From the NCBI GenBank assembly GCA_902538225.1, contig CACBEF010000003.1:62001-126000 (forward strand): a stretch of 64,000 nucleotides of DNA, written 5' to 3'. Source of the stretch: an uncultured Prochlorococcus sp. (GTDB lineage Bacteria > Cyanobacteriota > Cyanobacteriia > PCC-6307 > Cyanobiaceae). Shown here piece by piece: positions 1 to 64,000 of the stretch; the first letter of the stretch is position 1; each line of letters begins with the position of its first letter. The translations under genes and the position numbers were made by a program. Under the pieces are notes generated by a model. The model made no database searches. It saw only the letters and a program-made list of their open reading frames with translations, and had not been told where the DNA came from.

Positions 1-2
1 AA

Positions 3-320
3 TTTTGCTTTTTGATTGGTGTAGACAATTGGTCAATCGAGTTACAAAAAAGTGAATTCAATTCACTGTACCTTCTTCTTTTAAGAATCAATGAACAACT
101 ATTAGTTATTAAAGATGAACTAATGGATGAAGAATCTATTACTTTAGAATTAGAACAATTACCTTGGTATATTCACTTAGAGGGAAAAAAAAATGAATGG
201 AGTTTAAGGTTTGTTTATGAAAGTCAAGACCAAACTAGATCCTTCGAAATGTATTGGCCGATACCAATAGCACAAAATTTATTTTATGAAATAAAAAACA
301 TGTGGGAATCAATGGATTAA
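3..320 (+). CDS. DUF1818-like protein, 5'-truncated by window edge
   Basis: Frame is open to the window edge; WSIELQKSEF...LMDEESITLELE pattern resembles cyanobacterial DUF1818. Confidence 0.6.
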   Translation, partial: FCFLIGVDNWSIELQKSEFNSLYLLLLRINEQLLVIKDELMDEESITLELEQLPWYIHLEGKKNEWSLRFVYESQDQTRSFEMYWPIPIAQNLFYEIKNMWESMD

Positions 321-633
321 AAGATAAATAAAATTGGAAATTTTAGAAAAAATTTCCCCTTCCCAAAAAAAATTTTTCACAACTTTTCCACAGTATTTTA
401 AAAAAAAATATCTGATGATCTAAAGCATGTGGAAAACTTCTGATTTTATATAAATCTTTATATTTAAGTAAGATTTAAATTTACAATATTGATTTCCATG
501 ACTTCCCTATTTATGACTGAATTCTCATTATTCTATAACCTGAGACTGTCTCATAATAATGCTTGTTGACGATTCAGTAATTTTGGAGAAAACTACACCT
601 TGTAGATTTAAATCCCATTAAAGTTTTTTCAGT

Positions 634-885
634 ATGCAAGAGTTAAATTACGACGAAAATTCAAAAGTATTAAATCATAAAGATGAAGTAATAAGTTTCA
701 AATGTGAACTTCAAGAAAATCTTCAAAAGGCTATGAAAGAATTCGTTGAGGATCATCCTAACTGGGATCAATACAGAATACTACAAGCCGCCATAGCAGG
801 ATTTTTGATGCAAAAAGGATTTCAAAATAGGGATTTAACGAGACTTTATATTGGCAATATGTTTTCAATGGATTTTAAGGATTGA
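634..885 (+). CDS. DUF2811-like small conserved cyanobacterial protein
   Basis: ORF; FKCELQENLQKAMKEFVEDHPNWDQYRILQAAIAGFLMQKG. Confidence 0.65.
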   Translation: MQELNYDENSKVLNHKDEVISFKCELQENLQKAMKEFVEDHPNWDQYRILQAAIAGFLMQKGFQNRDLTRLYIGNMFSMDFKD

Positions 886-892
886 AAATTTT

Positions 893-1351
893 TTATATTT
901 TTTCTAGTAGTATTTTTGCAATATCATTTCTGACTGGTAGTACAGATAACCTATTTCCTTTTTTTACAACTAATAACTCATCCTCATTAAATAAAATCTT
1001 TAATTCAGGTAAACTTAAAATCTTATCTGATTTAAATTTATATTCTACTTTTACACAATCCCACCTCGGATTATCAGGTTTCGATTTTGGATCAAAATAT
1101 TTTGAATCTTGATCAAATTGAGTAGGATCAACAATGTTTAGATCTATTACCTCCATAAGTCCCACAATACCTGGAGGTTTACAATTCGAATGATAGAAAA
1201 AAATTTTATCTCCTTTATTCATTTTTCTCATAAAATTTCGAGCCTGATAATTTCTTATTCCATCCCATAAAGTTACACCGTCATTTTTTAAAGTATCTAT
1301 GCTGTAAGCATCAGGCTCACTTTTCATTAGCCAAAACTTTTCTTCAGTCAT
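893..1351 (-). CDS. EVE domain-containing protein
   Basis: ORF 152 aa; FWLMKSEPDAYSIDTL...WDGIRNYQARNFMRKMNKGDKIFFYHSNCKPPGIVGLMEV is diagnostic of EVE/thymocyte nuclear protein 1 family. Confidence 0.92.
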   Translation of the reverse strand: MTEEKFWLMKSEPDAYSIDTLKNDGVTLWDGIRNYQARNFMRKMNKGDKIFFYHSNCKPPGIVGLMEVIDLNIVDPTQFDQDSKYFDPKSKPDNPRWDCVKVEYKFKSDKILSLPELKILFNEDELLVVKKGNRLSVLPVRNDIAKILLEKI

Positions 1352-1664
1352 ATCAAGGGATTTAGAGTAATTTATCTGCTAGAATTTTGCTAGAATCAGA
1401 ATTTCATTTATATGTTTATTATCCATTAAAGTTCCTATTTAGGAAAGTGATGGGTGGTATGGGGTCAATGTGACCGTGCTGAATCGTTTATATTACATAA
1501 CAATTTTCTGTTGAAAATTTATGGGTATAGCCTTTCAATAGCTTCTTTCTGTTCTTGCTTTTTTATCTCTTCAGCATCTAAAACAGGGCAGGTATTTTGA
1601 TTCAGTGATGAAAAGAAAGTGCTTTTATTGAATAGTTTGAAAAGTGGTGGGAGAAGTTGGAGTT

Positions 1665-2060
1665 TCAATTTTTATTGTTAACTAATCCATAAATACATAA
1701 AAGAGGATTCACTATTAAAATAATCCAAAAAGGCGGAGGAGGTCCTCCATCAACAATTGTTCCAGCATTAAAAGTATTGAATAGAGCAACTGCTAAAAAA
1801 CAAAACATCAAAGCTAATTCACCTAATAAAACTTTTCTTAAAGAGGCTTTATCTTTTATGGAACTACAAATAATCAATAACCAACCAATTCCAATATTAC
1901 TGGCTGCTACAACATCTGCAGTACCTCTAACAAGAAGCAATGTTTCAGTTGAAGCGTTGCCTGCAATAGTTTCCACAGAAAAAATTAGTAGGAAAATAAT
2001 TAAAACTCCCAATAGAAAATGAAGTGACCCAGTAGTTTTTAAAATATTTTTTAACTTCAT
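1665..2060 (-). CDS. Hypothetical membrane protein (about 4 TM)
   Basis: ORF 131 aa, hydrophobic segments. Confidence 0.6.
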   Translation of the reverse strand: MKLKNILKTTGSLHFLLGVLIIFLLIFSVETIAGNASTETLLLVRGTADVVAASNIGIGWLLIICSSIKDKASLRKVLLGELALMFCFLAVALFNTFNAGTIVDGGPPPPFWIILIVNPLLCIYGLVNNKN

Positions 2061-2112
2061 ATAAAATCAGCTAGTTCTTCTTATTTTAGATCGACTGAAA
2101 ATCAATAACAGG

Positions 2113-2250
2113 CTACATCATCTCGTAGCTATCGAATTTATTTTTTAACTTTGCGGCCTTATGTAATAGTCGAACGGCTTCTTTTCTACCAATAGCTTGT
2201 TGCGCCTGATGCATTAATTCAGCATATTTTTTTTCGATTTTCTTTCCCAT
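2113..2250 (-). CDS. Small hypothetical protein, 45 aa
   Basis: Hand translation MGKKIEKKYAELMHQAQQAIGRKEAVRLLHKAAKLKNKFDSYEMM; not in ORF track. Confidence 0.5.
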   Translation of the reverse strand: MGKKIEKKYAELMHQAQQAIGRKEAVRLLHKAAKLKNKFDSYEMM

Positions 2251-2508
2251 GGTTTAAAATTAAATGAAGACCGTTTTTAAATCAGAACTAGTGAATCACA
2301 ACTAGAAGATAAGGAATCAACGGTAAAACCTCAGAGTCAACAAATTGGAACGGGTTAACTCGTGTTTTTAATTTATAATCAATTAGCTAAATACCTGTTG
2401 GTATCTACAATTACATTGTCTTCAAATCCTGATAACTGATTAACTCAAGATGAACCTTAAATTTAAGAATTTATATTAAAAGTAATTTAATTAAGCAAAT
2501 TTAGAGAA

Positions 2509-2841
2509 TTGAGTTCCTTAATTATCACAAAGGCTGCTTCAAATGAATTGCTAAGGCAATCGATATATCGTGGTACACCTGGAAAAATATTTTTATATTT
2601 GCAACAAGATAATCTTGATGTTGGATGGATGTTTTTAAGAGTAAATGTTTGGCAAGAATCAGGAATTCCTGTTGCTAGAACAGACGGCTTAACTGTTTAC
2701 GCCCCAGATTCTCAAAAAAGTTTATTAGATGATCTTACTCTTGACCATTATCAAGATTTAACAGGAGGAGGATTTTTAATAAGTGCTCCAAAAGGAGCTA
2801 CAAAAAGTTCATGTGGATCAGGTTTTAAATTTATAAAATAG
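2509..2841 (+). CDS. HesB/IscA-like protein
   Basis: ORF 110 aa, TTG start; ITKAASNELLRQ... and C-terminal SCGSGFKF. Confidence 0.6.
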   Translation: MSSLIITKAASNELLRQSIYRGTPGKIFLYLQQDNLDVGWMFLRVNVWQESGIPVARTDGLTVYAPDSQKSLLDDLTLDHYQDLTGGGFLISAPKGATKSSCGSGFKFIK

Positions 2842-2882
2842 CAGTTGCGATTTTAATAGGGTGCAAGTAAAAAGTTTTAAAT

Positions 2883-3068
2883 TTATTCCCAAGTTTTCGT
2901 ATCAGAGAAATCGCTCGCTATTGCATGAAGCATCCCTCCTACAAATGATCTTGGACAATCAAGTTTGTTAACTAAAACTTCTGATTGTTTTTTGATATCT
3001 TCCCATGTAGGTCTTATATCCTCATTTATTTGTTTAAGGCTAGGTTTAAATCCTTCAGAATCATTCAT
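2883..3068 (-). CDS. Small conserved hypothetical protein
   Basis: ORF 61 aa. Confidence 0.5.
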   Translation of the reverse strand: MNDSEGFKPSLKQINEDIRPTWEDIKKQSEVLVNKLDCPRSFVGGMLHAIASDFSDTKTWE

Positions 3069-3146
3069 ATAAAAAGGTATTAACTCATTGAAATTAAATT
3101 GATAGTAAAGAAAATCTCATTTATTTAAATAGATATTAAATAAGAA

Positions 3147-3302
3147 TTACAAAATAAATTCTTTTGAAATTATTCTAAGCTGATTTAAATTCAGATTATT
3201 TAAATAATTATTTGCAATCAATTTTTCCTCATTAATTTCGAGATCTTTAATCTCAGAAATAATGCTATTAGATATTAAATCAATTAAATGTTCTTTATCC
3301 AT
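3147..3302 (-). CDS. Micro-protein, 51 aa (family MDK[ED]HLIDLISNS)
   Basis: Hand translation MDKEHLIDLISNSIISEIKDLEINEEKLIANNYLNNLNLNQLRIISKEFIL; same-length paralog at 36996-37151. Confidence 0.7.
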   Translation of the reverse strand: MDKEHLIDLISNSIISEIKDLEINEEKLIANNYLNNLNLNQLRIISKEFIL

Positions 3303-3598
3303 TACATATATATAAACCTAAAACGAACATTAATTATTTAAAGTCTTCAACTCAACATATAAGTAAAAATACTTAGATAAATAGAAAACTCAAGGGTTAG
3401 CTAAATTACTTTAATAGTTTGAAATTTCAAGGCAGTTTTAATAACATCAATATCATATATTTTGGTAGAAATATAATACTCAGTGAATTTTAATTCCAAA
3501 AACCTATTCATTTTTGTCAATCAATATCTAAAAATTAAAACAAAAATGATTTTCATTTTCATTATGGTGTAAATTTTATACATAAGTTAGTATTTTTT

Positions 3599-4381
3599 AT
3601 GAGTCAAGTTTGTTTAATATCAGGTTCACCTGGATGCGGCAAGACAAATTGGATACTAAATACTTTTAAGAATTATTCTGGTAATTGTGGTTACTTACGT
3701 CTTGGAGGGTATTCAGAAATTAATTTAGAGCAAGCTTTAAATTCAAAAATTGATTTTGCTTTTTTGAAAGATCAAATTCCTAACTTATTAGACTTATCTA
3801 CTGCAAACTCAATATCAGAGAAAGATAAAGAAAATATTTTAATTATTATTGAATTTCCGCAATTTTTTATACCTAAATCTCAAGGTATTAATGGAGTTGA
3901 TCTGAGAATTATTAATGAACTTGAAAAATATAATCTCCAGCCAAATAGATATCTTCATTTTGGTAGAGATCCAGAATTATCAATTAAAGATACTCTAGAT
4001 TTTAAAGCAATTGAATCAATAAGCCTTGATCTTAAAAAGCATATTTGGGATCCTGCAAGCTTGAATACTTTTTGGTTTGAATTAGTTAATGGTGCTTATG
4101 GGGATGTATATAGAGCAAAAGCATTAATGAACTTGCCGGATGGGCGTTACATCTTGTTTAACTGGATAGTCAGTCAGCAAGGATCTCAATATCAAACATT
4201 AAACCAAGTTGCCCCTCTTAATGGAAGACCAGAAAGATGTTCTGAAATTGTTATACAAGGGAAAAATTTAAACTTCGAGTCAATAAAATCAACAATTCAT
4301 AATTGTCTTCTTAATGATACTGTACTAGATCATCATCAAACTTCACTTAGAAATTCACAACTACAAACTGCTCGCCGTTAA
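3599..4381 (+). CDS. CobW/COG0523-like P-loop protein without a CXCC motif
   Basis: N-terminal Walker A GSPGCGKT; CobW-like C-terminal region. Confidence 0.65.
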   Translation: MSQVCLISGSPGCGKTNWILNTFKNYSGNCGYLRLGGYSEINLEQALNSKIDFAFLKDQIPNLLDLSTANSISEKDKENILIIIEFPQFFIPKSQGINGVDLRIINELEKYNLQPNRYLHFGRDPELSIKDTLDFKAIESISLDLKKHIWDPASLNTFWFELVNGAYGDVYRAKALMNLPDGRYILFNWIVSQQGSQYQTLNQVAPLNGRPERCSEIVIQGKNLNFESIKSTIHNCLLNDTVLDHHQTSLRNSQLQTARR

Positions 4382-4388
4382 CTTAAAA

Positions 4389-5204
4389 ATGAATCAAGCT
4401 ATCATCTCATGTCTACATGCAAATCTACCTGCAGTAGAGGCTGTCTTAAAAGATATTGAACTTCAAGGAATTACAAATATTACCTGTCTTGGAGATCTAG
4501 TGGGTTATGGTCCTCAACCTAATGAGGTTATTGAGTTAATAAGAGATAAAAAAATTCCTACTTGTCAGGGATGTTGGGACGAAGACGTTGTTGATGGATT
4601 AGATGCTTGCGATTGTAGTTATCCTTCTCAGCTTGCTGAAAGGAGAGGTCATTTTGCTCATCAATGGACTACGGATAAATTAACTAAAGAAAATAAGGAT
4701 TATCTAGCTAATCTACCCTACTCAATACGTAAAGATAAGTGTCTTTTTGTTCATGGTAGTCCTAATAGTCAACATGAATATCTTCTACCCGATATGGATG
4801 CATTCGCAGCTCTTGAGAGAGTTGAAAATGCCAGAGCAGAGATTCTATTTTGTGGTCATACTCACCAACCTTATATTCGCGAATTAGCAGATGGTTCAAT
4901 TGCTGTAAAGATCAAAAACGCTGTTCCCAAAGATACTCAAGAAAAAGAAATTCAATTGCCGATGCGAAGAATAGTAAATGCAGGTTCAGTTGGAGAGCCA
5001 AGACATGGAGGAACTAAAGCTACTTATGTTGTTCATAACGAAGTCACTAATGAAGTAAAAATTAGAGAAGTGGAATATGATATTGAACTTACTTGTAAAG
5101 CAATTATAGATTCCGGTCTTCCTCCGATTTTTGCATGGCGTTTAAAAAATGGATTCGAATTTGCAGAACAAGCTGAAGATGCATCTCATGTTTGTGAAAG
5201 ATGA
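4389..5204 (+). CDS. Metallophosphoesterase-family protein with altered metal-site motifs
   Basis: ISCLHANLPAVEAVL, GDLVGYGPQP, HGSP, GHTHQP, NAGSVGEPRHG; canonical D-x-H and GNHD positions changed. Confidence 0.8.
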   Translation: MNQAIISCLHANLPAVEAVLKDIELQGITNITCLGDLVGYGPQPNEVIELIRDKKIPTCQGCWDEDVVDGLDACDCSYPSQLAERRGHFAHQWTTDKLTKENKDYLANLPYSIRKDKCLFVHGSPNSQHEYLLPDMDAFAALERVENARAEILFCGHTHQPYIRELADGSIAVKIKNAVPKDTQEKEIQLPMRRIVNAGSVGEPRHGGTKATYVVHNEVTNEVKIREVEYDIELTCKAIIDSGLPPIFAWRLKNGFEFAEQAEDASHVCER

Positions 5205-5920
5205 TAGAACGCTGGGCACTCGTGAGCGGTCTTAAAGGGGATCTAGATACTTATGAACTTATTCAAAAAGACTTAAAAAAAACTCCAGGTAATATATCTC
5301 TTTTTGTTTTGGGGGATATGATAGGTCCTGAAAAAAACTGTAATAAGCTTCTCCATAGATTAATTAATCCAAAAAGTAATGATTTACAACCATGGTGTAT
5401 ATATGGTTGGTGGGAAGAACAAATCCTCTTGGAAAGTGGTTACCGTGGTGATCAAAGAGCTGAAGCTTTGAGAATAAATAAGGGTGAAGAATTAGTTAAG
5501 TCTCTTACGAATGCTGTAGACAAATCATTTCTTGATTGGATAGCAGCACTTCAATTTGGATTTGTTGAACTTGATTGTGGTTTAATTCACGGAAGCTCAA
5601 AAGATGTTGGCGAAAATTTAACATTAGAAACTGCGCCATTGACACTCCTTGATAGACTTACTCGTCTTCAGGTAAACAGATTATTTACTGCAAGAAGCAA
5701 ACAACAGTTTCATTTGGAATTGAAAGAGGGAATTGTTAATTCTGAAGTAGAAGATTTAAATGGAAATCGTAAGAAAGAGCAGAAAGTTCCGCAAAAAGCT
5801 GTTATTGGTATTGGGGCAGGAAAAAATTATACTCTTTATGATGTAGGGACTGATAATACTCAATTCGTACAAGCAGGATATAAATCAGAAAAAAGAATTA
5901 AGGGATTTGGAAGGCTTTAG
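5201..5920 (+). CDS. Second, more diverged metallophosphoesterase-like protein
   Basis: Overlaps upstream CDS by 4 nt; LVSGLKGDLDTYELI...LGDMIGP...GWWEEQ mirrors the upstream protein. Confidence 0.6.
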   Translation: MIERWALVSGLKGDLDTYELIQKDLKKTPGNISLFVLGDMIGPEKNCNKLLHRLINPKSNDLQPWCIYGWWEEQILLESGYRGDQRAEALRINKGEELVKSLTNAVDKSFLDWIAALQFGFVELDCGLIHGSSKDVGENLTLETAPLTLLDRLTRLQVNRLFTARSKQQFHLELKEGIVNSEVEDLNGNRKKEQKVPQKAVIGIGAGKNYTLYDVGTDNTQFVQAGYKSEKRIKGFGRL

Positions 5921-5984
5921 TTTTAGCTAGTGAATCAAGTTACCTAAACTTGTTATAAAAATGTTTTATCGGTATAAGTGGTCT

Positions 5985-6220
5985 AAGGACTTGTCCTTTT
6001 TGTAAGGACTTGAGCCTAGCGGTTTCAAGGTTAACCCCGCACTCCTGCACACGAGTACAAAAACCTTTTTAATTAATGAAGATTACTTCCAAGACACTTA
6101 GCTTGCTACTTAATGTAGTTTTTGTTCTTTGTGTCTTTGTTATTTAAAGGCTATTCATCAAAAGAGATTAATAGTTTCCGGGTTTTATTACTTCGAACCG
6201 AACGCAATATCGGTTTTTTT
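5985..6220 (+). ncRNA. Candidate structured transcript with embedded 23-aa hydrophobic ORF
   Basis: Inverted repeat AAGGACTTGTCCTT and repeated AAGGACTT near 5995-6015, no long ORF, ends in ACCGA-N-TCGGT plus T-run. Confidence 0.3.
6076..6147 (+). CDS. Candidate 23-aa hydrophobic peptide
   Basis: ATG...TAA: MKITSKTLSLLLNVVFVLCVFVI. Confidence 0.25.
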   Translation: MKITSKTLSLLLNVVFVLCVFVI

Positions 6221-6222
6221 TT
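6196..6222 (+). terminator. Rho-independent terminator
   Basis: AACCGA acgcaata TCGGTT followed by T-run. Confidence 0.7.
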
Positions 6223-6230
6223 AGTCTGTA

Positions 6231-6252
6231 AAAGTGTGAATAAAGTGTGAAT
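6231..6252. repeat. Tandem 11-bp direct repeat
   Basis: AAAGTGTGAAT AAAGTGTGAAT. Confidence 0.8.
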
Positions 6253-6286
6253 AGAAAATTTAGAATGCTTGAAATTCTAGTAATAG

Positions 6287-6331
6287 CTAGACTGGCTCAC
6301 TTTTCATTAGCCAGTAGTTAGGTTCAGTCAT
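6287..6331 (-). pseudogene. Truncated remnant of EVE-domain gene 5' end
   Basis: Reverse strand ATGACTGAACCTAACTACTGGCTAATGAAAAGTGAGCCAGTCTAG = MTEPNYWLMKSEPV*, matching MTEEKFWLMKSEPDA of the 893-1351 gene; upstream DNA is also shared. Confidence 0.75.
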
Positions 6332-6569
6332 ATCAAATAGTTATAAGAAAATTACAATGTGCGAACGGTGTGTGAACAGAATACTAAAAAACGTTCAATT
6401 CTAGGTTAATTATCCATCAAATTATATATTTAGGAAAGTGATGGTTGGTATGGGTGCAAGCGATCTGAGGAAATCATAAAGATGACTTTATAAATTTCTG
6501 TCAAATTATCAGCTACTCACACTTGAGCTTTTTATGTAACATAATAAGTTTACATAAAGTAACAATTAA

Positions 6570-6764
6570 ATGAAAAGACTTTTTCCTTATATCGCCTTTG
6601 CATGTATAACTGGTTTTACGGCTACAATCGGTTTACCAGTTAAAGCTGGCGGTTGCAGTAGCCAAATGAGCAAAAAAGCTGAAATTAAATGCGCTGAAGA
6701 TGATACTGAATGTCAAATTGAAAAAGCTGAAAAGTTTGATTTTAAAGATTCTCTAAAGTCATAA
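6570..6764 (+). CDS. Small secreted hypothetical protein
   Basis: ORF 64 aa with signal peptide-like N terminus MKRLFPYIAFACITGFTATIGLPVKA. Confidence 0.6.
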   Translation: MKRLFPYIAFACITGFTATIGLPVKAGGCSSQMSKKAEIKCAEDDTECQIEKAEKFDFKDSLKS

Positions 6765-7270
6765 AATTATTACTCAAATCGGTTTATTTATGAACTCTGC
6801 ACAAGAGATTTGATTGAGTTTACATTCTTTGCTGCTGTTGGTTTTACTGTAGGATTATTGGGATTAATTTAGTTATAGAAAATTGACCCATTTTTTTTCT
6901 CCTAACCTTATCAAGTCTTTCTTTCTTTTATGTGAAGGCGGCTTGCTTATGGAGAGATTTAAATAATCAAAAGTAAAAAATTTTTTTTTAAATTACCTTT
7001 TATAGATAAATTTTTGTATGTCTTCGAATAGATTAGATTTTGATTTAAAAAATCCATTACTTTTTAAATAAGATTTTCCTTTTTCTATATTTTCAATTCT
7101 TTTTTCATAAGAATTTTCATCTAAATTTTTTTGCATAAAAAAATAGTCGGACTCTTATTCTGAATAGTACTAACAAAAAAGCGGTTACCTTAAATACAAA
7201 ATTAAAATCTTTTTTGTTTTGCTTCTCATTTAAACTCAAGAACCGATAAAAAAGTTTCTTTCTTAAATTT

Positions 7271-7408
7271 CTAAGAATCTTTTGATATCTTGTTCTTCAT
7301 GTCCTCAATATTATTAATTAATTTGTCTACCCATTCTTTATTTTCTTCTGGTTTTAGATATGTAATTTTTGGTTGATTAATTTCAAGAGTCTCAAAATCT
7401 CCACTCAT
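7271..7408 (-). CDS. Micro-protein, 45 aa (EW[VL]D-LIN family)
   Basis: Hand translation MSGDFETLEINQPKITYLKPEENKEWVDKLINNIEDMKNKISKDS; paralogous to 11072-11188. Confidence 0.65.
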   Translation of the reverse strand: MSGDFETLEINQPKITYLKPEENKEWVDKLINNIEDMKNKISKDS

Positions 7409-7637
7409 AAATTCTCCTTAATAAATTATTCTAAACTTTACATATGTTCTAATTGATTTGAACAAAACATTGCGTATCTAATTTGTGCGGTTTGATGAAC
7501 ATATAGGTACGGAAAGAGGTATCTTTTTTTTAGCCATTTAAATCTTTGGCTGACCTATATTAAAAATATGGTTGTCATGAGTCGGTTGCGTTGCTAAAAC
7601 TGAAATCAACCATAAACTTTAAATTGCATTAAATAAA

Positions 7638-7820
7638 ATGACTTACTACACTTGCTTTGATCAAAAAGGAAACATAATTGCTCGCTGTCAAACTAAAGAA
7701 GATATAAATGTTCTTAAGAAAATGGGCAGACCAATAATGGAAATAAAAGAAATGAAAAAAGAGGAATCAGTTGTTTGTTCTTTAACTGGTAGTCCATCCG
7801 ATTACAACGAAGAATATTAA
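7638..7820 (+). CDS. Small conserved hypothetical protein
   Basis: ORF 60 aa MTYYTCFDQKGNIIARCQTKEDINVLKKMG. Confidence 0.6.
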   Translation: MTYYTCFDQKGNIIARCQTKEDINVLKKMGRPIMEIKEMKKEESVVCSLTGSPSDYNEEY

Positions 7821-7824
7821 AAGT

Positions 7825-7956
7825 ATGACTCAAAGAACACTTCAATTAAATCAACATGGAAGATCAGTAGTTCTTTTGTTGGTTGCATTGAATAGCATTT
7901 GTACTTTTTTTTCTACTTTTGAAAAAGCATTAACTGATTGCGAAAGAGCTAGATAA
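7825..7956 (+). CDS. Small hypothetical protein, 43 aa
   Basis: Hand translation MTQRTLQLNQHGRSVVLLLVALNSICTFFSTFEKALTDCERAR. Confidence 0.4.
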   Translation: MTQRTLQLNQHGRSVVLLLVALNSICTFFSTFEKALTDCERAR

Positions 7957-8007
7957 AAATATTTAGTTATTTGTGGATTAACAGTCAATCAATAAAATTT
8001 AAGACAT

Positions 8008-8037
8008 AAAAAAAGACCCTGTTACAGGTCTTTTTTT
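8008..8037. terminator. Rho-independent terminator
   Basis: AAAAAAAGACC ctgttaca GGTCTTTTTTT. Confidence 0.85.
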
Positions 8038-8426
8038 AATGGTGACGACAGAAAGGAGATCTATTTAATAATCAGATTAAGAATTTTCTTAGAAATTAGT
8101 TTTGAAAGTAAAAGTGATTTCTCACTTCTTCATGCTTTACAAACGACTTTATTTTTAAAATAGTTCAGAATTAATCCCGAAAGTTTAATTTCTGATCATT
8201 TAACTTTCTTTCCTTAAAGGCTAGATAAGTTAATTTACCTTGGTTTTTCAAACCATATACTAGTGAAGATCTAGTTGGTCAACCTTGGTCTAGTTGATCA
8301 CCACAACTGTCGTATAAATAAAGTAATCGCTCTCAAATATTTTGCATGAATCCTTAAGATTGATTTAATCATGATTAATTAAATCTTTAATCTGCGAACC
8401 ACATCATCACTTAGTAAGCATTTTAT

Positions 8427-8780
8427 TTATTTTGTTTTACAAAGAATATAAAGCCAACCAAAGAAAGTAGCAAAAGCAATTATTAAAGCAATATCATTAT
8501 TCAATGGACTTAAATATCTTTCTATTGAAAGTGGTACATGGAGAATAACAAAATACCAATATAGAGCAGATATTAATCCAAACAATAAAGCCAGAAGAAT
8601 ATAAAAAGGCAAGATATATAATCTTCTTTTTTTTATTCTTTCATCTGTAATATTTTCGGTTAAACCAATTCTTGACCAATAACCACCATTTAATTTAAGA
8701 AAAAACTTTAAAAATATTCCGTAAATATTTATAAAAAACCTAGATAAAGCAAATAACGGTGAAATTATAAATCTTTGCAT
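8427..8780 (-). CDS. Hypothetical membrane protein
   Basis: ORF 117 aa, hydrophobic; abuts 8780-8971. Confidence 0.55.
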   Translation of the reverse strand: MQRFIISPLFALSRFFINIYGIFLKFFLKLNGGYWSRIGLTENITDERIKKRRLYILPFYILLALLFGLISALYWYFVILHVPLSIERYLSPLNNDIALIIAFATFFGWLYILCKTK

Positions 8781-8971
8781 TAATGATTTAAAAATTTAAT
8801 TTGTTCAGTTATGGAAATCTGACTTATATTATTAACTTTTTTTTCTCTATATTTCGTTAGGAAAAATACCATTGAGCTAAAAACAACTAAAAATCCTATT
8901 AATGATATTCGATAGAAAAGGTCATCAGACATCTCAAAAAAAGCTGATATTTTAAATTTGTTTCTCATCAA
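8780..8971 (-). CDS. Hypothetical single-TM protein
   Basis: ORF 63 aa; stop/start overlap with 8427-8780. Confidence 0.5.
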   Translation of the reverse strand: MMRNKFKISAFFEMSDDLFYRISLIGFLVVFSSMVFFLTKYREKKVNNISQISITEQIKFLNH

Positions 8972-9115
8972 AAAAAGAAGATTGTTTACTCTCTAATGTA
9001 GATCCACAGTCAATTACTAGCTTTTAGCTATGCAAGTATTAAGCGTTTCATAAAAAAACAGCTAATGAAAATAGATTTTATTTAGGATATAAAAACAAAA
9101 TTTAGGGAGGATTAA

Positions 9116-9493
9116 ATGTCTATCATTACCGACAATACATTGTTAGTTCATATTTACAGCGGTTTAGAATCCAAAAATAAAATAACTTTAGGTTTATTGG
9201 CTGCCCTTACTGCAGAAAAAAACGATCATAAAGTAACACTTTTTCTAGCAGGAGACGGAGTACAAATATTAAATTGTAAAAATGCTGGTGAAATAGTTGG
9301 TCAAGGTACTGGAGATTTATACGAACATCTTCAAAATTTAAAGAATTCAAAAATTACCATATATGTCTCAGGAATGTCTGCTAAATCTAGGGGTTACGAT
9401 GAGAAGCTTCTAGATGGATACACTGCAGAGTTTGTTATGCCAGATGTTCTAGTTGAAGAATCAATTAAAGCGGATAGCGTACTTTGCTATTAA
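9116..9493 (+). CDS. DsrE-like family protein
   Basis: ORF 125 aa with GGAGG upstream; DsrE-like fold signature (HIYSGLESKNKITLGLLAALTA...VTLFLAGDGV). Confidence 0.75.
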   Translation: MSIITDNTLLVHIYSGLESKNKITLGLLAALTAEKNDHKVTLFLAGDGVQILNCKNAGEIVGQGTGDLYEHLQNLKNSKITIYVSGMSAKSRGYDEKLLDGYTAEFVMPDVLVEESIKADSVLCY

Positions 9494-9560
9494 AAAAGGA
9501 GCTAATTGCTCCTCATTTTAGTTTGAATGTCAATCAAAAAAATTGATTTAAGATTAAAAT

Positions 9561-9989
9561 TTATCCTTCAGCGGGAATTAAAATTGGAACATCTTTTGCT
9601 CCAATTGCTGCGAACCAAACTATTGCGTTATCAGTTTTTGCATTACCCATTGTATGTTTTGGTGTCTTAGGACCAACTATAAAAGTATCCCCTGCCGTAT
9701 AGGTAAGATCTTCCATCCCTTGTCTTTTGACAACAATCGTACCTTGCTCAACATTGCCTAATAATGGAATTGGATGAGAGTGGAGCGGAACTATCCCTCC
9801 TTCAGCCAACTCGACTCTTTGTAATCTTATTTCTGCTTTTCCTTTTGGGTATTTAAGAGCATCTCCATCCATAGTCTCAGAACCTACAAAGACTTCTTGT
9901 ACATCAACAGGATATTCTGCAGCTATAGAAATGCTTGGATTGATAAGCATTAATGCAAAAGCTAATGTGATGAATAACTTCTTGATCAT
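9561..9989 (-). CDS. Secreted cupin-domain protein
   Basis: Signal peptide; VPLHSHPIPLLGNVEQGTIVVKRQG cupin motif. Confidence 0.8.
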   Translation of the reverse strand: MIKKLFITLAFALMLINPSISIAAEYPVDVQEVFVGSETMDGDALKYPKGKAEIRLQRVELAEGGIVPLHSHPIPLLGNVEQGTIVVKRQGMEDLTYTAGDTFIVGPKTPKHTMGNAKTDNAIVWFAAIGAKDVPILIPAEG

Positions 9990-10373
9990 GAATTTTAATT
10001 TCTATAAAATTATTTAGACTTATAGTATTTATTTTTGAAATATCTGTCTGTACTTGATTTAACTTTTTATGTTTTTGTATAAATCTTTTATAAGGATTTA
10101 GCGCCTCTTATCTTAAATAAAATGTTAGTGTAAATTTTTTCTTATTTTTTTATAAATTAAATCTTAAATTATGAAGAGAAACTTATATGGAAGCCGTTTT
10201 ATATAAGTTATATAAATCACATTAAGTAGTCTTTTTTACCAATTAAATATACCTGTTGTTAAATAAATATATTTGTCCCTGAAAAGCTCCTAAAAAATAC
10301 TTTTTCTTGAAATAAAGATTGACAAGACATTCATAAAAAAAACTTTTATAAAACATTAACTTCTTTTATAAAT

Positions 10374-10682
10374 ATGTTTCTAACTAACAAGACTCGTTTG
10401 AAAATTAAGGATATTGTAAAGAGGATTTCACTAGATGAACCTGTCGCATTGGAAGAAAGAATTTATGTAGAAAAGTTTGCAAAACATAATTCAACTATAT
10501 GGACATGGCTTAAGAAAGCTAATAGCTTGAGGAGATATGGCAAGCAAAAAACAGATGGAATAAATGGACTTATCCAGAATCTTGGCCTTGATGGTTTAGA
10601 AACTGAAAATCATTTCGATCCCCAAAATGATGATCTTGCTGATTGGTTTAGTGGATCTCCTGATTGGGTGAGAAGAAGTTAG
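10374..10682 (+). CDS. Conserved hypothetical protein
   Basis: ORF 102 aa. Confidence 0.65.
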   Translation: MFLTNKTRLKIKDIVKRISLDEPVALEERIYVEKFAKHNSTIWTWLKKANSLRRYGKQKTDGINGLIQNLGLDGLETENHFDPQNDDLADWFSGSPDWVRRS

Positions 10683-11071
10683 ATCTAAAATTAATAAAGC
10701 TAGAAGTATAGTTACAATAATAAAAATAAACTCCAGCAAATCTAAAAATAAGGCGTATATGGAATTTCTGTTTTCATTGATTCGCCATAGTAACTTTCAG
10801 CTGACTTTAGTAAGATCCAATAAATGAAATTTAGAAATGATTTTTCCATAGGAAGACCTATATCTATCCCAATTCAACTCAGAATCGCAAATAAAAACAT
10901 CGTAGAAAATACTTAATTGAAGAGATTTAGATTTTCTTAGATATATGTGATGACTAGCTTTCTATGAAATGCTACTAAAGCTTTTCTTATCAATCGATTT
11001 GGTACTATTGCTTATTGATTCCTTTAATTTCAAAAGGTATATTTAATGGACTATCTTAATATAATAAATTT

Positions 11072-11188
11072 ATGAGTACTCAAAGTAGACAGCACCATAA
11101 AAGACAAGAGCAAAATAATACAGAATGGTTAGATGAATTAATCAATAAAATTGAAAATATGAAAAATAAAATATCTAATACCTATTAA
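11072..11188 (+). CDS. Micro-protein, 38 aa (EW[VL]D-LIN family)
   Basis: Hand translation MSTQSRQHHKRQEQNNTEWLDELINKIENMKNKISNTY; paralogous to 7271-7408. Confidence 0.6.
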   Translation: MSTQSRQHHKRQEQNNTEWLDELINKIENMKNKISNTY

Positions 11189-11238
11189 TTAATTACGTCT
11201 TCTGTCGTTTATTACGCTATTAAATACGTTTGTCATTA

Positions 11239-11270
11239 AGTCAGCTTTTAGTAATAAAGGCTGGCTTTTT
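11239..11270. terminator. Terminator-like hairpin
   Basis: GTCAGCTTTTA gtaa TAAAGGCTGGC followed by TTTTT. Confidence 0.6.
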
Positions 11271-11405
11271 AAATGGAGTTATTTTTCTGATTTTTGCGAA
11301 AAGTTATTTAACAATGTTCCAATGAGGTTCTTTTTAAGCAAGTTTATGGTTCATTTTTATTTTTATTGACAATATTGAAATAAGTGAAAAAAAGAATTTT
11401 AAATT

Positions 11406-12596
11406 TTGACTACTGAATCATCTCAAAATCAAGACTTTACAAGGAAGCATCCTAGCGAAGGAATGGATGCTTTAGAAAAAGAAGCAAAATTACCTCTAAA
11501 AGGATGGGAAAACGAAGTTGCCCGAGCAAAGGAATATGGTTTAGAAGCAGCTAAAAGCATTGTCGATAGAAAAATATCTACATTTTCTAGAGGAGAATTG
11601 CCTCATTTTGCGGGTATCAATACCTTTATGAAATCTCCATATGTTGAAAATATAAATGAAGTTGGAAATTATGATGTTGCTATAGTTGGTGTACCTCATG
11701 ATTCCGGAACTACTTATAGACCAGGTACAAGATTTGGACCTCAAGGAATAAGAAAAATTTCTGCTCTCTATACTCCTTACAATTACGAAATGGGAGTTGA
11801 TCTGAGAGAGCAGATTTCTATATGTGATGTAGGAGATATTTTTACAATTCCAGCAAATAATGAAAAAAGTTTTGATCAAATTTCAAAGGGGGTGGCTCAT
11901 ATTTTTGCTAGTGGTGCATTTCCAATTATTTTAGGTGGAGATCACTCAATAGGGTTTCCCACAGTTAGAGGTGTTTGCCGCCATTTAGGAGATAAAAAAG
12001 TAGGGATCATTCACTTTGATAGACATGTTGATACTCAAGAAACAGATCTAGATGAAAGAATGCATACCTGTCCATGGTTTCATGCCACTAATATGAAAAA
12101 TGCACCTGCAAAAAATCTTGTTCAATTAGGAATTGGAGGTTGGCAAGTACCAAGAGAAGGAGTGAAAATTTGTAGGGAACGAAGTACAAATGTTTTAACT
12201 GTTACTGATATTTGCGAAATGGGTTTAAGAGAGGCTGCTGATTTTGCGATTGAAAAAGCTACTGATGGAACTGACTGTGTATATATTTCTTTTGATATTG
12301 ATTGTATTGATGCTGGATTTGTCCCTGGAACTGGTTGGCCTGAACCTGGAGGTTTATTACCTCGAGAGGCATTAAAACTTTTGGAGTACATTATCAGAAA
12401 AGTAAATGTATGTGGAATTGAGCTTGTTGAGGTTTCGCCTCCATATGATGTAAGTGATATGACTGCTCTATTAGCTACTAGAGTTATTTGTGATTCAATT
12501 GCACATCTTGTAGTAAGTGGTCAGCTCCCAAGAAAATCTAAACCAAAATGGATTTCAGATAAATGCAATATGTCAGTTGATCAAAAATGGAGATAG
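11406..12596 (+). CDS. gdmH: Ureohydrolase (arginase/agmatinase superfamily), probable guanidine hydrolase GdmH-type
   Basis: GGDHS, HFDRHVDTQ and SFDIDCIDAGFVPGTGWPEPGG; deviations from the canonical DAHxD and DP...PGTGTP motifs; followed by hypA/hypB-like genes and an ABC importer. Confidence 0.8.
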   Translation: MTTESSQNQDFTRKHPSEGMDALEKEAKLPLKGWENEVARAKEYGLEAAKSIVDRKISTFSRGELPHFAGINTFMKSPYVENINEVGNYDVAIVGVPHDSGTTYRPGTRFGPQGIRKISALYTPYNYEMGVDLREQISICDVGDIFTIPANNEKSFDQISKGVAHIFASGAFPIILGGDHSIGFPTVRGVCRHLGDKKVGIIHFDRHVDTQETDLDERMHTCPWFHATNMKNAPAKNLVQLGIGGWQVPREGVKICRERSTNVLTVTDICEMGLREAADFAIEKATDGTDCVYISFDIDCIDAGFVPGTGWPEPGGLLPREALKLLEYIIRKVNVCGIELVEVSPPYDVSDMTALLATRVICDSIAHLVVSGQLPRKSKPKWISDKCNMSVDQKWR

Positions 12597-12602
12597 ATCA
12601 TT

Positions 12603-12959
12603 TTGCATGAGGTAGATATGACAAAATGCCTTATACTTTCAATAGAAGAGTGGGCAGAGAAAAAAAATAAAGAAAAAATAGTTGTTGAAAAGATTAATCT
12701 TAAAATTGGCGAATTTACTTGCGTAGAGCCAATATCATTAATAAATACTTTTAATGCTGCAGTCCTGGGTTCTTGGTTAGATTCCTCTGAGATAACAATT
12801 GAGAAAATACCTTTTGAAGGAAAATGCTCTAAATGCAATAGATCATATTTCCCAAAGAAAGAGAATGGTTATAAATCTCCATGTTGCAATTTTAATTTAG
12901 AGGAAATTATTAGCGGGAGGGAATTAAAAATCGCATCCATTGACTTTAAAGAAAAGTAG
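12603..12959 (+). CDS. HypA-like nickel chaperone (GhaA-like)
   Basis: MHEVDMTKC N terminus, CSKC...SPCC zinc motif; 6 bp after ureohydrolase. Confidence 0.85.
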   Translation: MHEVDMTKCLILSIEEWAEKKNKEKIVVEKINLKIGEFTCVEPISLINTFNAAVLGSWLDSSEITIEKIPFEGKCSKCNRSYFPKKENGYKSPCCNFNLEEIISGRELKIASIDFKEK

Positions 12960-12999
12960 AAATTTAGTATCTAGAATAAAGATGTATTTTCAAATATAA

Positions 13000-13680
13000 A
13001 TGCATTTACCAATTTCAGACAAAATTGAATTAAATATTCTTCATCAAAATAGTCATCAAGCTGAGAAAAATAAAGTTAAGTTTAATAATTATAATTTGCT
13101 TTGCTTGAACATAATGAGTAGTCCTGGTGCAGGAAAAACGAGATTACTTGAATTAACTTTAGAAGATATTTCAAAAGAATTTCAAAGTGCTGTTTTAGAG
13201 GGTGATATGACTACTAATCTTGATGCGGCAAGATTAGAAAAATTAAATATTCCAGTAGTACCAATCACAACTGGAAGAGCGTGCCATCTTGATGCAAATA
13301 TGGTTAGTGGAGGTTTGAAATTACTAGAAAAAAAAATAAATCCTGATTTACTAGATATTTTGTTAGTGGAAAATGTAGGAAATTTAGTTTGTCCTGCAGA
13401 ATTTGAGATTGGGGAACATTTTAAAGTTGCACTTTTAAGTATTACTGAAGGTGAGGATAAACCTTTAAAATACCCAATCATGTTTAGAGAAGCAGATTTA
13501 ATTTTGATTACTAAAGTTGATTTATTACCCTTCTTGGATTTTGATATTAACGAATTAAAATCAAATATAACATCTACTAATCCGAATGCAGATGTGATAG
13601 AAATTTCTTCGATAACCAAGTCTGGATTTGATTTATGGCAAAATTGGATTAGTAAAAAGATTCTGATATTTAAAAAATAA
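13000..13680 (+). CDS. HypB-like GTPase nickel chaperone (GhaB-like)
   Basis: NIMSSPGAGKTRLLE P-loop, VENVGNLVCPAEFEIGEH, ITKVDLLP. Confidence 0.92.
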   Translation: MHLPISDKIELNILHQNSHQAEKNKVKFNNYNLLCLNIMSSPGAGKTRLLELTLEDISKEFQSAVLEGDMTTNLDAARLEKLNIPVVPITTGRACHLDANMVSGGLKLLEKKINPDLLDILLVENVGNLVCPAEFEIGEHFKVALLSITEGEDKPLKYPIMFREADLILITKVDLLPFLDFDINELKSNITSTNPNADVIEISSITKSGFDLWQNWISKKILIFKK

Positions 13681-13714
13681 GTAATATTGATTAATTAATA
13701 GTAATCTCTTAAAA

Positions 13715-13728
13715 GTATCAGTCATTAC
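13715..13728. promoter_or_regulatory. NtcA-like site GTA-N8-TAC
   Basis: GTATCAGTCATTAC, 58 bp upstream of the ATG of the substrate-binding protein gene; AT-rich -10-like TATTGAT downstream. Confidence 0.45.
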
Positions 13729-13785
13729 AACTTTAGATTTACTTTTTCTTAAGTATTGATAGTACATAAAATTTTTTTTTCAATA

Positions 13786-14784
13786 ATGTTCAAAAAATTG
13801 AGAGTTTTTGCTGCCTCTTTGCTTGCTCTGATATTAGCGATTTCATTAAGTACATTATCAAGTCCTGCCGCTCCAAAAGGAGAACCTATCACTTTGGGAT
13901 ATAGTAACTGGGCAGGATGGTGGCCGTGGGCGATAGCTGTTGATCAAAAAATGTTTGAAAAAAATGGAGTTAATGTTCAGATGAAATGGTTTGATGGATA
14001 TGTTCAATCTATGGAAACTTTTGCTGCTGGAAAAATCGATGGGAATTCGCAAACTCTTAATGACACTATTTCGTTCTTACCTGGAGAGAATGGAGGGGAA
14101 GTAGTTGTTTTAGTTAATGATAATTCTGCAGGGAATGACCAAATAATTGCAGATAAATCAATTAAAAGTGTTGCTGATTTAAAAGGTAAAACAGTAGCAG
14201 TAGAAGAAGGTGTTGTTGATGATTTTTTACTTGTTTTAGCTCTGAATGATGTTGGATTAACTAGAGATGATGTAATTATTAAAGGTCTGCCAACTGATCA
14301 GGCTGCAACTGCGTTCGCAGCAGGAAAAGTTGATGCAGTTGGTGCATTTCCTCCATTTACCGGAACTGCAATGAAGAGGCCTGGAGCCAGAGTTATTGCT
14401 AGTTCAAAAGAATATCCCGGTGCAATCCCTGATTTATTAGCTGTAAGCGGAGATTTAATTTCGGAAAGACCAGATGATGTTCAAAAAATTGTTAAAACTT
14501 GGTGGGATGTGAGAGAATTTATGGAAAAAAATCCAAGAAAATCTGAAAAGATTATGGCAAAGCGAGCTGGTATCCCAACTCGCGAATACAAACAATATAA
14601 GGGTGGAACTAGGTTCTTCTCTTTGGAAGAAAATCTAGAAGCTTTTAGTGAAGGGTTCGGCATGAAACATATGCCTTATGCAGCGAAACAAATGGCAGAC
14701 TTTATGGTAAAGGTAGGATTTATTCCTGAAAAACCAGATATGAGTAAACTATTTGATTCTTCTTTTGTTGAAAATATTAGTTAA
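13786..14784 (+). CDS. ABC transporter substrate-binding protein, SsuA/TauA/NMT1 type
   Basis: Signal peptide; ITLGYSNWAGWWPWAIAVDQKMFEKNG; likely start MFKKLR rather than the 13756 start. Confidence 0.9.
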   Translation: MFKKLRVFAASLLALILAISLSTLSSPAAPKGEPITLGYSNWAGWWPWAIAVDQKMFEKNGVNVQMKWFDGYVQSMETFAAGKIDGNSQTLNDTISFLPGENGGEVVVLVNDNSAGNDQIIADKSIKSVADLKGKTVAVEEGVVDDFLLVLALNDVGLTRDDVIIKGLPTDQAATAFAAGKVDAVGAFPPFTGTAMKRPGARVIASSKEYPGAIPDLLAVSGDLISERPDDVQKIVKTWWDVREFMEKNPRKSEKIMAKRAGIPTREYKQYKGGTRFFSLEENLEAFSEGFGMKHMPYAAKQMADFMVKVGFIPEKPDMSKLFDSSFVENIS

Positions 14785-14800
14785 TTAATAAAAAATTAAA

Positions 14801-15619
14801 ATGGTTAGTTCGAAATTAATCAAGAGGGATAAATATTTTTTATCCCTCTTTTCATTTGGTAGTGAACCGAAAAAATTAAATAAAATATTTCTTCAAATAG
14901 CCTCACTTTTGCTACCACTTTTAATTTGGACAATAGTGTGTCAATTAAAACTTGTGAGTGAAATGTTTTTACCATCACCTTTAGCAGTCTTTTATTCTCT
15001 TTTAGATATGGCTGAAAGTGGAATATTATTTGAAGATATTTTTGCAAGTACTGGTAGGGTATTTGCTGGTTTTATAATTGCGACAATTTTTTCAGTTCCT
15101 TTAGGAATTTTAATGGGTGCTTTCCCTTCTTTTTGTGCTTTATGTGAACCATTAATTGCAATGCTTAGATATATGCCTGCAGCTGCTTTTTCTCCTTTGC
15201 TAATTATTTATTTAGGCATTGAAGAGGCTCCAAAAATCGCATTAATATTCATTGGTACCGTTTACTTTAATGTTTTGATGGTTATGGATTCAGTAAAATT
15301 TGTACCCAAAGAACTTATTGAAACAACGCTTACTTTAGGAGGAAATACAAAAGATTTATTGATCAGAGTAATAGCCAGATATTCATTGCCTAGTATTATT
15401 GATACTTTAAGAATTAATATTGCAACTTCATGGAATTTAGTTATTGTTGCAGAGTTAATTGCAGCAGAAGTTGGTTTAGGTAAAAGGATTCAACTAGCTC
15501 AAAGATTTTTTCGTACAGATCAAATATTTGCAGAATTAATAGTTCTTGGATTAATTGGATTTGCTTTGGATATGAGTTTTAGATTTCTACTAAGACGCAC
15601 ATGTAAATGGGCTGTTTAA
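14801..15619 (+). CDS. ABC transporter permease, SsuC/TauC type
   Basis: BPD_transp_1 family permease pattern, multiple TM; follows the substrate-binding protein. Confidence 0.92.
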   Translation: MVSSKLIKRDKYFLSLFSFGSEPKKLNKIFLQIASLLLPLLIWTIVCQLKLVSEMFLPSPLAVFYSLLDMAESGILFEDIFASTGRVFAGFIIATIFSVPLGILMGAFPSFCALCEPLIAMLRYMPAAAFSPLLIIYLGIEEAPKIALIFIGTVYFNVLMVMDSVKFVPKELIETTLTLGGNTKDLLIRVIARYSLPSIIDTLRINIATSWNLVIVAELIAAEVGLGKRIQLAQRFFRTDQIFAELIVLGLIGFALDMSFRFLLRRTCKWAV

Positions 15620-16384
15620 ATGAAATTAGATGTTAATAATATTTCAAAATATTTTGGGGAAGGTTCAAATAGAAAAAAGGCAATTGAGGGAATAAGCTTT
15701 TCAATAAGTTCTGGCGAATTTAAAACTCTTGTTGGGAGCTCTGGATCAGGTAAAAGTACTATATTGAGGATTATTGCTGGGCTTGATAGTCCATCTAAAG
15801 GGAACGTAAAAGTAGATGGAAAAATAGTTAGTGGACCGGGATTGGATAGAGGAATGGTTTTTCAGAAATATAGTCTTTTCCCTTGGCTCACTGCATCTGA
15901 GAATATTGCATTTGGAATGAATTTAAATTCTTACAAGTTAAAAGAAATAAAATATAGGACATCTTATTTATTAGAAGTAGTAGGTCTTCAGGATTCGGGA
16001 AATAAGTATCCAAAAGAATTATCTGGAGGAATGCAACAAAGGATAGCAATTGCAAGAGCTCTAGCGACTAACCCTAAAATTCTACTTTTAGATGAACCTT
16101 TTGGAGCCTTAGACTTACAGATAAGAGAATCTATGCAGAAATTTCTCTATGAATTATGGAAAAAAACTTCATTGACAGTTTTACTTATAACCCATGATAT
16201 TGAAGAAGCATTAGCTCTCTCTCAGCAAATATGTATTTTGGCACCTAATCCTGGAAGAATCATAAAAGAAGTTAAGGTAGATCTACAAAAAGGAGATTTA
16301 GATAAATTGAAACTTGATTCGGATTTTGCAAAATTAAGATATGAGTTATCTGATTTTTTAAGAGGCCTCCAAAAAAATAAATAA
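15620..16384 (+). CDS. ABC transporter ATP-binding protein, SsuB/TauB type
   Basis: GSSGSGKST, LSGGMQQRIAIARAL, LLLDEPFGALD. Confidence 0.95.
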   Translation: MKLDVNNISKYFGEGSNRKKAIEGISFSISSGEFKTLVGSSGSGKSTILRIIAGLDSPSKGNVKVDGKIVSGPGLDRGMVFQKYSLFPWLTASENIAFGMNLNSYKLKEIKYRTSYLLEVVGLQDSGNKYPKELSGGMQQRIAIARALATNPKILLLDEPFGALDLQIRESMQKFLYELWKKTSLTVLLITHDIEEALALSQQICILAPNPGRIIKEVKVDLQKGDLDKLKLDSDFAKLRYELSDFLRGLQKNK

Positions 16385-17406
16385 TGTCAACTAGTTTTTT
16401 GCCTACTTGGCTTTATAGCGACCAAAAAATTTTTGAACTTGAATTAGAAAAATATTCAAAAAATTATTGGCACCCATTGATTTTCATAGGAGAAATTAAA
16501 CCTGGCGAAATATTGGAAAAAAAATTCTTTAATCAATCATTATTTATCTCTTGTTCAGAAAAAAATTTAATAACTGTTTTCAAAAATAGATGCCCTCATC
16601 GGGGGTCAAAATTGTGTTTGCCAAAAACAAAAATAAATCCTACTAAAAATATTTTTTGTCCTTACCATGGATGGACTTTTGATAGTTTTGGCAAACTTAA
16701 AACCTTGCCATTAAAGTACGATTTTGAAACAAAAATAGAAACAGAGGATTTTTTTTTAGAAAAAGTTAACTCTTTAATAAATGGACCTTTAATTTGGATT
16801 AATTTCAGCAAAAAACCAATATCTATAGATGATCAAATTGATCTTGTTGGGAGAAAATGTAATGATCAATGGGATATGAATTACAGTATTTTTTCTGAAT
16901 TTTCTGATACCTTAAATTGCAATTGGAAAATTGCCCATGACAATACACTGGACGATTATCATGTAGCAATAGCTCATAAAGATACCCTACATAAAGAACA
17001 AGGTCCAATTAAAAACTACAGGTATTTCTTCAGTGAATTTTGTAATGTACTTGTTACCCCTCTTAGTATTGAAGGAAATCTATATACCTTTGGATTACTC
17101 CCATGGACCCATCTAATAATCTGGCCTGGTAAAGGGATTGTTTTAATAAATTATCTTCCTAAAAATATTGGTCAGTGTATTATTGAAATTAAATTAGCCT
17201 CTTCTTCTTTATGTGAAAATGATTTAGAAAATTGGAAAAAAAGTATATTAGAATTTCTTGGAGAAGATAAAGTTATTGTCGAATCAGTTCATAAATCTTA
17301 TCTGGAAAATTTTAAACTTGGTCCGCCTAATAGACTTGAACAAAGGATTACACACTGGCAAAATATTTATAAAGATTTTCTAAATGCATCAGGCATTTCT
17401 TTCTAA
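16384..17406 (+). CDS. Rieske [2Fe-2S] non-heme iron oxygenase alpha subunit
   Basis: Rieske ligands CPHRG...CPYHGW; NTLDDYHVAIAH mononuclear iron motif; overlaps ATPase by 1 nt. Confidence 0.9.
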   Translation: MSTSFLPTWLYSDQKIFELELEKYSKNYWHPLIFIGEIKPGEILEKKFFNQSLFISCSEKNLITVFKNRCPHRGSKLCLPKTKINPTKNIFCPYHGWTFDSFGKLKTLPLKYDFETKIETEDFFLEKVNSLINGPLIWINFSKKPISIDDQIDLVGRKCNDQWDMNYSIFSEFSDTLNCNWKIAHDNTLDDYHVAIAHKDTLHKEQGPIKNYRYFFSEFCNVLVTPLSIEGNLYTFGLLPWTHLIIWPGKGIVLINYLPKNIGQCIIEIKLASSSLCENDLENWKKSILEFLGEDKVIVESVHKSYLENFKLGPPNRLEQRITHWQNIYKDFLNASGISF

Positions 17407-17515
17407 AATAATTTTTATTTAGTTCACGTAAATCATTAATTAAATTTTTAATTTGTTAGGGATTTGACTACATATTTAATATGCTTTATTGATAATGTAG
17501 TTAAGTACAAAAAAG

Positions 17516-17839
17516 TTGATTATGAAAAATTTTATACTAATAATAGTCTCTTTATCTTTCCTATCTTCTTGCAGTAATGACAAAGATTTTTTTCTCACTG
17601 AGGGGAACGCTTTGTTAAGTTGCGGAGGTAAATCTCGTATCATCGAAAATGATAAAGAAGAGATAATTAATACTGAAGTCAAGGATTTAAGAGATGGAAT
17701 TGGTAAATACGTTGAATTTACAGTTGTTGAGACTGATAAAAAAGGAGGCAAATATAGGATTATTAATTGTTTTCCAAGTGAAGAACCACAAGATTCAATA
17801 ATAAAAACTGTTAAAACAAATTATAAATTAAGTAATTAA
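17516..17839 (+). CDS. Hypothetical lipoprotein
   Basis: Lipobox FLSSC; ORF 107 aa. Confidence 0.6.
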   Translation: MIMKNFILIIVSLSFLSSCSNDKDFFLTEGNALLSCGGKSRIIENDKEEIINTEVKDLRDGIGKYVEFTVVETDKKGGKYRIINCFPSEEPQDSIIKTVKTNYKLSN

Positions 17840-17867
17840 AAGTTATTTAAAAATAATTAGCTTACCT

Positions 17868-18731
17868 TTAAGCTGAGATTTTTGATGATTTGATAATTTC
17901 CCATGCTTCTGATGCGGTGTCTGCATATTGGAAAAGATTTAAGTTTTCATCTGAAATTAATCCAAGATCAGCTAGATATTCGAAGTTAATTATATTATTC
18001 CAATACTCTCTACCAAAAAGTATTATTGGGATTTTAGTTTTCATTCCTGTTTGACAAAGTGTCAATAGTTCAAATAATTCATCTAGTGTTCCAAAACCTC
18101 CAGGAAAAAATACAGCAGCTACTGATCGCATGACAAAATGGATCTTTCTTAATGCAAAATAATTAAACTTGAAGCAAAGACCGGGAGTTATAAAAGCATT
18201 TGGGATTTGTTCATTAGGGAGACTGATATTTAACCCTATAGATTTACAATTTGCTTCAAATGCACCTCTATTAGCAGCTTCCATAATTCCTGGCCCCCCA
18301 CCTGTCACAATCACATGAGAATTACAGTTTTTATTTTGATTACTAATTGAAGCAAGTTTAGAAAACTCCCTTGCGGATTGATAGTAATGACTCATTAGAA
18401 GCAAATTTTCTAATCTATTTAAATTTCGTTTTAAAAGTATTGATTTAGGATTTTTTTTAATCAACTCTTCTATATTTTCAAGTCTCTTTTTTATATTTGA
18501 TTCTTCTGTAATGCTTGCGCCTCCAAAAATAATTATTGTTGAAAGAATTTTATTTTCTCCAAGGATTAAATCTGGTTTAGTAATTTCAAGAAGCATTCTG
18601 ACTCCACGCATTTCATTTCGGCTAAGTAAACCAATATCTTCGTGAGCTAATTTATAAGTATCAGAATTAATAATTAAATTCAGGTTTTTTAAATTATTAC
18701 TAGGGGATATATTTTTTTTCATTTCAAACAA
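17868..18731 (-). CDS. LOG family / TIGR00730-like protein
   Basis: VTGGGPGIMEAANRGA and FFPGGFGTLDELFELLTLCQTG. Confidence 0.9.
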   Translation of the reverse strand: MFEMKKNISPSNNLKNLNLIINSDTYKLAHEDIGLLSRNEMRGVRMLLEITKPDLILGENKILSTIIIFGGASITEESNIKKRLENIEELIKKNPKSILLKRNLNRLENLLLMSHYYQSAREFSKLASISNQNKNCNSHVIVTGGGPGIMEAANRGAFEANCKSIGLNISLPNEQIPNAFITPGLCFKFNYFALRKIHFVMRSVAAVFFPGGFGTLDELFELLTLCQTGMKTKIPIILFGREYWNNIINFEYLADLGLISDENLNLFQYADTASEAWEIIKSSKISA

Positions 18732-19242
18732 GAGTTTTAACTTTTCTTTCTAGAGGATTAAAATAAACTCTTTTGATTTTGTTATTTTCGTAAATCCAAT
18801 AAACAGGCGGACTTTTTCTTGCCTTAATCAAATTAATTTTGTCTAATTTTTGAGGGGCAAATTCTTTAGAAGGATCAAAAAATTTATCCCTTTTGGGTTG
18901 GTTTAAAACAATACTACCTTCTTTCCCTGAGATAGATCTGTGATAAGTTCCTAGAGGAATTTCTAATGCTCCCATAGATCTATTTAAATAAATCACATGA
19001 TGAGGTTCATCCCAGGAAGGATTTATTAAAACAAATGTCCTTTCTCCAGTGATAACTAAATTGTGGTCAATTTGATGATTGTGAACGTAATATTGCTCAT
19101 CTTTTAAATCATCTGGAGGAGATATAGCTTCCCCAGAATGGATCACAACATCAGAACCATTAGAACTATTTATGTCTGCATCGAAGAATGTGACTTTTGG
19201 AGTCTCCCTAAAAATATTTATTGGGAAGAATCTTAATTCCAT
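18724..19242 (-). CDS. Conserved hypothetical protein, possibly cupin-like
   Basis: ORF 172 aa overlapping the LOG gene by 8 nt. Confidence 0.65.
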   Translation of the reverse strand: MELRFFPINIFRETPKVTFFDADINSSNGSDVVIHSGEAISPPDDLKDEQYYVHNHQIDHNLVITGERTFVLINPSWDEPHHVIYLNRSMGALEIPLGTYHRSISGKEGSIVLNQPKRDKFFDPSKEFAPQKLDKINLIKARKSPPVYWIYENNKIKRVYFNPLERKVKTLV

Positions 19243-19321
19243 AGTGCTAACTCCCTTTTAGAAAATTTATAAATACTAATAAAAATTTATTTACTTTTAA
19301 AAAACAGCTATTTTTTGATTT

Positions 19322-19468
19322 TTAATTGCAACAAACCAGGCAATCTTCTTGATTTGGATAATCTATACATTCTTTATTTAAAATTTCTTCTAAAAAATCT
19401 ACTTTTTTAACATAATAAAGATCTTTTAATTTTTTGTTTGGAACCGTGAACTGAGTTTGTAGTTTCAT
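19322..19468 (-). CDS. Cys-tail micro-protein, 48 aa
   Basis: Hand translation MKLQTQFTVPNKKLKDLYYVKKVDFLEEILNKECIDYPNQEDCLVCCN. Confidence 0.65.
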   Translation of the reverse strand: MKLQTQFTVPNKKLKDLYYVKKVDFLEEILNKECIDYPNQEDCLVCCN

Positions 19469-19483
19469 TTTCTCTTCTCCTAA

Positions 19484-19585
19484 TTAATACTGTTTTTTGA
19501 ATCCATTCCAAGTTTGAGAAAACCTTAATCCCATATAAGAAATTAAAATTGTCCAAAATAAAATTTCTATACCTAAATTAGTCAT
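19484..19585 (-). CDS. Single-TM micro-protein, 33 aa
   Basis: Hand translation MTNLGIEILFWTILISYMGLRFSQTWNGFKKQY with GGAGG-like RBS. Confidence 0.5.
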   Translation of the reverse strand: MTNLGIEILFWTILISYMGLRFSQTWNGFKKQY

Positions 19586-19671
19586 TTGCTTGGCCTCCTT
19601 TCTATCTGATTATTCTTTAGTACGGGTATTATGTAAAAATCAAGCGTAAGAATACCTAAAAGTTAAAGTTT

Positions 19672-19824
19672 TTAATCACAAAAAATCTTGCAATGGTTGT
19701 TACTCGGATGTTCTGTACATTCATTATTCCAATAAACTTCAATTTTTTTGAGCTTATTATCAAATGAAAGTTCTTTTTTATCCAAATTAATTTCTTGGAT
19801 AGTAAATGTGTCATTTAGTGCCAT
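19672..19824 (-). CDS. Cys-tail micro-protein, 50 aa
   Basis: Likely start MALNDTFTIQ within ORF 19672-19929; C terminus NNECTEHPSNNHCKIFCD matches the tail of 19322-19468. Confidence 0.7.
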   Translation of the reverse strand: MALNDTFTIQEINLDKKELSFDNKLKKIEVYWNNECTEHPSNNHCKIFCD

Positions 19825-20190
19825 AAGACTTACCCCTTGCCTACAACTATGTTCTAATTCATTTGAATAGTAAATTTCAAGTTTTATGTGTGCGGTTAGA
19901 GGAACAAAATTGTACGGATTAAGGATCAAAAAAAAATCTCAAATTATGAATAATTGCAAGGAAAATATCTTCAAAAAATTTATTCCAACTTTAAAAAATT
20001 TGTATAAATTTTGCTAGAAATTTTATTCTCTTAATACCTTCTTAGGTCTGCTAGTATCTATCATTCATCTAATCTATCTGCATATTATCTTAAAATCTCA
20101 GCCATCTTCTGAGGTGGAATTTCTTTTTGATATTCTCTACAAAAATCAAAAAATTTATCTAAGAAATCTTTATTGAAGAAGATATAAAAA

Positions 20191-20286
20191 TTAGCGTTTC
20201 ATTTTAAAAGTAAAGTATGCAAACCCACCAAGCAATAAAAGACTCACAACCCCATAAGTAATCGCTATTCCGTAGATGTAAGTCAT
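20191..20286 (-). CDS. Single-TM micro-protein, 31 aa
   Basis: MTYIYGIAITYGVVSLLLLGGFAYFTFKMKR; ATGA overlap with upstream gene. Confidence 0.55.
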   Translation of the reverse strand: MTYIYGIAITYGVVSLLLLGGFAYFTFKMKR

Positions 20287-20423
20287 TTATTTATAAAGAC
20301 ATAAGCAGAATATAAATAAACTAAGAAAACTCCAATGGCTATGGAACTTCCATAAATAAGAAAGTTCCAAAATCTATATAATTTAGGTTTTTTAAATTCT
20401 TTTTCTTCTTCTTTAGTAATCAT
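20283..20423 (-). CDS. Single-TM micro-protein, 46 aa
   Basis: MITKEEEKEFKKPKLYRFWNFLIYGSSIAIGVFLVYLYSAYVFINK; ATGA overlaps on both sides. Confidence 0.55.
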   Translation of the reverse strand: MITKEEEKEFKKPKLYRFWNFLIYGSSIAIGVFLVYLYSAYVFINK

Positions 20424-20536
20424 TTATTTTCTTTTTCTTTTCTGGCAGCATTACCTTTTGCTCTTAATACCAAAGTTATCGTAAGGGCAGCGCTTAATAT
20501 CAAAGCATCAATTAATAGGTGCGGGGAAATATTCAT
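20420..20536 (-). CDS. Single-TM micro-protein, 38 aa
   Basis: MNISPHLLIDALILSAALTITLVLRAKGNAARKEKENK; ATGA overlap with downstream gene. Confidence 0.55.
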   Translation of the reverse strand: MNISPHLLIDALILSAALTITLVLRAKGNAARKEKENK

Positions 20537-20595
20537 CAGCTGAAAAGAGAAATAAGAAGAGTCATTATCTTTTCATCAATAAATCTATTAAACAT

Positions 20596-20622
20596 TAAAA
20601 AAGAGGGGTTTTCCCCTCTAAG
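20596..20622. terminator. Bidirectional terminator-like hairpin
   Basis: AAAAAGAGGGG tttt CCCCTCT. Confidence 0.6.
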
Positions 20623-20921
20623 TTTAGATCGACTGTCAATCAAAGTCTATTTTAGCTTTTTGGCTTCTCTTAAAAAAATAGTATTTTATTTAGCCAGAGC
20701 AAGAGAAGGCACCTGCAAGGATATTTTTAAAAATTGGTGCTTGACCCAAGGCATACAAAAAGAAAGTTGATGATGCGAGAGTAATAGCTATTTTTGAAAC
20801 CCTGTTAACTTTCAAATTTGAGACTTTTGCAAATGTAGAGTTCATTTGTTCCTTTATTTAATGATCTTATAATAGCTGCAAAAATTAAATATTCAGCATC
20901 AATATTTACCAAAGAATAATT

Positions 20922-21125
20922 TTATTGCTCCTTTTTCTCGGCTTGCATTTTTACTAGTTCAAATTCTTTTTTAGAAACTATTCTGATTTTGTATGCTGGA
21001 TATCTTGTTTTCCACCATTTATTGATCGAAATAGCTACTCCTTCTAAATTTTGGGTACAAATATTGACCCATAGAATCTTAGTTTCAACTTCTTTGTAGA
21101 ATTCCCAACTTGTAGGTGAAGTCAT
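20922..21125 (-). CDS. Conserved hypothetical protein
   Basis: ORF 67 aa. Confidence 0.6.
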   Translation of the reverse strand: MTSPTSWEFYKEVETKILWVNICTQNLEGVAISINKWWKTRYPAYKIRIVSKKEFELVKMQAEKKEQ

Positions 21126-21360
21126 TTAAAAATCGCAAATAAAAAAAAAATTTATAATTGTTTAAAAAATTCAATAAATTTTGGTATATGGTCCATAAGC
21201 TTAAACTTTTGTTTTTTTAATAAGAGGATGCAGTTGAAGATATAGAGTTTTCATTAAGTGGTAATAAAAAACTTTAAACAAAAGATTTATATCACTTTCC
21301 CCTTCTAGGAAAGTATTACTTTAATTTTATAACGAGTTTCAATTAAAAAATATCTCCGCA

Positions 21361-21388
21361 AAGAAGGGGCCAAAAATTGACCCCTCTT
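21361..21388. terminator. Terminator-like hairpin
   Basis: AAGAAGGGG ccaaaaattga CCCCTCTT. Confidence 0.5.
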
Positions 21389-21474
21389 GGTGAAACTCTT
21401 CCAAAGAAACACCATTAAAATCTTACTCTGAAAGTTGCAAAGTTAAACAAATTAACAAAATCAAGATTAACAGT

Positions 21475-21684
21475 TTATGCGGCCTTTTTAAAAGGGTTCA
21501 TATTCCTTAAAAAGTTATTACTTTTGCCGGTATTCATTTTTCTATATCTTTGATTTATATCCAGGATATACTTTCTAGCTTTTTTATCACTTTCAATTTT
21601 CTTTTTTCGAAGACGTAAAGCCCTTAAATCCTCTATGGACATTAGGCCATCATCTTCATTGAAATTTAAATGATCAAATTGCAT
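21475..21684 (-). CDS. Conserved hypothetical protein, basic
   Basis: ORF 69 aa. Confidence 0.6.
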   Translation of the reverse strand: MQFDHLNFNEDDGLMSIEDLRALRLRKKKIESDKKARKYILDINQRYRKMNTGKSNNFLRNMNPFKKAA

Positions 21685-22059
21685 CAGTTTAAGAAATTAA
21701 GTTTCTTCTTTAAGTGCAAGATTAACAACCTTATCTTTATTTGCAATAGAGATAATTAACCAACTTAACTCAAATTAGTTATTCAATTTTCAGAAAGCTA
21801 TGAATTTAAGTATTAAAAACTTCCTAAAGTCAAGAAAAACTTTTGATTGAATTAGTTGGAACTTCTACAGATACAAATGATTCTCCATAATGAGATTCGG
21901 CTGATCTTATCAGTAACCAGTAAAAGAAATTTACTAAAGCTTTTTCCACGAGGATTTAGTAACTAATTAAAATAAACTCATCATTTTTGTAATAGCAATA
22001 TACAAAATAAATTTATTACGCAATCAAGATATTTTTCTCATAAAGCATAGATTTATATG

Positions 22060-22142
22060 GAGAGAAAAATTTGCGCTCTCAGGCTTTAGGCAGCGGACTA
22101 AATCCTCGTGGAGAATTGGACTTTAGCCCGCTCTATTTTTTT
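22060..22142 (+). ncRNA. Candidate small RNA with intrinsic terminator
   Basis: Strong hairpin AGCGGACTAAATCC/GGACTTTAGCCCGCT then TATTTTTTT, with no upstream ORF. Confidence 0.4.
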
Positions 22143-22466
22143 AGCAAAAGAAAAATAACACTGCAAGGTAACTAGATCACCAATTATTCTTTTTATTCTG
22201 AATAAGCATTTACAGGTTAATTGATCAAAAGTATCTGAGCATAGGTTGATATTGTTTATTGTATAGGAATGCTACAAAACTTAAGTTATATCAATGGATT
22301 CAGTATTTTTGCTCATTGATATATTGATTCTTAGAATAATATTATTATTGATGCCTAAAGAAGGTTTAATTTTGAAAAAAATAATTAAATTTTTTAAACT
22401 ACTTCAGAGACGAATTGACATTCGTAACTCAGAGACTGAATTGAAATTTATATTGGAAAATAAATA

Positions 22467-22613
22467 ATGGGATTCCCACATTGCCCTATTTGTGTAGTTC
22501 TAGCATTTGTTTCAGTTTTTATGGGAGTTACTCGTAGTTATATGTTCTATATTCTTGTTCGGGAGTTTATGAGAGCCGAATCTACTTTTAAATTGAAGTT
22601 TAGTTTCTATTAA
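22467..22613 (+). CDS. Small membrane protein, 48 aa
   Basis: MGFPHCPICVVLAFVSVFMGVTRSYMFYILVREFMRAESTFKLKFSFY. Confidence 0.4.
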   Translation: MGFPHCPICVVLAFVSVFMGVTRSYMFYILVREFMRAESTFKLKFSFY

Positions 22614-22749
22614 TTGTTGACATCTAAGTATAAATACTTTATAAATAGATTGTAGTGAATACTACAAAATCGTCCGATCTACCATCTGATAGACCGCAGT
22701 ACGACTCAAGCCATAGGACGGGGACTTGAGCAAGTTCAGGAGCTGCATC

Positions 22750-22851
22750 ATGGTAAACATGTATTTCAATGGAAAGTCATTCGTATATTGTAGAAAACAA
22801 GAAGAAAAGATTATAAAGCTTACTTATAGAGGATCTATTTACTTGAAATAA
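22750..22851 (+). CDS. Short DUF4278-like protein, 33 aa
   Basis: MVNMYFNGKSFVYCRKQEEKIIKLTYRGSIYLK; contains LTYRGxxY motif. Confidence 0.55.
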   Translation: MVNMYFNGKSFVYCRKQEEKIIKLTYRGSIYLK

Positions 22852-23331
22852 GATTTCTAATTTCTTTTTTAAAAAAGTTTGGACATTTATTGACGTTTTT
22901 GGATTAAGTATTTTTTAATACTTTATAAGAAAAACTTATTGTTGAGATATTTTTTACCTATTTAAAAATTCATATATTCGTATATTTAGTAACGAGAAAT
23001 AAATTTTAAAATAATTAATTTGTAATTAGATTTTTAAAAGGTTATGCAACCTATTTCTGAGGAACTTTACAAAAAAATAGTTGAGAGTTCTAAAAAATGA
23101 GTAAGTTACTAATTGCTTTATTGGCTTTAGATATAGGCGTTAGTCTGTCTAAAGTTTTTATTTTTACCTGAAAATCAAATTACTTAGCATAAAAGAAGCA
23201 ATTGTTTTCTAAAACAAGAAATAGTTACTGGGTATTATTTATTTGATCTATTTATTTTATAAAATAAAAAATTAAACCAACAAAAGAACTTCCTACAAGT
23301 AGTAGCACCATTAAAAGTGCTATTAACTTTG

Positions 23332-23718
23332 CTAATCCCATAAAGATAAATCCGAATTTCCTGTAGATCTTTGCATCCAGTGAATTTTCCAAACATTATT
23401 TACTTTTTTAAAAATTGACGTAACTGTTGGTAAGTCATCATTAGATGTCCCTTTATAAGAAAATTTTGAACCTAGTGTAAAAATGCACATTACTATATTT
23501 TCGCTTAAAAATTCGAATCGGTGAATTTTAGTTATTTCTGCCTTTTCTTGAACAATTTCATCAGTAATCATTTGTTCGAAACCTTTTGCATCTATAGGAT
23601 TACCACTCGGTCTTATGAATAAAAAATCTGAAGTCGCATTGTTAACAAAAAATGAGGCCATTTTTTTTGGATTAGCAAACTCATTTAATAATGAAATTAT
23701 TGTTTCTTTATCATTCAT
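23332..23718 (-). CDS. SnoaL/NTF2-like fold protein
   Basis: ORF 128 aa; NTF2-like pattern. Confidence 0.65.
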   Translation of the reverse strand: MNDKETIISLLNEFANPKKMASFFVNNATSDFLFIRPSGNPIDAKGFEQMITDEIVQEKAEITKIHRFEFLSENIVMCIFTLGSKFSYKGTSNDDLPTVTSIFKKVNNVWKIHWMQRSTGNSDLSLWD

Positions 23719-24004
23719 AAATAAAGGGATGTAATCCTTCTAGTTTAGAACTACTATTTAAAATTTACAAATCGAAATGGGATAATTCTAAAAAAAATTC
23801 GTTAGGATGTTTAAAATAATTAGATTTTAATGTAAATCATGATCAATTCATTAAACAAATTATTGCCTGTTGGCAAAAAGGTCAAAAAATATTTGCCTTT
23901 CTTTATTGGATTTAAATTACTTACTTTTACTGGCTTTCTTACTTATTTAATGAATCGCTAATTGATAAAACCCTAAAAATAAAGTTTAACTAAATTAAGA
24001 TCTA

Positions 24005-24217
24005 GTGAATAAAGAAGAACGAACTAAAAGATTTAAGTCTATGTCAAGTTTGCAAAGACAAGAATTGATATTAAAGAAGATGAAAGAGAGAGGCATAGAG
24101 GTAGGAAGTGGAATTCCTAACAAAAAATACGATAGCAAAGAGGTTTATGAATTAATTCATATTGCTAATTGCTTCCCAGAATTAAGAGATAGGAAAAAAA
24201 TATTTAGTTTTCTTTAA
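24005..24217 (+). CDS. Small conserved hypothetical protein
   Basis: ORF 70 aa. Confidence 0.5.
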   Translation: MNKEERTKRFKSMSSLQRQELILKKMKERGIEVGSGIPNKKYDSKEVYELIHIANCFPELRDRKKIFSFL

Positions 24218-24226
24218 TTAAGTTAT

Positions 24227-24607
24227 TTATTTTGGTTCCCTTATCGCAGCAATAATTAATCCACCTATCAATCCGAGATTAATAAATAATGCTCTTTGAT
24301 GGAAAGGAAATACATGAAAAATTATTGTTGTTGGAATAAGAAATAGTAATAAAAAGACTGAACCAATTTTTTGTTTTTCTCCAAATATGAAAAATCCGGA
24401 ACCCAAGATAAGACATATAATAGCTCCCACTAGAAGAACAGATGAAATTATTTCAGGGATGCCTTTTGAAGAAATATATTCAACTGTTTTTTCAAAATTA
24501 TTTATTTTGCCAGGTATGTCTGAGATAAATATTGCTGAAATTGATACTCTTGAAAAAAAATCTAAAAAAGATTTGATGCTTTTATTTTTCAAAAAAGAAT
24601 TTTTCAT
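24227..24607 (-). CDS. DoxX family membrane protein
   Basis: FFSRVSISAIFISDIPGKINNFEKTVEYISSKGIPEI... DoxX-like. Confidence 0.75.
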   Translation of the reverse strand: MKNSFLKNKSIKSFLDFFSRVSISAIFISDIPGKINNFEKTVEYISSKGIPEIISSVLLVGAIICLILGSGFFIFGEKQKIGSVFLLLFLIPTTIIFHVFPFHQRALFINLGLIGGLIIAAIREPK

Positions 24608-24806
24608 AAATTTATTATAAGAAAAAAAATTGTTGAGTTTAATAAATACTTAATTAGTCTGAAATACTTTTTAAGTTTTCTCAATGAGGTTTAACTCAAT
24701 TAATAGAAATCTTTTTAATTAATGTGAATCTTTATAAGGTAATTAATAGTAATTGATGAATTGTCTTTTTATATTTATGAAATGATAAATCTAATTAAAA
24801 TAAATA

Positions 24807-25283
24807 ATGTTTAAAAAATTTCTTTTGACTTCTGTTTTACTTTTAAGTTCCCTTATGATCATATATCCTTCAAAAAAAGAAAATACAAATTTTTTCGATT
24901 ATTGTTATTCTCTAGAAAAAATAATTTCTAGAAATGCATTAGAAAAAAGTAAGAATCTATCGAAGAATTTTAAGCCTTTTGCAAAAGATATTACTCTATT
25001 TGGGACTAACAAAACTCAAGGTAATTTCGCTAATAAGATGATTAATCAATATAAAAATTCCAAAAAATTATTTATTATAAATCTTGTTCCAAATCAAATT
25101 TATTGTTTAGCAGGATATTGGATTGAGGAGGTAAGTCCAGGAAAATTTGAATCCATTTTCTATGAGAAAACCAAACAAAAAATAAATGAATATAAAAATA
25201 CAAAAAAAGAAGTAGATGAATTTATTAAAGGAATTAATTTAGAATATAAATCTATAAAAAAAGAAATTAATGAATTTTTTTAG
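24807..25283 (+). CDS. Hypothetical exported protein
   Basis: ORF 158 aa with hydrophobic N terminus. Confidence 0.5.
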   Translation: MFKKFLLTSVLLLSSLMIIYPSKKENTNFFDYCYSLEKIISRNALEKSKNLSKNFKPFAKDITLFGTNKTQGNFANKMINQYKNSKKLFIINLVPNQIYCLAGYWIEEVSPGKFESIFYEKTKQKINEYKNTKKEVDEFIKGINLEYKSIKKEINEFF

Positions 25284-25562
25284 AAAATTAAAATCTTAGT
25301 TCTAATAAAATTGATTTATTCGTTATGGTTGATTCATTTTTTTTAGATTGCGAAATAAAAAATAGCAGTAATCCCAAAATAATTACAAATCCAAAAATTG
25401 ATAAAGATTAATTTATTTTCTTTTTGAAATTAAATTTTTCAAGTATTTTATTTTGCTTTAATTAAAAAAATTGCTTATTATACATCTAAATTAGAACTTT
25501 AAAAAGAAAATCACGAATATTATTTAATTAATTTTAGTATTATTTAATTGATATTTAATAGC

Positions 25563-25706
25563 ATGAACATTTACCTATTCTGGATATTATTTTTAGCTCT
25601 ATGGGCAATAGTTCCCTTAATGATTATTAAAGGTAGAGTTGACGAAGAGCCTAAGATTCAGACCTCACCAAAAGTTAAAGCCAAAAAAAAAGGTTGGTTC
25701 AATTAG
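25563..25706 (+). CDS. Single-TM micro-protein, 47 aa
   Basis: MNIYLFWILFLALWAIVPLMIIKGRVDEEPKIQTSPKVKAKKKGWFN. Confidence 0.55.
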   Translation: MNIYLFWILFLALWAIVPLMIIKGRVDEEPKIQTSPKVKAKKKGWFN

Positions 25707-25983
25707 ATAATTAATAGACTTTAATTTTGATTAATTTCAAATCTTTATAATTAAAGATTTCAAAATCTATCTAGCTATATATCCCCTCCCAATTAATTTA
25801 TTTTTTTAAATTACGTTTAATTATAATTTCAAAATTTTCGAAATAATATATACGTTTTTCGCAGTCAAATAATCTCTTAAGGAGATTTTTTAGAAAAAAA
25901 ATTTTGTAATCTTTTATTAGAAAAATTTAAAATTTCTGTGGTAGAGTTTAATTCAAATTGCTTTTAGATAATTTGTTAAATAT

Positions 25984-27069
25984 ATGATATCTATAGTAAT
26001 ACCAACATTTAATGAGATAAAAAATATCTCTGAGATAATAAATCAATTATTAATACTTGATTTTTCATCCGATATCGAAATAATTATAGTTGATGATAAT
26101 TCAAGAGACGGTACAGCAGATAAAGTTAGAGAATTAGTGCATAATGACAAGCGTATTCGTTTGATAAATAGAGTTGGTAGGTCAGGTCTTTCAAGCGCTA
26201 TAAAAGAAGGATGTTTATGTGCTTCTGGTGAGTTAGTAGTAGTTATGGATGCTGATGGTCAGCATGAACCTTCTTACATAAGAAGAGCATTAAAGTATAT
26301 AGAAAGCTCAAAAGTTGATATTGTTGTAGGAAGTCGTTTTACAATAGGATCTAAAATTAGGGGGTTAAGTAAAAGTAGAGAAAGAGGTTCATCTTTGGCT
26401 AATTTTTTAGCTCGGTTGAGTCTATATGGTTACTACAGTTATTTATCAGACTATATGAGTGGATTTTTTGTTTTTAACAGAAAGGTATGTCTTGAATTTA
26501 TAGAAAAAATTGATGTAAATGGGTTTAAATTTTTTTATGAATTATTAGCTGTAAGTAAAGGGAAATTGAAAGTTAATGAAATTCCAATCCATTTTAAAGA
26601 ACGGTTACATGGTTTTTCTAAGCTTGATTTGCCTGTGATATGGGACTTCTTTATTTCGTTAATACATTCTTTCATAAGGAGAATTATTCCAAGAAGGGCT
26701 GTTAGTTTTGCCTTGGTTGGTTCTATTGGAGTATTCGTTCAACTTTTTACAATTTACTTTTTAATGGGAGTTTTAAATTTGGCTTTTGAACAAGTTCTTC
26801 CAGTAGGCGTTATAGTCGCAGCCAGTTCAAATTTTTTAATTAACAATTTACTTACTTTTAGGATAAATAGGTTAGTAGGTAAAAGCTTTTTTTTTGGACT
26901 TTTAAAATTTCTTTTAGTATCTTCCCTCCCAATAATTGCTAATATCGGTGTTACTAATTTATTTTACAGCCAATTATCAGTTAATACATTTATTTCTCAA
27001 ATTGGTGGAATTTTAGTGGTATTTATATGGAATTATGCTGCCTCTTCAAAAGTTGTATGGAATAATTAA
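25984..27069 (+). CDS. GT2 (DPM1-like) glycosyltransferase with C-terminal GtrA domain
   Basis: ISIVIPTFNEIKNISEII, VDDNSRDGT, VVMDADGQHEP; four-TM GtrA-like tail. Confidence 0.9.
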   Translation: MISIVIPTFNEIKNISEIINQLLILDFSSDIEIIIVDDNSRDGTADKVRELVHNDKRIRLINRVGRSGLSSAIKEGCLCASGELVVVMDADGQHEPSYIRRALKYIESSKVDIVVGSRFTIGSKIRGLSKSRERGSSLANFLARLSLYGYYSYLSDYMSGFFVFNRKVCLEFIEKIDVNGFKFFYELLAVSKGKLKVNEIPIHFKERLHGFSKLDLPVIWDFFISLIHSFIRRIIPRRAVSFALVGSIGVFVQLFTIYFLMGVLNLAFEQVLPVGVIVAASSNFLINNLLTFRINRLVGKSFFFGLLKFLLVSSLPIIANIGVTNLFYSQLSVNTFISQIGGILVVFIWNYAASSKVVWNN

Positions 27070-28424
27070 CTAAATAAAAATTTAGTATAAAAAATAATAT
27101 TTTTGATACCAAATCCGACTGGGTTTGAGACTAAATATCTTCCAATTGACCAACAACAATGGGGAATACCAAAAAATAAAAGAACATAATTGTAATTTCT
27201 AATTGAAGAAAATTGAGGAATTATTTTTGTAAGAATTTGTTGGCCTTTCAAAGTGGATAAAAAATATGATAGTTTTTTGAAGCCGAATGTTTGGTATAAG
27301 AATGAAAATAATAATGCTGATGATGTAAGCCACATAAATATCCATCTTCCAATATCAACAAATAAAAACATGGGTATGAATGCTAAGAATTGAGAGCAAA
27401 CTATTGTTCTTTTTAATTTTTGGTTAAGGTCTTTTTTCTTACCAATAAAAAGTTTTATAGATATAAATATGGTTAATAACCACATGCCAGGATGCCAAAA
27501 AATAAATAAGTTAAATTGAGATATAAGACTACTTGTAAATACTTGAGAGGTACCCCAACCTATAGCAGCTATTGCGCCTGAAGGTTCTTTTTCATAAAGC
27601 CCAGAAACAGATGGGATTATTTCAGCCAGGGACTGCCAACTTTGGTGAATCATTAATGATTGATTTATATCACCTTTAAAAACCCAACAAAAAACGAAAG
27701 AAAGGATTGCGGGCAACAAAAATAAAGTCGCACAAAAAAATGATTGAAAGATATTTTTTTTGCCTTTTTTCTCAAAAATTGAAGAAATAATTAATAAGCT
27801 TGGCAATCCCCAAATTCCGTAACTTTCATGAGAAAAAATGGCAACTATAGATATGAAATTTACGCTAAAAAATGCAATCAACTTATTGATACTTTTGTGA
27901 TACAGAGCTTTCATTATTAATAGAGAAAGACCATATAAGAGCACTAAAAAAGTATCTTTTCGGACAAAATAATCTTCAGATATTGGTCCAAGTATTATTA
28001 ATTGAGATAATAAAAAAGATTTTTCAAATGAATTCTTACAGAAATATAGAATTAGTACAATTAGGCATACTAAGGAAAATATACTAAAAATCCATACTAA
28101 TAATATTGGAGATATCGAATATTGGTTAGAAATAAAATGAATTAATTCACCTGGTAAGCCTCTTCTTACGAATCCACCTGCATAGGATATAAGCCATTCG
28201 CCAACTGTCCAAGAATTATCATAAAATCTATTTTTATATAAATTTAGAGGTATTCCTAATATTATTAATAAAGTGAATAAGATTTCAAATGAAAATTTTT
28301 GATTAGAAGGTTTGTTAAATGAAAATTGTTTTCTTAAACTATTAATATTAAATTGTTTAATATTGATTATTTGCATAGTAAATTCATTTCCATATTTTAT
28401 GAATATCGTTTCAAGTGATTTCAA
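27066..28424 (-). CDS. Polytopic membrane protein, possible glycosyltransferase-type
   Basis: ORF 452 aa, many TM; GGFVRRGLPGEL motif; start may be 28376 (MQIINIK). Confidence 0.7.
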   Translation of the reverse strand: MKSLETIFIKYGNEFTMQIINIKQFNINSLRKQFSFNKPSNQKFSFEILFTLLIILGIPLNLYKNRFYDNSWTVGEWLISYAGGFVRRGLPGELIHFISNQYSISPILLVWIFSIFSLVCLIVLILYFCKNSFEKSFLLSQLIILGPISEDYFVRKDTFLVLLYGLSLLIMKALYHKSINKLIAFFSVNFISIVAIFSHESYGIWGLPSLLIISSIFEKKGKKNIFQSFFCATLFLLPAILSFVFCWVFKGDINQSLMIHQSWQSLAEIIPSVSGLYEKEPSGAIAAIGWGTSQVFTSSLISQFNLFIFWHPGMWLLTIFISIKLFIGKKKDLNQKLKRTIVCSQFLAFIPMFLFVDIGRWIFMWLTSSALLFSFLYQTFGFKKLSYFLSTLKGQQILTKIIPQFSSIRNYNYVLLFFGIPHCCWSIGRYLVSNPVGFGIKNIIFYTKFLFS

Positions 28425-28432
28425 TCAAGATA

Positions 28433-29608
28433 ATGTATAAAAACAATATTAAAATTTTTTCAAAACTAATTAATAATATTCCAATTATAGATAGGTGGTT
28501 ATTTGGTCAACTCATACCGCCTTTGTTATTTGCAGTTTCTGCTTTTACAGTAGTTTCCCTTTCAGTTGGGGTTATGTTTGACTTGATAAGAAAAATTGTG
28601 GAATTTGGTTTACCTATAACACTTGCCGTTCAAGTAATGTTCCTTAAACTACCAGGTTTTTTGGTTCTTTCATTCCCAATGTCTGTACTTCTTTCAACTT
28701 TATTAGCTTATGGAAAGATGTCATCTAATTCTGAAATTTTGGCTGCTAGAAGTTTGGGAGTTAAAACTTCTAGACTTGTTATACCAGCAATAATACTTGC
28801 GATATTTATGACTGGATTAACATTTTACTTTAATAATAGTTTGGTTCCTTTAACGAATAGATATTCTGAGATTTTATTAAGAGATGGTTTAGGAAAGTCC
28901 GTTTCTATTGAAAAAGGACATGATATTTTTTTTAAAGGATATGGTTCCTACACTGATCCAAATACTAATGAATCAACTAATAATAATACTTTCTTAAATC
29001 AAATATTTTTTTCTAGGATAGTCGAAGATAACGTTATGAGAAATGTCACTGTTATTGACTTTTCGGTTCTAGGGTATAAACAAATCTTATCAGCTGAAAA
29101 AGGAATCTTTGATGGGCAAGAATCAGCATGGATATTTACTAATGGAAAGCTGATTACATTAGACGAAAGTGGGAAAACAACAACTATAGGTTTTAAAAAG
29201 TATTTGTATCCTTTAGGAGATGGTCCTTTAAGAGTTTCTAAAATTCCTGATGATGCTAACAAAATGACTTTAAATCAGGCTCTTCAAGCGAAAAAACTTT
29301 ATGAAGAGACTGGAGATGCTAGGGAAGCGAGAAAAATGTCCGTAAGAATACAAGAAAAATTTACTTTACCTTGCGCATGCTTAGTATTTGGATTGATTGG
29401 AAGCAGTTTAGGTGCTAAGCAAAATCTAAGAACTTCAAAAAGCCAAGGATTTGGGTTAAGTGTAATATTAATTCTTTTATATTATGTACTTTCTTTCCTA
29501 TCAAGTTCACTTGGTGTGAAGGGAGTTTTAACACCGTTTATTTCAGCTTGGCTACCAGTTTTAACTTCTTTTTCAGGCGGTCTTTATTTGTTAAAAAAAG
29601 CCTCTTAA
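28433..29608 (+). CDS. LptF/LptG family permease
   Basis: YjgP/YjgQ signature; alternative GTG start at 28415. Confidence 0.88.
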   Translation: MYKNNIKIFSKLINNIPIIDRWLFGQLIPPLLFAVSAFTVVSLSVGVMFDLIRKIVEFGLPITLAVQVMFLKLPGFLVLSFPMSVLLSTLLAYGKMSSNSEILAARSLGVKTSRLVIPAIILAIFMTGLTFYFNNSLVPLTNRYSEILLRDGLGKSVSIEKGHDIFFKGYGSYTDPNTNESTNNNTFLNQIFFSRIVEDNVMRNVTVIDFSVLGYKQILSAEKGIFDGQESAWIFTNGKLITLDESGKTTTIGFKKYLYPLGDGPLRVSKIPDDANKMTLNQALQAKKLYEETGDAREARKMSVRIQEKFTLPCACLVFGLIGSSLGAKQNLRTSKSQGFGLSVILILLYYVLSFLSSSLGVKGVLTPFISAWLPVLTSFSGGLYLLKKAS

Positions 29609-29841
29609 TTGATAAGATCTCTCTAAACATAAATTGGCCTCTCTAACTAAAACAAATAATCTTTTAATATTTCAAATTTTGCTTTTGGATTTCTTTATCT
29701 CAAAATTTTTTATCTATAGTAGATTTTTTTTATAACAAGTTTTTTTACAAGTCCGATTAAAATAGATTTCTTCAGATATTTTATATTAAAGCATTGTATT
29801 TAATCTGTGAATTTGGTTAATTAAAAGAAATACGGTAAATT

Positions 29842-29961
29842 ATGTATTCAAAAAACGCTTTGAGTAGTTGTAAGTGTATTCATTGCCAAGAAAAATTGAA
29901 ACAAATAAATCGCTCAATAGCATATTGGGAAAAATTAATTTTAAGTAAAAATTTAGCCTAG
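29842..29961 (+). CDS. Micro-protein, 39 aa, CKCIHC motif
   Basis: MYSKNALSSCKCIHCQEKLKQINRSIAYWEKLILSKNLA. Confidence 0.4.
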   Translation: MYSKNALSSCKCIHCQEKLKQINRSIAYWEKLILSKNLA

Positions 29962-30618
29962 TCATTTTATAAAATCTCAAAATTTTTTAAAACTACTTTG
30001 GAATTAATGCGAATATAAAGATGTTATATTTTCTCTAAATCCTTAGTATCTTGATAAAGTTATTTAGCTTTTTGATTTCTTTTGTATATTCTATTTTCTC
30101 TATTTAAAAGAAAAAGGATAATCAAAATACAAGATGGAATGAGAATAAAATCTAAAGACATACATTTTGTTCAGTCTATTATCTATCTAGCAAATAAATA
30201 AATCTTTGACATTAGTAGATGATGTTCAAGATTTAATTCAATAGTTCAAATAATTATCTGTATGCTTAGTATATTTGTTTGCTTTTAAAATTGAAAGAGC
30301 CTGCAGGTATCCCACTGGCAAGCTCATGACGACCTAGTTAATTCAGATTTCTGACTTAACCAGCTAAGCACTTCCTAGATGCTTTAATCATCTTACTAAG
30401 TAAAAATACTTACCGTGAGTATAAATGCTTATTTTTAAAAAAATGGATTGCGAATTTGATAATAAAAAAGTGATTTTTTTAAAATGCGACTTGTTAATTT
30501 TTAAACAGAAATGTCACATATTTACTCTTAACATAAAAACTTTCAGGATAATCGTTAGAGTTTTGGTTTACATAAGTTAATATTTGTGTTACTTTAGTTA
30601 ACAATTAATCTTTTTTTA

Positions 30619-30825
30619 ATGACAAAATCAGGAGTTACTACAGAATCAGGTGGAAGACAGAATATGTTCCCATCAGAAACTAGGCCTTATATTGATCAAA
30701 CTGTTTCTTACGATGGATATCCTCAGAATGCAGAAAAAGTAAATGGTAGATGGGCTATGATTGGTTTCGTTGCACTAATAGGCGCCTATGTAACAACAGG
30801 ACAGATTATTCCTGGAATTTTTTAG
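30619..30825 (+). CDS. hli: High light inducible protein
   Basis: EKVNGRWAMIGFVALIGAYVTTGQIIPGIF. Confidence 0.95.
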   Translation: MTKSGVTTESGGRQNMFPSETRPYIDQTVSYDGYPQNAEKVNGRWAMIGFVALIGAYVTTGQIIPGIF

Positions 30826-31213
30826 TACCCATATAACTGTTTTTATAAACTCTTTTTTTAAGCTAAATTATCTTGCTTTTTAGAAAAAAATTTAGATTTT
30901 TATTTTAAATTTGAAAATAAGAAAAACCAAATAAAAGTCATTGCATTTAGGCTAAATATTATTCCTAGAAATATATATGCAAACTTTTTGCCAATGAATG
31001 CTGTCTCCGGTTCAAGCTTTACTCTCATTAAATTCTTGAATTATTTCGATAAAGATAGCATTATTTAAGAAGTAAATTTAAGTTTTAGAGAAGAAGAATA
31101 ATCAAATTAATATTTTATTCTAAAAAGTTAGTAAATATTATCATCTTCCTCTATAAGATTAGATCGTTTTTCGCAAATTTAGATTATTAAATTAGCAAAA
31201 AATCCATAAAAAG

Positions 31214-31240
31214 AGCCTAATTTAATTTTAAATTAGGCTT
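31214..31240 (-). terminator. Terminator of minus-strand hli pair
   Basis: AGCCTAATTTAA/TTAAATTAGGCT hairpin with T-run on the minus strand. Confidence 0.8.
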
Positions 31241-31262
31241 ATTGGAGATTCAAAAAATTTAT

Positions 31263-31403
31263 TTAGATAAAACCAGGAATAATTTGACCTGTAGTTAAAT
31301 ATGCTCCAACAAGAGCAACAAAACCTAACATTGCGAATCTACCGTTGAGCTTTTCAGCAACGATTTTTTCTTTTTCAACTATTTTTGGCTCGTTATTTTT
31401 CAT
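31263..31403 (-). CDS. hli: High light inducible protein, 46 aa
   Basis: MKNNEPKIVEKEKIVAEKLNGRFAMLGFVALVGAYLTTGQIIPGFI; true start MKNNEPK. Confidence 0.95.
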   Translation of the reverse strand: MKNNEPKIVEKEKIVAEKLNGRFAMLGFVALVGAYLTTGQIIPGFI

Positions 31404-31510
31404 TAGAACCAGCCTGGAATAATTTGTCCTGTAGTGACGTATGCACCAACTGCTGCAACGAAACCTAACATTGCTGCCCAACCGTTAAAACGTTCTGCTT
31501 CTGGAGTCAT
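31403..31510 (-). CDS. hli: High light inducible protein, 35 aa (absent from ORF track)
   Basis: MTPEAERFNGWAAMLGFVAAVGAYVTTGQIIPGWF; TAATG overlap with 31263-31403. Confidence 0.93.
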   Translation of the reverse strand: MTPEAERFNGWAAMLGFVAAVGAYVTTGQIIPGWF

Positions 31511-31876
31511 TTTTTTTGTGTAATTTGTAAACAAATATAACATATTTATTTAATAATGTAAAGTAAATTTGAAATTTTTCCTTTTTTTGCCAGTAAAATT
31601 CAAAAAATGCTACATTTATGTGTCGAAATATACTTTATCAGTGTTTTTATTTTTGTTCTGATTTTTTAAACTCGGAAAAAAAAAAAATATGCTTTTCACC
31701 TTGTTTTTTTTACAGTTGCATCCTCATTTAGAGGTAATTTAAATTAATATATTATCAGAGTCAGCTAGTAGGGATACAGGCTGACTCTTTCTTAAGAATT
31801 TTTGGTTTTTGACAAAAAGTAGTTTTTATAATTCAAATAATTGCTATTAATAAATTAGATATATATATATGAATTT

Positions 31877-32041
31877 ATGTCATTCGCGACCTACTACATG
31901 CATTTAATTTTTGGAAGGATTCCTTCTCTAATGAGTTCTGATTTAATACTTTATATCTTGCCTGCTCTTACAATTTCAATATTATTCTTTAGTCTTAAAA
32001 TAATGTTTTTTAAGACTCCTAAATTGAGAAAGGTTAAATAA
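31877..32041 (+). CDS. Small membrane protein, 54 aa
   Basis: MSFATYYMHLIFGRIPSLMSSDLILYILPALTISILFFSLKIMFFKTPKLRKVK. Confidence 0.45.
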   Translation: MSFATYYMHLIFGRIPSLMSSDLILYILPALTISILFFSLKIMFFKTPKLRKVK

Positions 32042-32093
32042 TCAAGCATTTTAGAATTATTATTTTTATTGAAGCGCCCAATTTTTTTTAATT

Positions 32094-32711
32094 TTGGATA
32101 ATAGACTTTATTTTTCGGCAACTCAAAGAAATAGAGACTGCATTGGTGATGTACTATCCACAATTATCAAAAAAGGTTCAATATTGGAAATTGGGAGTGG
32201 CAGCGGTGAACATGGAGTGGTTTTTCAAAAACGCTTTCCTGAAATAATTTGGCAAACAAGTGATCCAGAGATAGTGCATAGAGAAAGTATAAGTTCTTGG
32301 ATTGAGTATGAAGACTTAACTAAGAAAATGCCCCAGCCTCTTGAGATTGATGTAGAAAAAATTCCTTAGAAAATTCCATTGAGATTAGCTCATTCTTTGC
32401 AAGGAATAGTCTCTATAAATATGATTCATTTATCAAAGTGGTCATGTACTGTAGCACTATTCATACAGTCAGGAAAATTATTTAAAAAGGGACAATTTTT
32501 GATATTGTATGGGCCATTTAAAATTAATAATAAGCATACAAGTGAAAGTAATTATTTTTTCGATAATTCATTGAAAATGAAAAATGATCTTTGGGGTATT
32601 AAAAATCTTGAGGAAGTTTGTTATGAGAGTAAGAAATATAGTTTTTATCAAGAAGATATTATTGGGATGCCTGCAAATAATTTTTCAGTAATTTATAGAA
32701 AAGTTTCTTGA
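32094..32711 (+). pseudogene. DUF938 methyltransferase-like gene interrupted by one in-frame TAG
   Basis: ORFs 32094-32369 and 32379-32711 share a frame; together they read as one DUF938 protein. Confidence 0.8.
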
Positions 32712-32762
32712 TAAGTCAAATTCAAATATCAATAAGTTATTCAAATTCATAATGATAGATAA

Positions 32763-32924
32763 TCAACCTGATAGTTTTTTGCTCCATTCTTTATGTTTTT
32801 GATCTAAATCTGAAATTTTTTCGCCTAAACTCAATTGTCTTTCTAATAATTCAACTTTTGTAAGTGTTATTTCTTCTGAATAAAATTTAATAGGCTGCTT
32901 GCCATGAAAATTGTCACCACTCAT
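32763..32924 (-). CDS. Small hypothetical protein, 53 aa
   Basis: MSGDNFHGKQPIKFYSEEITLTKVELLERQLSLGEKISDLDQKHKEWSKKLSG. Confidence 0.55.
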   Translation of the reverse strand: MSGDNFHGKQPIKFYSEEITLTKVELLERQLSLGEKISDLDQKHKEWSKKLSG

Positions 32925-33043
32925 AGTAATACTTTAATGTGTGTATTATTTAAGATGAAAATTTTGTTATCGCTAATTCTTTTATATTCTTTTCAGATTT
33001 GCGTAAATTAATGTGATAAAGAAGTGATAATTATTGTATTTGT

Positions 33044-34210
33044 TTAATTCTCTATTTTGTATGAAGATTGCCATATATATCTTCCTCTCTTGATGTCTGA
33101 CTTAACAGCAACGCAGTTGCAAGCAATATTCCATAGAGCTTTGTGTATTGGATCAGGATTAAAGAGATATGCTTTTTTAAAGGCTTTTTTAATTAATAAA
33201 GTTGCTTTTTTTGCATGATAATGAGGGATCGTTGGACATACATGATGAACGATATGGCTAGAACCTATATTATGGTGAAGAAAATTAAGGACTCTTCCGT
33301 AAGGCCTGTCAATAGATAGAAATGCGCCTCTCATAAAGGAAAATTCAGTATTTGAAAGGTGAGGTACATCTGAATCTGTATGATGCAGCCATGTGTAAAC
33401 TACTAGCCAACAATTAACCACTAATAAAGGACCAAAATAGAGAGCAATTACTGGCAATAATCCATTGTTAAAGACTAAATACATAATGCTCAATAATGTT
33501 AAACCTACACCAATATCTGATATCCAAACTTTCTTGGCCCATATTGATGGCCATAATGCTTTAGAAAATGGTTTAGTTGGCCAAAAATGATTTGAAGTTC
33601 CATATTTAACACCTCCCGTACTTCCCGTAAGTAAATAAGCAGGCCAGCCAAATATTAGATGTAAAACAAGTTGAAGAATTCCATAATTTTTCTTACCTAG
33701 GGAATTTGAAAAATGTAATTCTTTTTCTCCGCCAACTTTTTCTGTAACTCCATTCCCTTTAATTACTAAAGGTACGTGAGTTTCTCCATTGGTTATGTTA
33801 TTTGTGAATCTATGATGAACTGCATGAGAACGCTGCCAAGAAAAATAGGGGACTAGAAGTAATGAATGTAGTAAATAACCAGTTATAGATTCCAATGTCT
33901 TGTTTTTAGAGAATGCTCCATGTCCACATTCATGCGCAATTACCCAGAATCCCATTGCAGTGGTACCTGATAGTAATGCGTAAATAATCCAAATTGGGAT
34001 CATTTTGGGGGTAAATGGAATAGATAACCCTATCGCAACAACTAATGATTGAATTAAAGCTGATTGTAAAAGATACCTAAATGAAGTTTTGGTATTGCAC
34101 TTAAAGTAGTGTTCTGGGATAACATCCTGAAATTCTTTTATGCTTGGAATATCTTTATCCTCTATTACAAGCGCTTGGCCTTTAAGACCTGAAAAATTTA
34201 TATTACTCAA
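33044..34210 (-). CDS. Fatty acid desaturase (omega-6/delta-12 type)
   Basis: His boxes HECGHGAF, HAVHHRF, HIVHHVCPTIPHYHA. Confidence 0.9.
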   Translation of the reverse strand: MSNINFSGLKGQALVIEDKDIPSIKEFQDVIPEHYFKCNTKTSFRYLLQSALIQSLVVAIGLSIPFTPKMIPIWIIYALLSGTTAMGFWVIAHECGHGAFSKNKTLESITGYLLHSLLLVPYFSWQRSHAVHHRFTNNITNGETHVPLVIKGNGVTEKVGGEKELHFSNSLGKKNYGILQLVLHLIFGWPAYLLTGSTGGVKYGTSNHFWPTKPFSKALWPSIWAKKVWISDIGVGLTLLSIMYLVFNNGLLPVIALYFGPLLVVNCWLVVYTWLHHTDSDVPHLSNTEFSFMRGAFLSIDRPYGRVLNFLHHNIGSSHIVHHVCPTIPHYHAKKATLLIKKAFKKAYLFNPDPIHKALWNIACNCVAVKSDIKRGRYIWQSSYKIEN

Positions 34211-34458
34211 ATTTTTTGGTTAAGAATTTTGTTAAATAAAAGTGAATTTATATATTCTATTATCTATCACAGGATCTCATAATGAAAAGAATTTATAATT
34301 TTTTTTCGATAAAGTTTTTAAGATTTTAATTTCATCTTCAAATAAAACTATCCGTACCAAACATTTTTTATTTTATTCTTTTATCGCAATCTTATTAATT
34401 ATTTATTGATTTCTTTTTTATGCTAGTAGTCTTTGCTCTTCTTTAAAGCTTAATTAAT

Positions 34459-34590
34459 TTAAAGACCACGTATATACCTCTTTGGTAAACCAGATTGTTT
34501 ACGTGGCTTCACTAAAATAGGTAAAACAATAACTCCTACGGTAAAAAGACAGATTGGAGCAACTACCATCAATATAGATTCTAGAGACAT
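34459..34590 (-). CDS. Single-TM micro-protein, 43 aa
   Basis: MSLESILMVVAPICLFTVGVIVLPILVKPRKQSGLPKRYIRGL. Confidence 0.5.
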   Translation of the reverse strand: MSLESILMVVAPICLFTVGVIVLPILVKPRKQSGLPKRYIRGL

Positions 34591-34778
34591 GAATAATTTT
34601 GAATTTATTTATAAATAGCAGGATTTTTTTTTAAAGTCATGCGTATTTATATCTATTTTGTGAGAATAGATTCAAAATTTTTATAAACTATTAAGTAAAA
34701 AAGAAAAAAAGATTAAAAAAATTCAATTTTTTTATAATCCATTCTATTAACTTAATCATTATTTATAAAAAATTAGTT

Positions 34779-34913
34779 ATGGATGAAGAAAAAAAGTGGA
34801 TGCTTATGACTTATTATTGTCCAACTTATGGTGATTCAGGTTTTGTAAAACCAATTCAACTAACAAAAAAAGAAATTAGTAAAACATTCTCAAAAAAAAC
34901 TAGGAGTTCTTAA
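34779..34913 (+). CDS. Small hypothetical protein, 44 aa
   Basis: MDEEKKWMLMTYYCPTYGDSGFVKPIQLTKKEISKTFSKKTRSS. Confidence 0.45.
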   Translation: MDEEKKWMLMTYYCPTYGDSGFVKPIQLTKKEISKTFSKKTRSS

Positions 34914-35204
34914 ATTAATTTTTTAAAATAAAACCTAAGATATTTCGAAAATGTTCTAAATCTTGATTGAAATCTGTTTAATTAAAATTGATATCTTACA
35001 AAAATTCGATAAGCTGCTTTTTTATTAGCAGTATTGGTAAATATATTTAAAAAAACAACTTAATTTGTATCAGAATCGCATGTTAATTCACATTGATTAA
35101 GATCATGAGATGATATCTTTTCTAAAATTCTTAACATATCAATTTCTGAAAGCTCTCCATTCGAGTTCCATTTTAAAGTTGTTTTCCTTTGAGGTGAATT
35201 TTTT

Positions 35205-35414
35205 TTATTCATTTTGCTCACCCCCCTTTAAATGAACTTCTAAACAACGAGTAATACATTCTTGATGACCATCCACAATACTGCATTCAGTAATACACTC
35301 AAAATATGAATTAATAGAATCTATTTCTGTGTTCTGGTTGGTAGAAACAAATGAATCATTCATAATATTGTCTAATTTATTTGGAATAGAGATATAGCAC
35401 GAATTTATGTTCAA
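35205..35414 (-). CDS. Twin-CX3C small protein
   Basis: CITECSIVDGHQECITRC in ORF of 69 aa. Confidence 0.65.
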   Translation of the reverse strand: MNINSCYISIPNKLDNIMNDSFVSTNQNTEIDSINSYFECITECSIVDGHQECITRCLEVHLKGGEQNE

Positions 35415-35652
35415 TAATTTAATTTATTAAGTGAATTAGAAAAAATAAGTATTATTTACTAAAGCTATATTTCACCTAGTTTGCATTTAAAAAGGTAGTA
35501 TTATTATTCTTTTAAAAGATAGAAGAAAAAAACACTTTTGATTATTTAATATTAATTTTATCAGTTAATTTTTCAAAAAAATCAGCATAAAGACTGATTT
35601 ACTTTTAAGTAATTTAGTTAGAAGATAAAAAAGTACACTTTTAGATTTTCCA

Positions 35653-35805
35653 ATGAAATCATTAATAAATTGGCTTTCGAAAATGTTAGAGAGTATGGCA
35701 AATGCTTTTATGCATCCTGTAAAAAATGACTTACCTCCATCTATTGGTACTCATGCTTATAGCAGTATTCCCATAAAAAGAAAATTGAGAAGAAAGTTGA
35801 ATTAG
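35653..35805 (+). CDS. Small hypothetical protein, 50 aa
   Basis: MKSLINWLSKMLESMANAFMHPVKNDLPPSIGTHAYSSIPIKRKLRRKLN. Confidence 0.5.
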   Translation: MKSLINWLSKMLESMANAFMHPVKNDLPPSIGTHAYSSIPIKRKLRRKLN

Positions 35806-35808
35806 GTA

Positions 35809-36915
35809 TTAACTTATTGGAATTAATTTTTCATTTTTATTATCCCAAATAATATATTTGAAGCAGTTTGAAAAATCTCTTAATTTTAAGAACTTTGATT
35901 GTTGGAGCAAATGAATGTTTGCTTTATGACAAGCTCTTAAGTTGTAATTTGGTATTCTTTCAGAGAGATGATGAATGCTGTGGAATGATATGTCTGCTAA
36001 AAACCAATTTAGCCAGTTAGGTATATCTAAATTGCTACTACCTAAAATAGCTCCATCGATGAGATCCCAATTCTTTGTATTTTTAGCATATGCATTCTCA
36101 TAGTTATGTTGTACGAAAAAAACACATATTAAAATTGCTGCTGATAAGGTTAATAAAATGGAATAAAATGATAAGAAAAAAACTAACCCCAACCATTTAC
36201 ACATAAAAATCCACCCTATTATCACTACTATGTTATTGATTATTAATTCACATAGTTCACTAAAATTATTTCCATAATCAGAAAAAGGTGGTTTGAATCT
36301 TGAATTAATAGCTAAAAGTTGAGAAATTTCTCTTTTTTTTATTTTGATAAAAGTCTCTTCCAATATATCTTTAATGAAATTAAAAATAATAATGACAAGT
36401 CCTAATCTAGGTTTTAAAACTAAGTAAAAAAAACCGCCAGGGAAAAGCATCATCCAGTTTCGACTTACTTTATAAAATATTTGCTCTCTTTTTGTAAGAG
36501 ATTCATAATCTTCAAGACTTAAAACATCTATCGGACCTTTGTAAATTTCCCAATTTCCATTATTTCTATGATGAAATGCATGATCAATTGACCATGACTT
36601 CTGGGGAATACCATTAACCAATCCAAGTAAAAATCCAAAAAAGCGGTTTAATTTCCGTTTTGTAAAAAGAGAATTATGACCGCAATCATGCATTAATGAG
36701 AACGTTCGAGAAGAGAATAGAGTTAGAAGAACTAAAAAAGGTATTAATAGAAATCCTTTAATCAATAATGAAAAAGGTTGATTTATTATTTGGTGGACGA
36801 TTAACCAAATAGAAAAGATTGGGAAGATGGTAGAAATAATTTGATAAGAAGCTCTAATATTATTTCTTTTTAAAAATGGTTTTATTAAAAAATCACGTCT
36901 ATTTACTTTAAGCAT
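35809..36915 (-). CDS. Fatty acid desaturase family protein
   Basis: HDCGHNSLF, HAFHHRNNGN, HSIHHLSERIPNY histidine boxes. Confidence 0.85.
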   Translation of the reverse strand: MLKVNRRDFLIKPFLKRNNIRASYQIISTIFPIFSIWLIVHQIINQPFSLLIKGFLLIPFLVLLTLFSSRTFSLMHDCGHNSLFTKRKLNRFFGFLLGLVNGIPQKSWSIDHAFHHRNNGNWEIYKGPIDVLSLEDYESLTKREQIFYKVSRNWMMLFPGGFFYLVLKPRLGLVIIIFNFIKDILEETFIKIKKREISQLLAINSRFKPPFSDYGNNFSELCELIINNIVVIIGWIFMCKWLGLVFFLSFYSILLTLSAAILICVFFVQHNYENAYAKNTKNWDLIDGAILGSSNLDIPNWLNWFLADISFHSIHHLSERIPNYNLRACHKANIHLLQQSKFLKLRDFSNCFKYIIWDNKNEKLIPIS

Positions 36916-36995
36916 ATTTCTCTTATTTTTTTGATGCTAACAATTTTTAAAAAGTATTGATTATTTAATAAACAAAAAAATATTTTAAAACCATA

Positions 36996-37151
36996 CTAAA
37001 GAATAAATTCTTTAGACATAGTTCTCAATTGATCTAGATTTAATCTTTCTAAGTAATTTTTAAAGTCACTAAGATTCTTATTAGAGTCAAAATTTTTACT
37101 CTCGTAAAGAAGACTATTAGAAATTAAATCAATAAGATGATCTTTATCCAT
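36996..37151 (-). CDS. Micro-protein, 51 aa (family MDK[ED]HLIDLISNS)
   Basis: MDKDHLIDLISNSLLYESKNFDSNKNLSDFKNYLERLNLDQLRTMSKEFIL; paralog of 3147-3302. Confidence 0.7.
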   Translation of the reverse strand: MDKDHLIDLISNSLLYESKNFDSNKNLSDFKNYLERLNLDQLRTMSKEFIL

Positions 37152-37237
37152 ATCTCCTTATAGACCAAAATTCCTGTTAAAAAAATTAAGGTCTTGAATT
37201 CGAGATCATTAACTCATCTCTATTTAAAAGGAATTTT

Positions 37238-37456
37238 TTATAAATTTTTTAAATCTTGTTGTATTTTTTCTAATCTTTCATTTAATTCTTTTTGTTCCTT
37301 AATTAAGGCTTTTTTCTTTTCTGCAAGCTCTTTGTTCAAAGGAGAATTGAAATATTTTTGGTAAGAGACAAAAAAAACTGCTATCGCTACTGCAATGCCA
37401 AGAGCACCAATTATTAAAATTGGAGATGAAGGAAAGTCGTAAAATGGAATTGACAA
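37238..37456 (-). CDS. Small membrane protein with coiled-coil tail
   Basis: ORF 72 aa, TM plus Lys/Glu-rich C terminus. Confidence 0.6.
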   Translation of the reverse strand: MSIPFYDFPSSPILIIGALGIAVAIAVFFVSYQKYFNSPLNKELAEKKKALIKEQKELNERLEKIQQDLKNL

Positions 37457-37662
37457 TGTACTTTACTAAAATAAATTCTAGCTATCTCATAAACAAAAAA
37501 ATGAGTAATAAATACTTATTCTTTTAAAAGCTTTATGGTAATTATGTTAGTTATTTTGTAAAAAAAATAAGTTTAATCTTTAATTGGTTTTTAAAAATAA
37601 GTATTTGTACAGCTGTCAAAGAATAAATAACTAATAATGATTAAACTAGTAAAAATTTTTTC

Positions 37663-37986
37663 ATGAAGAAAATCATAAATAAAAAAAATAATAAAAATGA
37701 ACCATGGTTTAAATGGTTAACAAGAGAACTTAATTCTTATGAAGCTTTCCAGGATTTCGAATCAGGCAAGAATCCACGAGATGTAGCAGAGGATTTTATT
37801 TCTAGAAATAGTACTGCTATTTCAGAAGTTTTCGAGAATTTTGATGAAGAAGATAAAGATACACTCGATCAGTTTCTTAAATTAACCGAATGCGAGATGC
37901 ATGTGTTTAGAATTCTTGAAAAACAAATAGAGTTAAGAAAAAAGGTAAGATTTGTAGATTTTAAAAAGAAAAAATTGAGGAGTTAA
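37663..37986 (+). CDS. Hypothetical protein, paralog of 48453-48719
   Basis: ORF 107 aa; WFKWLTREL...VAEDFISRNSTAI...LDQFLKLTECEMHVFRIL. Confidence 0.65.
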   Translation: MKKIINKKNNKNEPWFKWLTRELNSYEAFQDFESGKNPRDVAEDFISRNSTAISEVFENFDEEDKDTLDQFLKLTECEMHVFRILEKQIELRKKVRFVDFKKKKLRS

Positions 37987-37989
37987 TTT

Positions 37990-38325
37990 CTATATAAGTT
38001 TATTTTTCCCATTACCAGTCTTACCAAAGCCTAGCCAGATGAACCACAAGATCCATCCTAAGATAGGTATTAAATTAATAAAGATCCATTTCCAGTCTTT
38101 TCCAAAATCTTTGATTCTTCTTACATCAATAGCTATTTGAGGAATGATACAAACTATGCCATAAACATTGAAACCAAATGTTTTTAAAAATATTGGGATA
38201 GTTAGGAAAGAAATTATAAGATTCGCTAGTTGAACTAACCACCAGTCCGATCGAGATGTGAATCCTTTGAAGTCTGTAGCTTTAATCCAAAACTCTTTAT
38301 ATGCGTTTAAAAAGTCATTAAACAT
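37990..38325 (-). CDS. DUF805 family membrane protein
   Basis: FKGFTSRSDWWLVQLANLIISF...RRIKDFGKDWKWIFINLIPILGWI. Confidence 0.85.
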   Translation of the reverse strand: MFNDFLNAYKEFWIKATDFKGFTSRSDWWLVQLANLIISFLTIPIFLKTFGFNVYGIVCIIPQIAIDVRRIKDFGKDWKWIFINLIPILGWILWFIWLGFGKTGNGKNKLI

Positions 38326-39169
38326 AAATTAAAAATTCAAAGAATCTAACATTATCAATTTAATCTTTAATTTATCAAAATATTATTTATTTACTAAATA
38401 GGATCAAATAAATTCATATCATTTGAATCTTGTTTTGAAATCTCATCTTGATTTGGTAATGAACAGAATCCGTCTTTGCAAATCATCTTTTCTTTTGCAA
38501 TACCGTCAGTTTTTGAGAATATGTTTTTGTTATTGTTATTTGAAGATTCTTTCAGCATTAATATAAAAAAATTAAATCCAATATTAAATTAATAACTCAA
38601 TTTATTTTTATAAGCAACAAAATTAATATTAATTATTTATTTACTTTTTTTGATTTGGCAAGTCTCTCCAAAACAGCGCCATTATGTAAATGAATAAAGA
38701 TATAGAACAAATATAAAGTAAAGAATTTAGATGCATTTTTATTTATTAAAGTAATAACAAAGAAGTCCTATCATAAAAATGGGATTTCAACAGATTGGTA
38801 AATTTTTGACTTAGCAATAAAACAAATTCTAGTATTTATTTAAGTTTTTTATGCCTTCCCCAAACTTTGAGAAGGAAAATTTTTTAAATTTTTGGAATAT
38901 ATCTATTTAGTTAGTAAAACTTATAAATCTAAGAGTTTTATAAAACTAATCAAATTCTACATTTTTGAATATTTATTGTATTTCACGATCTATCCTTATT
39001 TATTTCTGTTAGAGCTTTTCTCCCTTCCTTAAGGGTTCTTAAGACGAGCCAGGTTAGAGAGGAAATAATAAGGATGGTAAGTGTAATTAGAGAAATATGA
39101 GTTGTATCAATATTGTTCTCCAATTCAATTAAATTCCTTATGAGTCTTTAATTCAAAAAATTCAAAAAT

Positions 39170-39352
39170 TCAAACGTCTGATCTAGAGTAAGCAGGTATT
39201 AGCATTCCACCATCTTGATCGTCATTATTATCATCATCAAACCCACCCCCCAGAAGTAATTCAATAATTACAAGTACAGCTACTGGATAAAGGCACCATA
39301 ATATCGCAGTAAATGGGCTTACGGAGGAAGAAGCTGAATAAAATTCTGTCAT
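39170..39352 (-). CDS. Single-TM protein with Asp-rich DDDNNDDQDGG tail
   Basis: ORF 60 aa. Confidence 0.55.
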   Translation of the reverse strand: MTEFYSASSSVSPFTAILWCLYPVAVLVIIELLLGGGFDDDNNDDQDGGMLIPAYSRSDV

Positions 39353-39585
39353 AAATTAATATTAATCTAAAGAAACAACAATTGTGGATCCTCTGGGTAG
39401 TGTTTTATTCAATATTTCTATAAATATTTTTCAAAAACTTTTCTCTTTAGCACGAATAGATCTTTGGTATGTATTGATATTTTTATTCTTAAAATCAATT
39501 TGAATAATTATTTTTTTAAACCTACTGAGAAACTAATAATGACATAATGAATCGCGCGATTGTTATTTTTTATACTTAACAATAA

Positions 39586-39768
39586 TTGTACAATTTTGAT
39601 TCAAAAACTATTATTTATCTTGATTTTATAAATTCTATGTTTTCTTTCACTTTTGATCCTTTGGCTGCGATATTTGGTATATCAGGAATTGTAGGCTTCT
39701 TTTTCTTCGTTTCTGCTGCTAAGGGAACTTCCAGTATCAATACAAAACCAAAAAATGAATTAGATTAG
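39586..39768 (+). CDS. Small membrane protein
   Basis: ORF 60 aa with one TM. Confidence 0.4.
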   Translation: MYNFDSKTIIYLDFINSMFSFTFDPLAAIFGISGIVGFFFFVSAAKGTSSINTKPKNELD

Positions 39769-39832
39769 AACTTATTGCCTCAGAAAACTAAATTGAAATT
39801 TTAAATTTAGTATTTAAAAGGCTTTTTAATTA

Positions 39833-40003
39833 TTACTTATTCCATTGTTTAGAAATAAATTCAAGAAAATCTTTTAGATCCTCTTCAGGACAATTTGTTT
39901 GTTTTTGTAAATCAATGCAAATTTGCTTAATATTTTCAAAGGCCTTTTTTACTATTTCGTTTTTTTCAATAACCTCAAAATATTCTTGATCAGTAAAAGG
40001 CAT
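39833..40003 (-). CDS. Small hypothetical protein, 56 aa
   Basis: MPFTDQEYFEVIEKNEIVKKAFENIKQICIDLQKQTNCPEEDLKDFLEFISKQWNK. Confidence 0.55.
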   Translation of the reverse strand: MPFTDQEYFEVIEKNEIVKKAFENIKQICIDLQKQTNCPEEDLKDFLEFISKQWNK

Positions 40004-40094
40004 AATATTAGTTTCCTTCTTGAAAATTATTTATTAACCATATTTTATCTACATTGACTTAACAGTAAAGAAGAAAAAATCTTTTTTCTTAAAT

Positions 40095-40370
40095 TTAGCT
40101 ACCCAATCGATAATGTTTTTTAATACTTTTGGTTACTTCCCATTCGCAGTTAAGTCCAGCAGGAAACTCAACTAGATCTCCAGCTTTAATCACGTAAATG
40201 TCACCGTTTTGGGTACTTATTTTCGCTTGACCTTCAATAATTAAGCAAATTTCCTTATCATCGTAATTCCATTGAAATTTGCTTGGCTCACATTCCCAAA
40301 TAGGCCAACTTTTTATTCCATACTGAATTATTACGCTTGCACTACAGGGGGAAGTTATTAGAACTTTCAC
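40095..40370 (-). CDS. Cupin-fold protein (DUF861-like)
   Basis: WPIWECEPSKFQWNYDDKEICLIIEGQAKI...GDLVEFPAGLNCEWEV. Confidence 0.85.
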   Translation of the reverse strand: MKVLITSPCSASVIIQYGIKSWPIWECEPSKFQWNYDDKEICLIIEGQAKISTQNGDIYVIKAGDLVEFPAGLNCEWEVTKSIKKHYRLGS

Positions 40371-40488
40371 GAAATAGTTCGGATGTTTTTTTCATTTTAC
40401 AAATAAAAGAAATATTTATTTTCGAGAATGTGTATTTCTTTACTGTCTTTTAATTTTTTTCGTTTATCATAAAAAAAATTTCTAATTT

Positions 40489-40623
40489 ATGGATGAGCTT
40501 TCTGTATTGTCAATTTCGCTATCTGTAGCTTCTTTAGGAATATTTTTTTTATTTTTCGCTTCAAATGATGACGATGACCAAGATGGAGGTAAGTTGATTA
40601 AATCATTAGAAAGAATTAATTAA
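40489..40623 (+). CDS. Single-TM micro-protein with DDDDQDGG tail, 44 aa
   Basis: MDELSVLSISLSVASLGIFFLFFASNDDDDQDGGKLIKSLERIN; not in ORF track. Confidence 0.6.
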   Translation: MDELSVLSISLSVASLGIFFLFFASNDDDDQDGGKLIKSLERIN

Positions 40624-40819
40624 TTCCAAGTAAATAAAACATTTAGTAGAGATTTATAACCTATAAAGCCTGCATAAATGCAGCTTAAAAAAATAACATA
40701 AACTTCCAATGTGCCGAGTCTTTTTTTCTTTAATGTTTTCATTGTTTTGAGTGTTTATAGGCTAATTTTATTTAATTTGATTTTTATTAACATGAGTATT
40801 TTTTACATTAACTCAGAGA

Positions 40820-41692
40820 TTAAAGAATTATTAATGTCAAGCCAAAAAATAAAAAACAAGTAAAAAATATTATTTTTTTGGTAATTTCTCTTTCCTCAGT
40901 CTTAGCATAAAATAAGGAAATTACTGGAGATATACTTAATAAAGCCCATCCTACCCCTATGGGAAGGGTTTTAAATACAACTTGTTGTAGAAATATTCCT
41001 ACATTTGTTCCAAGAAGTATTGAAATAAAAAATCTTTTTTGTTGTTTTTTGTCTATGTTTTTTAAGAAAAAATTAATCTTAAATCCTTTTAGACTAATTA
41101 AAAAAATTATTGAACCTAATAATCTTATTTCAGTTGTAAGGAAAGGAGATAAATTGCTTTGAAGGAAAACAATCCTTGATAAAAGACCTCCAAGAACAGC
41201 ACATAAAACTGATAAAAAAGGAAAAGCAAAAATCTTAAAGTTATTTTTTTCTGAGAAAGAGGAGTTTTCCTCTTTAAAATCGTTACCTTTTCTGAGAATT
41301 ATGAATAGCGAAATTGTTACTATAATTATTCCAACCCATGATTTAGTTGTTAAATTTTCATTAATAAAAAATTCTCCTGATAAAGCTGCCAATAACGGAG
41401 AAAGAGTTTCTATAGATAAAGTTTTTCTTGTGCCAATTGTTTGAAGTGACTTTAAATAGAAAGTATCACCTAAACCAATACCTATTATTCCACTAATGAG
41501 TAGGATAAATATGTTTTTTAATTCAGTTGTAGAACTTAGATTGATAAAAGCAGGTATAAAAATTAAAAAAGCTATTATATTTTTTATTAAATTAATATCT
41601 ATTGATTTATATTTTTGAGTTTGCGAGCGCCAAATAAAGCACGCATATGTCCAAGATGTAGCAGCTCCAAAAGCAGAAAGGATTCCAATCAA
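40820..41692 (-). CDS. EamA/DMT family transporter
   Basis: 290 aa, about 10 TM; DTFYLKSLQTIGTRKTLSIETLSPLLAALSGEFFINENL. Confidence 0.85.
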   Translation of the reverse strand: MIGILSAFGAATSWTYACFIWRSQTQKYKSIDINLIKNIIAFLIFIPAFINLSSTTELKNIFILLISGIIGIGLGDTFYLKSLQTIGTRKTLSIETLSPLLAALSGEFFINENLTTKSWVGIIIVTISLFIILRKGNDFKEENSSFSEKNNFKIFAFPFLSVLCAVLGGLLSRIVFLQSNLSPFLTTEIRLLGSIIFLISLKGFKINFFLKNIDKKQQKRFFISILLGTNVGIFLQQVVFKTLPIGVGWALLSISPVISLFYAKTEEREITKKIIFFTCFLFFGLTLIIL

Positions 41693-41831
41693 AACGAATA
41701 ATTTTTAAAAATTTTATTTTATAAATTGAGTAAATGCTAAAAAGAATACATAAATAAGAATCAAAATTCCCGGTAAGTACTGAATTAGTGATTTGAAATT
41801 ATTTTTTTTCATGTTTCTAAAATAGTTTATT

Positions 41832-42068
41832 TTAAACAGTTTTTTTATTAGTAGGGTACAAACTCTCTAACTTCTTTCTTCTTTGAACTTTCGCATCAAT
41901 TCTTTCTTCTTTTTCTTTTTTCTTGATCTCATCATTTATCTTATTTTGTCTATATCCAAACCAAAGTAGAACCCAAATAACAGAAGTTATTAAAAGAAGA
42001 GCAGTATATTGACCAGTCATAGGAAAACTGGCCTCAGAATATTTAACGTAAGAAAATAACAAACTCAT
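41832..42068 (-). CDS. Small membrane protein
   Basis: ORF 78 aa. Confidence 0.6.
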   Translation of the reverse strand: MSLLFSYVKYSEASFPMTGQYTALLLITSVIWVLLWFGYRQNKINDEIKKKEKEERIDAKVQRRKKLESLYPTNKKTV

Positions 42069-42253
42069 TTAATTAACTTAAAGCATAAAAATAACGACTG
42101 TGTTGATTTTTCTAGAAATTTAAAAATTAGCAAATCGTAGCTATTTATTATGTAGTTTTAAAGTTTTATATTTATTTTTTTATGGTTTTTGGACTAATTT
42201 TTCTTTATAACTACTTGCTATTATCAGATTGAAGCATATTAAATAATAAGTTT

Positions 42254-43498
42254 TTGGAACCTTTTGATTTAGCAGTTGTTGGAGGCGGTGCAGCCGGTTT
42301 TATGACAGCAATAACTGCTGCTGAAAATGGAGTAAAAAGCATAATAATTCTTGAAGGCACTTCAAAACTTATGGAGAAAGTAAGGATTAGTGGAGGGGGA
42401 AGATGTAACGTCACGAATGCGACATGGATACCGAATGAACTAATTGAGAATTACCCCAGAGGTGGAATTCAGCTCTTGGAATCATTTAATCGTTTTGCTG
42501 CTGGAGATGTATACGATTGGTTTGAGAAAAAAGGTTTAAAATTAAAAATTGAGGAAGATCTAAGAGTATTCCCAGTGTCTAATTCTTCTTCAGATGTTAT
42601 TGATTGTTTGAGAAAAAGTGCTTTATCAAAAAACGTAGAGATACTAACAAAATTTTTTGTAAAAGAAATTGTAAAAACTCCAGATAATATATTCAATATT
42701 TTTAGTCTTAAAAAAGCAAAGGTAACTGCAAAAAATATTATTCTTTCAACTGGAGGTAATCCAAGCGGATATAAATTAGCTCAAAATCTTGGACACACCA
42801 TTGTTAAACCTGTACCATCGCTTTTTACTTTTTCCACAAAAGAACCAAATTTGGATGAATGTAGTGGGGTATCGATAAGGGGCATAGATATAGAAATTAA
42901 TTTAAACAATAAGAATTTTCAAAATAGAGGCGATTTACTAATAACGCATTGGGGGTTTAGTGGGCCAGCAGTATTAAAACTTTCATCAATTGCAGCAAGG
43001 GAACTTTATAGCCAAAAATATAAATTTAATTTAATCATTAAATGGTCTTCTTTAAGTTATGTGGAGTTAAAAGAAAAAATTAATTATTTAAGATTAAATA
43101 AAGGCAATGTGAATCTTATTAATAGTAGACCTGTTCCACTATTAACAAAAAGATTATGGATTTTTTTATTAAAGAAAATAGGTATTGATAAAGAGAAAAA
43201 GTGGGCTGATTTACTGGCGGATGAAAGAAAGAAAATGATAAATACTCTAATGAGGGATAAATATATAATTTCGGGCAAAGGTCCATTTGGAGAAGAATTT
43301 GTTACTTCCGGAGGCGTAAAAATTAATGAGGTTAATTTTAAAAGTATGGAGAGCTTAATTTGTCCAGGGTTATTTTTTTCTGGAGAAGTTTTGGATGTTG
43401 ATGGGATCACCGGTGGATTTAATTTTCAACATTGTTGGACAAGTGGATGGATCGCTGGGATGGCAGTCTCAAAGTTAAATCAATCAATAATAAATTAA
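42254..43498 (+). CDS. HI0933/YhiN-like FAD flavoprotein
   Basis: DLAVVGGGAAGFMTAI, SGGGRCNVTN, DVDGITGGFNFQHCWTSGWIAG. Confidence 0.92.
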   Translation: MEPFDLAVVGGGAAGFMTAITAAENGVKSIIILEGTSKLMEKVRISGGGRCNVTNATWIPNELIENYPRGGIQLLESFNRFAAGDVYDWFEKKGLKLKIEEDLRVFPVSNSSSDVIDCLRKSALSKNVEILTKFFVKEIVKTPDNIFNIFSLKKAKVTAKNIILSTGGNPSGYKLAQNLGHTIVKPVPSLFTFSTKEPNLDECSGVSIRGIDIEINLNNKNFQNRGDLLITHWGFSGPAVLKLSSIAARELYSQKYKFNLIIKWSSLSYVELKEKINYLRLNKGNVNLINSRPVPLLTKRLWIFLLKKIGIDKEKKWADLLADERKKMINTLMRDKYIISGKGPFGEEFVTSGGVKINEVNFKSMESLICPGLFFSGEVLDVDGITGGFNFQHCWTSGWIAGMAVSKLNQSIIN

Positions 43499-43617
43499 TA
43501 AGTAATAAATCAGTAAGTAACAATTCAATAAGTTTATCTTTTTTTTATTAAGTATTAGACGGAAAAAGTTTTTTAGAGAAACTTTAATTTTAAAGTTTTA
43601 ATTATTGGTGAAGATTA

Positions 43618-44367
43618 ATGCAGAATCTTGTATCAAAAAAAGAAGAAGAGGAAAGAAGATTAAAAGCTTTAGCAGAATATAGGATTTTGGGAACCAAGCC
43701 AGAATCATGTTATGACGATATTACAAAAATTGCTGCTACAACCTGTAATGTGCCTATTTCTTTAATGACATTGGTAGACAAAGATAAACAATGGTTTAAA
43801 TCCAAAATAGGTCTTCAAATATCAGAAACTAGAAGAGATTGGTCTTTTTGTACCCATGCAATAAAAGAAAATAGTCCATTAATTATTCATGATGCTTTAC
43901 AAGATGAAAGGTTTATAAATAATCCATTGGTAACAGGAGACCCTAAGATTCGTTTTTATGCAGGTTTTCCCCTTAGAAATAGTGATGGTAATAAACTTGG
44001 AACTCTTTGTGTAATAGACAGAAAGCCAGGAAATCTAACTACACAACAATTCAATATTATGGAATTATTATCCAAGCAAATAGTTTCATTTTTAGAGCTT
44101 AGAAAAAAGTCATTGAACTTGCTAGATGCGTTGTCTAACTTGCATAAACAGGAAGGTATTTTATCTGTCTGTTCATATTGCAGAGAAGTGAAAAATAAGG
44201 AGGGCGATTGGATGCATTTAGAAAAATATCTTTCGAAAATTAGTGATATTAGATTCAGTCATGGGGTTTGTGATAATTGTATGGAAAAATATTTCCCAGA
44301 TGTAATCGAAGTATGGAATAAAAAGGATTTCTTTGAAGATGGTCAAAAAAGGTTTTTAGAGTCCTAG
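43618..44367 (+). CDS. GAF domain protein with C-terminal Cys motif
   Basis: GAF sensor region; CSYCREV...SHGVCDNCMEKYFP. Confidence 0.85.
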   Translation: MQNLVSKKEEEERRLKALAEYRILGTKPESCYDDITKIAATTCNVPISLMTLVDKDKQWFKSKIGLQISETRRDWSFCTHAIKENSPLIIHDALQDERFINNPLVTGDPKIRFYAGFPLRNSDGNKLGTLCVIDRKPGNLTTQQFNIMELLSKQIVSFLELRKKSLNLLDALSNLHKQEGILSVCSYCREVKNKEGDWMHLEKYLSKISDIRFSHGVCDNCMEKYFPDVIEVWNKKDFFEDGQKRFLES

Positions 44368-44455
44368 ATTCAATACCTGACTTTTTATTGTTTAATTTAT
44401 TTTCTAAACAAATTCTTTATTTGGTGGTTAGTATTGTATAAATTTTGACTAGAAA

Positions 44456-44941
44456 ATGTTATTAGGAACTTTATTGACAGGTGAAATTGCTAAAAGTGCA
44501 TTAGTAGCATATGTTCATTATTTAGGAATAATATTGTGTTTCGGTTCTCTTTTGTTTGAAAGATTGACTCTCAAAGTAGGTCTTAATAGAAATGAGACGA
44601 TCTCAATGATAATTGCAGATGTGGTTTATGGTTTAGCAGGAGTTGCGATATTAGTTACTGGTATTTTGCGTGTTAAGTATTTTGGTCAAGGAGGTGATTT
44701 CTATACAGGAAATCCAGTGTTTTGGATAAAGGTTTCTCTTTATATTATTGTGGGATTACTTTCTTTATACCCAACAACAACCTATATCTTATGGGCCATT
44801 CCATTAAGTAAGAATAAATTACCTGAAATATCTGAAAATCTAGTCAAGAGGTTCAGACTAATCATTACTACTGAATTAGTGGGCTTTGCAACAATACCTT
44901 TGTTTGCCACTCTCATGGCTAGAGGTGTAGGTTTAGGTTGA
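44456..44941 (+). CDS. DUF2214 family membrane protein
   Basis: ORF 161 aa, 4 TM pattern. Confidence 0.75.
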   Translation: MLLGTLLTGEIAKSALVAYVHYLGIILCFGSLLFERLTLKVGLNRNETISMIIADVVYGLAGVAILVTGILRVKYFGQGGDFYTGNPVFWIKVSLYIIVGLLSLYPTTTYILWAIPLSKNKLPEISENLVKRFRLIITTELVGFATIPLFATLMARGVGLG

Positions 44942-45474
44942 ATAATTTATTTCTAGAAAGAAATTGTTTAATAAGTGCAAACAAACTATATAGATGGAGT
45001 TTAAGTTATAAGATTTCTAAATCTAAAAAAGAGATTATCTTTATTGGTTTAAATCCCTCATTATCGGATGAAGTTTTCTTGGACAACACAACAAAAAAGA
45101 TAATCAAAATTTCGAAAAACAATAATTACGGCAAAGTAAAATTAATAAATCTATTTGCTCTTATTTCAAGCAAACCAGAAAAACTTTTTAAACATAAAAA
45201 CCCTGTGGGCTATCTAAACAATAATCATATTTATAAAAACTTAAAACACTGGTCTGAAAGTAAAAATTGTGATTTATGGTTAGGTTGGGGTAACAAAGGT
45301 AAATTTCTAAATAGAAATAAAAGAATATCAAAAAAAATAATGCAATATAACTCAATTAGGAAAAATAATTTTGATAATACTCTTGGACCGCTTTTAATTA
45401 AGAAAACAATCAAAGATAATCCAATACACCCTCTATATTGTTCTGATTATTCCATCCTGCAATCTTATTTTTAG
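44938..45474 (+). CDS. DUF1643 family protein
   Basis: RWSLSYK...IIFIGLNPSLSDEVFLDNTTKKI. Confidence 0.8.
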   Translation: MNNLFLERNCLISANKLYRWSLSYKISKSKKEIIFIGLNPSLSDEVFLDNTTKKIIKISKNNNYGKVKLINLFALISSKPEKLFKHKNPVGYLNNNHIYKNLKHWSESKNCDLWLGWGNKGKFLNRNKRISKKIMQYNSIRKNNFDNTLGPLLIKKTIKDNPIHPLYCSDYSILQSYF

Positions 45475-45556
45475 GTAGTAAGGCTCAAATGCAAACCAGT
45501 ATTTTTAGCTAATCCATTAAATATGTGTTAATTTCTATTTGTTAAGTTAACCTAAT

Positions 45557-45685
45557 ATGAAAATTTCAAAGCAATTAAATAAACTAAAAAACTTGAATGT
45601 TGAGGCAGAAAAATGTTCTACAAGAGAAGAAGCAAAAAAAATAATTAATAAAGCAAATAAAGCACAAAGTAAAATCAACAAATAA
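45557..45685 (+). CDS. Small basic protein, 42 aa
   Basis: MKISKQLNKLKNLNVEAEKCSTREEAKKIINKANKAQSKINK. Confidence 0.45.
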   Translation: MKISKQLNKLKNLNVEAEKCSTREEAKKIINKANKAQSKINK

Positions 45686-45772
45686 ATAAAAAGTAATTTC
45701 ACTTATTCATAAATTATAATTTTCAAAAATATTTAATTTACACAAATACACCATATTTATTTCTTAGTATTT

Positions 45773-46504
45773 ATGTCTTTGAAAATAATTAAAATAAGGA
45801 AATCGCACGAAAGATTTAGATCGACTAGAGAATGGCTAAATTCGATGCATTCATTTTCTTTCGCAGAGCATAGAGATCCAAAATGGGATAATTTTGGGAA
45901 AATTAGAGTTATAAACGAAGATATTATTTCTCCTAATGCAGGATTTAATACCCATTCTCATGCAAATATGGAAATAATTACTGTCGTAACAAAAGGAGCA
46001 ATAACTCATAGAGACTCTTTAAACAATCTTGGAAAAATTCACAAAGATGAAGTACAAGTTATGTCTGCAGGTACTGGAATCTCTCATAGCGAGAAGAATG
46101 AAGAAAATGAGAACTGTAAGTTGTTCCAGATTTGGATATACCCTCAAAAAGAAAATATCAAACCTCGATATGATCAAATTTCTTTAAATGAAAAGTTTTG
46201 GGACAATCTTATTTTTAATTACAAAGACGGTAAAAATAATAAGCTTTTTCTAAATCAAAGTATCTCTTTATGGCGTTGTAAATATAAGCCAATTAAAGAA
46301 AAAAAATTGCCATTAAAAATCGATAAATATAATTGGATACAAATAATAGAAGGTAATCTTTTATTAAAAAGTAACGACTCTAATTCAAATATATTTCTCG
46401 AATCTGGAGATGGTTTGGGTTTTGAAGTTAATTATTATGATGATGTTTCTATAGATACTGAAAAAGATTTAGATTTTCTCTTATTTTCGATGCCTTCCTT
46501 ATAG
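45773..46504 (+). CDS. Pirin family protein
   Basis: FAEHRDPKWDNFG, HSHANMEIITVVTKGAITHRDSL, MSAGTGISHSEKN. Confidence 0.92.
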   Translation: MSLKIIKIRKSHERFRSTREWLNSMHSFSFAEHRDPKWDNFGKIRVINEDIISPNAGFNTHSHANMEIITVVTKGAITHRDSLNNLGKIHKDEVQVMSAGTGISHSEKNEENENCKLFQIWIYPQKENIKPRYDQISLNEKFWDNLIFNYKDGKNNKLFLNQSISLWRCKYKPIKEKKLPLKIDKYNWIQIIEGNLLLKSNDSNSNIFLESGDGLGFEVNYYDDVSIDTEKDLDFLLFSMPSL

Positions 46505-46515
46505 TTGATCTGTTA

Positions 46516-46830
46516 TTACCCATCAACTCCTTTATTAAATGCATTTAAGGCTTGCAAAGCCATGTTAAGATGAACTTCCATAGCACCAAGAGCAATTAAA
46601 GAATTTGGTGATTTATCTTTTAGTAAATTCTCTTTTCTTTTTGATAACTTATTAACTAGCTTCTTAGTTGAAGCTTCCCAATTGTTTATTAATTCTTCAA
46701 ATTCTCTTTTTTCGGGGCTTTCAATTTCTGCTAATTCATCAGAAAAATGAGAATCTTTTTGTGCCTTAAGCATCAAGTAACTTAATTTTTTATGACTTAT
46801 TGCTTGAGGTAAATTGTTAGATTCACTCAT
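46516..46830 (-). CDS. Conserved hypothetical protein
   Basis: ORF 104 aa. Confidence 0.6.
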   Translation of the reverse strand: MSESNNLPQAISHKKLSYLMLKAQKDSHFSDELAEIESPEKREFEELINNWEASTKKLVNKLSKRKENLLKDKSPNSLIALGAMEVHLNMALQALNAFNKGVDG

Positions 46831-46915
46831 TACTAGTGGTTAATTTATAGTTAAAATCTAACTAATTAAGTGAATATTTGCTAGGGGGAGACGGTTGTGA
46901 TGACCGACCTGAAAA

Positions 46916-48352
46916 TTACGAAATGATACTTGAACAAAAAATGGATTTATTAACCTTTAATTTTTCACTTATTAGTTTCTTGAAATAATCTCCACGCTCT
47001 TCATAATTTTTAAATTGATCAAAACTAGAGCATGAAGGTGAGAATAATAATGTTTCAACCCTATTATTCTGTAAATAATGAAAAACAAAATTTAAAAGCT
47101 CTTTTAGTTCTGAAAATTCAAAAATATTTTTTTTAAATCCTTCATTAATAAGTGCCATTTTTAGAACTTTTGAGCTTTCTCCAAAAAGGAAAACACATTT
47201 AACTTTTTTCTTTAAAACTTTTATCCACTCACTATATTCATTGCCTTTTAATCTACCCCCAGCAATAATTATTATTTGACCTTCAATTGAACTTATTCCC
47301 GCAATAGATGAATCAAAATTTGTAGCTTTACTATCATTAATTATTTCCAGATCATTATTTTTATAAATTGTTTCCATCCTATGGGGTAATTGTTTGTAAT
47401 TAGATAAAGAATCTTTAATCTTCTTTTCAGATAATCCAACTTTTCTTGCTGCTGCAATTACTAGTAAAAGATTTTGAAGATTATGCTTTCCTTTTAAAGA
47501 AAAATGTTCAAGTTTGAATAGTCTCTTTCCTCTCTCAACAATGAATGCTTGATCATCTATCCAATAATCGCATTGAATAAAATTTGATTTATCGAAACTA
47601 GTTGTTATCCAAACACCTTTTGATAGCGCACTGTAGTGATTTCTTAGGTTTTTATCGTCATAATTATAAATTCTAAAATCAGATTTTTCTAGCAAGCTTT
47701 TTTTTATGTTGAAATAGTTTTCAAGTGTTTTATGCCTTTCAAGATGATCTTCTGTGAAGGTTGTCCAGATTCCAATATTAGGTTTTACTTCTGGAGATAT
47801 TTCTATTTGATAACTGCTTAATTCAGCCACAACCCAATCAATTTTTTTGTATTTTTTGGAGTAAGCATATTTACATAAAGGTGTACCAATATTTCCAGCA
47901 AAAGGAGCATATAATCCAGTATCGCAGAGTATATGGCTTAGTAAATGAGTAACCGTAGTCTTGCCATTAGTTCCAGTAATACCTATCCAATTTGTGTCTT
48001 TTAAAATTTCCCATGCAACATTAATTTCTCCAATTATTTTAATTCCCCTTTTTTTTAATTCAATAATAGTTATGTGGTCATAAGGTATTGATGGACTTAC
48101 AACAACAGATTCAATCTCTTTCACAAAAGGTTGAATTTCTTCAAATACAAATTCTTTATTCAGAGAAACTAGTGTATTAAGCTCTTCTAATTCTGCTTTT
48201 CTTTCTAAGAATTCTATCCCATCTTTACTTTCCCAAACAATTACTCTCTTATTGATGCTTCTCAAATACTTGGCAGCCCAAAATCCAGATTTACCTAATC
48301 CAATTACAAGATTAATATTTTTTCTTTTACTTGAATGATTATTATCTATCAT
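46916..48352 (-). CDS. murD: UDP-N-acetylmuramoylalanine--D-glutamate ligase
   Basis: [33 protein letters not shown]. Confidence 0.95.
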
Positions 48353-48452
48353 TAAATTTATAATTGCATTTATATTAATTGTGTTTAAGGGTTAATTCAA
48401 TCATGAGATCTTTCTTCAGTATTTATAGTATTCGCCAAAGAAAAGTTAATTA

Positions 48453-48719
48453 ATGGAAGATAATACTGCAAAATATTGGTTCTCTTGGTTTTATGAAAAG
48501 TGGGAGAAAAATGCTCCAGGTGAATTAATTGAACAGGGTTTAACTCCGTCTCAGATCGCTGAGCGCTTTGTAAATGAAAACCATGATAGTTTTATTCAAT
48601 TGTCAAAAAAAATTGATGAAAAAAATTATGATGCCTTAACAGAATTTATGAAACTCTCAGAGAGTGAATTACATATCTTGAAGTATTTTCTAAAGTTAGT
48701 AAAAATGAAAAATTTATAA
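48453..48719 (+). CDS. Hypothetical protein, paralog of 37663-37986
   Basis: ORF 88 aa; WFSWFYEKW...IAERFVNENHDSF...LTEFMKLSESELHIL. Confidence 0.65.
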   Translation: MEDNTAKYWFSWFYEKWEKNAPGELIEQGLTPSQIAERFVNENHDSFIQLSKKIDEKNYDALTEFMKLSESELHILKYFLKLVKMKNL

Positions 48720-49643
48720 GAAGTTATTAAGTATTTCAAGGCTTTTTTCCCATAAATTTTTTCTATCTTTTTTATTCATGGCGAAAGGAGAAGTAGGGGA
48801 TAGTTTTGGATGACCTCTGAAATTAAATTTAGGACCATAATGATCACCGCCTCTTGCGTCTGGTGAAGTAGCTGCAAATAGTTGAGGTAAAGCACCCATC
48901 TCAGCAGTTTGAAAAATAGGGCTAAATAATTCCAAAGTGAATGTTTCTAATGGACTAGGGTTAGGTTTTTGAGCAGAAAAGAGATTTGTTTTTGCAATTC
49001 CTGGGTGAGCAGCTAAAGAAAGTATATTTTTGTGCTTTAAGTTTTCATTTAGTTCCAAAGCAAACATTACATTTGCCAATTTGCTATTGGAGTAAGATTC
49101 CCATTTGTTGTAGTAGTTCTCGGCTTTCAGATTTTTCCAACCAACTTTGCCAAAAAATTGTGCTCCGGAGGTAACCGTCACTATTCTAGATTCTTCTTTT
49201 TTTTCAATAATTGGAAGTAGCTTTAGGGTCAAAAGCATGTGAGCTAGATGATTAACTGCAAATTGTATTTCATATCCCTGAGCACTAAGAGTTTTAGGCG
49301 GATGCATAATGCCTGCATTATTGATGAGTAAATCCAAATTTTCAAAATTATTAAAAATTTTGGACTCGACTTCAACAATATTTTTTAAATCTGACAAATC
49401 TAATTCTAAAGGTGTAAATATTCCTTCAGGATTAAGACCTTTAAGTTTTTTGATAGTTTGATTAGCTTTATCAAGCGATCTACAAGCTATAACAACATGA
49501 GCATTTTTTTCGGCTAAGGCCTTTGCAGTGTAGTATCCAAGACCACTATTAGCACCAGTAATTAGAGCTGTTTTGCCTGTAAGGTTTGGAATATTAGATG
49601 TTTCCCAGTTAGAGATTTTAGGTCTTGAAATAGTGGCAGTCAT
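48714..49643 (-). CDS. Short-chain dehydrogenase/reductase (retinol dehydrogenase/POR-like)
   Basis: TGANSGLGYYTAKALA, NNAGIM, YSNSKLANVMFALEL. Confidence 0.9.
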   Translation of the reverse strand: MTATISRPKISNWETSNIPNLTGKTALITGANSGLGYYTAKALAEKNAHVVIACRSLDKANQTIKKLKGLNPEGIFTPLELDLSDLKNIVEVESKIFNNFENLDLLINNAGIMHPPKTLSAQGYEIQFAVNHLAHMLLTLKLLPIIEKKEESRIVTVTSGAQFFGKVGWKNLKAENYYNKWESYSNSKLANVMFALELNENLKHKNILSLAAHPGIAKTNLFSAQKPNPSPLETFTLELFSPIFQTAEMGALPQLFAATSPDARGGDHYGPKFNFRGHPKLSPTSPFAMNKKDRKNLWEKSLEILNNFL

Positions 49644-49751
49644 TTAATAATCCTGCAAATTGCTTTGGAATTTAACCAAAATTTAATTACTTTTCTACTG
49701 TAAATACTGGAAGTCAGTATCGTGAGCTCTTTTTGAAGGTACTATTTAATA

Positions 49752-50501
49752 TTATTTTTCAATTGCATATTGCCATTCGTTATTTTGAGATAAACTTTTC
49801 TCTCTAAGTAACTGTAATTTCCTACTATTTATTTTTATAACTATTCCATTAGTTGGATATTTCGCAAATATTTTTCTCTCTAACCAATTTTTTTTATATA
49901 TTTGGATTTCGCTTGTATGATTTGTGAAGTAACTTTCAGGGGTGCTGAAGCCACATTTTTTAAGATAGTTAAGTGTTTCGTATTGATTAAGTCTTCCATT
50001 AAGTATTTGGAAACAGCAAAAGCGGAGACTTTCTCCAATCCCTTTCTTATCATTGAGGTATTTTCTTGTAATTCTTTGGGAAATGCCGGCAACCTGGTTT
50101 GTAGCGTATAATTCACCTCTAATTTGAAAATCTCGTTTGATAGGAATACAATCGGGGACATTTTTAATTTGTTTAATTTTGCTTGAGACATCAAATCCTT
50201 TTTTTGTAATAGCTTTATTAAAATTGCCATCTATATATCTAATTGCAATAGCACAGCCATCAATTTTTGGTTGAATGCTTAGTCTTGTTTTTGTTAGTAA
50301 ACTTTCCAAAAATACTTTATAGTTTTCTTTAGCTAATTTTGGCAAAAGTTTATTATTTTTTTGATTAAAGTAATCAGGCTCTGGATCAACATGAATAAAG
50401 AGCTTTTCAAGTTGCTTAAATGCATCATCCGAAATTATGCCTTCACCTATTCTGTATTGTTCATCTAGATACTTAACATCTCTCACTAATAAATTATTCA
50501 T
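49752..50501 (-). CDS. Stand-alone NAD+-dependent DNA ligase adenylation-domain protein
   Basis: IQPKIDGCAIAIRY (KxDG), RGELYA, TNGIVIKIN, EWQYAIEK; no OB-fold, zinc finger, HhH or BRCT. Confidence 0.85.
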   Translation of the reverse strand: MNNLLVRDVKYLDEQYRIGEGIISDDAFKQLEKLFIHVDPEPDYFNQKNNKLLPKLAKENYKVFLESLLTKTRLSIQPKIDGCAIAIRYIDGNFNKAITKKGFDVSSKIKQIKNVPDCIPIKRDFQIRGELYATNQVAGISQRITRKYLNDKKGIGESLRFCCFQILNGRLNQYETLNYLKKCGFSTPESYFTNHTSEIQIYKKNWLERKIFAKYPTNGIVIKINSRKLQLLREKSLSQNNEWQYAIEK

Positions 50502-50778
50502 AATAATTTTGATAAATATTTAAAAACCTTTTAGAGAAAATCATTTAAATAAAGATTTGAAAATTAAAATTAGATTTAAAAAGTAATTGACCACTAAATA
50601 TCCTCCTACGCAGAGAGCGATTTAAGAGTATAAAATGTACTCATCAGGCGTTTAAATTAAATACTTCAATCAAACATATTTACTTAAAAGTGAAATAGAA
50701 AATTTTAAGGAATAATTTGGAGATTAATTTTTGAAATTTCTATCAATACAAAAAAAAATTTTTTAAAGTTATGAGAAA

Positions 50779-51933
50779 ATGTCATTTTTATTAAAAGCCC
50801 AAAATACTTGGGCAAATTTTGCGAAATACAAAATTAATGATTATGCAAAATTAAGAAATTTTGATTTTGGGCCAAATAACGAAAATTCAGTTTCAAAATT
50901 ATCGCCTTTCATTACTCATAGAATTTTATCGGAATATGATCTGATTCATGATATTAAAAGTAAGTACAAAATCAAAAATTCAACTAAATTTGTTGAAGAA
51001 ATATTTTGGAGAGTTTACTGGAAAGGGTGGTTAGAAAATAGACCTAAAGTTTGGAGAAATTTTATTTCAGAAAACAATCTCGATTTTGAATATGAGCTAT
51101 ATGAAAGTGCAATTAATGGCAATACAGAATTAGATTTTTTTAATTCTTGGGTCCATGAACTAAAGCAGTACAACTATTTGCACAACCATACAAGAATGTG
51201 GTTTGCGAGTACTTGGATATTTAATTTAGGCCTTCCATGGCAATTGGGAGCAAAGTTTTTCTTTAAATATCTTTTTGATGGTGATGCTGCATCTAATCTC
51301 CTTAGCTGGAGATGGGTCGGAGGATTGCAAACGAAGGGAAAACAATATCTTTTTTCATCATCAAACCTCAGAAAATTTTCAAACAATAGATTTAATGCAG
51401 AAAAAATAATTAATCAAAAAATTTTTCTTGAAGAATCTAATCAAATACCATTAGAAGATGAGATTTATAAAAATGATATGGATCCTAAATCAGATAATCT
51501 GATTATGTTTGAAAATGATCTGCACCTTGCAACCCTTATAAATTTACTTACAAGCTATAAAAAAGTATTTATTATCCTTTTAAAAAATGAACAAAGACAA
51601 ATTAAATTGTCTGAATCTGTTTTGAAATTTAAACAAGATTTGGTCTCTGAATTTGTAGAGCATTTTGATAATGTTGAACAGATTGATCCTTATTCACTGG
51701 AAAATACTCTTAAAAATACCAACGAGATAGACATTATTTATCCTGGAGTGGGAGAAAATTATGATTTCATAACTGAGTTTAAAAATTTACACCATAAAAA
51801 AATTTTTAATCTTGTGAGGGATGAAGATTTATTTGCTTGGAAATTTGCTAAAAAAGGGTTTTTCAAATTTAAAGAAAATATTCCAAAAATAAATCAGAGA
51901 ATATTAGAAAATTATTCAAAAAATAATTTTTAA
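50779..51933 (+). CDS. Photolyase/cryptochrome FAD-binding-domain protein with C-terminal alpha/beta-like region
   Basis: FVEEIFWRVYWKGWL, HNHTRMWFASTWI, LFDGDAASNLLSWRWVGGLQTKGK. Confidence 0.85.
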   Translation: MSFLLKAQNTWANFAKYKINDYAKLRNFDFGPNNENSVSKLSPFITHRILSEYDLIHDIKSKYKIKNSTKFVEEIFWRVYWKGWLENRPKVWRNFISENNLDFEYELYESAINGNTELDFFNSWVHELKQYNYLHNHTRMWFASTWIFNLGLPWQLGAKFFFKYLFDGDAASNLLSWRWVGGLQTKGKQYLFSSSNLRKFSNNRFNAEKIINQKIFLEESNQIPLEDEIYKNDMDPKSDNLIMFENDLHLATLINLLTSYKKVFIILLKNEQRQIKLSESVLKFKQDLVSEFVEHFDNVEQIDPYSLENTLKNTNEIDIIYPGVGENYDFITEFKNLHHKKIFNLVRDEDLFAWKFAKKGFFKFKENIPKINQRILENYSKNNF

Positions 51934-52068
51934 CTGAGTTAAATTCCTAATCAGAAAATAACCCTTTTGGTAAGTAAGTATAAATACTTATTTAGGTGCG
52001 ACTTTTGCTCTTTAATCCACGATGGATACTGTAACTAGTTATTTTTACTTAAGGATAAATTTTTTATA

Positions 52069-52620
52069 GTGCTTTCAACAATTCTTACCAAGTCGTTTAG
52101 CAAAGATACTGCTTTATTAATTCTTAGAGTTATAACTGGAACTGTTCTTATTCATCACGGTTATGAGAAATTAGCTAATATAGAAAATTTCGCTGATGCT
52201 TTTGTAAGACCACTACATCTCCCATTCCCAATATTTTTATCATACATAGCGGCATTCTCAGAAATAGGTGGTAGTTGGTTGCTAATTATCGGCTTAGCTA
52301 CAAGATTCGGAGCTTTGGCAATCGTTGGAACAATTTCTGTGGCTATATATCATGCACTTGTTACTTCAGGTTTTAATATTTTCTTACTAGAGCTTTTACT
52401 TTTGTATTTCGCTTCAGCAACTTCAATTGCATTAACAGGGCCTGGTAATTTCTCCTTAGATGAAGTAATTATCAGAATTTTGAAATCAGAAGATGAAGAG
52501 GAAATCATACCTTCAACAAAAGTAAAACCTTCCAAGCAAGTTGAAGTTAAAGAAGAAACAAGCAAAGGTGGTTTATTTCAATTTCTGCAAGCGAACATAC
52601 TCTCAGATACTTCAAGCTAA
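52069..52620 (+). CDS. DoxX family protein
   Basis: LILRVITGTVLIHHGYEKLANIENFADAFVRPLHLPFPIFLSYIAAFSEIGGSWLLIIGL. Confidence 0.92.
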   Translation: MLSTILTKSFSKDTALLILRVITGTVLIHHGYEKLANIENFADAFVRPLHLPFPIFLSYIAAFSEIGGSWLLIIGLATRFGALAIVGTISVAIYHALVTSGFNIFLLELLLLYFASATSIALTGPGNFSLDEVIIRILKSEDEEEIIPSTKVKPSKQVEVKEETSKGGLFQFLQANILSDTSS

Positions 52621-52859
52621 CTTTTTAGGATAGAGACTATTTATTAGTTCTAACCTTTTTCGATAACTGTTTCTCTTCTCATTTTTTATCTTAATAGTTG
52701 CTTCAGAAAGACTTATAAACAGCCCTATAGCAGTCACCCAAGATAAAAAAATAAAAGGGTTTTCAGGAATTTCTGAGAAATTCATATAAATAATACTTCT
52801 TTTTTAAAACTTACTTATCACTATATGTTTTTCAACCTAAATATACAATTTAGAAATAT

Positions 52860-53411
52860 TTAAGGATTAATTTCAACTTTTTCCCATTTTTTAACCTTTT
52901 CCCAAAGATATCGTTTATGAACAGGCTTTTCTAATTTAAGAAGATCTACTGAATCGATTTCAAAATTTAGAACCACAAAATTTTCTGACTTGGGTAGATT
53001 GGATAATATTTCATGAGTAGATTGGAGTTTTGGGTTTATTTTCTCTCCAGGAGATCCCCAAAACCAAGAAGTTTTTGATTTTTCTGATAATAAATCCCAA
53101 TAATTTTTGTTATCACTTAATTCACTTATTTTCCCTTTGAATCTATATTGTGATTTGGTTTTCAAAAAGAACCATAATATTTCTGCATTAGGGTTAGATT
53201 TTAAATGCCCAATTTTTTCACTTCTTCTATCTGTAAAAATAATCATTGAACTATCTTTATTCCACCCTCTGAAAACAACTGTTCTTAATCTTGGCTCATT
53301 TTCTTCGCTGACTGTTGCAAGCTGTATCCATCTATTAGAGGGTGATTTGCCCTCTTTTTTTCTAGAAGATTTTAAATCTTGCCTCCAACTGGGTAAGTTG
53401 TTATCAGGCAT
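52860..53411 (-). CDS. Pyridoxamine-phosphate-oxidase-like FMN flavoprotein
   Basis: RWIQLATVSEENEPRLRTVVFRGWNKDSSMIIFTDRRSEKIGHL...KSQYRFKGK. Confidence 0.88.
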   Translation of the reverse strand: MPDNNLPSWRQDLKSSRKKEGKSPSNRWIQLATVSEENEPRLRTVVFRGWNKDSSMIIFTDRRSEKIGHLKSNPNAEILWFFLKTKSQYRFKGKISELSDNKNYWDLLSEKSKTSWFWGSPGEKINPKLQSTHEILSNLPKSENFVVLNFEIDSVDLLKLEKPVHKRYLWEKVKKWEKVEINP

Positions 53412-54021
53412 TTAATTTAGGAAAGATAAAACCACTTTTCTTTTTATATTCTTCGAATGAATCATATTTTGAGAGCGATTTATCTTTTTTTATCATTCTT
53501 GGCAGAAAAACTATAGAGAAAAATATTGCAAGAATTACTAATGGAATGAAACTCATTGAAAGTATGGCGAATGATAGATAAATTAGTATTTCCCCTAGAT
53601 AATTTGTATTCCTTATATTTTTGAAAAATCCTTCTTTAATTAGATCTTTTTTTAATTTAAGAGAAAAATATTTTTGGGCATCACTAGCAAAGTGTAGAAA
53701 CACACCAATTATGTTTATAGATACAGATGCAGCTATTACGATATTTGGAACAGATTTCTGAGATGAGATAAGAATGTATGGAGCCACCCAGTAACTTCCA
53801 AGGAAAATAAAACCAGTAACTGAAGTTAAAAAATTGATTTTTTCTTTAAAATAAGGATCTGGGAATATCTTTTCTTTAAGAAGCCAAAGTAATCCATAAG
53901 TACCATGCAGAGCTAAATAAACGTAGGGAGCGATCGTAAAATTATCAAAAAAAATCATAAGACCTATCACTACAAATGCAGTGAGGCCCTTATGTAGATT
54001 AATTATTTGATTAAGTTTCAT
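53404..54021 (-). CDS. DUF1295/ICMT-like membrane protein
   Basis: YFSLKLKKDLIKEGFFKNIRNTNYLGEILIYLSF; multiple TM. Confidence 0.75.
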   Translation of the reverse strand: MKLNQIINLHKGLTAFVVIGLMIFFDNFTIAPYVYLALHGTYGLLWLLKEKIFPDPYFKEKINFLTSVTGFIFLGSYWVAPYILISSQKSVPNIVIAASVSINIIGVFLHFASDAQKYFSLKLKKDLIKEGFFKNIRNTNYLGEILIYLSFAILSMSFIPLVILAIFFSIVFLPRMIKKDKSLSKYDSFEEYKKKSGFIFPKLNA

Positions 54022-54090
54022 TTTTTTTTTAATAATCTAAAAAATGAAATTATTTTCTGTGGATATAACCTAGATAGTCAAAAGTTTTAA

Positions 54091-54162
54091 TGGGCGATAC
54101 TGGATTCGAACCAGTGGCCACTACCGTGTCGAGGTAGTGCTCTACCACTGAGCTAATCGCCC
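54091..54162 (-). tRNA. trnV-GAC: tRNA-Val (GAC)
   Basis: Minus strand GGGCGATTAGCTCAGTGGTAGAGCACTACCTCGACACGGTAGTGGCCACTGGTTCGAATCCAGTATCGCCCA folds as cloverleaf; loop TCGACAC gives anticodon GAC. Confidence 0.95.
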
Positions 54163-54211
54163 AAATTGAAGAATTTTTAATCCCCCTTATAAGAAAATAG
54201 CAGGTTGCGTT

Positions 54212-55003
54212 TCATTTTCTAAGTAATTTAACTTTCCATCGTTCTCTTTTGGTCATTTCTAAATTGAGAATTTCAATAAATCCTTTATTTTCAAGTTCTA
54301 GTTTGTCGCCAATTTTTAGATTAATAGTTGGCTTATTAATTTTGCTTCCATTTAGTCTGAGCATTCCATTTCCTATCCTTTCAATGATTTTGGTTCGTGA
54401 TACCCTAAAGCCCGCTGAAGCTATAGCATCTAATCTTTTTGAAGCTTCTACTGTATTGACAAGTTTTTTTGATCTTCCAGAAGGTATTTGTAATTCATCT
54501 ATATCTACTACATTAACTTTTACTTTTACGTCTCTCAAATAAAAAATCTTTTCATCTAGATGCTTAATATCTGAATTATCAATTATCCCTTGTGCTCCCC
54601 TATCGCCAATAGTCCATATATCTCCAATTTTTATTTGATTAACCCCATTTTCAATTAAGAGGGTTCTAAAGTCGTCTTGTGTAGCATTATCAAATAAAAA
54701 ATTTCCATTAATTTTTATTCCTTGAGCTGGAAAATTACTTTTTAGCGCATCCTCTTCGGGAATATTATCTCCTCTAAAGCAAGCTATCATTGATCTTTGA
54801 GAAGAGGAGAATCCTCCATAAATAAAAAATTTGAAATCATTTAAATTTTCAAAATCTTTTAAAATCTCTTCGCAAACATAAGTTGAATTAAACCCAGTCC
54901 AATAAGTTTCCCAGTGTTTATAAGCTAAGTTAGCAATATTTATTAATTCCTCAGTTTCTTTTTTGTAGTTTGAATTTATTAAGATTTCTTTTAAGTCAAT
55001 CAT
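54212..55003 (-). CDS. YlmH/photosystem II S4-domain-type RNA-binding protein
   Basis: VEASKRLDAIASAGFRVSRTKIIERIGNGMLRLNGSKINKPTINLKIGD S4 domain. Confidence 0.88.
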   Translation of the reverse strand: MIDLKEILINSNYKKETEELINIANLAYKHWETYWTGFNSTYVCEEILKDFENLNDFKFFIYGGFSSSQRSMIACFRGDNIPEEDALKSNFPAQGIKINGNFLFDNATQDDFRTLLIENGVNQIKIGDIWTIGDRGAQGIIDNSDIKHLDEKIFYLRDVKVKVNVVDIDELQIPSGRSKKLVNTVEASKRLDAIASAGFRVSRTKIIERIGNGMLRLNGSKINKPTINLKIGDKLELENKGFIEILNLEMTKRERWKVKLLRK

Positions 55004-55570
55004 TTAGCTTTCTAAAAAAATTATATCTTTTGCTTCTGATTGTTTTATCAAAGCCCATGGTAATTCAGTTCCAATTTGATTTTCAAGTAGAACAAGCCAT
55101 TTACCCTCTTTATTAAAATTAATGATTGTTCTTAACTCTTTATTTCTATTAATGTTGATACTTGCAGAAGAAACAATGCTCCCTAAATATCCTGAACCCA
55201 TTCCTAAAAGACCCCCAATTAATGATTCCCCGATGTTATTTAAACCAAGAAAGCTGAAGGTAGATAAATTTGTCATATTAGAAAAAGCTATTCCAGCTAT
55301 AAAACCAAATGGCATTAGCCATCTACTCATATCTTTTTGTCTGATCTTTCTATCAAGTTTAGGATTTAAGATTCTTATATCTTCAAAATTTTGAGATTTG
55401 AATAATATATTTGCTTTCGCATCTAGCAATTCTGTTTCATCTGATGATATTTTCTCACTTATTGGCGGGATCAAAATAGCTTCAGAGAGCATTACTGATT
55501 TTTCTTTGAAAACATCAAATAGCTGGATACATTTATCGATGTCTTCAAATATCACAATACTTTTAGTCAA
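55004..55570 (-). CDS. Conserved hypothetical membrane protein
   Basis: ORF 188 aa, glycine-rich TM region; adjoins S4 gene. Confidence 0.65.
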   Translation of the reverse strand: MTKSIVIFEDIDKCIQLFDVFKEKSVMLSEAILIPPISEKISSDETELLDAKANILFKSQNFEDIRILNPKLDRKIRQKDMSRWLMPFGFIAGIAFSNMTNLSTFSFLGLNNIGESLIGGLLGMGSGYLGSIVSSASININRNKELRTIINFNKEGKWLVLLENQIGTELPWALIKQSEAKDIIFLES

Positions 55571-55669
55571 ATTTCAACCCTCAAATGTTTGTGTGTTATT
55601 CAAATTAATAAAATAAGATACATACACTATAGATTAAGTTAAAGTAAAAGATTAAAGAACCAATCTTAA

Positions 55670-57256
55670 ATGACAAAAGTTCTCATTACAGATCCAATTG
55701 ATCAAACAGGAATCGATATTCTTTCACAAGTTGCTCAGGTTGATCAGAAGATAGGAATCTCAGACTCTGAGTTAGCTTCCATTATTAAAGATTATGATGC
55801 TTTAATGATTCGTTCTGGTACTCAAGTGACTGAAGAGATTATTAACTCTTCAAGTAAACTGAGAATTATTGGAAGAGCTGGAGTGGGAGTCGATAATGTA
55901 GATGTTAAGGCTGCTACACAAAAAGGAGTTCTTGTTGTTAATTCTCCAGGAGGTAATACAATAGCTGCTGCTGAACATACTATAGCTATGATGTTGGCTT
56001 TATCTAGACATATTCCAATTGCTAATAGGAGTACTTTGTCAGGTAAATGGGAAAGAAAGAAATTTGTTGGTAATGAGCTTTATAAGAAAAAATTAGGTGT
56101 AGTAGGTTTAGGGAAAATTGGTGCTCATGTAGCGAAAGTTGCTAATGCATTAGGAATGGAAGTTTACGGATATGATCCCTTTGTTTCAACTGAAAGAGCT
56201 CAACAAATACAAGTTAAACTATCTGAACTAGAGGATTTATTCAAACAATCCGATTATGTAACTTTGCATTTGCCTCGCACACCAGAGACAGAGAATTTAG
56301 TCAATATAGATGTCCTTAAAAGTATGAAAAGTAGCGCAAAATTAATTAATTGTGCTCGAGGAGGCTTAATTGACGAAGATGCATTAGCAGAAGCTTTAAA
56401 TAAATCATTGATTGCAGGTGCTGCAATAGATGTCTTTTCAAAAGAACCTTTGGAATCTAATTCACCACTTTTGAAGGTTGAAAAGAATCTTATACTTACC
56501 CCACATTTAGGAGCATCTACTCGGGAAGCACAAGAAAATGTAGCTGTTGATGTTGCAGAGCAAATAAGAGATGTCTTGCTTGGTTTATCTGCTAGAACTG
56601 CAGTAAATATTCCAGGTTTGAGCCCTGATATTATGGATAGTCTAAAACCTCATCTGCAGTTGGCTGAAACAATGGGTTTGCTTATAAGCCAGCTTTCAGG
56701 TGGACAGATACAGAAACTAGAAGTAAAGCTTCAAGGTGAATTTGTTCAACATCCTTCTCAGCCATTAATAATAGCTAGTCTAAAAGGCCTTCTAAGTAAA
56801 GCTTTGGGAGATAGGATTAATTATGTGAATGCTTCGCTAGAAGCAGATTCAAGAGGTATTTCAGTAGTCGAGAATAAAGATGAGGCGAGACCTGAATTTG
56901 CTAGTGGTTCGCTTCAGTTAACCACTCATGGAGATAATGGCGACCATAGCGTAGCAGGAAGCATTTTTGCTGATGGGGAATTAAGAATTATTAGTATTGA
57001 TCAATACCCAGTTAATGTATCGCCAAGCAGATATATGTTGGTTACTAGGCATAGAGATATGCCAGGCATTATTGGCAAGCTGGGGTCTTTATTAGGTAGC
57101 AACAATGTAAATATTGCCTCAATGCAAGTTGGGCGCAAAATTGTTAGAGGAGAAGCTGTTATGGTTCTAAGTATTGATGATCCAATACCTAATAAGTTGC
57201 TTGACACCATTATTGAAGTAGATGGGATTACCAACGCTAATCCAGTTACTTTATGA
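55670..57256 (+). CDS. serA: D-3-phosphoglycerate dehydrogenase
   Basis: GRAGVGVDNVDVKAAT, VVGLGKIGAHVAKV, C-terminal ACT domain. Confidence 0.96.
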   Translation: MTKVLITDPIDQTGIDILSQVAQVDQKIGISDSELASIIKDYDALMIRSGTQVTEEIINSSSKLRIIGRAGVGVDNVDVKAATQKGVLVVNSPGGNTIAAAEHTIAMMLALSRHIPIANRSTLSGKWERKKFVGNELYKKKLGVVGLGKIGAHVAKVANALGMEVYGYDPFVSTERAQQIQVKLSELEDLFKQSDYVTLHLPRTPETENLVNIDVLKSMKSSAKLINCARGGLIDEDALAEALNKSLIAGAAIDVFSKEPLESNSPLLKVEKNLILTPHLGASTREAQENVAVDVAEQIRDVLLGLSARTAVNIPGLSPDIMDSLKPHLQLAETMGLLISQLSGGQIQKLEVKLQGEFVQHPSQPLIIASLKGLLSKALGDRINYVNASLEADSRGISVVENKDEARPEFASGSLQLTTHGDNGDHSVAGSIFADGELRIISIDQYPVNVSPSRYMLVTRHRDMPGIIGKLGSLLGSNNVNIASMQVGRKIVRGEAVMVLSIDDPIPNKLLDTIIEVDGITNANPVTL

Positions 57257-57274
57257 AGAGGCTTGTCCTAATTA

Positions 57275-58186
57275 ATGAAAACTAAAGATTGGTATAAACT
57301 AACTTTTCTAATAGAAAGTGATTCTGAAGAAATTATTATTTGGAAATTAAATGATCTGGGAATATTAAGTTTTTCATTTGAATATTTAATTAAAAATGAA
57401 AATAAAAAAGAAGTGAATATATGGCTTCCAATTGATGATTGGGGCGAGAGTTCTAGAAGTGGTTTTGAAAAAATAATTAGCAAACTTCTAAACATTAATC
57501 CCACTAAGAATCAATTTTTTGATTGGAGTATTATTAAAGAGGAGGATTGGTTAACAAGCTGGAAGAAATATTGGGCTCCTGAATTAGTAGGGAATCATTT
57601 TTTAATATTGCCTTGTTGGATAAATCTAAATGAAAAATTTAAAGATAAACAAATTATAAAAATTGATCCTGGAGCAGCCTTTGGTACAGGAAGTCATCCT
57701 TCGACTTATCTTTGCTTGGAAAAAATGGAGAATATTTTATTTTCTGATAAAAAGGTATTAGATATTGGGAGTGGTAGCGGGATTTTGAGTGTCGCCGCAA
57801 AATTACTTGGCGCTAAGGAGGTTTGTGCAGTGGATAATGATTATTTAGCTATAAATTCAACTAACTCTAATTTTCAACTAAATTTCGGTAATTTAAAAAA
57901 CTTAAATACATATTTGGGACCTTTTAATGAAGTATTTTTAAAAAATCAACTTAAACAATTTGATTTTGTTTTATGCAATATTCTTGCTGAAGTAATAAAA
58001 AAAATGATTCCAAATATTTATAAGTGTTTGAAAAACAATGGAGAAGTAATTTTCAGTGGAATTTTGAATTCACAAAAGGATGAAATTATAAAAATATTAA
58101 TTCAGAATGACTTGAAATTATTGGATGTATCAACTAGAAAAGATTGGGCATGCATTTCTGCGCAAAAGACCAGCGATCCAGCCTAA
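57275..58186 (+). CDS. prmA: Ribosomal protein L11 methyltransferase
   Basis: [36 protein letters not shown]. Confidence 0.93.
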
Positions 58187-58320
58187 GTATAAGTTTTTCT
58201 TATAGATACTCTTTCATACATTTTATTGTGTCATTTTTTACTTCAAAATCTCACATATCGACCCAATCGATGTTAAAAATGTAGTTGATAGGTATTAACT
58301 ACCAACAATTTTTTTTTTAA

Positions 58321-58620
58321 ATGGCTTCTTACAAAGTTACACTCATCAACGAAGGTGAAGGTCTTAATTCAACTATCGAAGTACCTGATGACCAGTACAT
58401 CCTTGATGCTGCTGAAGAACAAGGTATAGACCTTCCTTATTCCTGCAGAGCTGGAGCATGTTCAACATGCGCTGGAAAAGTTACATCAGGTAGTGTTGAT
58501 CAATCAGATCAAAGTTTCTTGGATGATGACCAACTTGAAGCTGGTTTTGTACTTACATGTGTTGCTTATCCAACATCTGACGTAACAATTACAACTCATG
58601 CTGAGGAAGAATTGTATTAA
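58321..58620 (+). CDS. petF: Plant-type [2Fe-2S] ferredoxin
   Basis: [16 protein letters not shown]...[13 protein letters not shown]. Confidence 0.96.
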
Positions 58621-58664
58621 TTATAAAAAATTAACTTTTCTAAGTTGATTATTCATTATTTCTC

Positions 58665-58693
58665 TGCCACCCTCTATAAAGGTGGCTTTTTTT
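58665..58693 (+). terminator. Terminator downstream of ferredoxin
   Basis: GCCACC ctctataaa GGTGGC TTTTTTT. Confidence 0.85.
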
Positions 58694-58697
58694 ATGG

Positions 58698-59066
58698 ATG
58701 AATAAATTTGAATTTTTCAAGACTGGTAGTGTTCAATCAAGTTATGGAGGTCAGTACAGTTATAGGGTAATTGGACCATGTTGCAGACTATATGATAGGG
58801 AAGAGTTACCCTGGCCCTGTTCAAGACTTGCTTGGAGAAGTAAGGAGCCTAGTTGGAGAAGAATAGGCTCTAGGTTCGTTGCTGATATGGCTTCACGAAA
58901 ATGCCCATCTTACTCAGTTCAGATTTTGGAGCCTGGATCAAAACCTGTTGAAACAGTTATAACTTTTTTTTCGAAGAAATTTTCTTCTGATATACAAGAA
59001 TGGTGGTATAGCAAAAAACCAGACTCAAAAGAGCCTGGTAATATCTTCCCATCTGAAGTTAGTTAG
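58698..59066 (+). CDS. Conserved hypothetical protein
   Basis: ORF 122 aa. Confidence 0.65.
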   Translation: MNKFEFFKTGSVQSSYGGQYSYRVIGPCCRLYDREELPWPCSRLAWRSKEPSWRRIGSRFVADMASRKCPSYSVQILEPGSKPVETVITFFSKKFSSDIQEWWYSKKPDSKEPGNIFPSEVS

Positions 59067-59075
59067 CTTAAAATC

Positions 59076-59639
59076 TTATGCTTTTGGCTTTGGTGGCATG
59101 TAACCTTTTAAGCCAGTGCATTCAAGACTATCAATTGTATTAACTCCAGTTTGTGGGTTAGTTCCACTAGCTCTTTCACATAATGATTTTCTCTGAGAAA
59201 GATCAAGATTTGCATCTGTAAAGTCTGCACCATCTATAATTGCTCCATCAAAAACACTTTTCATTAGCTCACCATTTGTAAGATTCGCATCAGATAAATC
59301 AGCATTATCAAAACGTACAGCATATGCAATAAGATCTTTCATGTTGGCGCTTTTGAAACTAGAATTCTTTGCAGTTGTCACGCTCATATAGGCGCCTTGA
59401 AGATTAGCCTCTCCTAAATCTTGATAAGATAAATCATATTTTACAAATTCATTATTTTGAAGATCTGCTCCATGAAGATCTTCTTTCAATCCATCTACTG
59501 ATGAAGGATCACTAGGATAAAGTGCATTAGCAGAAATTGGATTAATAAGTAAACCAACAATTAAAGGAAGAAAAATAAATAGTCTTTTGAAAGACTTATG
59601 TAGTGATGAAAAAATAGAGACCATTTCGATCGACGTCAA
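59076..59639 (-). CDS. Exported pentapeptide-repeat protein
   Basis: Signal peptide; GADLQNNEF...DLGEANLQGAYM...ADLSDANLTNGEL repeats. Confidence 0.88.
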   Translation of the reverse strand: MTSIEMVSIFSSLHKSFKRLFIFLPLIVGLLINPISANALYPSDPSSVDGLKEDLHGADLQNNEFVKYDLSYQDLGEANLQGAYMSVTTAKNSSFKSANMKDLIAYAVRFDNADLSDANLTNGELMKSVFDGAIIDGADFTDANLDLSQRKSLCERASGTNPQTGVNTIDSLECTGLKGYMPPKPKA

Positions 59640-59710
59640 ATAGAAAAACCTAAGACTATTATTTCATGGGTTGGTCATTTACAACGCTCCTGCTAACGAA
59701 CTGTTGCAGT

Positions 59711-60649
59711 TTATTTAATTTCTGCAGTTAGAAAATCTTTGGCGAGGTGAGTATTTGGAAAAACTTTTTGCGCCTCTTTAAGTAAATCGCTTGGTGTGAT
59801 TGAATTTTTATTAGTGTATCTTGGACTTAAATGAGTAATAATTAATTTTTTTGTATTAGATAATAATGCTGTTTTGGCAGCCATGATTGTTGTGGAATGT
59901 AATTTTTCGTAGGCCATGCTTTCATCCTCTTCTGAAAAAGTCGATTCATGTACTAGTAAATCAGCATTTTTTGATAGTGAAACAGCTGATTTGCTAAAGA
60001 TTGTATCTGTGCAATAAACAAAACTTTCACCCTCTCTAGGAGGTCCACAGAATTCTTTCCCATCAAATGTCCTGCCATCCGCTAATACGACTTTTTTACC
60101 TTGTTGCAGTTCTGAATAAATTGGTCCAGGTGCTATGTTTAGAGACTCTGCTTTTTTGATATCAAATATACCTGGTCTATCTTTTTCACTAACTCGATAT
60201 CCATAAGCAGGTATTTTATGTTTAAGGCAGGCGCAATTTACTTTTATTTTGTTATTTTCAAATAAAATTTTATTTTCTGATGCAAAATCTTCAACTTCCA
60301 CAAAATGCAACGGGAAAGATAATTTGCAAAAACTACTTTTAAGTGCAGAATTTATAAAACTTCGCAACTCTGAAGGACCATAAATTTCAATACCCTTACT
60401 ATTTCCTGATAAACCTAAGGTAGCCAGAAGTCCAGGTAAACCATAAATATGATCTCCATGCATATGTGTGATAAATATTTTCTTGATTTGTGAAGATTTA
60501 ATATTGCTTTTCATTATTTGATGTTGCGTTCCTTCCCCACAATCAAAAAGCCAAACTTCTGATGACTGTGATAATTTAAGTGCTAGGGAAGAAACATTTC
60601 TTGTTAAGGATGGGACTCCTGAGCTTGTTCCTAAGAAGGTGATATTCAC
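59711..60649 (-). CDS. rnz: Ribonuclease Z
   Basis: FLGTSSGVPSLTRNVSSLAL, HMHGDHIYGLPGLL. Confidence 0.94.
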   Translation of the reverse strand: MNITFLGTSSGVPSLTRNVSSLALKLSQSSEVWLFDCGEGTQHQIMKSNIKSSQIKKIFITHMHGDHIYGLPGLLATLGLSGNSKGIEIYGPSELRSFINSALKSSFCKLSFPLHFVEVEDFASENKILFENNKIKVNCACLKHKIPAYGYRVSEKDRPGIFDIKKAESLNIAPGPIYSELQQGKKVVLADGRTFDGKEFCGPPREGESFVYCTDTIFSKSAVSLSKNADLLVHESTFSEEDESMAYEKLHSTTIMAAKTALLSNTKKLIITHLSPRYTNKNSITPSDLLKEAQKVFPNTHLAKDFLTAEIK

Positions 60650-60714
60650 TTATTTATGATATTTTTATTTTTATATCTGGATTAAATCTAGACTTTTAGT
60701 CAAACTTAGGCAAA

Positions 60715-61914
60715 TTGAGCATTTGTTTTTTAAACAAAGTGATACTTAAATTTAAAAATAATTATAGTAAATGTTGCCTGATTACCATTTTATTTATTTG
60801 TGTTTTTCAGAGTCAAAGTGTTTTTGCATCTAGAGAGCCAAGAATTAGAGTTTTGATATCAAAAAATAACAATTTAAGGATTAGATCAGATAGATCAATT
60901 CCTTTAATCATAGAGGGGGAATTTTTTTCAAGTAAAAAAATAAAAGGCTTAACTTTGAAAAATGAGAAAAATAGAAAAATTTTATACTTTGATAAAAATA
61001 AACAAAAAAAATATGACTTAAAAAATAATCAACAATTTCAAATTAGATCTTTTGATGGAAGAGGTATATGGGTAGGTCAGAAAAGATTTTCTGGTAAACT
61101 TAATCTCTTCGTACTTGATTCTGAAATATTGGTAGTGAATGTTTTAGGAATAGAAAAATACTTAAGTAGTGTAGTGGGCTCAGAGATGCCAACAAAATGG
61201 CCTATTGAAGCATTAAAAGCACAAGCAATTGCCTCAAGAACTTATGCTTTAAAGCAAAAGGGAAATAATTTATTTGATATAGATTCAACCCAGAAAAACC
61301 AAGTTTATAATGGGCTGGAGTCCAGAACTTATAAAACTATCAGAGCCGTTAAAAGTACTAGATCTTTAGTTTTGACGTATAAAAATAAATTAATTAATGC
61401 TTTGTTTCATAGTAGCTCAGGTGGAATGACAGAAAATAGTCAAGATGTATGGAAGAATAAATATCCATATTTATCAAGTGTGAAAGATTTTGATAAAAAT
61501 AATCCAAAATTTAGATGGCAAAAAAAAATTTCGAGTAATGAATTAATAGATTTATTCCCCAAGATTGGAGGTTTAAAAAATATAGAGATTCTAGATATTA
61601 CTAGTACCGGGAGGGTAAAAAATGTAAAACTTATTGGGGTTTATGGTTCTGATCAAATATCTGGGGTAGTTTTAAGAAAAAGATTAGGTCTCAAAAGTAA
61701 TTTTGTGAGATTTAAATTTTTTGAGGAAGAATTAAACAATAAATTTCCTTCAAAAAAAGGTTTGATAGTTTTTGGTCAGGGATCAGGTCATGGAGTAGGA
61801 ATGAGTCAATGGGGTGCTAAATATCTGGCGTCTAGGGGCCAAAAAGCTGAAAGAATATTAAAGCATTTTTACAGGGGTGTGCAGATTAAACCTTTTAGAA
61901 AAGATTACTTATAG
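60715..61914 (+). CDS. SpoIID/LytB domain protein
   Basis: SEMPTKWPIEALKAQAIASRTYAL, GQGSGHGVGMSQWGAKYLA. Confidence 0.9.
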   Translation: MSICFLNKVILKFKNNYSKCCLITILFICVFQSQSVFASREPRIRVLISKNNNLRIRSDRSIPLIIEGEFFSSKKIKGLTLKNEKNRKILYFDKNKQKKYDLKNNQQFQIRSFDGRGIWVGQKRFSGKLNLFVLDSEILVVNVLGIEKYLSSVVGSEMPTKWPIEALKAQAIASRTYALKQKGNNLFDIDSTQKNQVYNGLESRTYKTIRAVKSTRSLVLTYKNKLINALFHSSSGGMTENSQDVWKNKYPYLSSVKDFDKNNPKFRWQKKISSNELIDLFPKIGGLKNIEILDITSTGRVKNVKLIGVYGSDQISGVVLRKRLGLKSNFVRFKFFEEELNNKFPSKKGLIVFGQGSGHGVGMSQWGAKYLASRGQKAERILKHFYRGVQIKPFRKDYL

Positions 61915-61917
61915 AAG

Positions 61918-62841
61918 TTATTTAGCATTAAGGACTAATTTTGGATTTATATTAGATAGATCTTTATTTAAGAAGCCAATCCCGAGTAGTTTTTGTTTTT
62001 TATCTATCACTTTTATAGGTTTTTTACAATCAAAAGACTTGCTTTTCATTAAGTAATTAATATCAACTCTAATTGCTCTTCCTGTTTGCCAAAAGTTAAT
62101 TTGTTTTTCATTACTTAAGGTAAATGTTGAAATGTGATTAAGAGCAGAAATTGTTGGAACAATAAAATTTTTCGATCTTTCCCCCCCTTTTTCTTTTTCG
62201 ATATCAGATATTTTTATCGAGTTTTGTTCATCAAAGCCACAAGCTGAAATTCTTTTAAGTTGTAGAAGGCAACCTTCAGAATTAAGAATTTCTCCTAAAT
62301 CTCTTGCAATTGCTCTTATATATGTGCCAGCTGAACATTTGATTTTTATTTCTACAATTCCGTTTATTTGGTCCCATTTCATTAAAGTAAGTTCGTCTAT
62401 TTTTACTTTTCTTGCCGGTAATTCAAAATTTTCATTCCTTAAAAATTTTTTGTAAGCTCTCTCACCATCAACGTGCACACTAGATACTTTCGGCGGCATT
62501 TGTTTAATAATTCCTCTAAATCTATTTAAGTATTGATCTATTTTTTCTTCACTGATTTTAGGCCAACTTTTTTGATTAATTATTTCCCCGTGAATATCAT
62601 CAGTATTAGTTCTTATCCCTAATTTAATTTGTCCTATGTAAGTTTTACCCTGAGGAAGATATTGAATAAATCTTGTTGCACTGCCTATCGCGATTGGTAA
62701 TGTTCCTATAACTTCTGGGTCAAGAGTTCCTGTGTGACCGACCTTTTTTGTATTAAGTAACTTTCTTATTTGTTTAACACAATCATGGGAGGTACATCCT
62801 TTATCTTTATTAATTACTAAGAATCCATCTTTAGTTTCCAT
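61918..62841 (-). CDS. truB: tRNA pseudouridine synthase B
   Basis: [38 protein letters not shown]. Confidence 0.95.
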
Positions 62842-62917
62842 TTTTAATATTAAGAATACTTTGAGAAAGATTTATAACCATCCTATGATTTTGGTATCGG
62901 AAATTTAGAGAAAAAAA

Positions 62918-63658
62918 TTGAAAAACAATATTTTTATTGTAAAAGAGTTTTTAGACAATGCTTTTAATTTGAAATCACATTTAATGGAATACTTATCTAT
63001 TAAAGAATGTGATTTAGATGGATTCCTTGCAAATGCAAAGATGAATTTGGCAAATTCACATCCTGGAGATGCTTTGAATGATGTTTCAGATTTTTATACT
63101 GAGATTGTAGGAGATAGGCATGTAGCTGATTTAGCTGCTTGGCACATCACAAGTAGGGACTACATTGCTGATACTTTAAAACTTCAGCAGAGATTTTCTA
63201 GAGATTTAGTTTTGGATTTTGGAGGAGGTATTGGTACGCATGCCTTAGCTAACGCTATGTCTTCAAAAGTCGAACATGTTTTTTTTGTAGATATTAATCA
63301 AACAAATAGAAATTTTGTTGAATACAGGGCTAAGAAATTAGGAGTCGAAAAAAAACTTACTTTCTGTAAGACAATTGAAGAAACACAAATATTGAAATTT
63401 GATACGATAGTTTGTCTTGATGTTTTGGAACATCTTTCAGATCCAACTTCTCAAATTAATAATTTCTTTGAGATTATGGATAGTAATTCTATTGCTCTAT
63501 TTAATTGGTATTTTTACAAAGGGGATAAGAATGAATATCCGTTTCATATCGATGATATTCAAATTGTTGAAAAGTTTTTTGAGACTCTTCAATCAAATTT
63601 TTTAGAAGTATTTCATCCAATTCTTATAACTACAAGAGCTTATAAGAAAATTAGATAA
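62918..63658 (+). CDS. Class I SAM-dependent methyltransferase
   Basis: [30 protein letters not shown]. Confidence 0.85.
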
Positions 63659-63911
63659 CTATATTAACTTTTTTTCTATTTCTTAAATTTCTTTTAATGC
63701 TTTCGAAACTTACGGTCCCTTCTTTAAGTGCAAAAAGAGTGTCATCTTTACCTTTCCCGACGTTGATCCCCGGCAAAAAAGATGTACCTCTTTGGCGAAT
63801 TATAATTGATCCAGCAGTTACTTTTTCTCCTCCATAAGCTTTCACACCCAATCTTTTGGAATTTGAATCTCTTCCGTTTCTAGTAGAACCTGTTCCTTTT
63901 TTATGTGCCAT
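63651..63911 (-). CDS. rpmA: 50S ribosomal protein L27
   Basis: [29 protein letters not shown]. Confidence 0.98.
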
Positions 63912-63920
63912 TAGAAGTGT

Positions 63921-64000
63921 TTAATTTGTAGATTTTTCGGATTTTGGTTTAGTTTCCTTTTTAACAGTTTCTTCCTTTTTAGAAGAAGACTTAGGAGCAC
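63921..64000 (-). CDS. rplU: 50S ribosomal protein L21, C-terminal part, truncated by window
   Basis: Reads ...APKSSSKKEETVKKETKPKSEKSTN* immediately upstream of rpmA; identity inferred from rplU-rpmA order. Confidence 0.75.
   Translation of the reverse strand, partial: APKSSSKKEETVKKETKPKSEKSTN

Follow-up and report, generated by a model that had tools for sequence, protein, structure and literature searches.

The gene cluster considered here has been described by Dore et al. (PMC10119275) as Pro-eCAG_004/Syn-eCAG_001, with CK_00002251, and comprises speB2 (gdmH), hypA, hypB, an ABC importer, and a downstream Rieske gene. In that report, the guanidine cluster with the Rieske gene is absent in low-iron waters, and the gene product is read as a putative Rieske Fe-S protein, with iron as a cofactor of the guanidinase system; no oxygenase reaction is proposed there (PMC10119275), nor did the open-access literature that we searched contain one for this gene. 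The guanidine operon of Synechocystis PCC 6803 (sll1077-sll1082) shares the genes for GdmH, HypA, HypB, a substrate-binding protein (SBP), a permease, and an ATPase, but differs in that the Rieske gene is missing (PMC10119275). The MgdH/MgdL system of Vreelandella boliviensis resembles the cyanobacterial cluster in placing an oxygenase within a guanidine-use operon that has its own ABC importer: MgdH, a 2-oxoglutarate (2OG) oxygenase, hydroxylates methylguanidine, and the lyase MgdL (catalytic D49 and R51) breaks the resulting hemiaminal (PMC12508155). Whereas the co-occurrence of the Rieske gene with gdmH is already published (PMC10119275), a role for its product in the use of substituted guanidines is new. 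Compared with the report on Pro-eCAG_004/Syn-eCAG_001, we describe an oxygenase with a proposed reaction, close to the carnitine oxygenase CntA but without its substrate tyrosine and Cys pair, together with a TIM-barrel partner and an NtcA box that takes the place of the guanidine-I riboswitch in Prochlorococcus.

The window (the whole stretch of DNA that was analysed, 64,000 nucleotides long) lies on contig 3 of a Prochlorococcus genome (G000) that is 67.5% complete. The cluster runs in the order gdmH-hypA-hypB-SBP-permease-ATPase-Rieske, all on the + strand and with the oxygenase as its final gene, and has the following features:

11406..12596, + strand: gdmH, Ni-dependent guanidine hydrolase (753 bits, full length, to Synechocystis 7ESR/7OI1)
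12603..12959, + strand: hypA, nickel metallochaperone (PF01155, over cut-off)
13000..13680, + strand: hypB, nickel-insertion GTPase for GdmH (TIGR00073, over cut-off)
13715..13728, + strand: NtcA box GTATCAGTCATTAC preceding the importer-Rieske genes (GTA-N8-TAC conservation)
13756..14784, + strand: periplasmic substrate-binding protein, SsuA family (TIGR01728, over cut-off)
14801..15619, + strand: ABC transporter permease, TauC/SsuC-like (PF00528, 65.8 bits)
15620..16384, + strand: ABC transporter ATPase, its stop overlapping the Rieske start (PF00005, 115 bits)
16384..17406, + strand: Rieske non-heme-iron oxygenase, alpha subunit only, 340 aa (Pfam, AF2 model, 36-sequence alignment)
16591..16668, + strand: Rieske [2Fe-2S] ligands C70, H72, C92, and H95 (invariant in 36 homologues)
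16951..16977, + strand: motif D190-D191-Y-H193-x4-H198 (aligned with CntA E205/H208/H213)
17266..17268, + strand: D295, carboxylate ligand of the mononuclear iron (E294-D295 invariant in 36 homologues and in CntA/YeaW)

The match of GdmH to the Synechocystis enzyme is ungapped over the full length, making it a clear orthologue of Sll1077, and its specificity residues T97 and W305 (T103/W311 by an inferred numbering offset) are retained, the GTTY and TGWPEP motifs being kept. The SBP scores 126 bits, below cut-off, against the uca-type family TIGR03427; its likelier start is an ATG about 30 nt downstream (MFKKLRVF...). The oxygenase reading frame is intact from its ATG at 16384 to its stop at 17404-17406, exactly where the earlier note had placed it. 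The last A of the ATPase stop TAA (16382-16384) is also the first base of the Rieske ATG (TAATG), so that the overlap on which a suggestion of translational coupling had rested is real in the window; as a fixed trait, however, it does not hold, with a 1-nt overlap at 6/56 Prochlorococcus loci and a 3-nt gap at 47/56. Since the overlap is the minority state, it is the tight spacing that is general: wherever the loci read carry the two genes on the same strand, the distance from the end of the ATPase gene to the oxygenase start is between -17 and +45 nt.

Both the Rieske domain (PF00355, 53 bits) and the ring-hydroxylase catalytic domain (PF00848 Ring_hydroxyl_A, 33.4 bits) are assigned over cut-off, which makes the protein an oxygenase and not merely an Fe-S protein. 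The C-x-H and C-x2-H [2Fe-2S] ligand pattern of Rieske oxygenases is present, and the 2-His-1-carboxylate site of the mononuclear iron is made up of H193, H198, and D295, which are invariant across the 36-homologue alignment (as is D191) and align with CntA; the retention of both iron sites, as the earlier note had read them, is thus borne out. In Rieske oxygenases, a carboxylate three residues ahead of the first His forms the electron bridge. This position, that of CntA E205, is occupied by D190 in Cyanobiaceae and by Cys in the four most distant homologues (L272-L275), and D190 or D191, or both, would be expected to provide the bridge to the mononuclear iron. The AlphaFold (AF2) model has a pLDDT of 88.8. 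In the more divergent Prochlorococcus pairs, the oxygenase evolves under purifying selection (omega about 0.14-0.18, the closest pair being uninformative for its too few changes), a weaker constraint than that on gdmH and the ATPase (about 0.04-0.13). A scan of ten neighbouring genes gave no match to a beta subunit, a ferredoxin, or a reductase; the same note had remarked on the missing reductase, but the point carries little weight because, to our knowledge, photosynthetic ferredoxin is always present in cyanobacteria. We also considered whether the oxygenase has phage-borne copies, and rejected this: the only matches were of 23-27% in Acinetobacter records, and the viral contigs contained no relative.

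CntA consists of alpha subunits only and splits carnitine at a C-N bond. It is the first hit in a profile search of solved structures (6.9e-44, full length), followed by the stachydrine demethylase entries 3vca/4qup, and is also the best solved match to the AlphaFold model (TM 0.81); the nearest solved relatives of the oxygenase are therefore C-N-cleaving or N-demethylating enzymes. Like CntA/YeaW (Rieske group V), with which the ligands of both its iron sites line up along the entire length, the protein is an alpha subunit alone; it differs in that identity is about 21-23%, D190 stands at the place of the bridging E205, and the Cys206/Cys209 pair is lacking. In group Va, CntA Y203 is an aromatic residue that binds quaternary ammonium through a pi-cation contact (PMC7948474), and some group V members carry a Cys-x-x-Cys pair beside the iron (PMC10952381). 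Here we find an invariant T188 at the position of Y203, and the motif D-D-Y-H-V where the Cys pair would lie, so the analogy with CntA is one of fold and chemistry and not of substrate. The surroundings differ as well, as no CntB-type reductase adjoins the oxygenase and the transporter is of the ABC rather than the BCCT type.

Across a sample of 300 Cyanobiaceae genomes, gdmH is present in 98, the oxygenase in 71, and both in 69 (Fisher p about 1e-41 to 1e-40, ignoring phylogeny), the two genomes with the oxygenase but not gdmH being incomplete assemblies (81 and 89%). For Prochlorococcus, both genes occur in 51 genomes, with gdmH in 54 and the oxygenase in 62; those exceptions whose contigs could be inspected lie on short or cut contigs. 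The same order, gdmH-hypA-hypB-SBP-permease-ATPase-Rieske, recurs in two genomes of a second cyanobacterial family (f12), with oxygenases at 27-30% identity, and gives an argument that is independent of the Fisher test; it indicates either an ancient arrangement or one that arose by repeated assembly or transfer. The link between oxygenase and gdmH is not due to chance, and the co-occurrence on which the earlier note had staked its proposal is present at 69 of 71 genomes and in a further family. Outside cyanobacteria, none of three annotated plasmid loci has a Rieske gene together with gdmH. A distant Rieske homologue from another cyanobacterium (L275:7366-11906) sits in an SBP-permease-isochorismatase-ATPase-Rieske set without gdmH, and the compound on which it acts might point to the ancestral substrate.

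Because the oxygenase is missing from 29 of the 98 gdmH-bearing Cyanobiaceae genomes, and from Synechocystis, it is an accessory that is not needed for guanidine itself. This fits the suggestion that the imported substrate may not be guanidine. Against it, the importer accompanies gdmH without the oxygenase at 20-odd loci, and so may mainly carry guanidine. In two genomes, L248 and L249, importer, oxygenase, and TIM-barrel gene form one unit about 160 kb from gdmH-hypAB, and there the importer goes with the oxygenase.

We note in addition a deep split of the operon's SBP genes (L149-L244) into a marine type (80% to Prochlorococcus) and a Cyanobium type (about 46%), each found with and without the oxygenase. 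At Cyanobium-type (freshwater) loci such as L149, L168, and L175, a type III glutamine synthetase gene (TIGR03105, 563 bits) separates hypB from the SBP gene, and a block located downstream encodes an FA_desaturase-family protein with a weak match to guanitoxin GntB, a MetX-like hydrolase, and another type III glutamine synthetase. This synthetase was dismissed as a partner of the Rieske enzyme, as it also occurs in Cyanobium clusters without the Rieske gene and has no Prochlorococcus match over the family cut-off.

Outside Prochlorococcus, the oxygenase is accompanied nearly one-to-one by a TIM-barrel gene, which is present in most Synechococcus/Cyanobium clusters, either convergent after the oxygenase or as a divergent copy before gdmH. 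Its product has no Pfam or NCBIfam match; the AlphaFold model (pLDDT 90.7) has the fold of xylose-isomerase-like TIM barrels, and the conserved residues E137, D165, H193, and E244 look like the metal site of that superfamily. The TIM gene occurs in 69 Cyanobiaceae genomes, the oxygenase in 71, and both in 67; among those with gdmH, 66 have both, 3 the oxygenase alone, 1 the TIM gene alone, and 28 neither. The TIM gene thus tracks the oxygenase and not gdmH. The sole complete genome with the TIM gene but without the oxygenase (L220:9560-10480 (-)) has a frameshifted TIM gene and an internally deleted glutamine synthetase, and its guanidine cluster is decaying. On the gdmH tree, the TIM gene and the oxygenase each change state about 10 times. 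Of four supported independent pairs, an average of 3.7 show the TIM gene changing together with the oxygenase and none shows the opposite (p 0.125); as four pairs cannot reach significance, the association falls short of formal significance once phylogeny is corrected for. A universal partner it is not, being missing in Prochlorococcus and in the phylum sample outside Cyanobiaceae; its absence from Prochlorococcus and from the second-family operons that we read means that it is not essential.

Outside cyanobacteria, relatives of the TIM protein (about 39-43% identity) in Paraburkholderia, Klebsiella, and Kozakia are encoded next to a 2OG/Fe(II) oxygenase, these oxygenases being 55-57% identical. 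The Paraburkholderia pair lies between two guanidine-I riboswitches, beside a urea/guanidine-carboxylase-type operon with a guanidine-II riboswitch. In Acinetobacter and Novosphingobium, relatives of the 2OG enzyme (44-52% identical) instead have as their downstream neighbour a protein of 293-295 residues that carries a D-x-R motif, and the Acinetobacter locus also holds genes for an SMR exporter, an ABC importer, and allophanate hydrolase. The short D-x-R motif and the gene position give a lead that this protein is MgdL-like. The possibility that the TIM protein is itself a distant relative of the MgdL-like protein was discarded, as the two show no similarity. If the MgdL-like identification is right, three combinations exist: 2OG oxygenase with MgdL-like lyase, 2OG oxygenase with TIM protein, and Rieske oxygenase with TIM protein. 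No other evidence points as strongly as these combinations to an N-substituted guanidine as the target of the Rieske enzyme. In most Cyanobiaceae, as compared with MgdH/MgdL, an extra protein follows the oxygenase at the lyase's place. The enzymes themselves differ: MgdH is a non-homologous 2OG enzyme, the cyanobacterial oxygenase has the Rieske rather than the 2OG/Fe(II) fold, the partner is a TIM barrel or missing, and the step after demethylation belongs to a guanidine carboxylase in Vreelandella and to GdmH in the cyanobacterial cluster. The Rieske oxygenase would be at most a functional analogue of MgdH.

Our best reading, to which we assign a probability of roughly 0.6, is that the Rieske oxygenase carries out oxidative N-dealkylation of an imported substituted guanidine and so feeds GdmH. 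Such a dealkylation, with release of guanidine for GdmH, had been proposed as a speculative role in the earlier note, and gains indirect support from the C-N-cleaving nearest relatives and the partner-gene evidence. The ABC importer would take up the substituted guanidine (and possibly guanidine too), and the oxygenase, presumably drawing electrons from the cell's own photosynthetic ferredoxin, would hydroxylate a carbon on a guanidine nitrogen to give an unstable hemiaminal. The hemiaminal would then yield free guanidine and an aldehyde, which would be formaldehyde if the substrate is methylguanidine; by analogy with MgdH, methyl- or other small N-alkylguanidines are the favoured substrates. 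In most Synechococcus/Cyanobium, the TIM-barrel protein probably speeds hemiaminal breakdown or handles a product, while Prochlorococcus would do without it. Such an absence is tolerable if the intermediate decays by itself, which is a slow process in the case of N-(hydroxymethyl)guanidine. With its nickel supplied by HypAB, GdmH would finally convert guanidine to urea and ammonia. In this scheme, the architecture of the oxygenase, the gene linkage, the orthology of GdmH, and the tie to the TIM gene are established, while N-dealkylation, the class of substrate, the electron donor, and the part played by the TIM protein are inferred. More tentatively, and with rather less than even odds, we suggest that the Rieske oxygenase (accompanied in most Cyanobiaceae by a TIM-barrel lyase unrelated to MgdL) constitutes a second, independently evolved route of guanidine N-dealkylation in marine and freshwater picocyanobacteria.

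The main alternative keeps the reaction class but assumes a larger substrate: a guanidino acid or amine (guanidinoacetate, 4-guanidinobutanoate, agmatine, or an arginine-like compound) would be hydroxylated next to the guanidine nitrogen, giving guanidine and a C2-C5 aldehyde that the TIM protein would isomerise, in line with its sharing the fold of sugar isomerases/epimerases. Guanidino acids are a serious rival because the Klebsiella and Kozakia TIM-2OG pairs adjoin arginine/lysine-type or amino-acid ABC importers; the Klebsiella locus also has a glyoxylate/hydroxypyruvate reductase and a class II aldolase, and the nearest solved relative of the TIM-adjoining 2OG enzyme carries the annotation of an ethylene-forming enzyme, and such enzymes are known to release guanidine from arginine. 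We nevertheless consider a larger substrate unlikely, as the cyanobacterial SBP is of the SsuA/uca and not the arginine type, and the Prochlorococcus cluster has no aldehyde-processing gene. It is more improbable still that the oxygenase acts on an unrelated imported compound, such as a methylated amine, and that nothing but a common role in nitrogen supply has brought the two routes into one operon. The quaternary ammonium substrates of the nearest relatives and the L275 set with its isochorismatase and no gdmH would suit such a compound, but the pi-cation tyrosine for quaternary ammonium is missing, the oxygenase keeps company with gdmH in nearly all of its genomes and in the gene order of a second family, and the TIM partner leads elsewhere to a guanidine-riboswitch locus. 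That the protein is an electron-transfer or Fe-S accessory of the guanidinase system, or oxidises guanidine itself, would agree with its published treatment as a Rieske Fe-S protein with iron as the system's cofactor (PMC10119275) but is very improbable given its full catalytic domain with an intact 2-His-1-carboxylate site and the fact that GdmH, as a hydrolase, requires no electrons and is functional in Synechocystis, where the Rieske gene is absent.

If N-dealkylation by the Rieske oxygenase is correct, Prochlorococcus and Synechococcus draw nitrogen from substituted guanidines, which have hardly been measured in seawater, and the iron cost of the cluster and its loss in low-iron waters are explained; a gene reported in 2023 without a reaction would gain an enzymatic meaning. 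Oxygenases of the Rieske type are not known to make guanidine. Should the second route in particular exist, methylated or otherwise substituted guanidines would be a real part of the dissolved organic nitrogen that picocyanobacteria use. The oxygenase and the TIM-barrel protein provide two concrete targets for a simple substrate screen.

Regulation of the cluster also differs between lineages. Guanidine-I riboswitches occur in Synechococcus/Cyanobium loci and in front of the second-family operons, while no guanidine riboswitch was found in the Prochlorococcus cluster or the window, even at E<=5. Ahead of its importer-oxygenase genes, Prochlorococcus instead has a canonical NtcA box, whose GTA-N8-TAC pattern is kept in 48/48 loci, the divergent L050 included, with the bases around its variable centre the most conserved of the spacer; Synechococcus-type spacers have no NtcA box. 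Since NtcA-type patterns number 13 in the window against 6.6 expected, the motif alone is weak, and it is the conservation that carries the assignment. The conserved box suggests that importer and oxygenase are co-expressed under nitrogen stress. Elsewhere in the window, a glutamine-II riboswitch (22668-22730 (+), 58.4 bits), with no conserved ORF recognised directly following it, has an NtcA-like GTAGTGAATACTAC just upstream at 22652-22665. Upstream of the cluster, Prochlorococcus loci carry one of two versions of a cupin gene (9561-9989 (-) in the window), which have either about 92-99% or about 55% identity to the copy there and lie at similar positions, as if alleles had been swapped.
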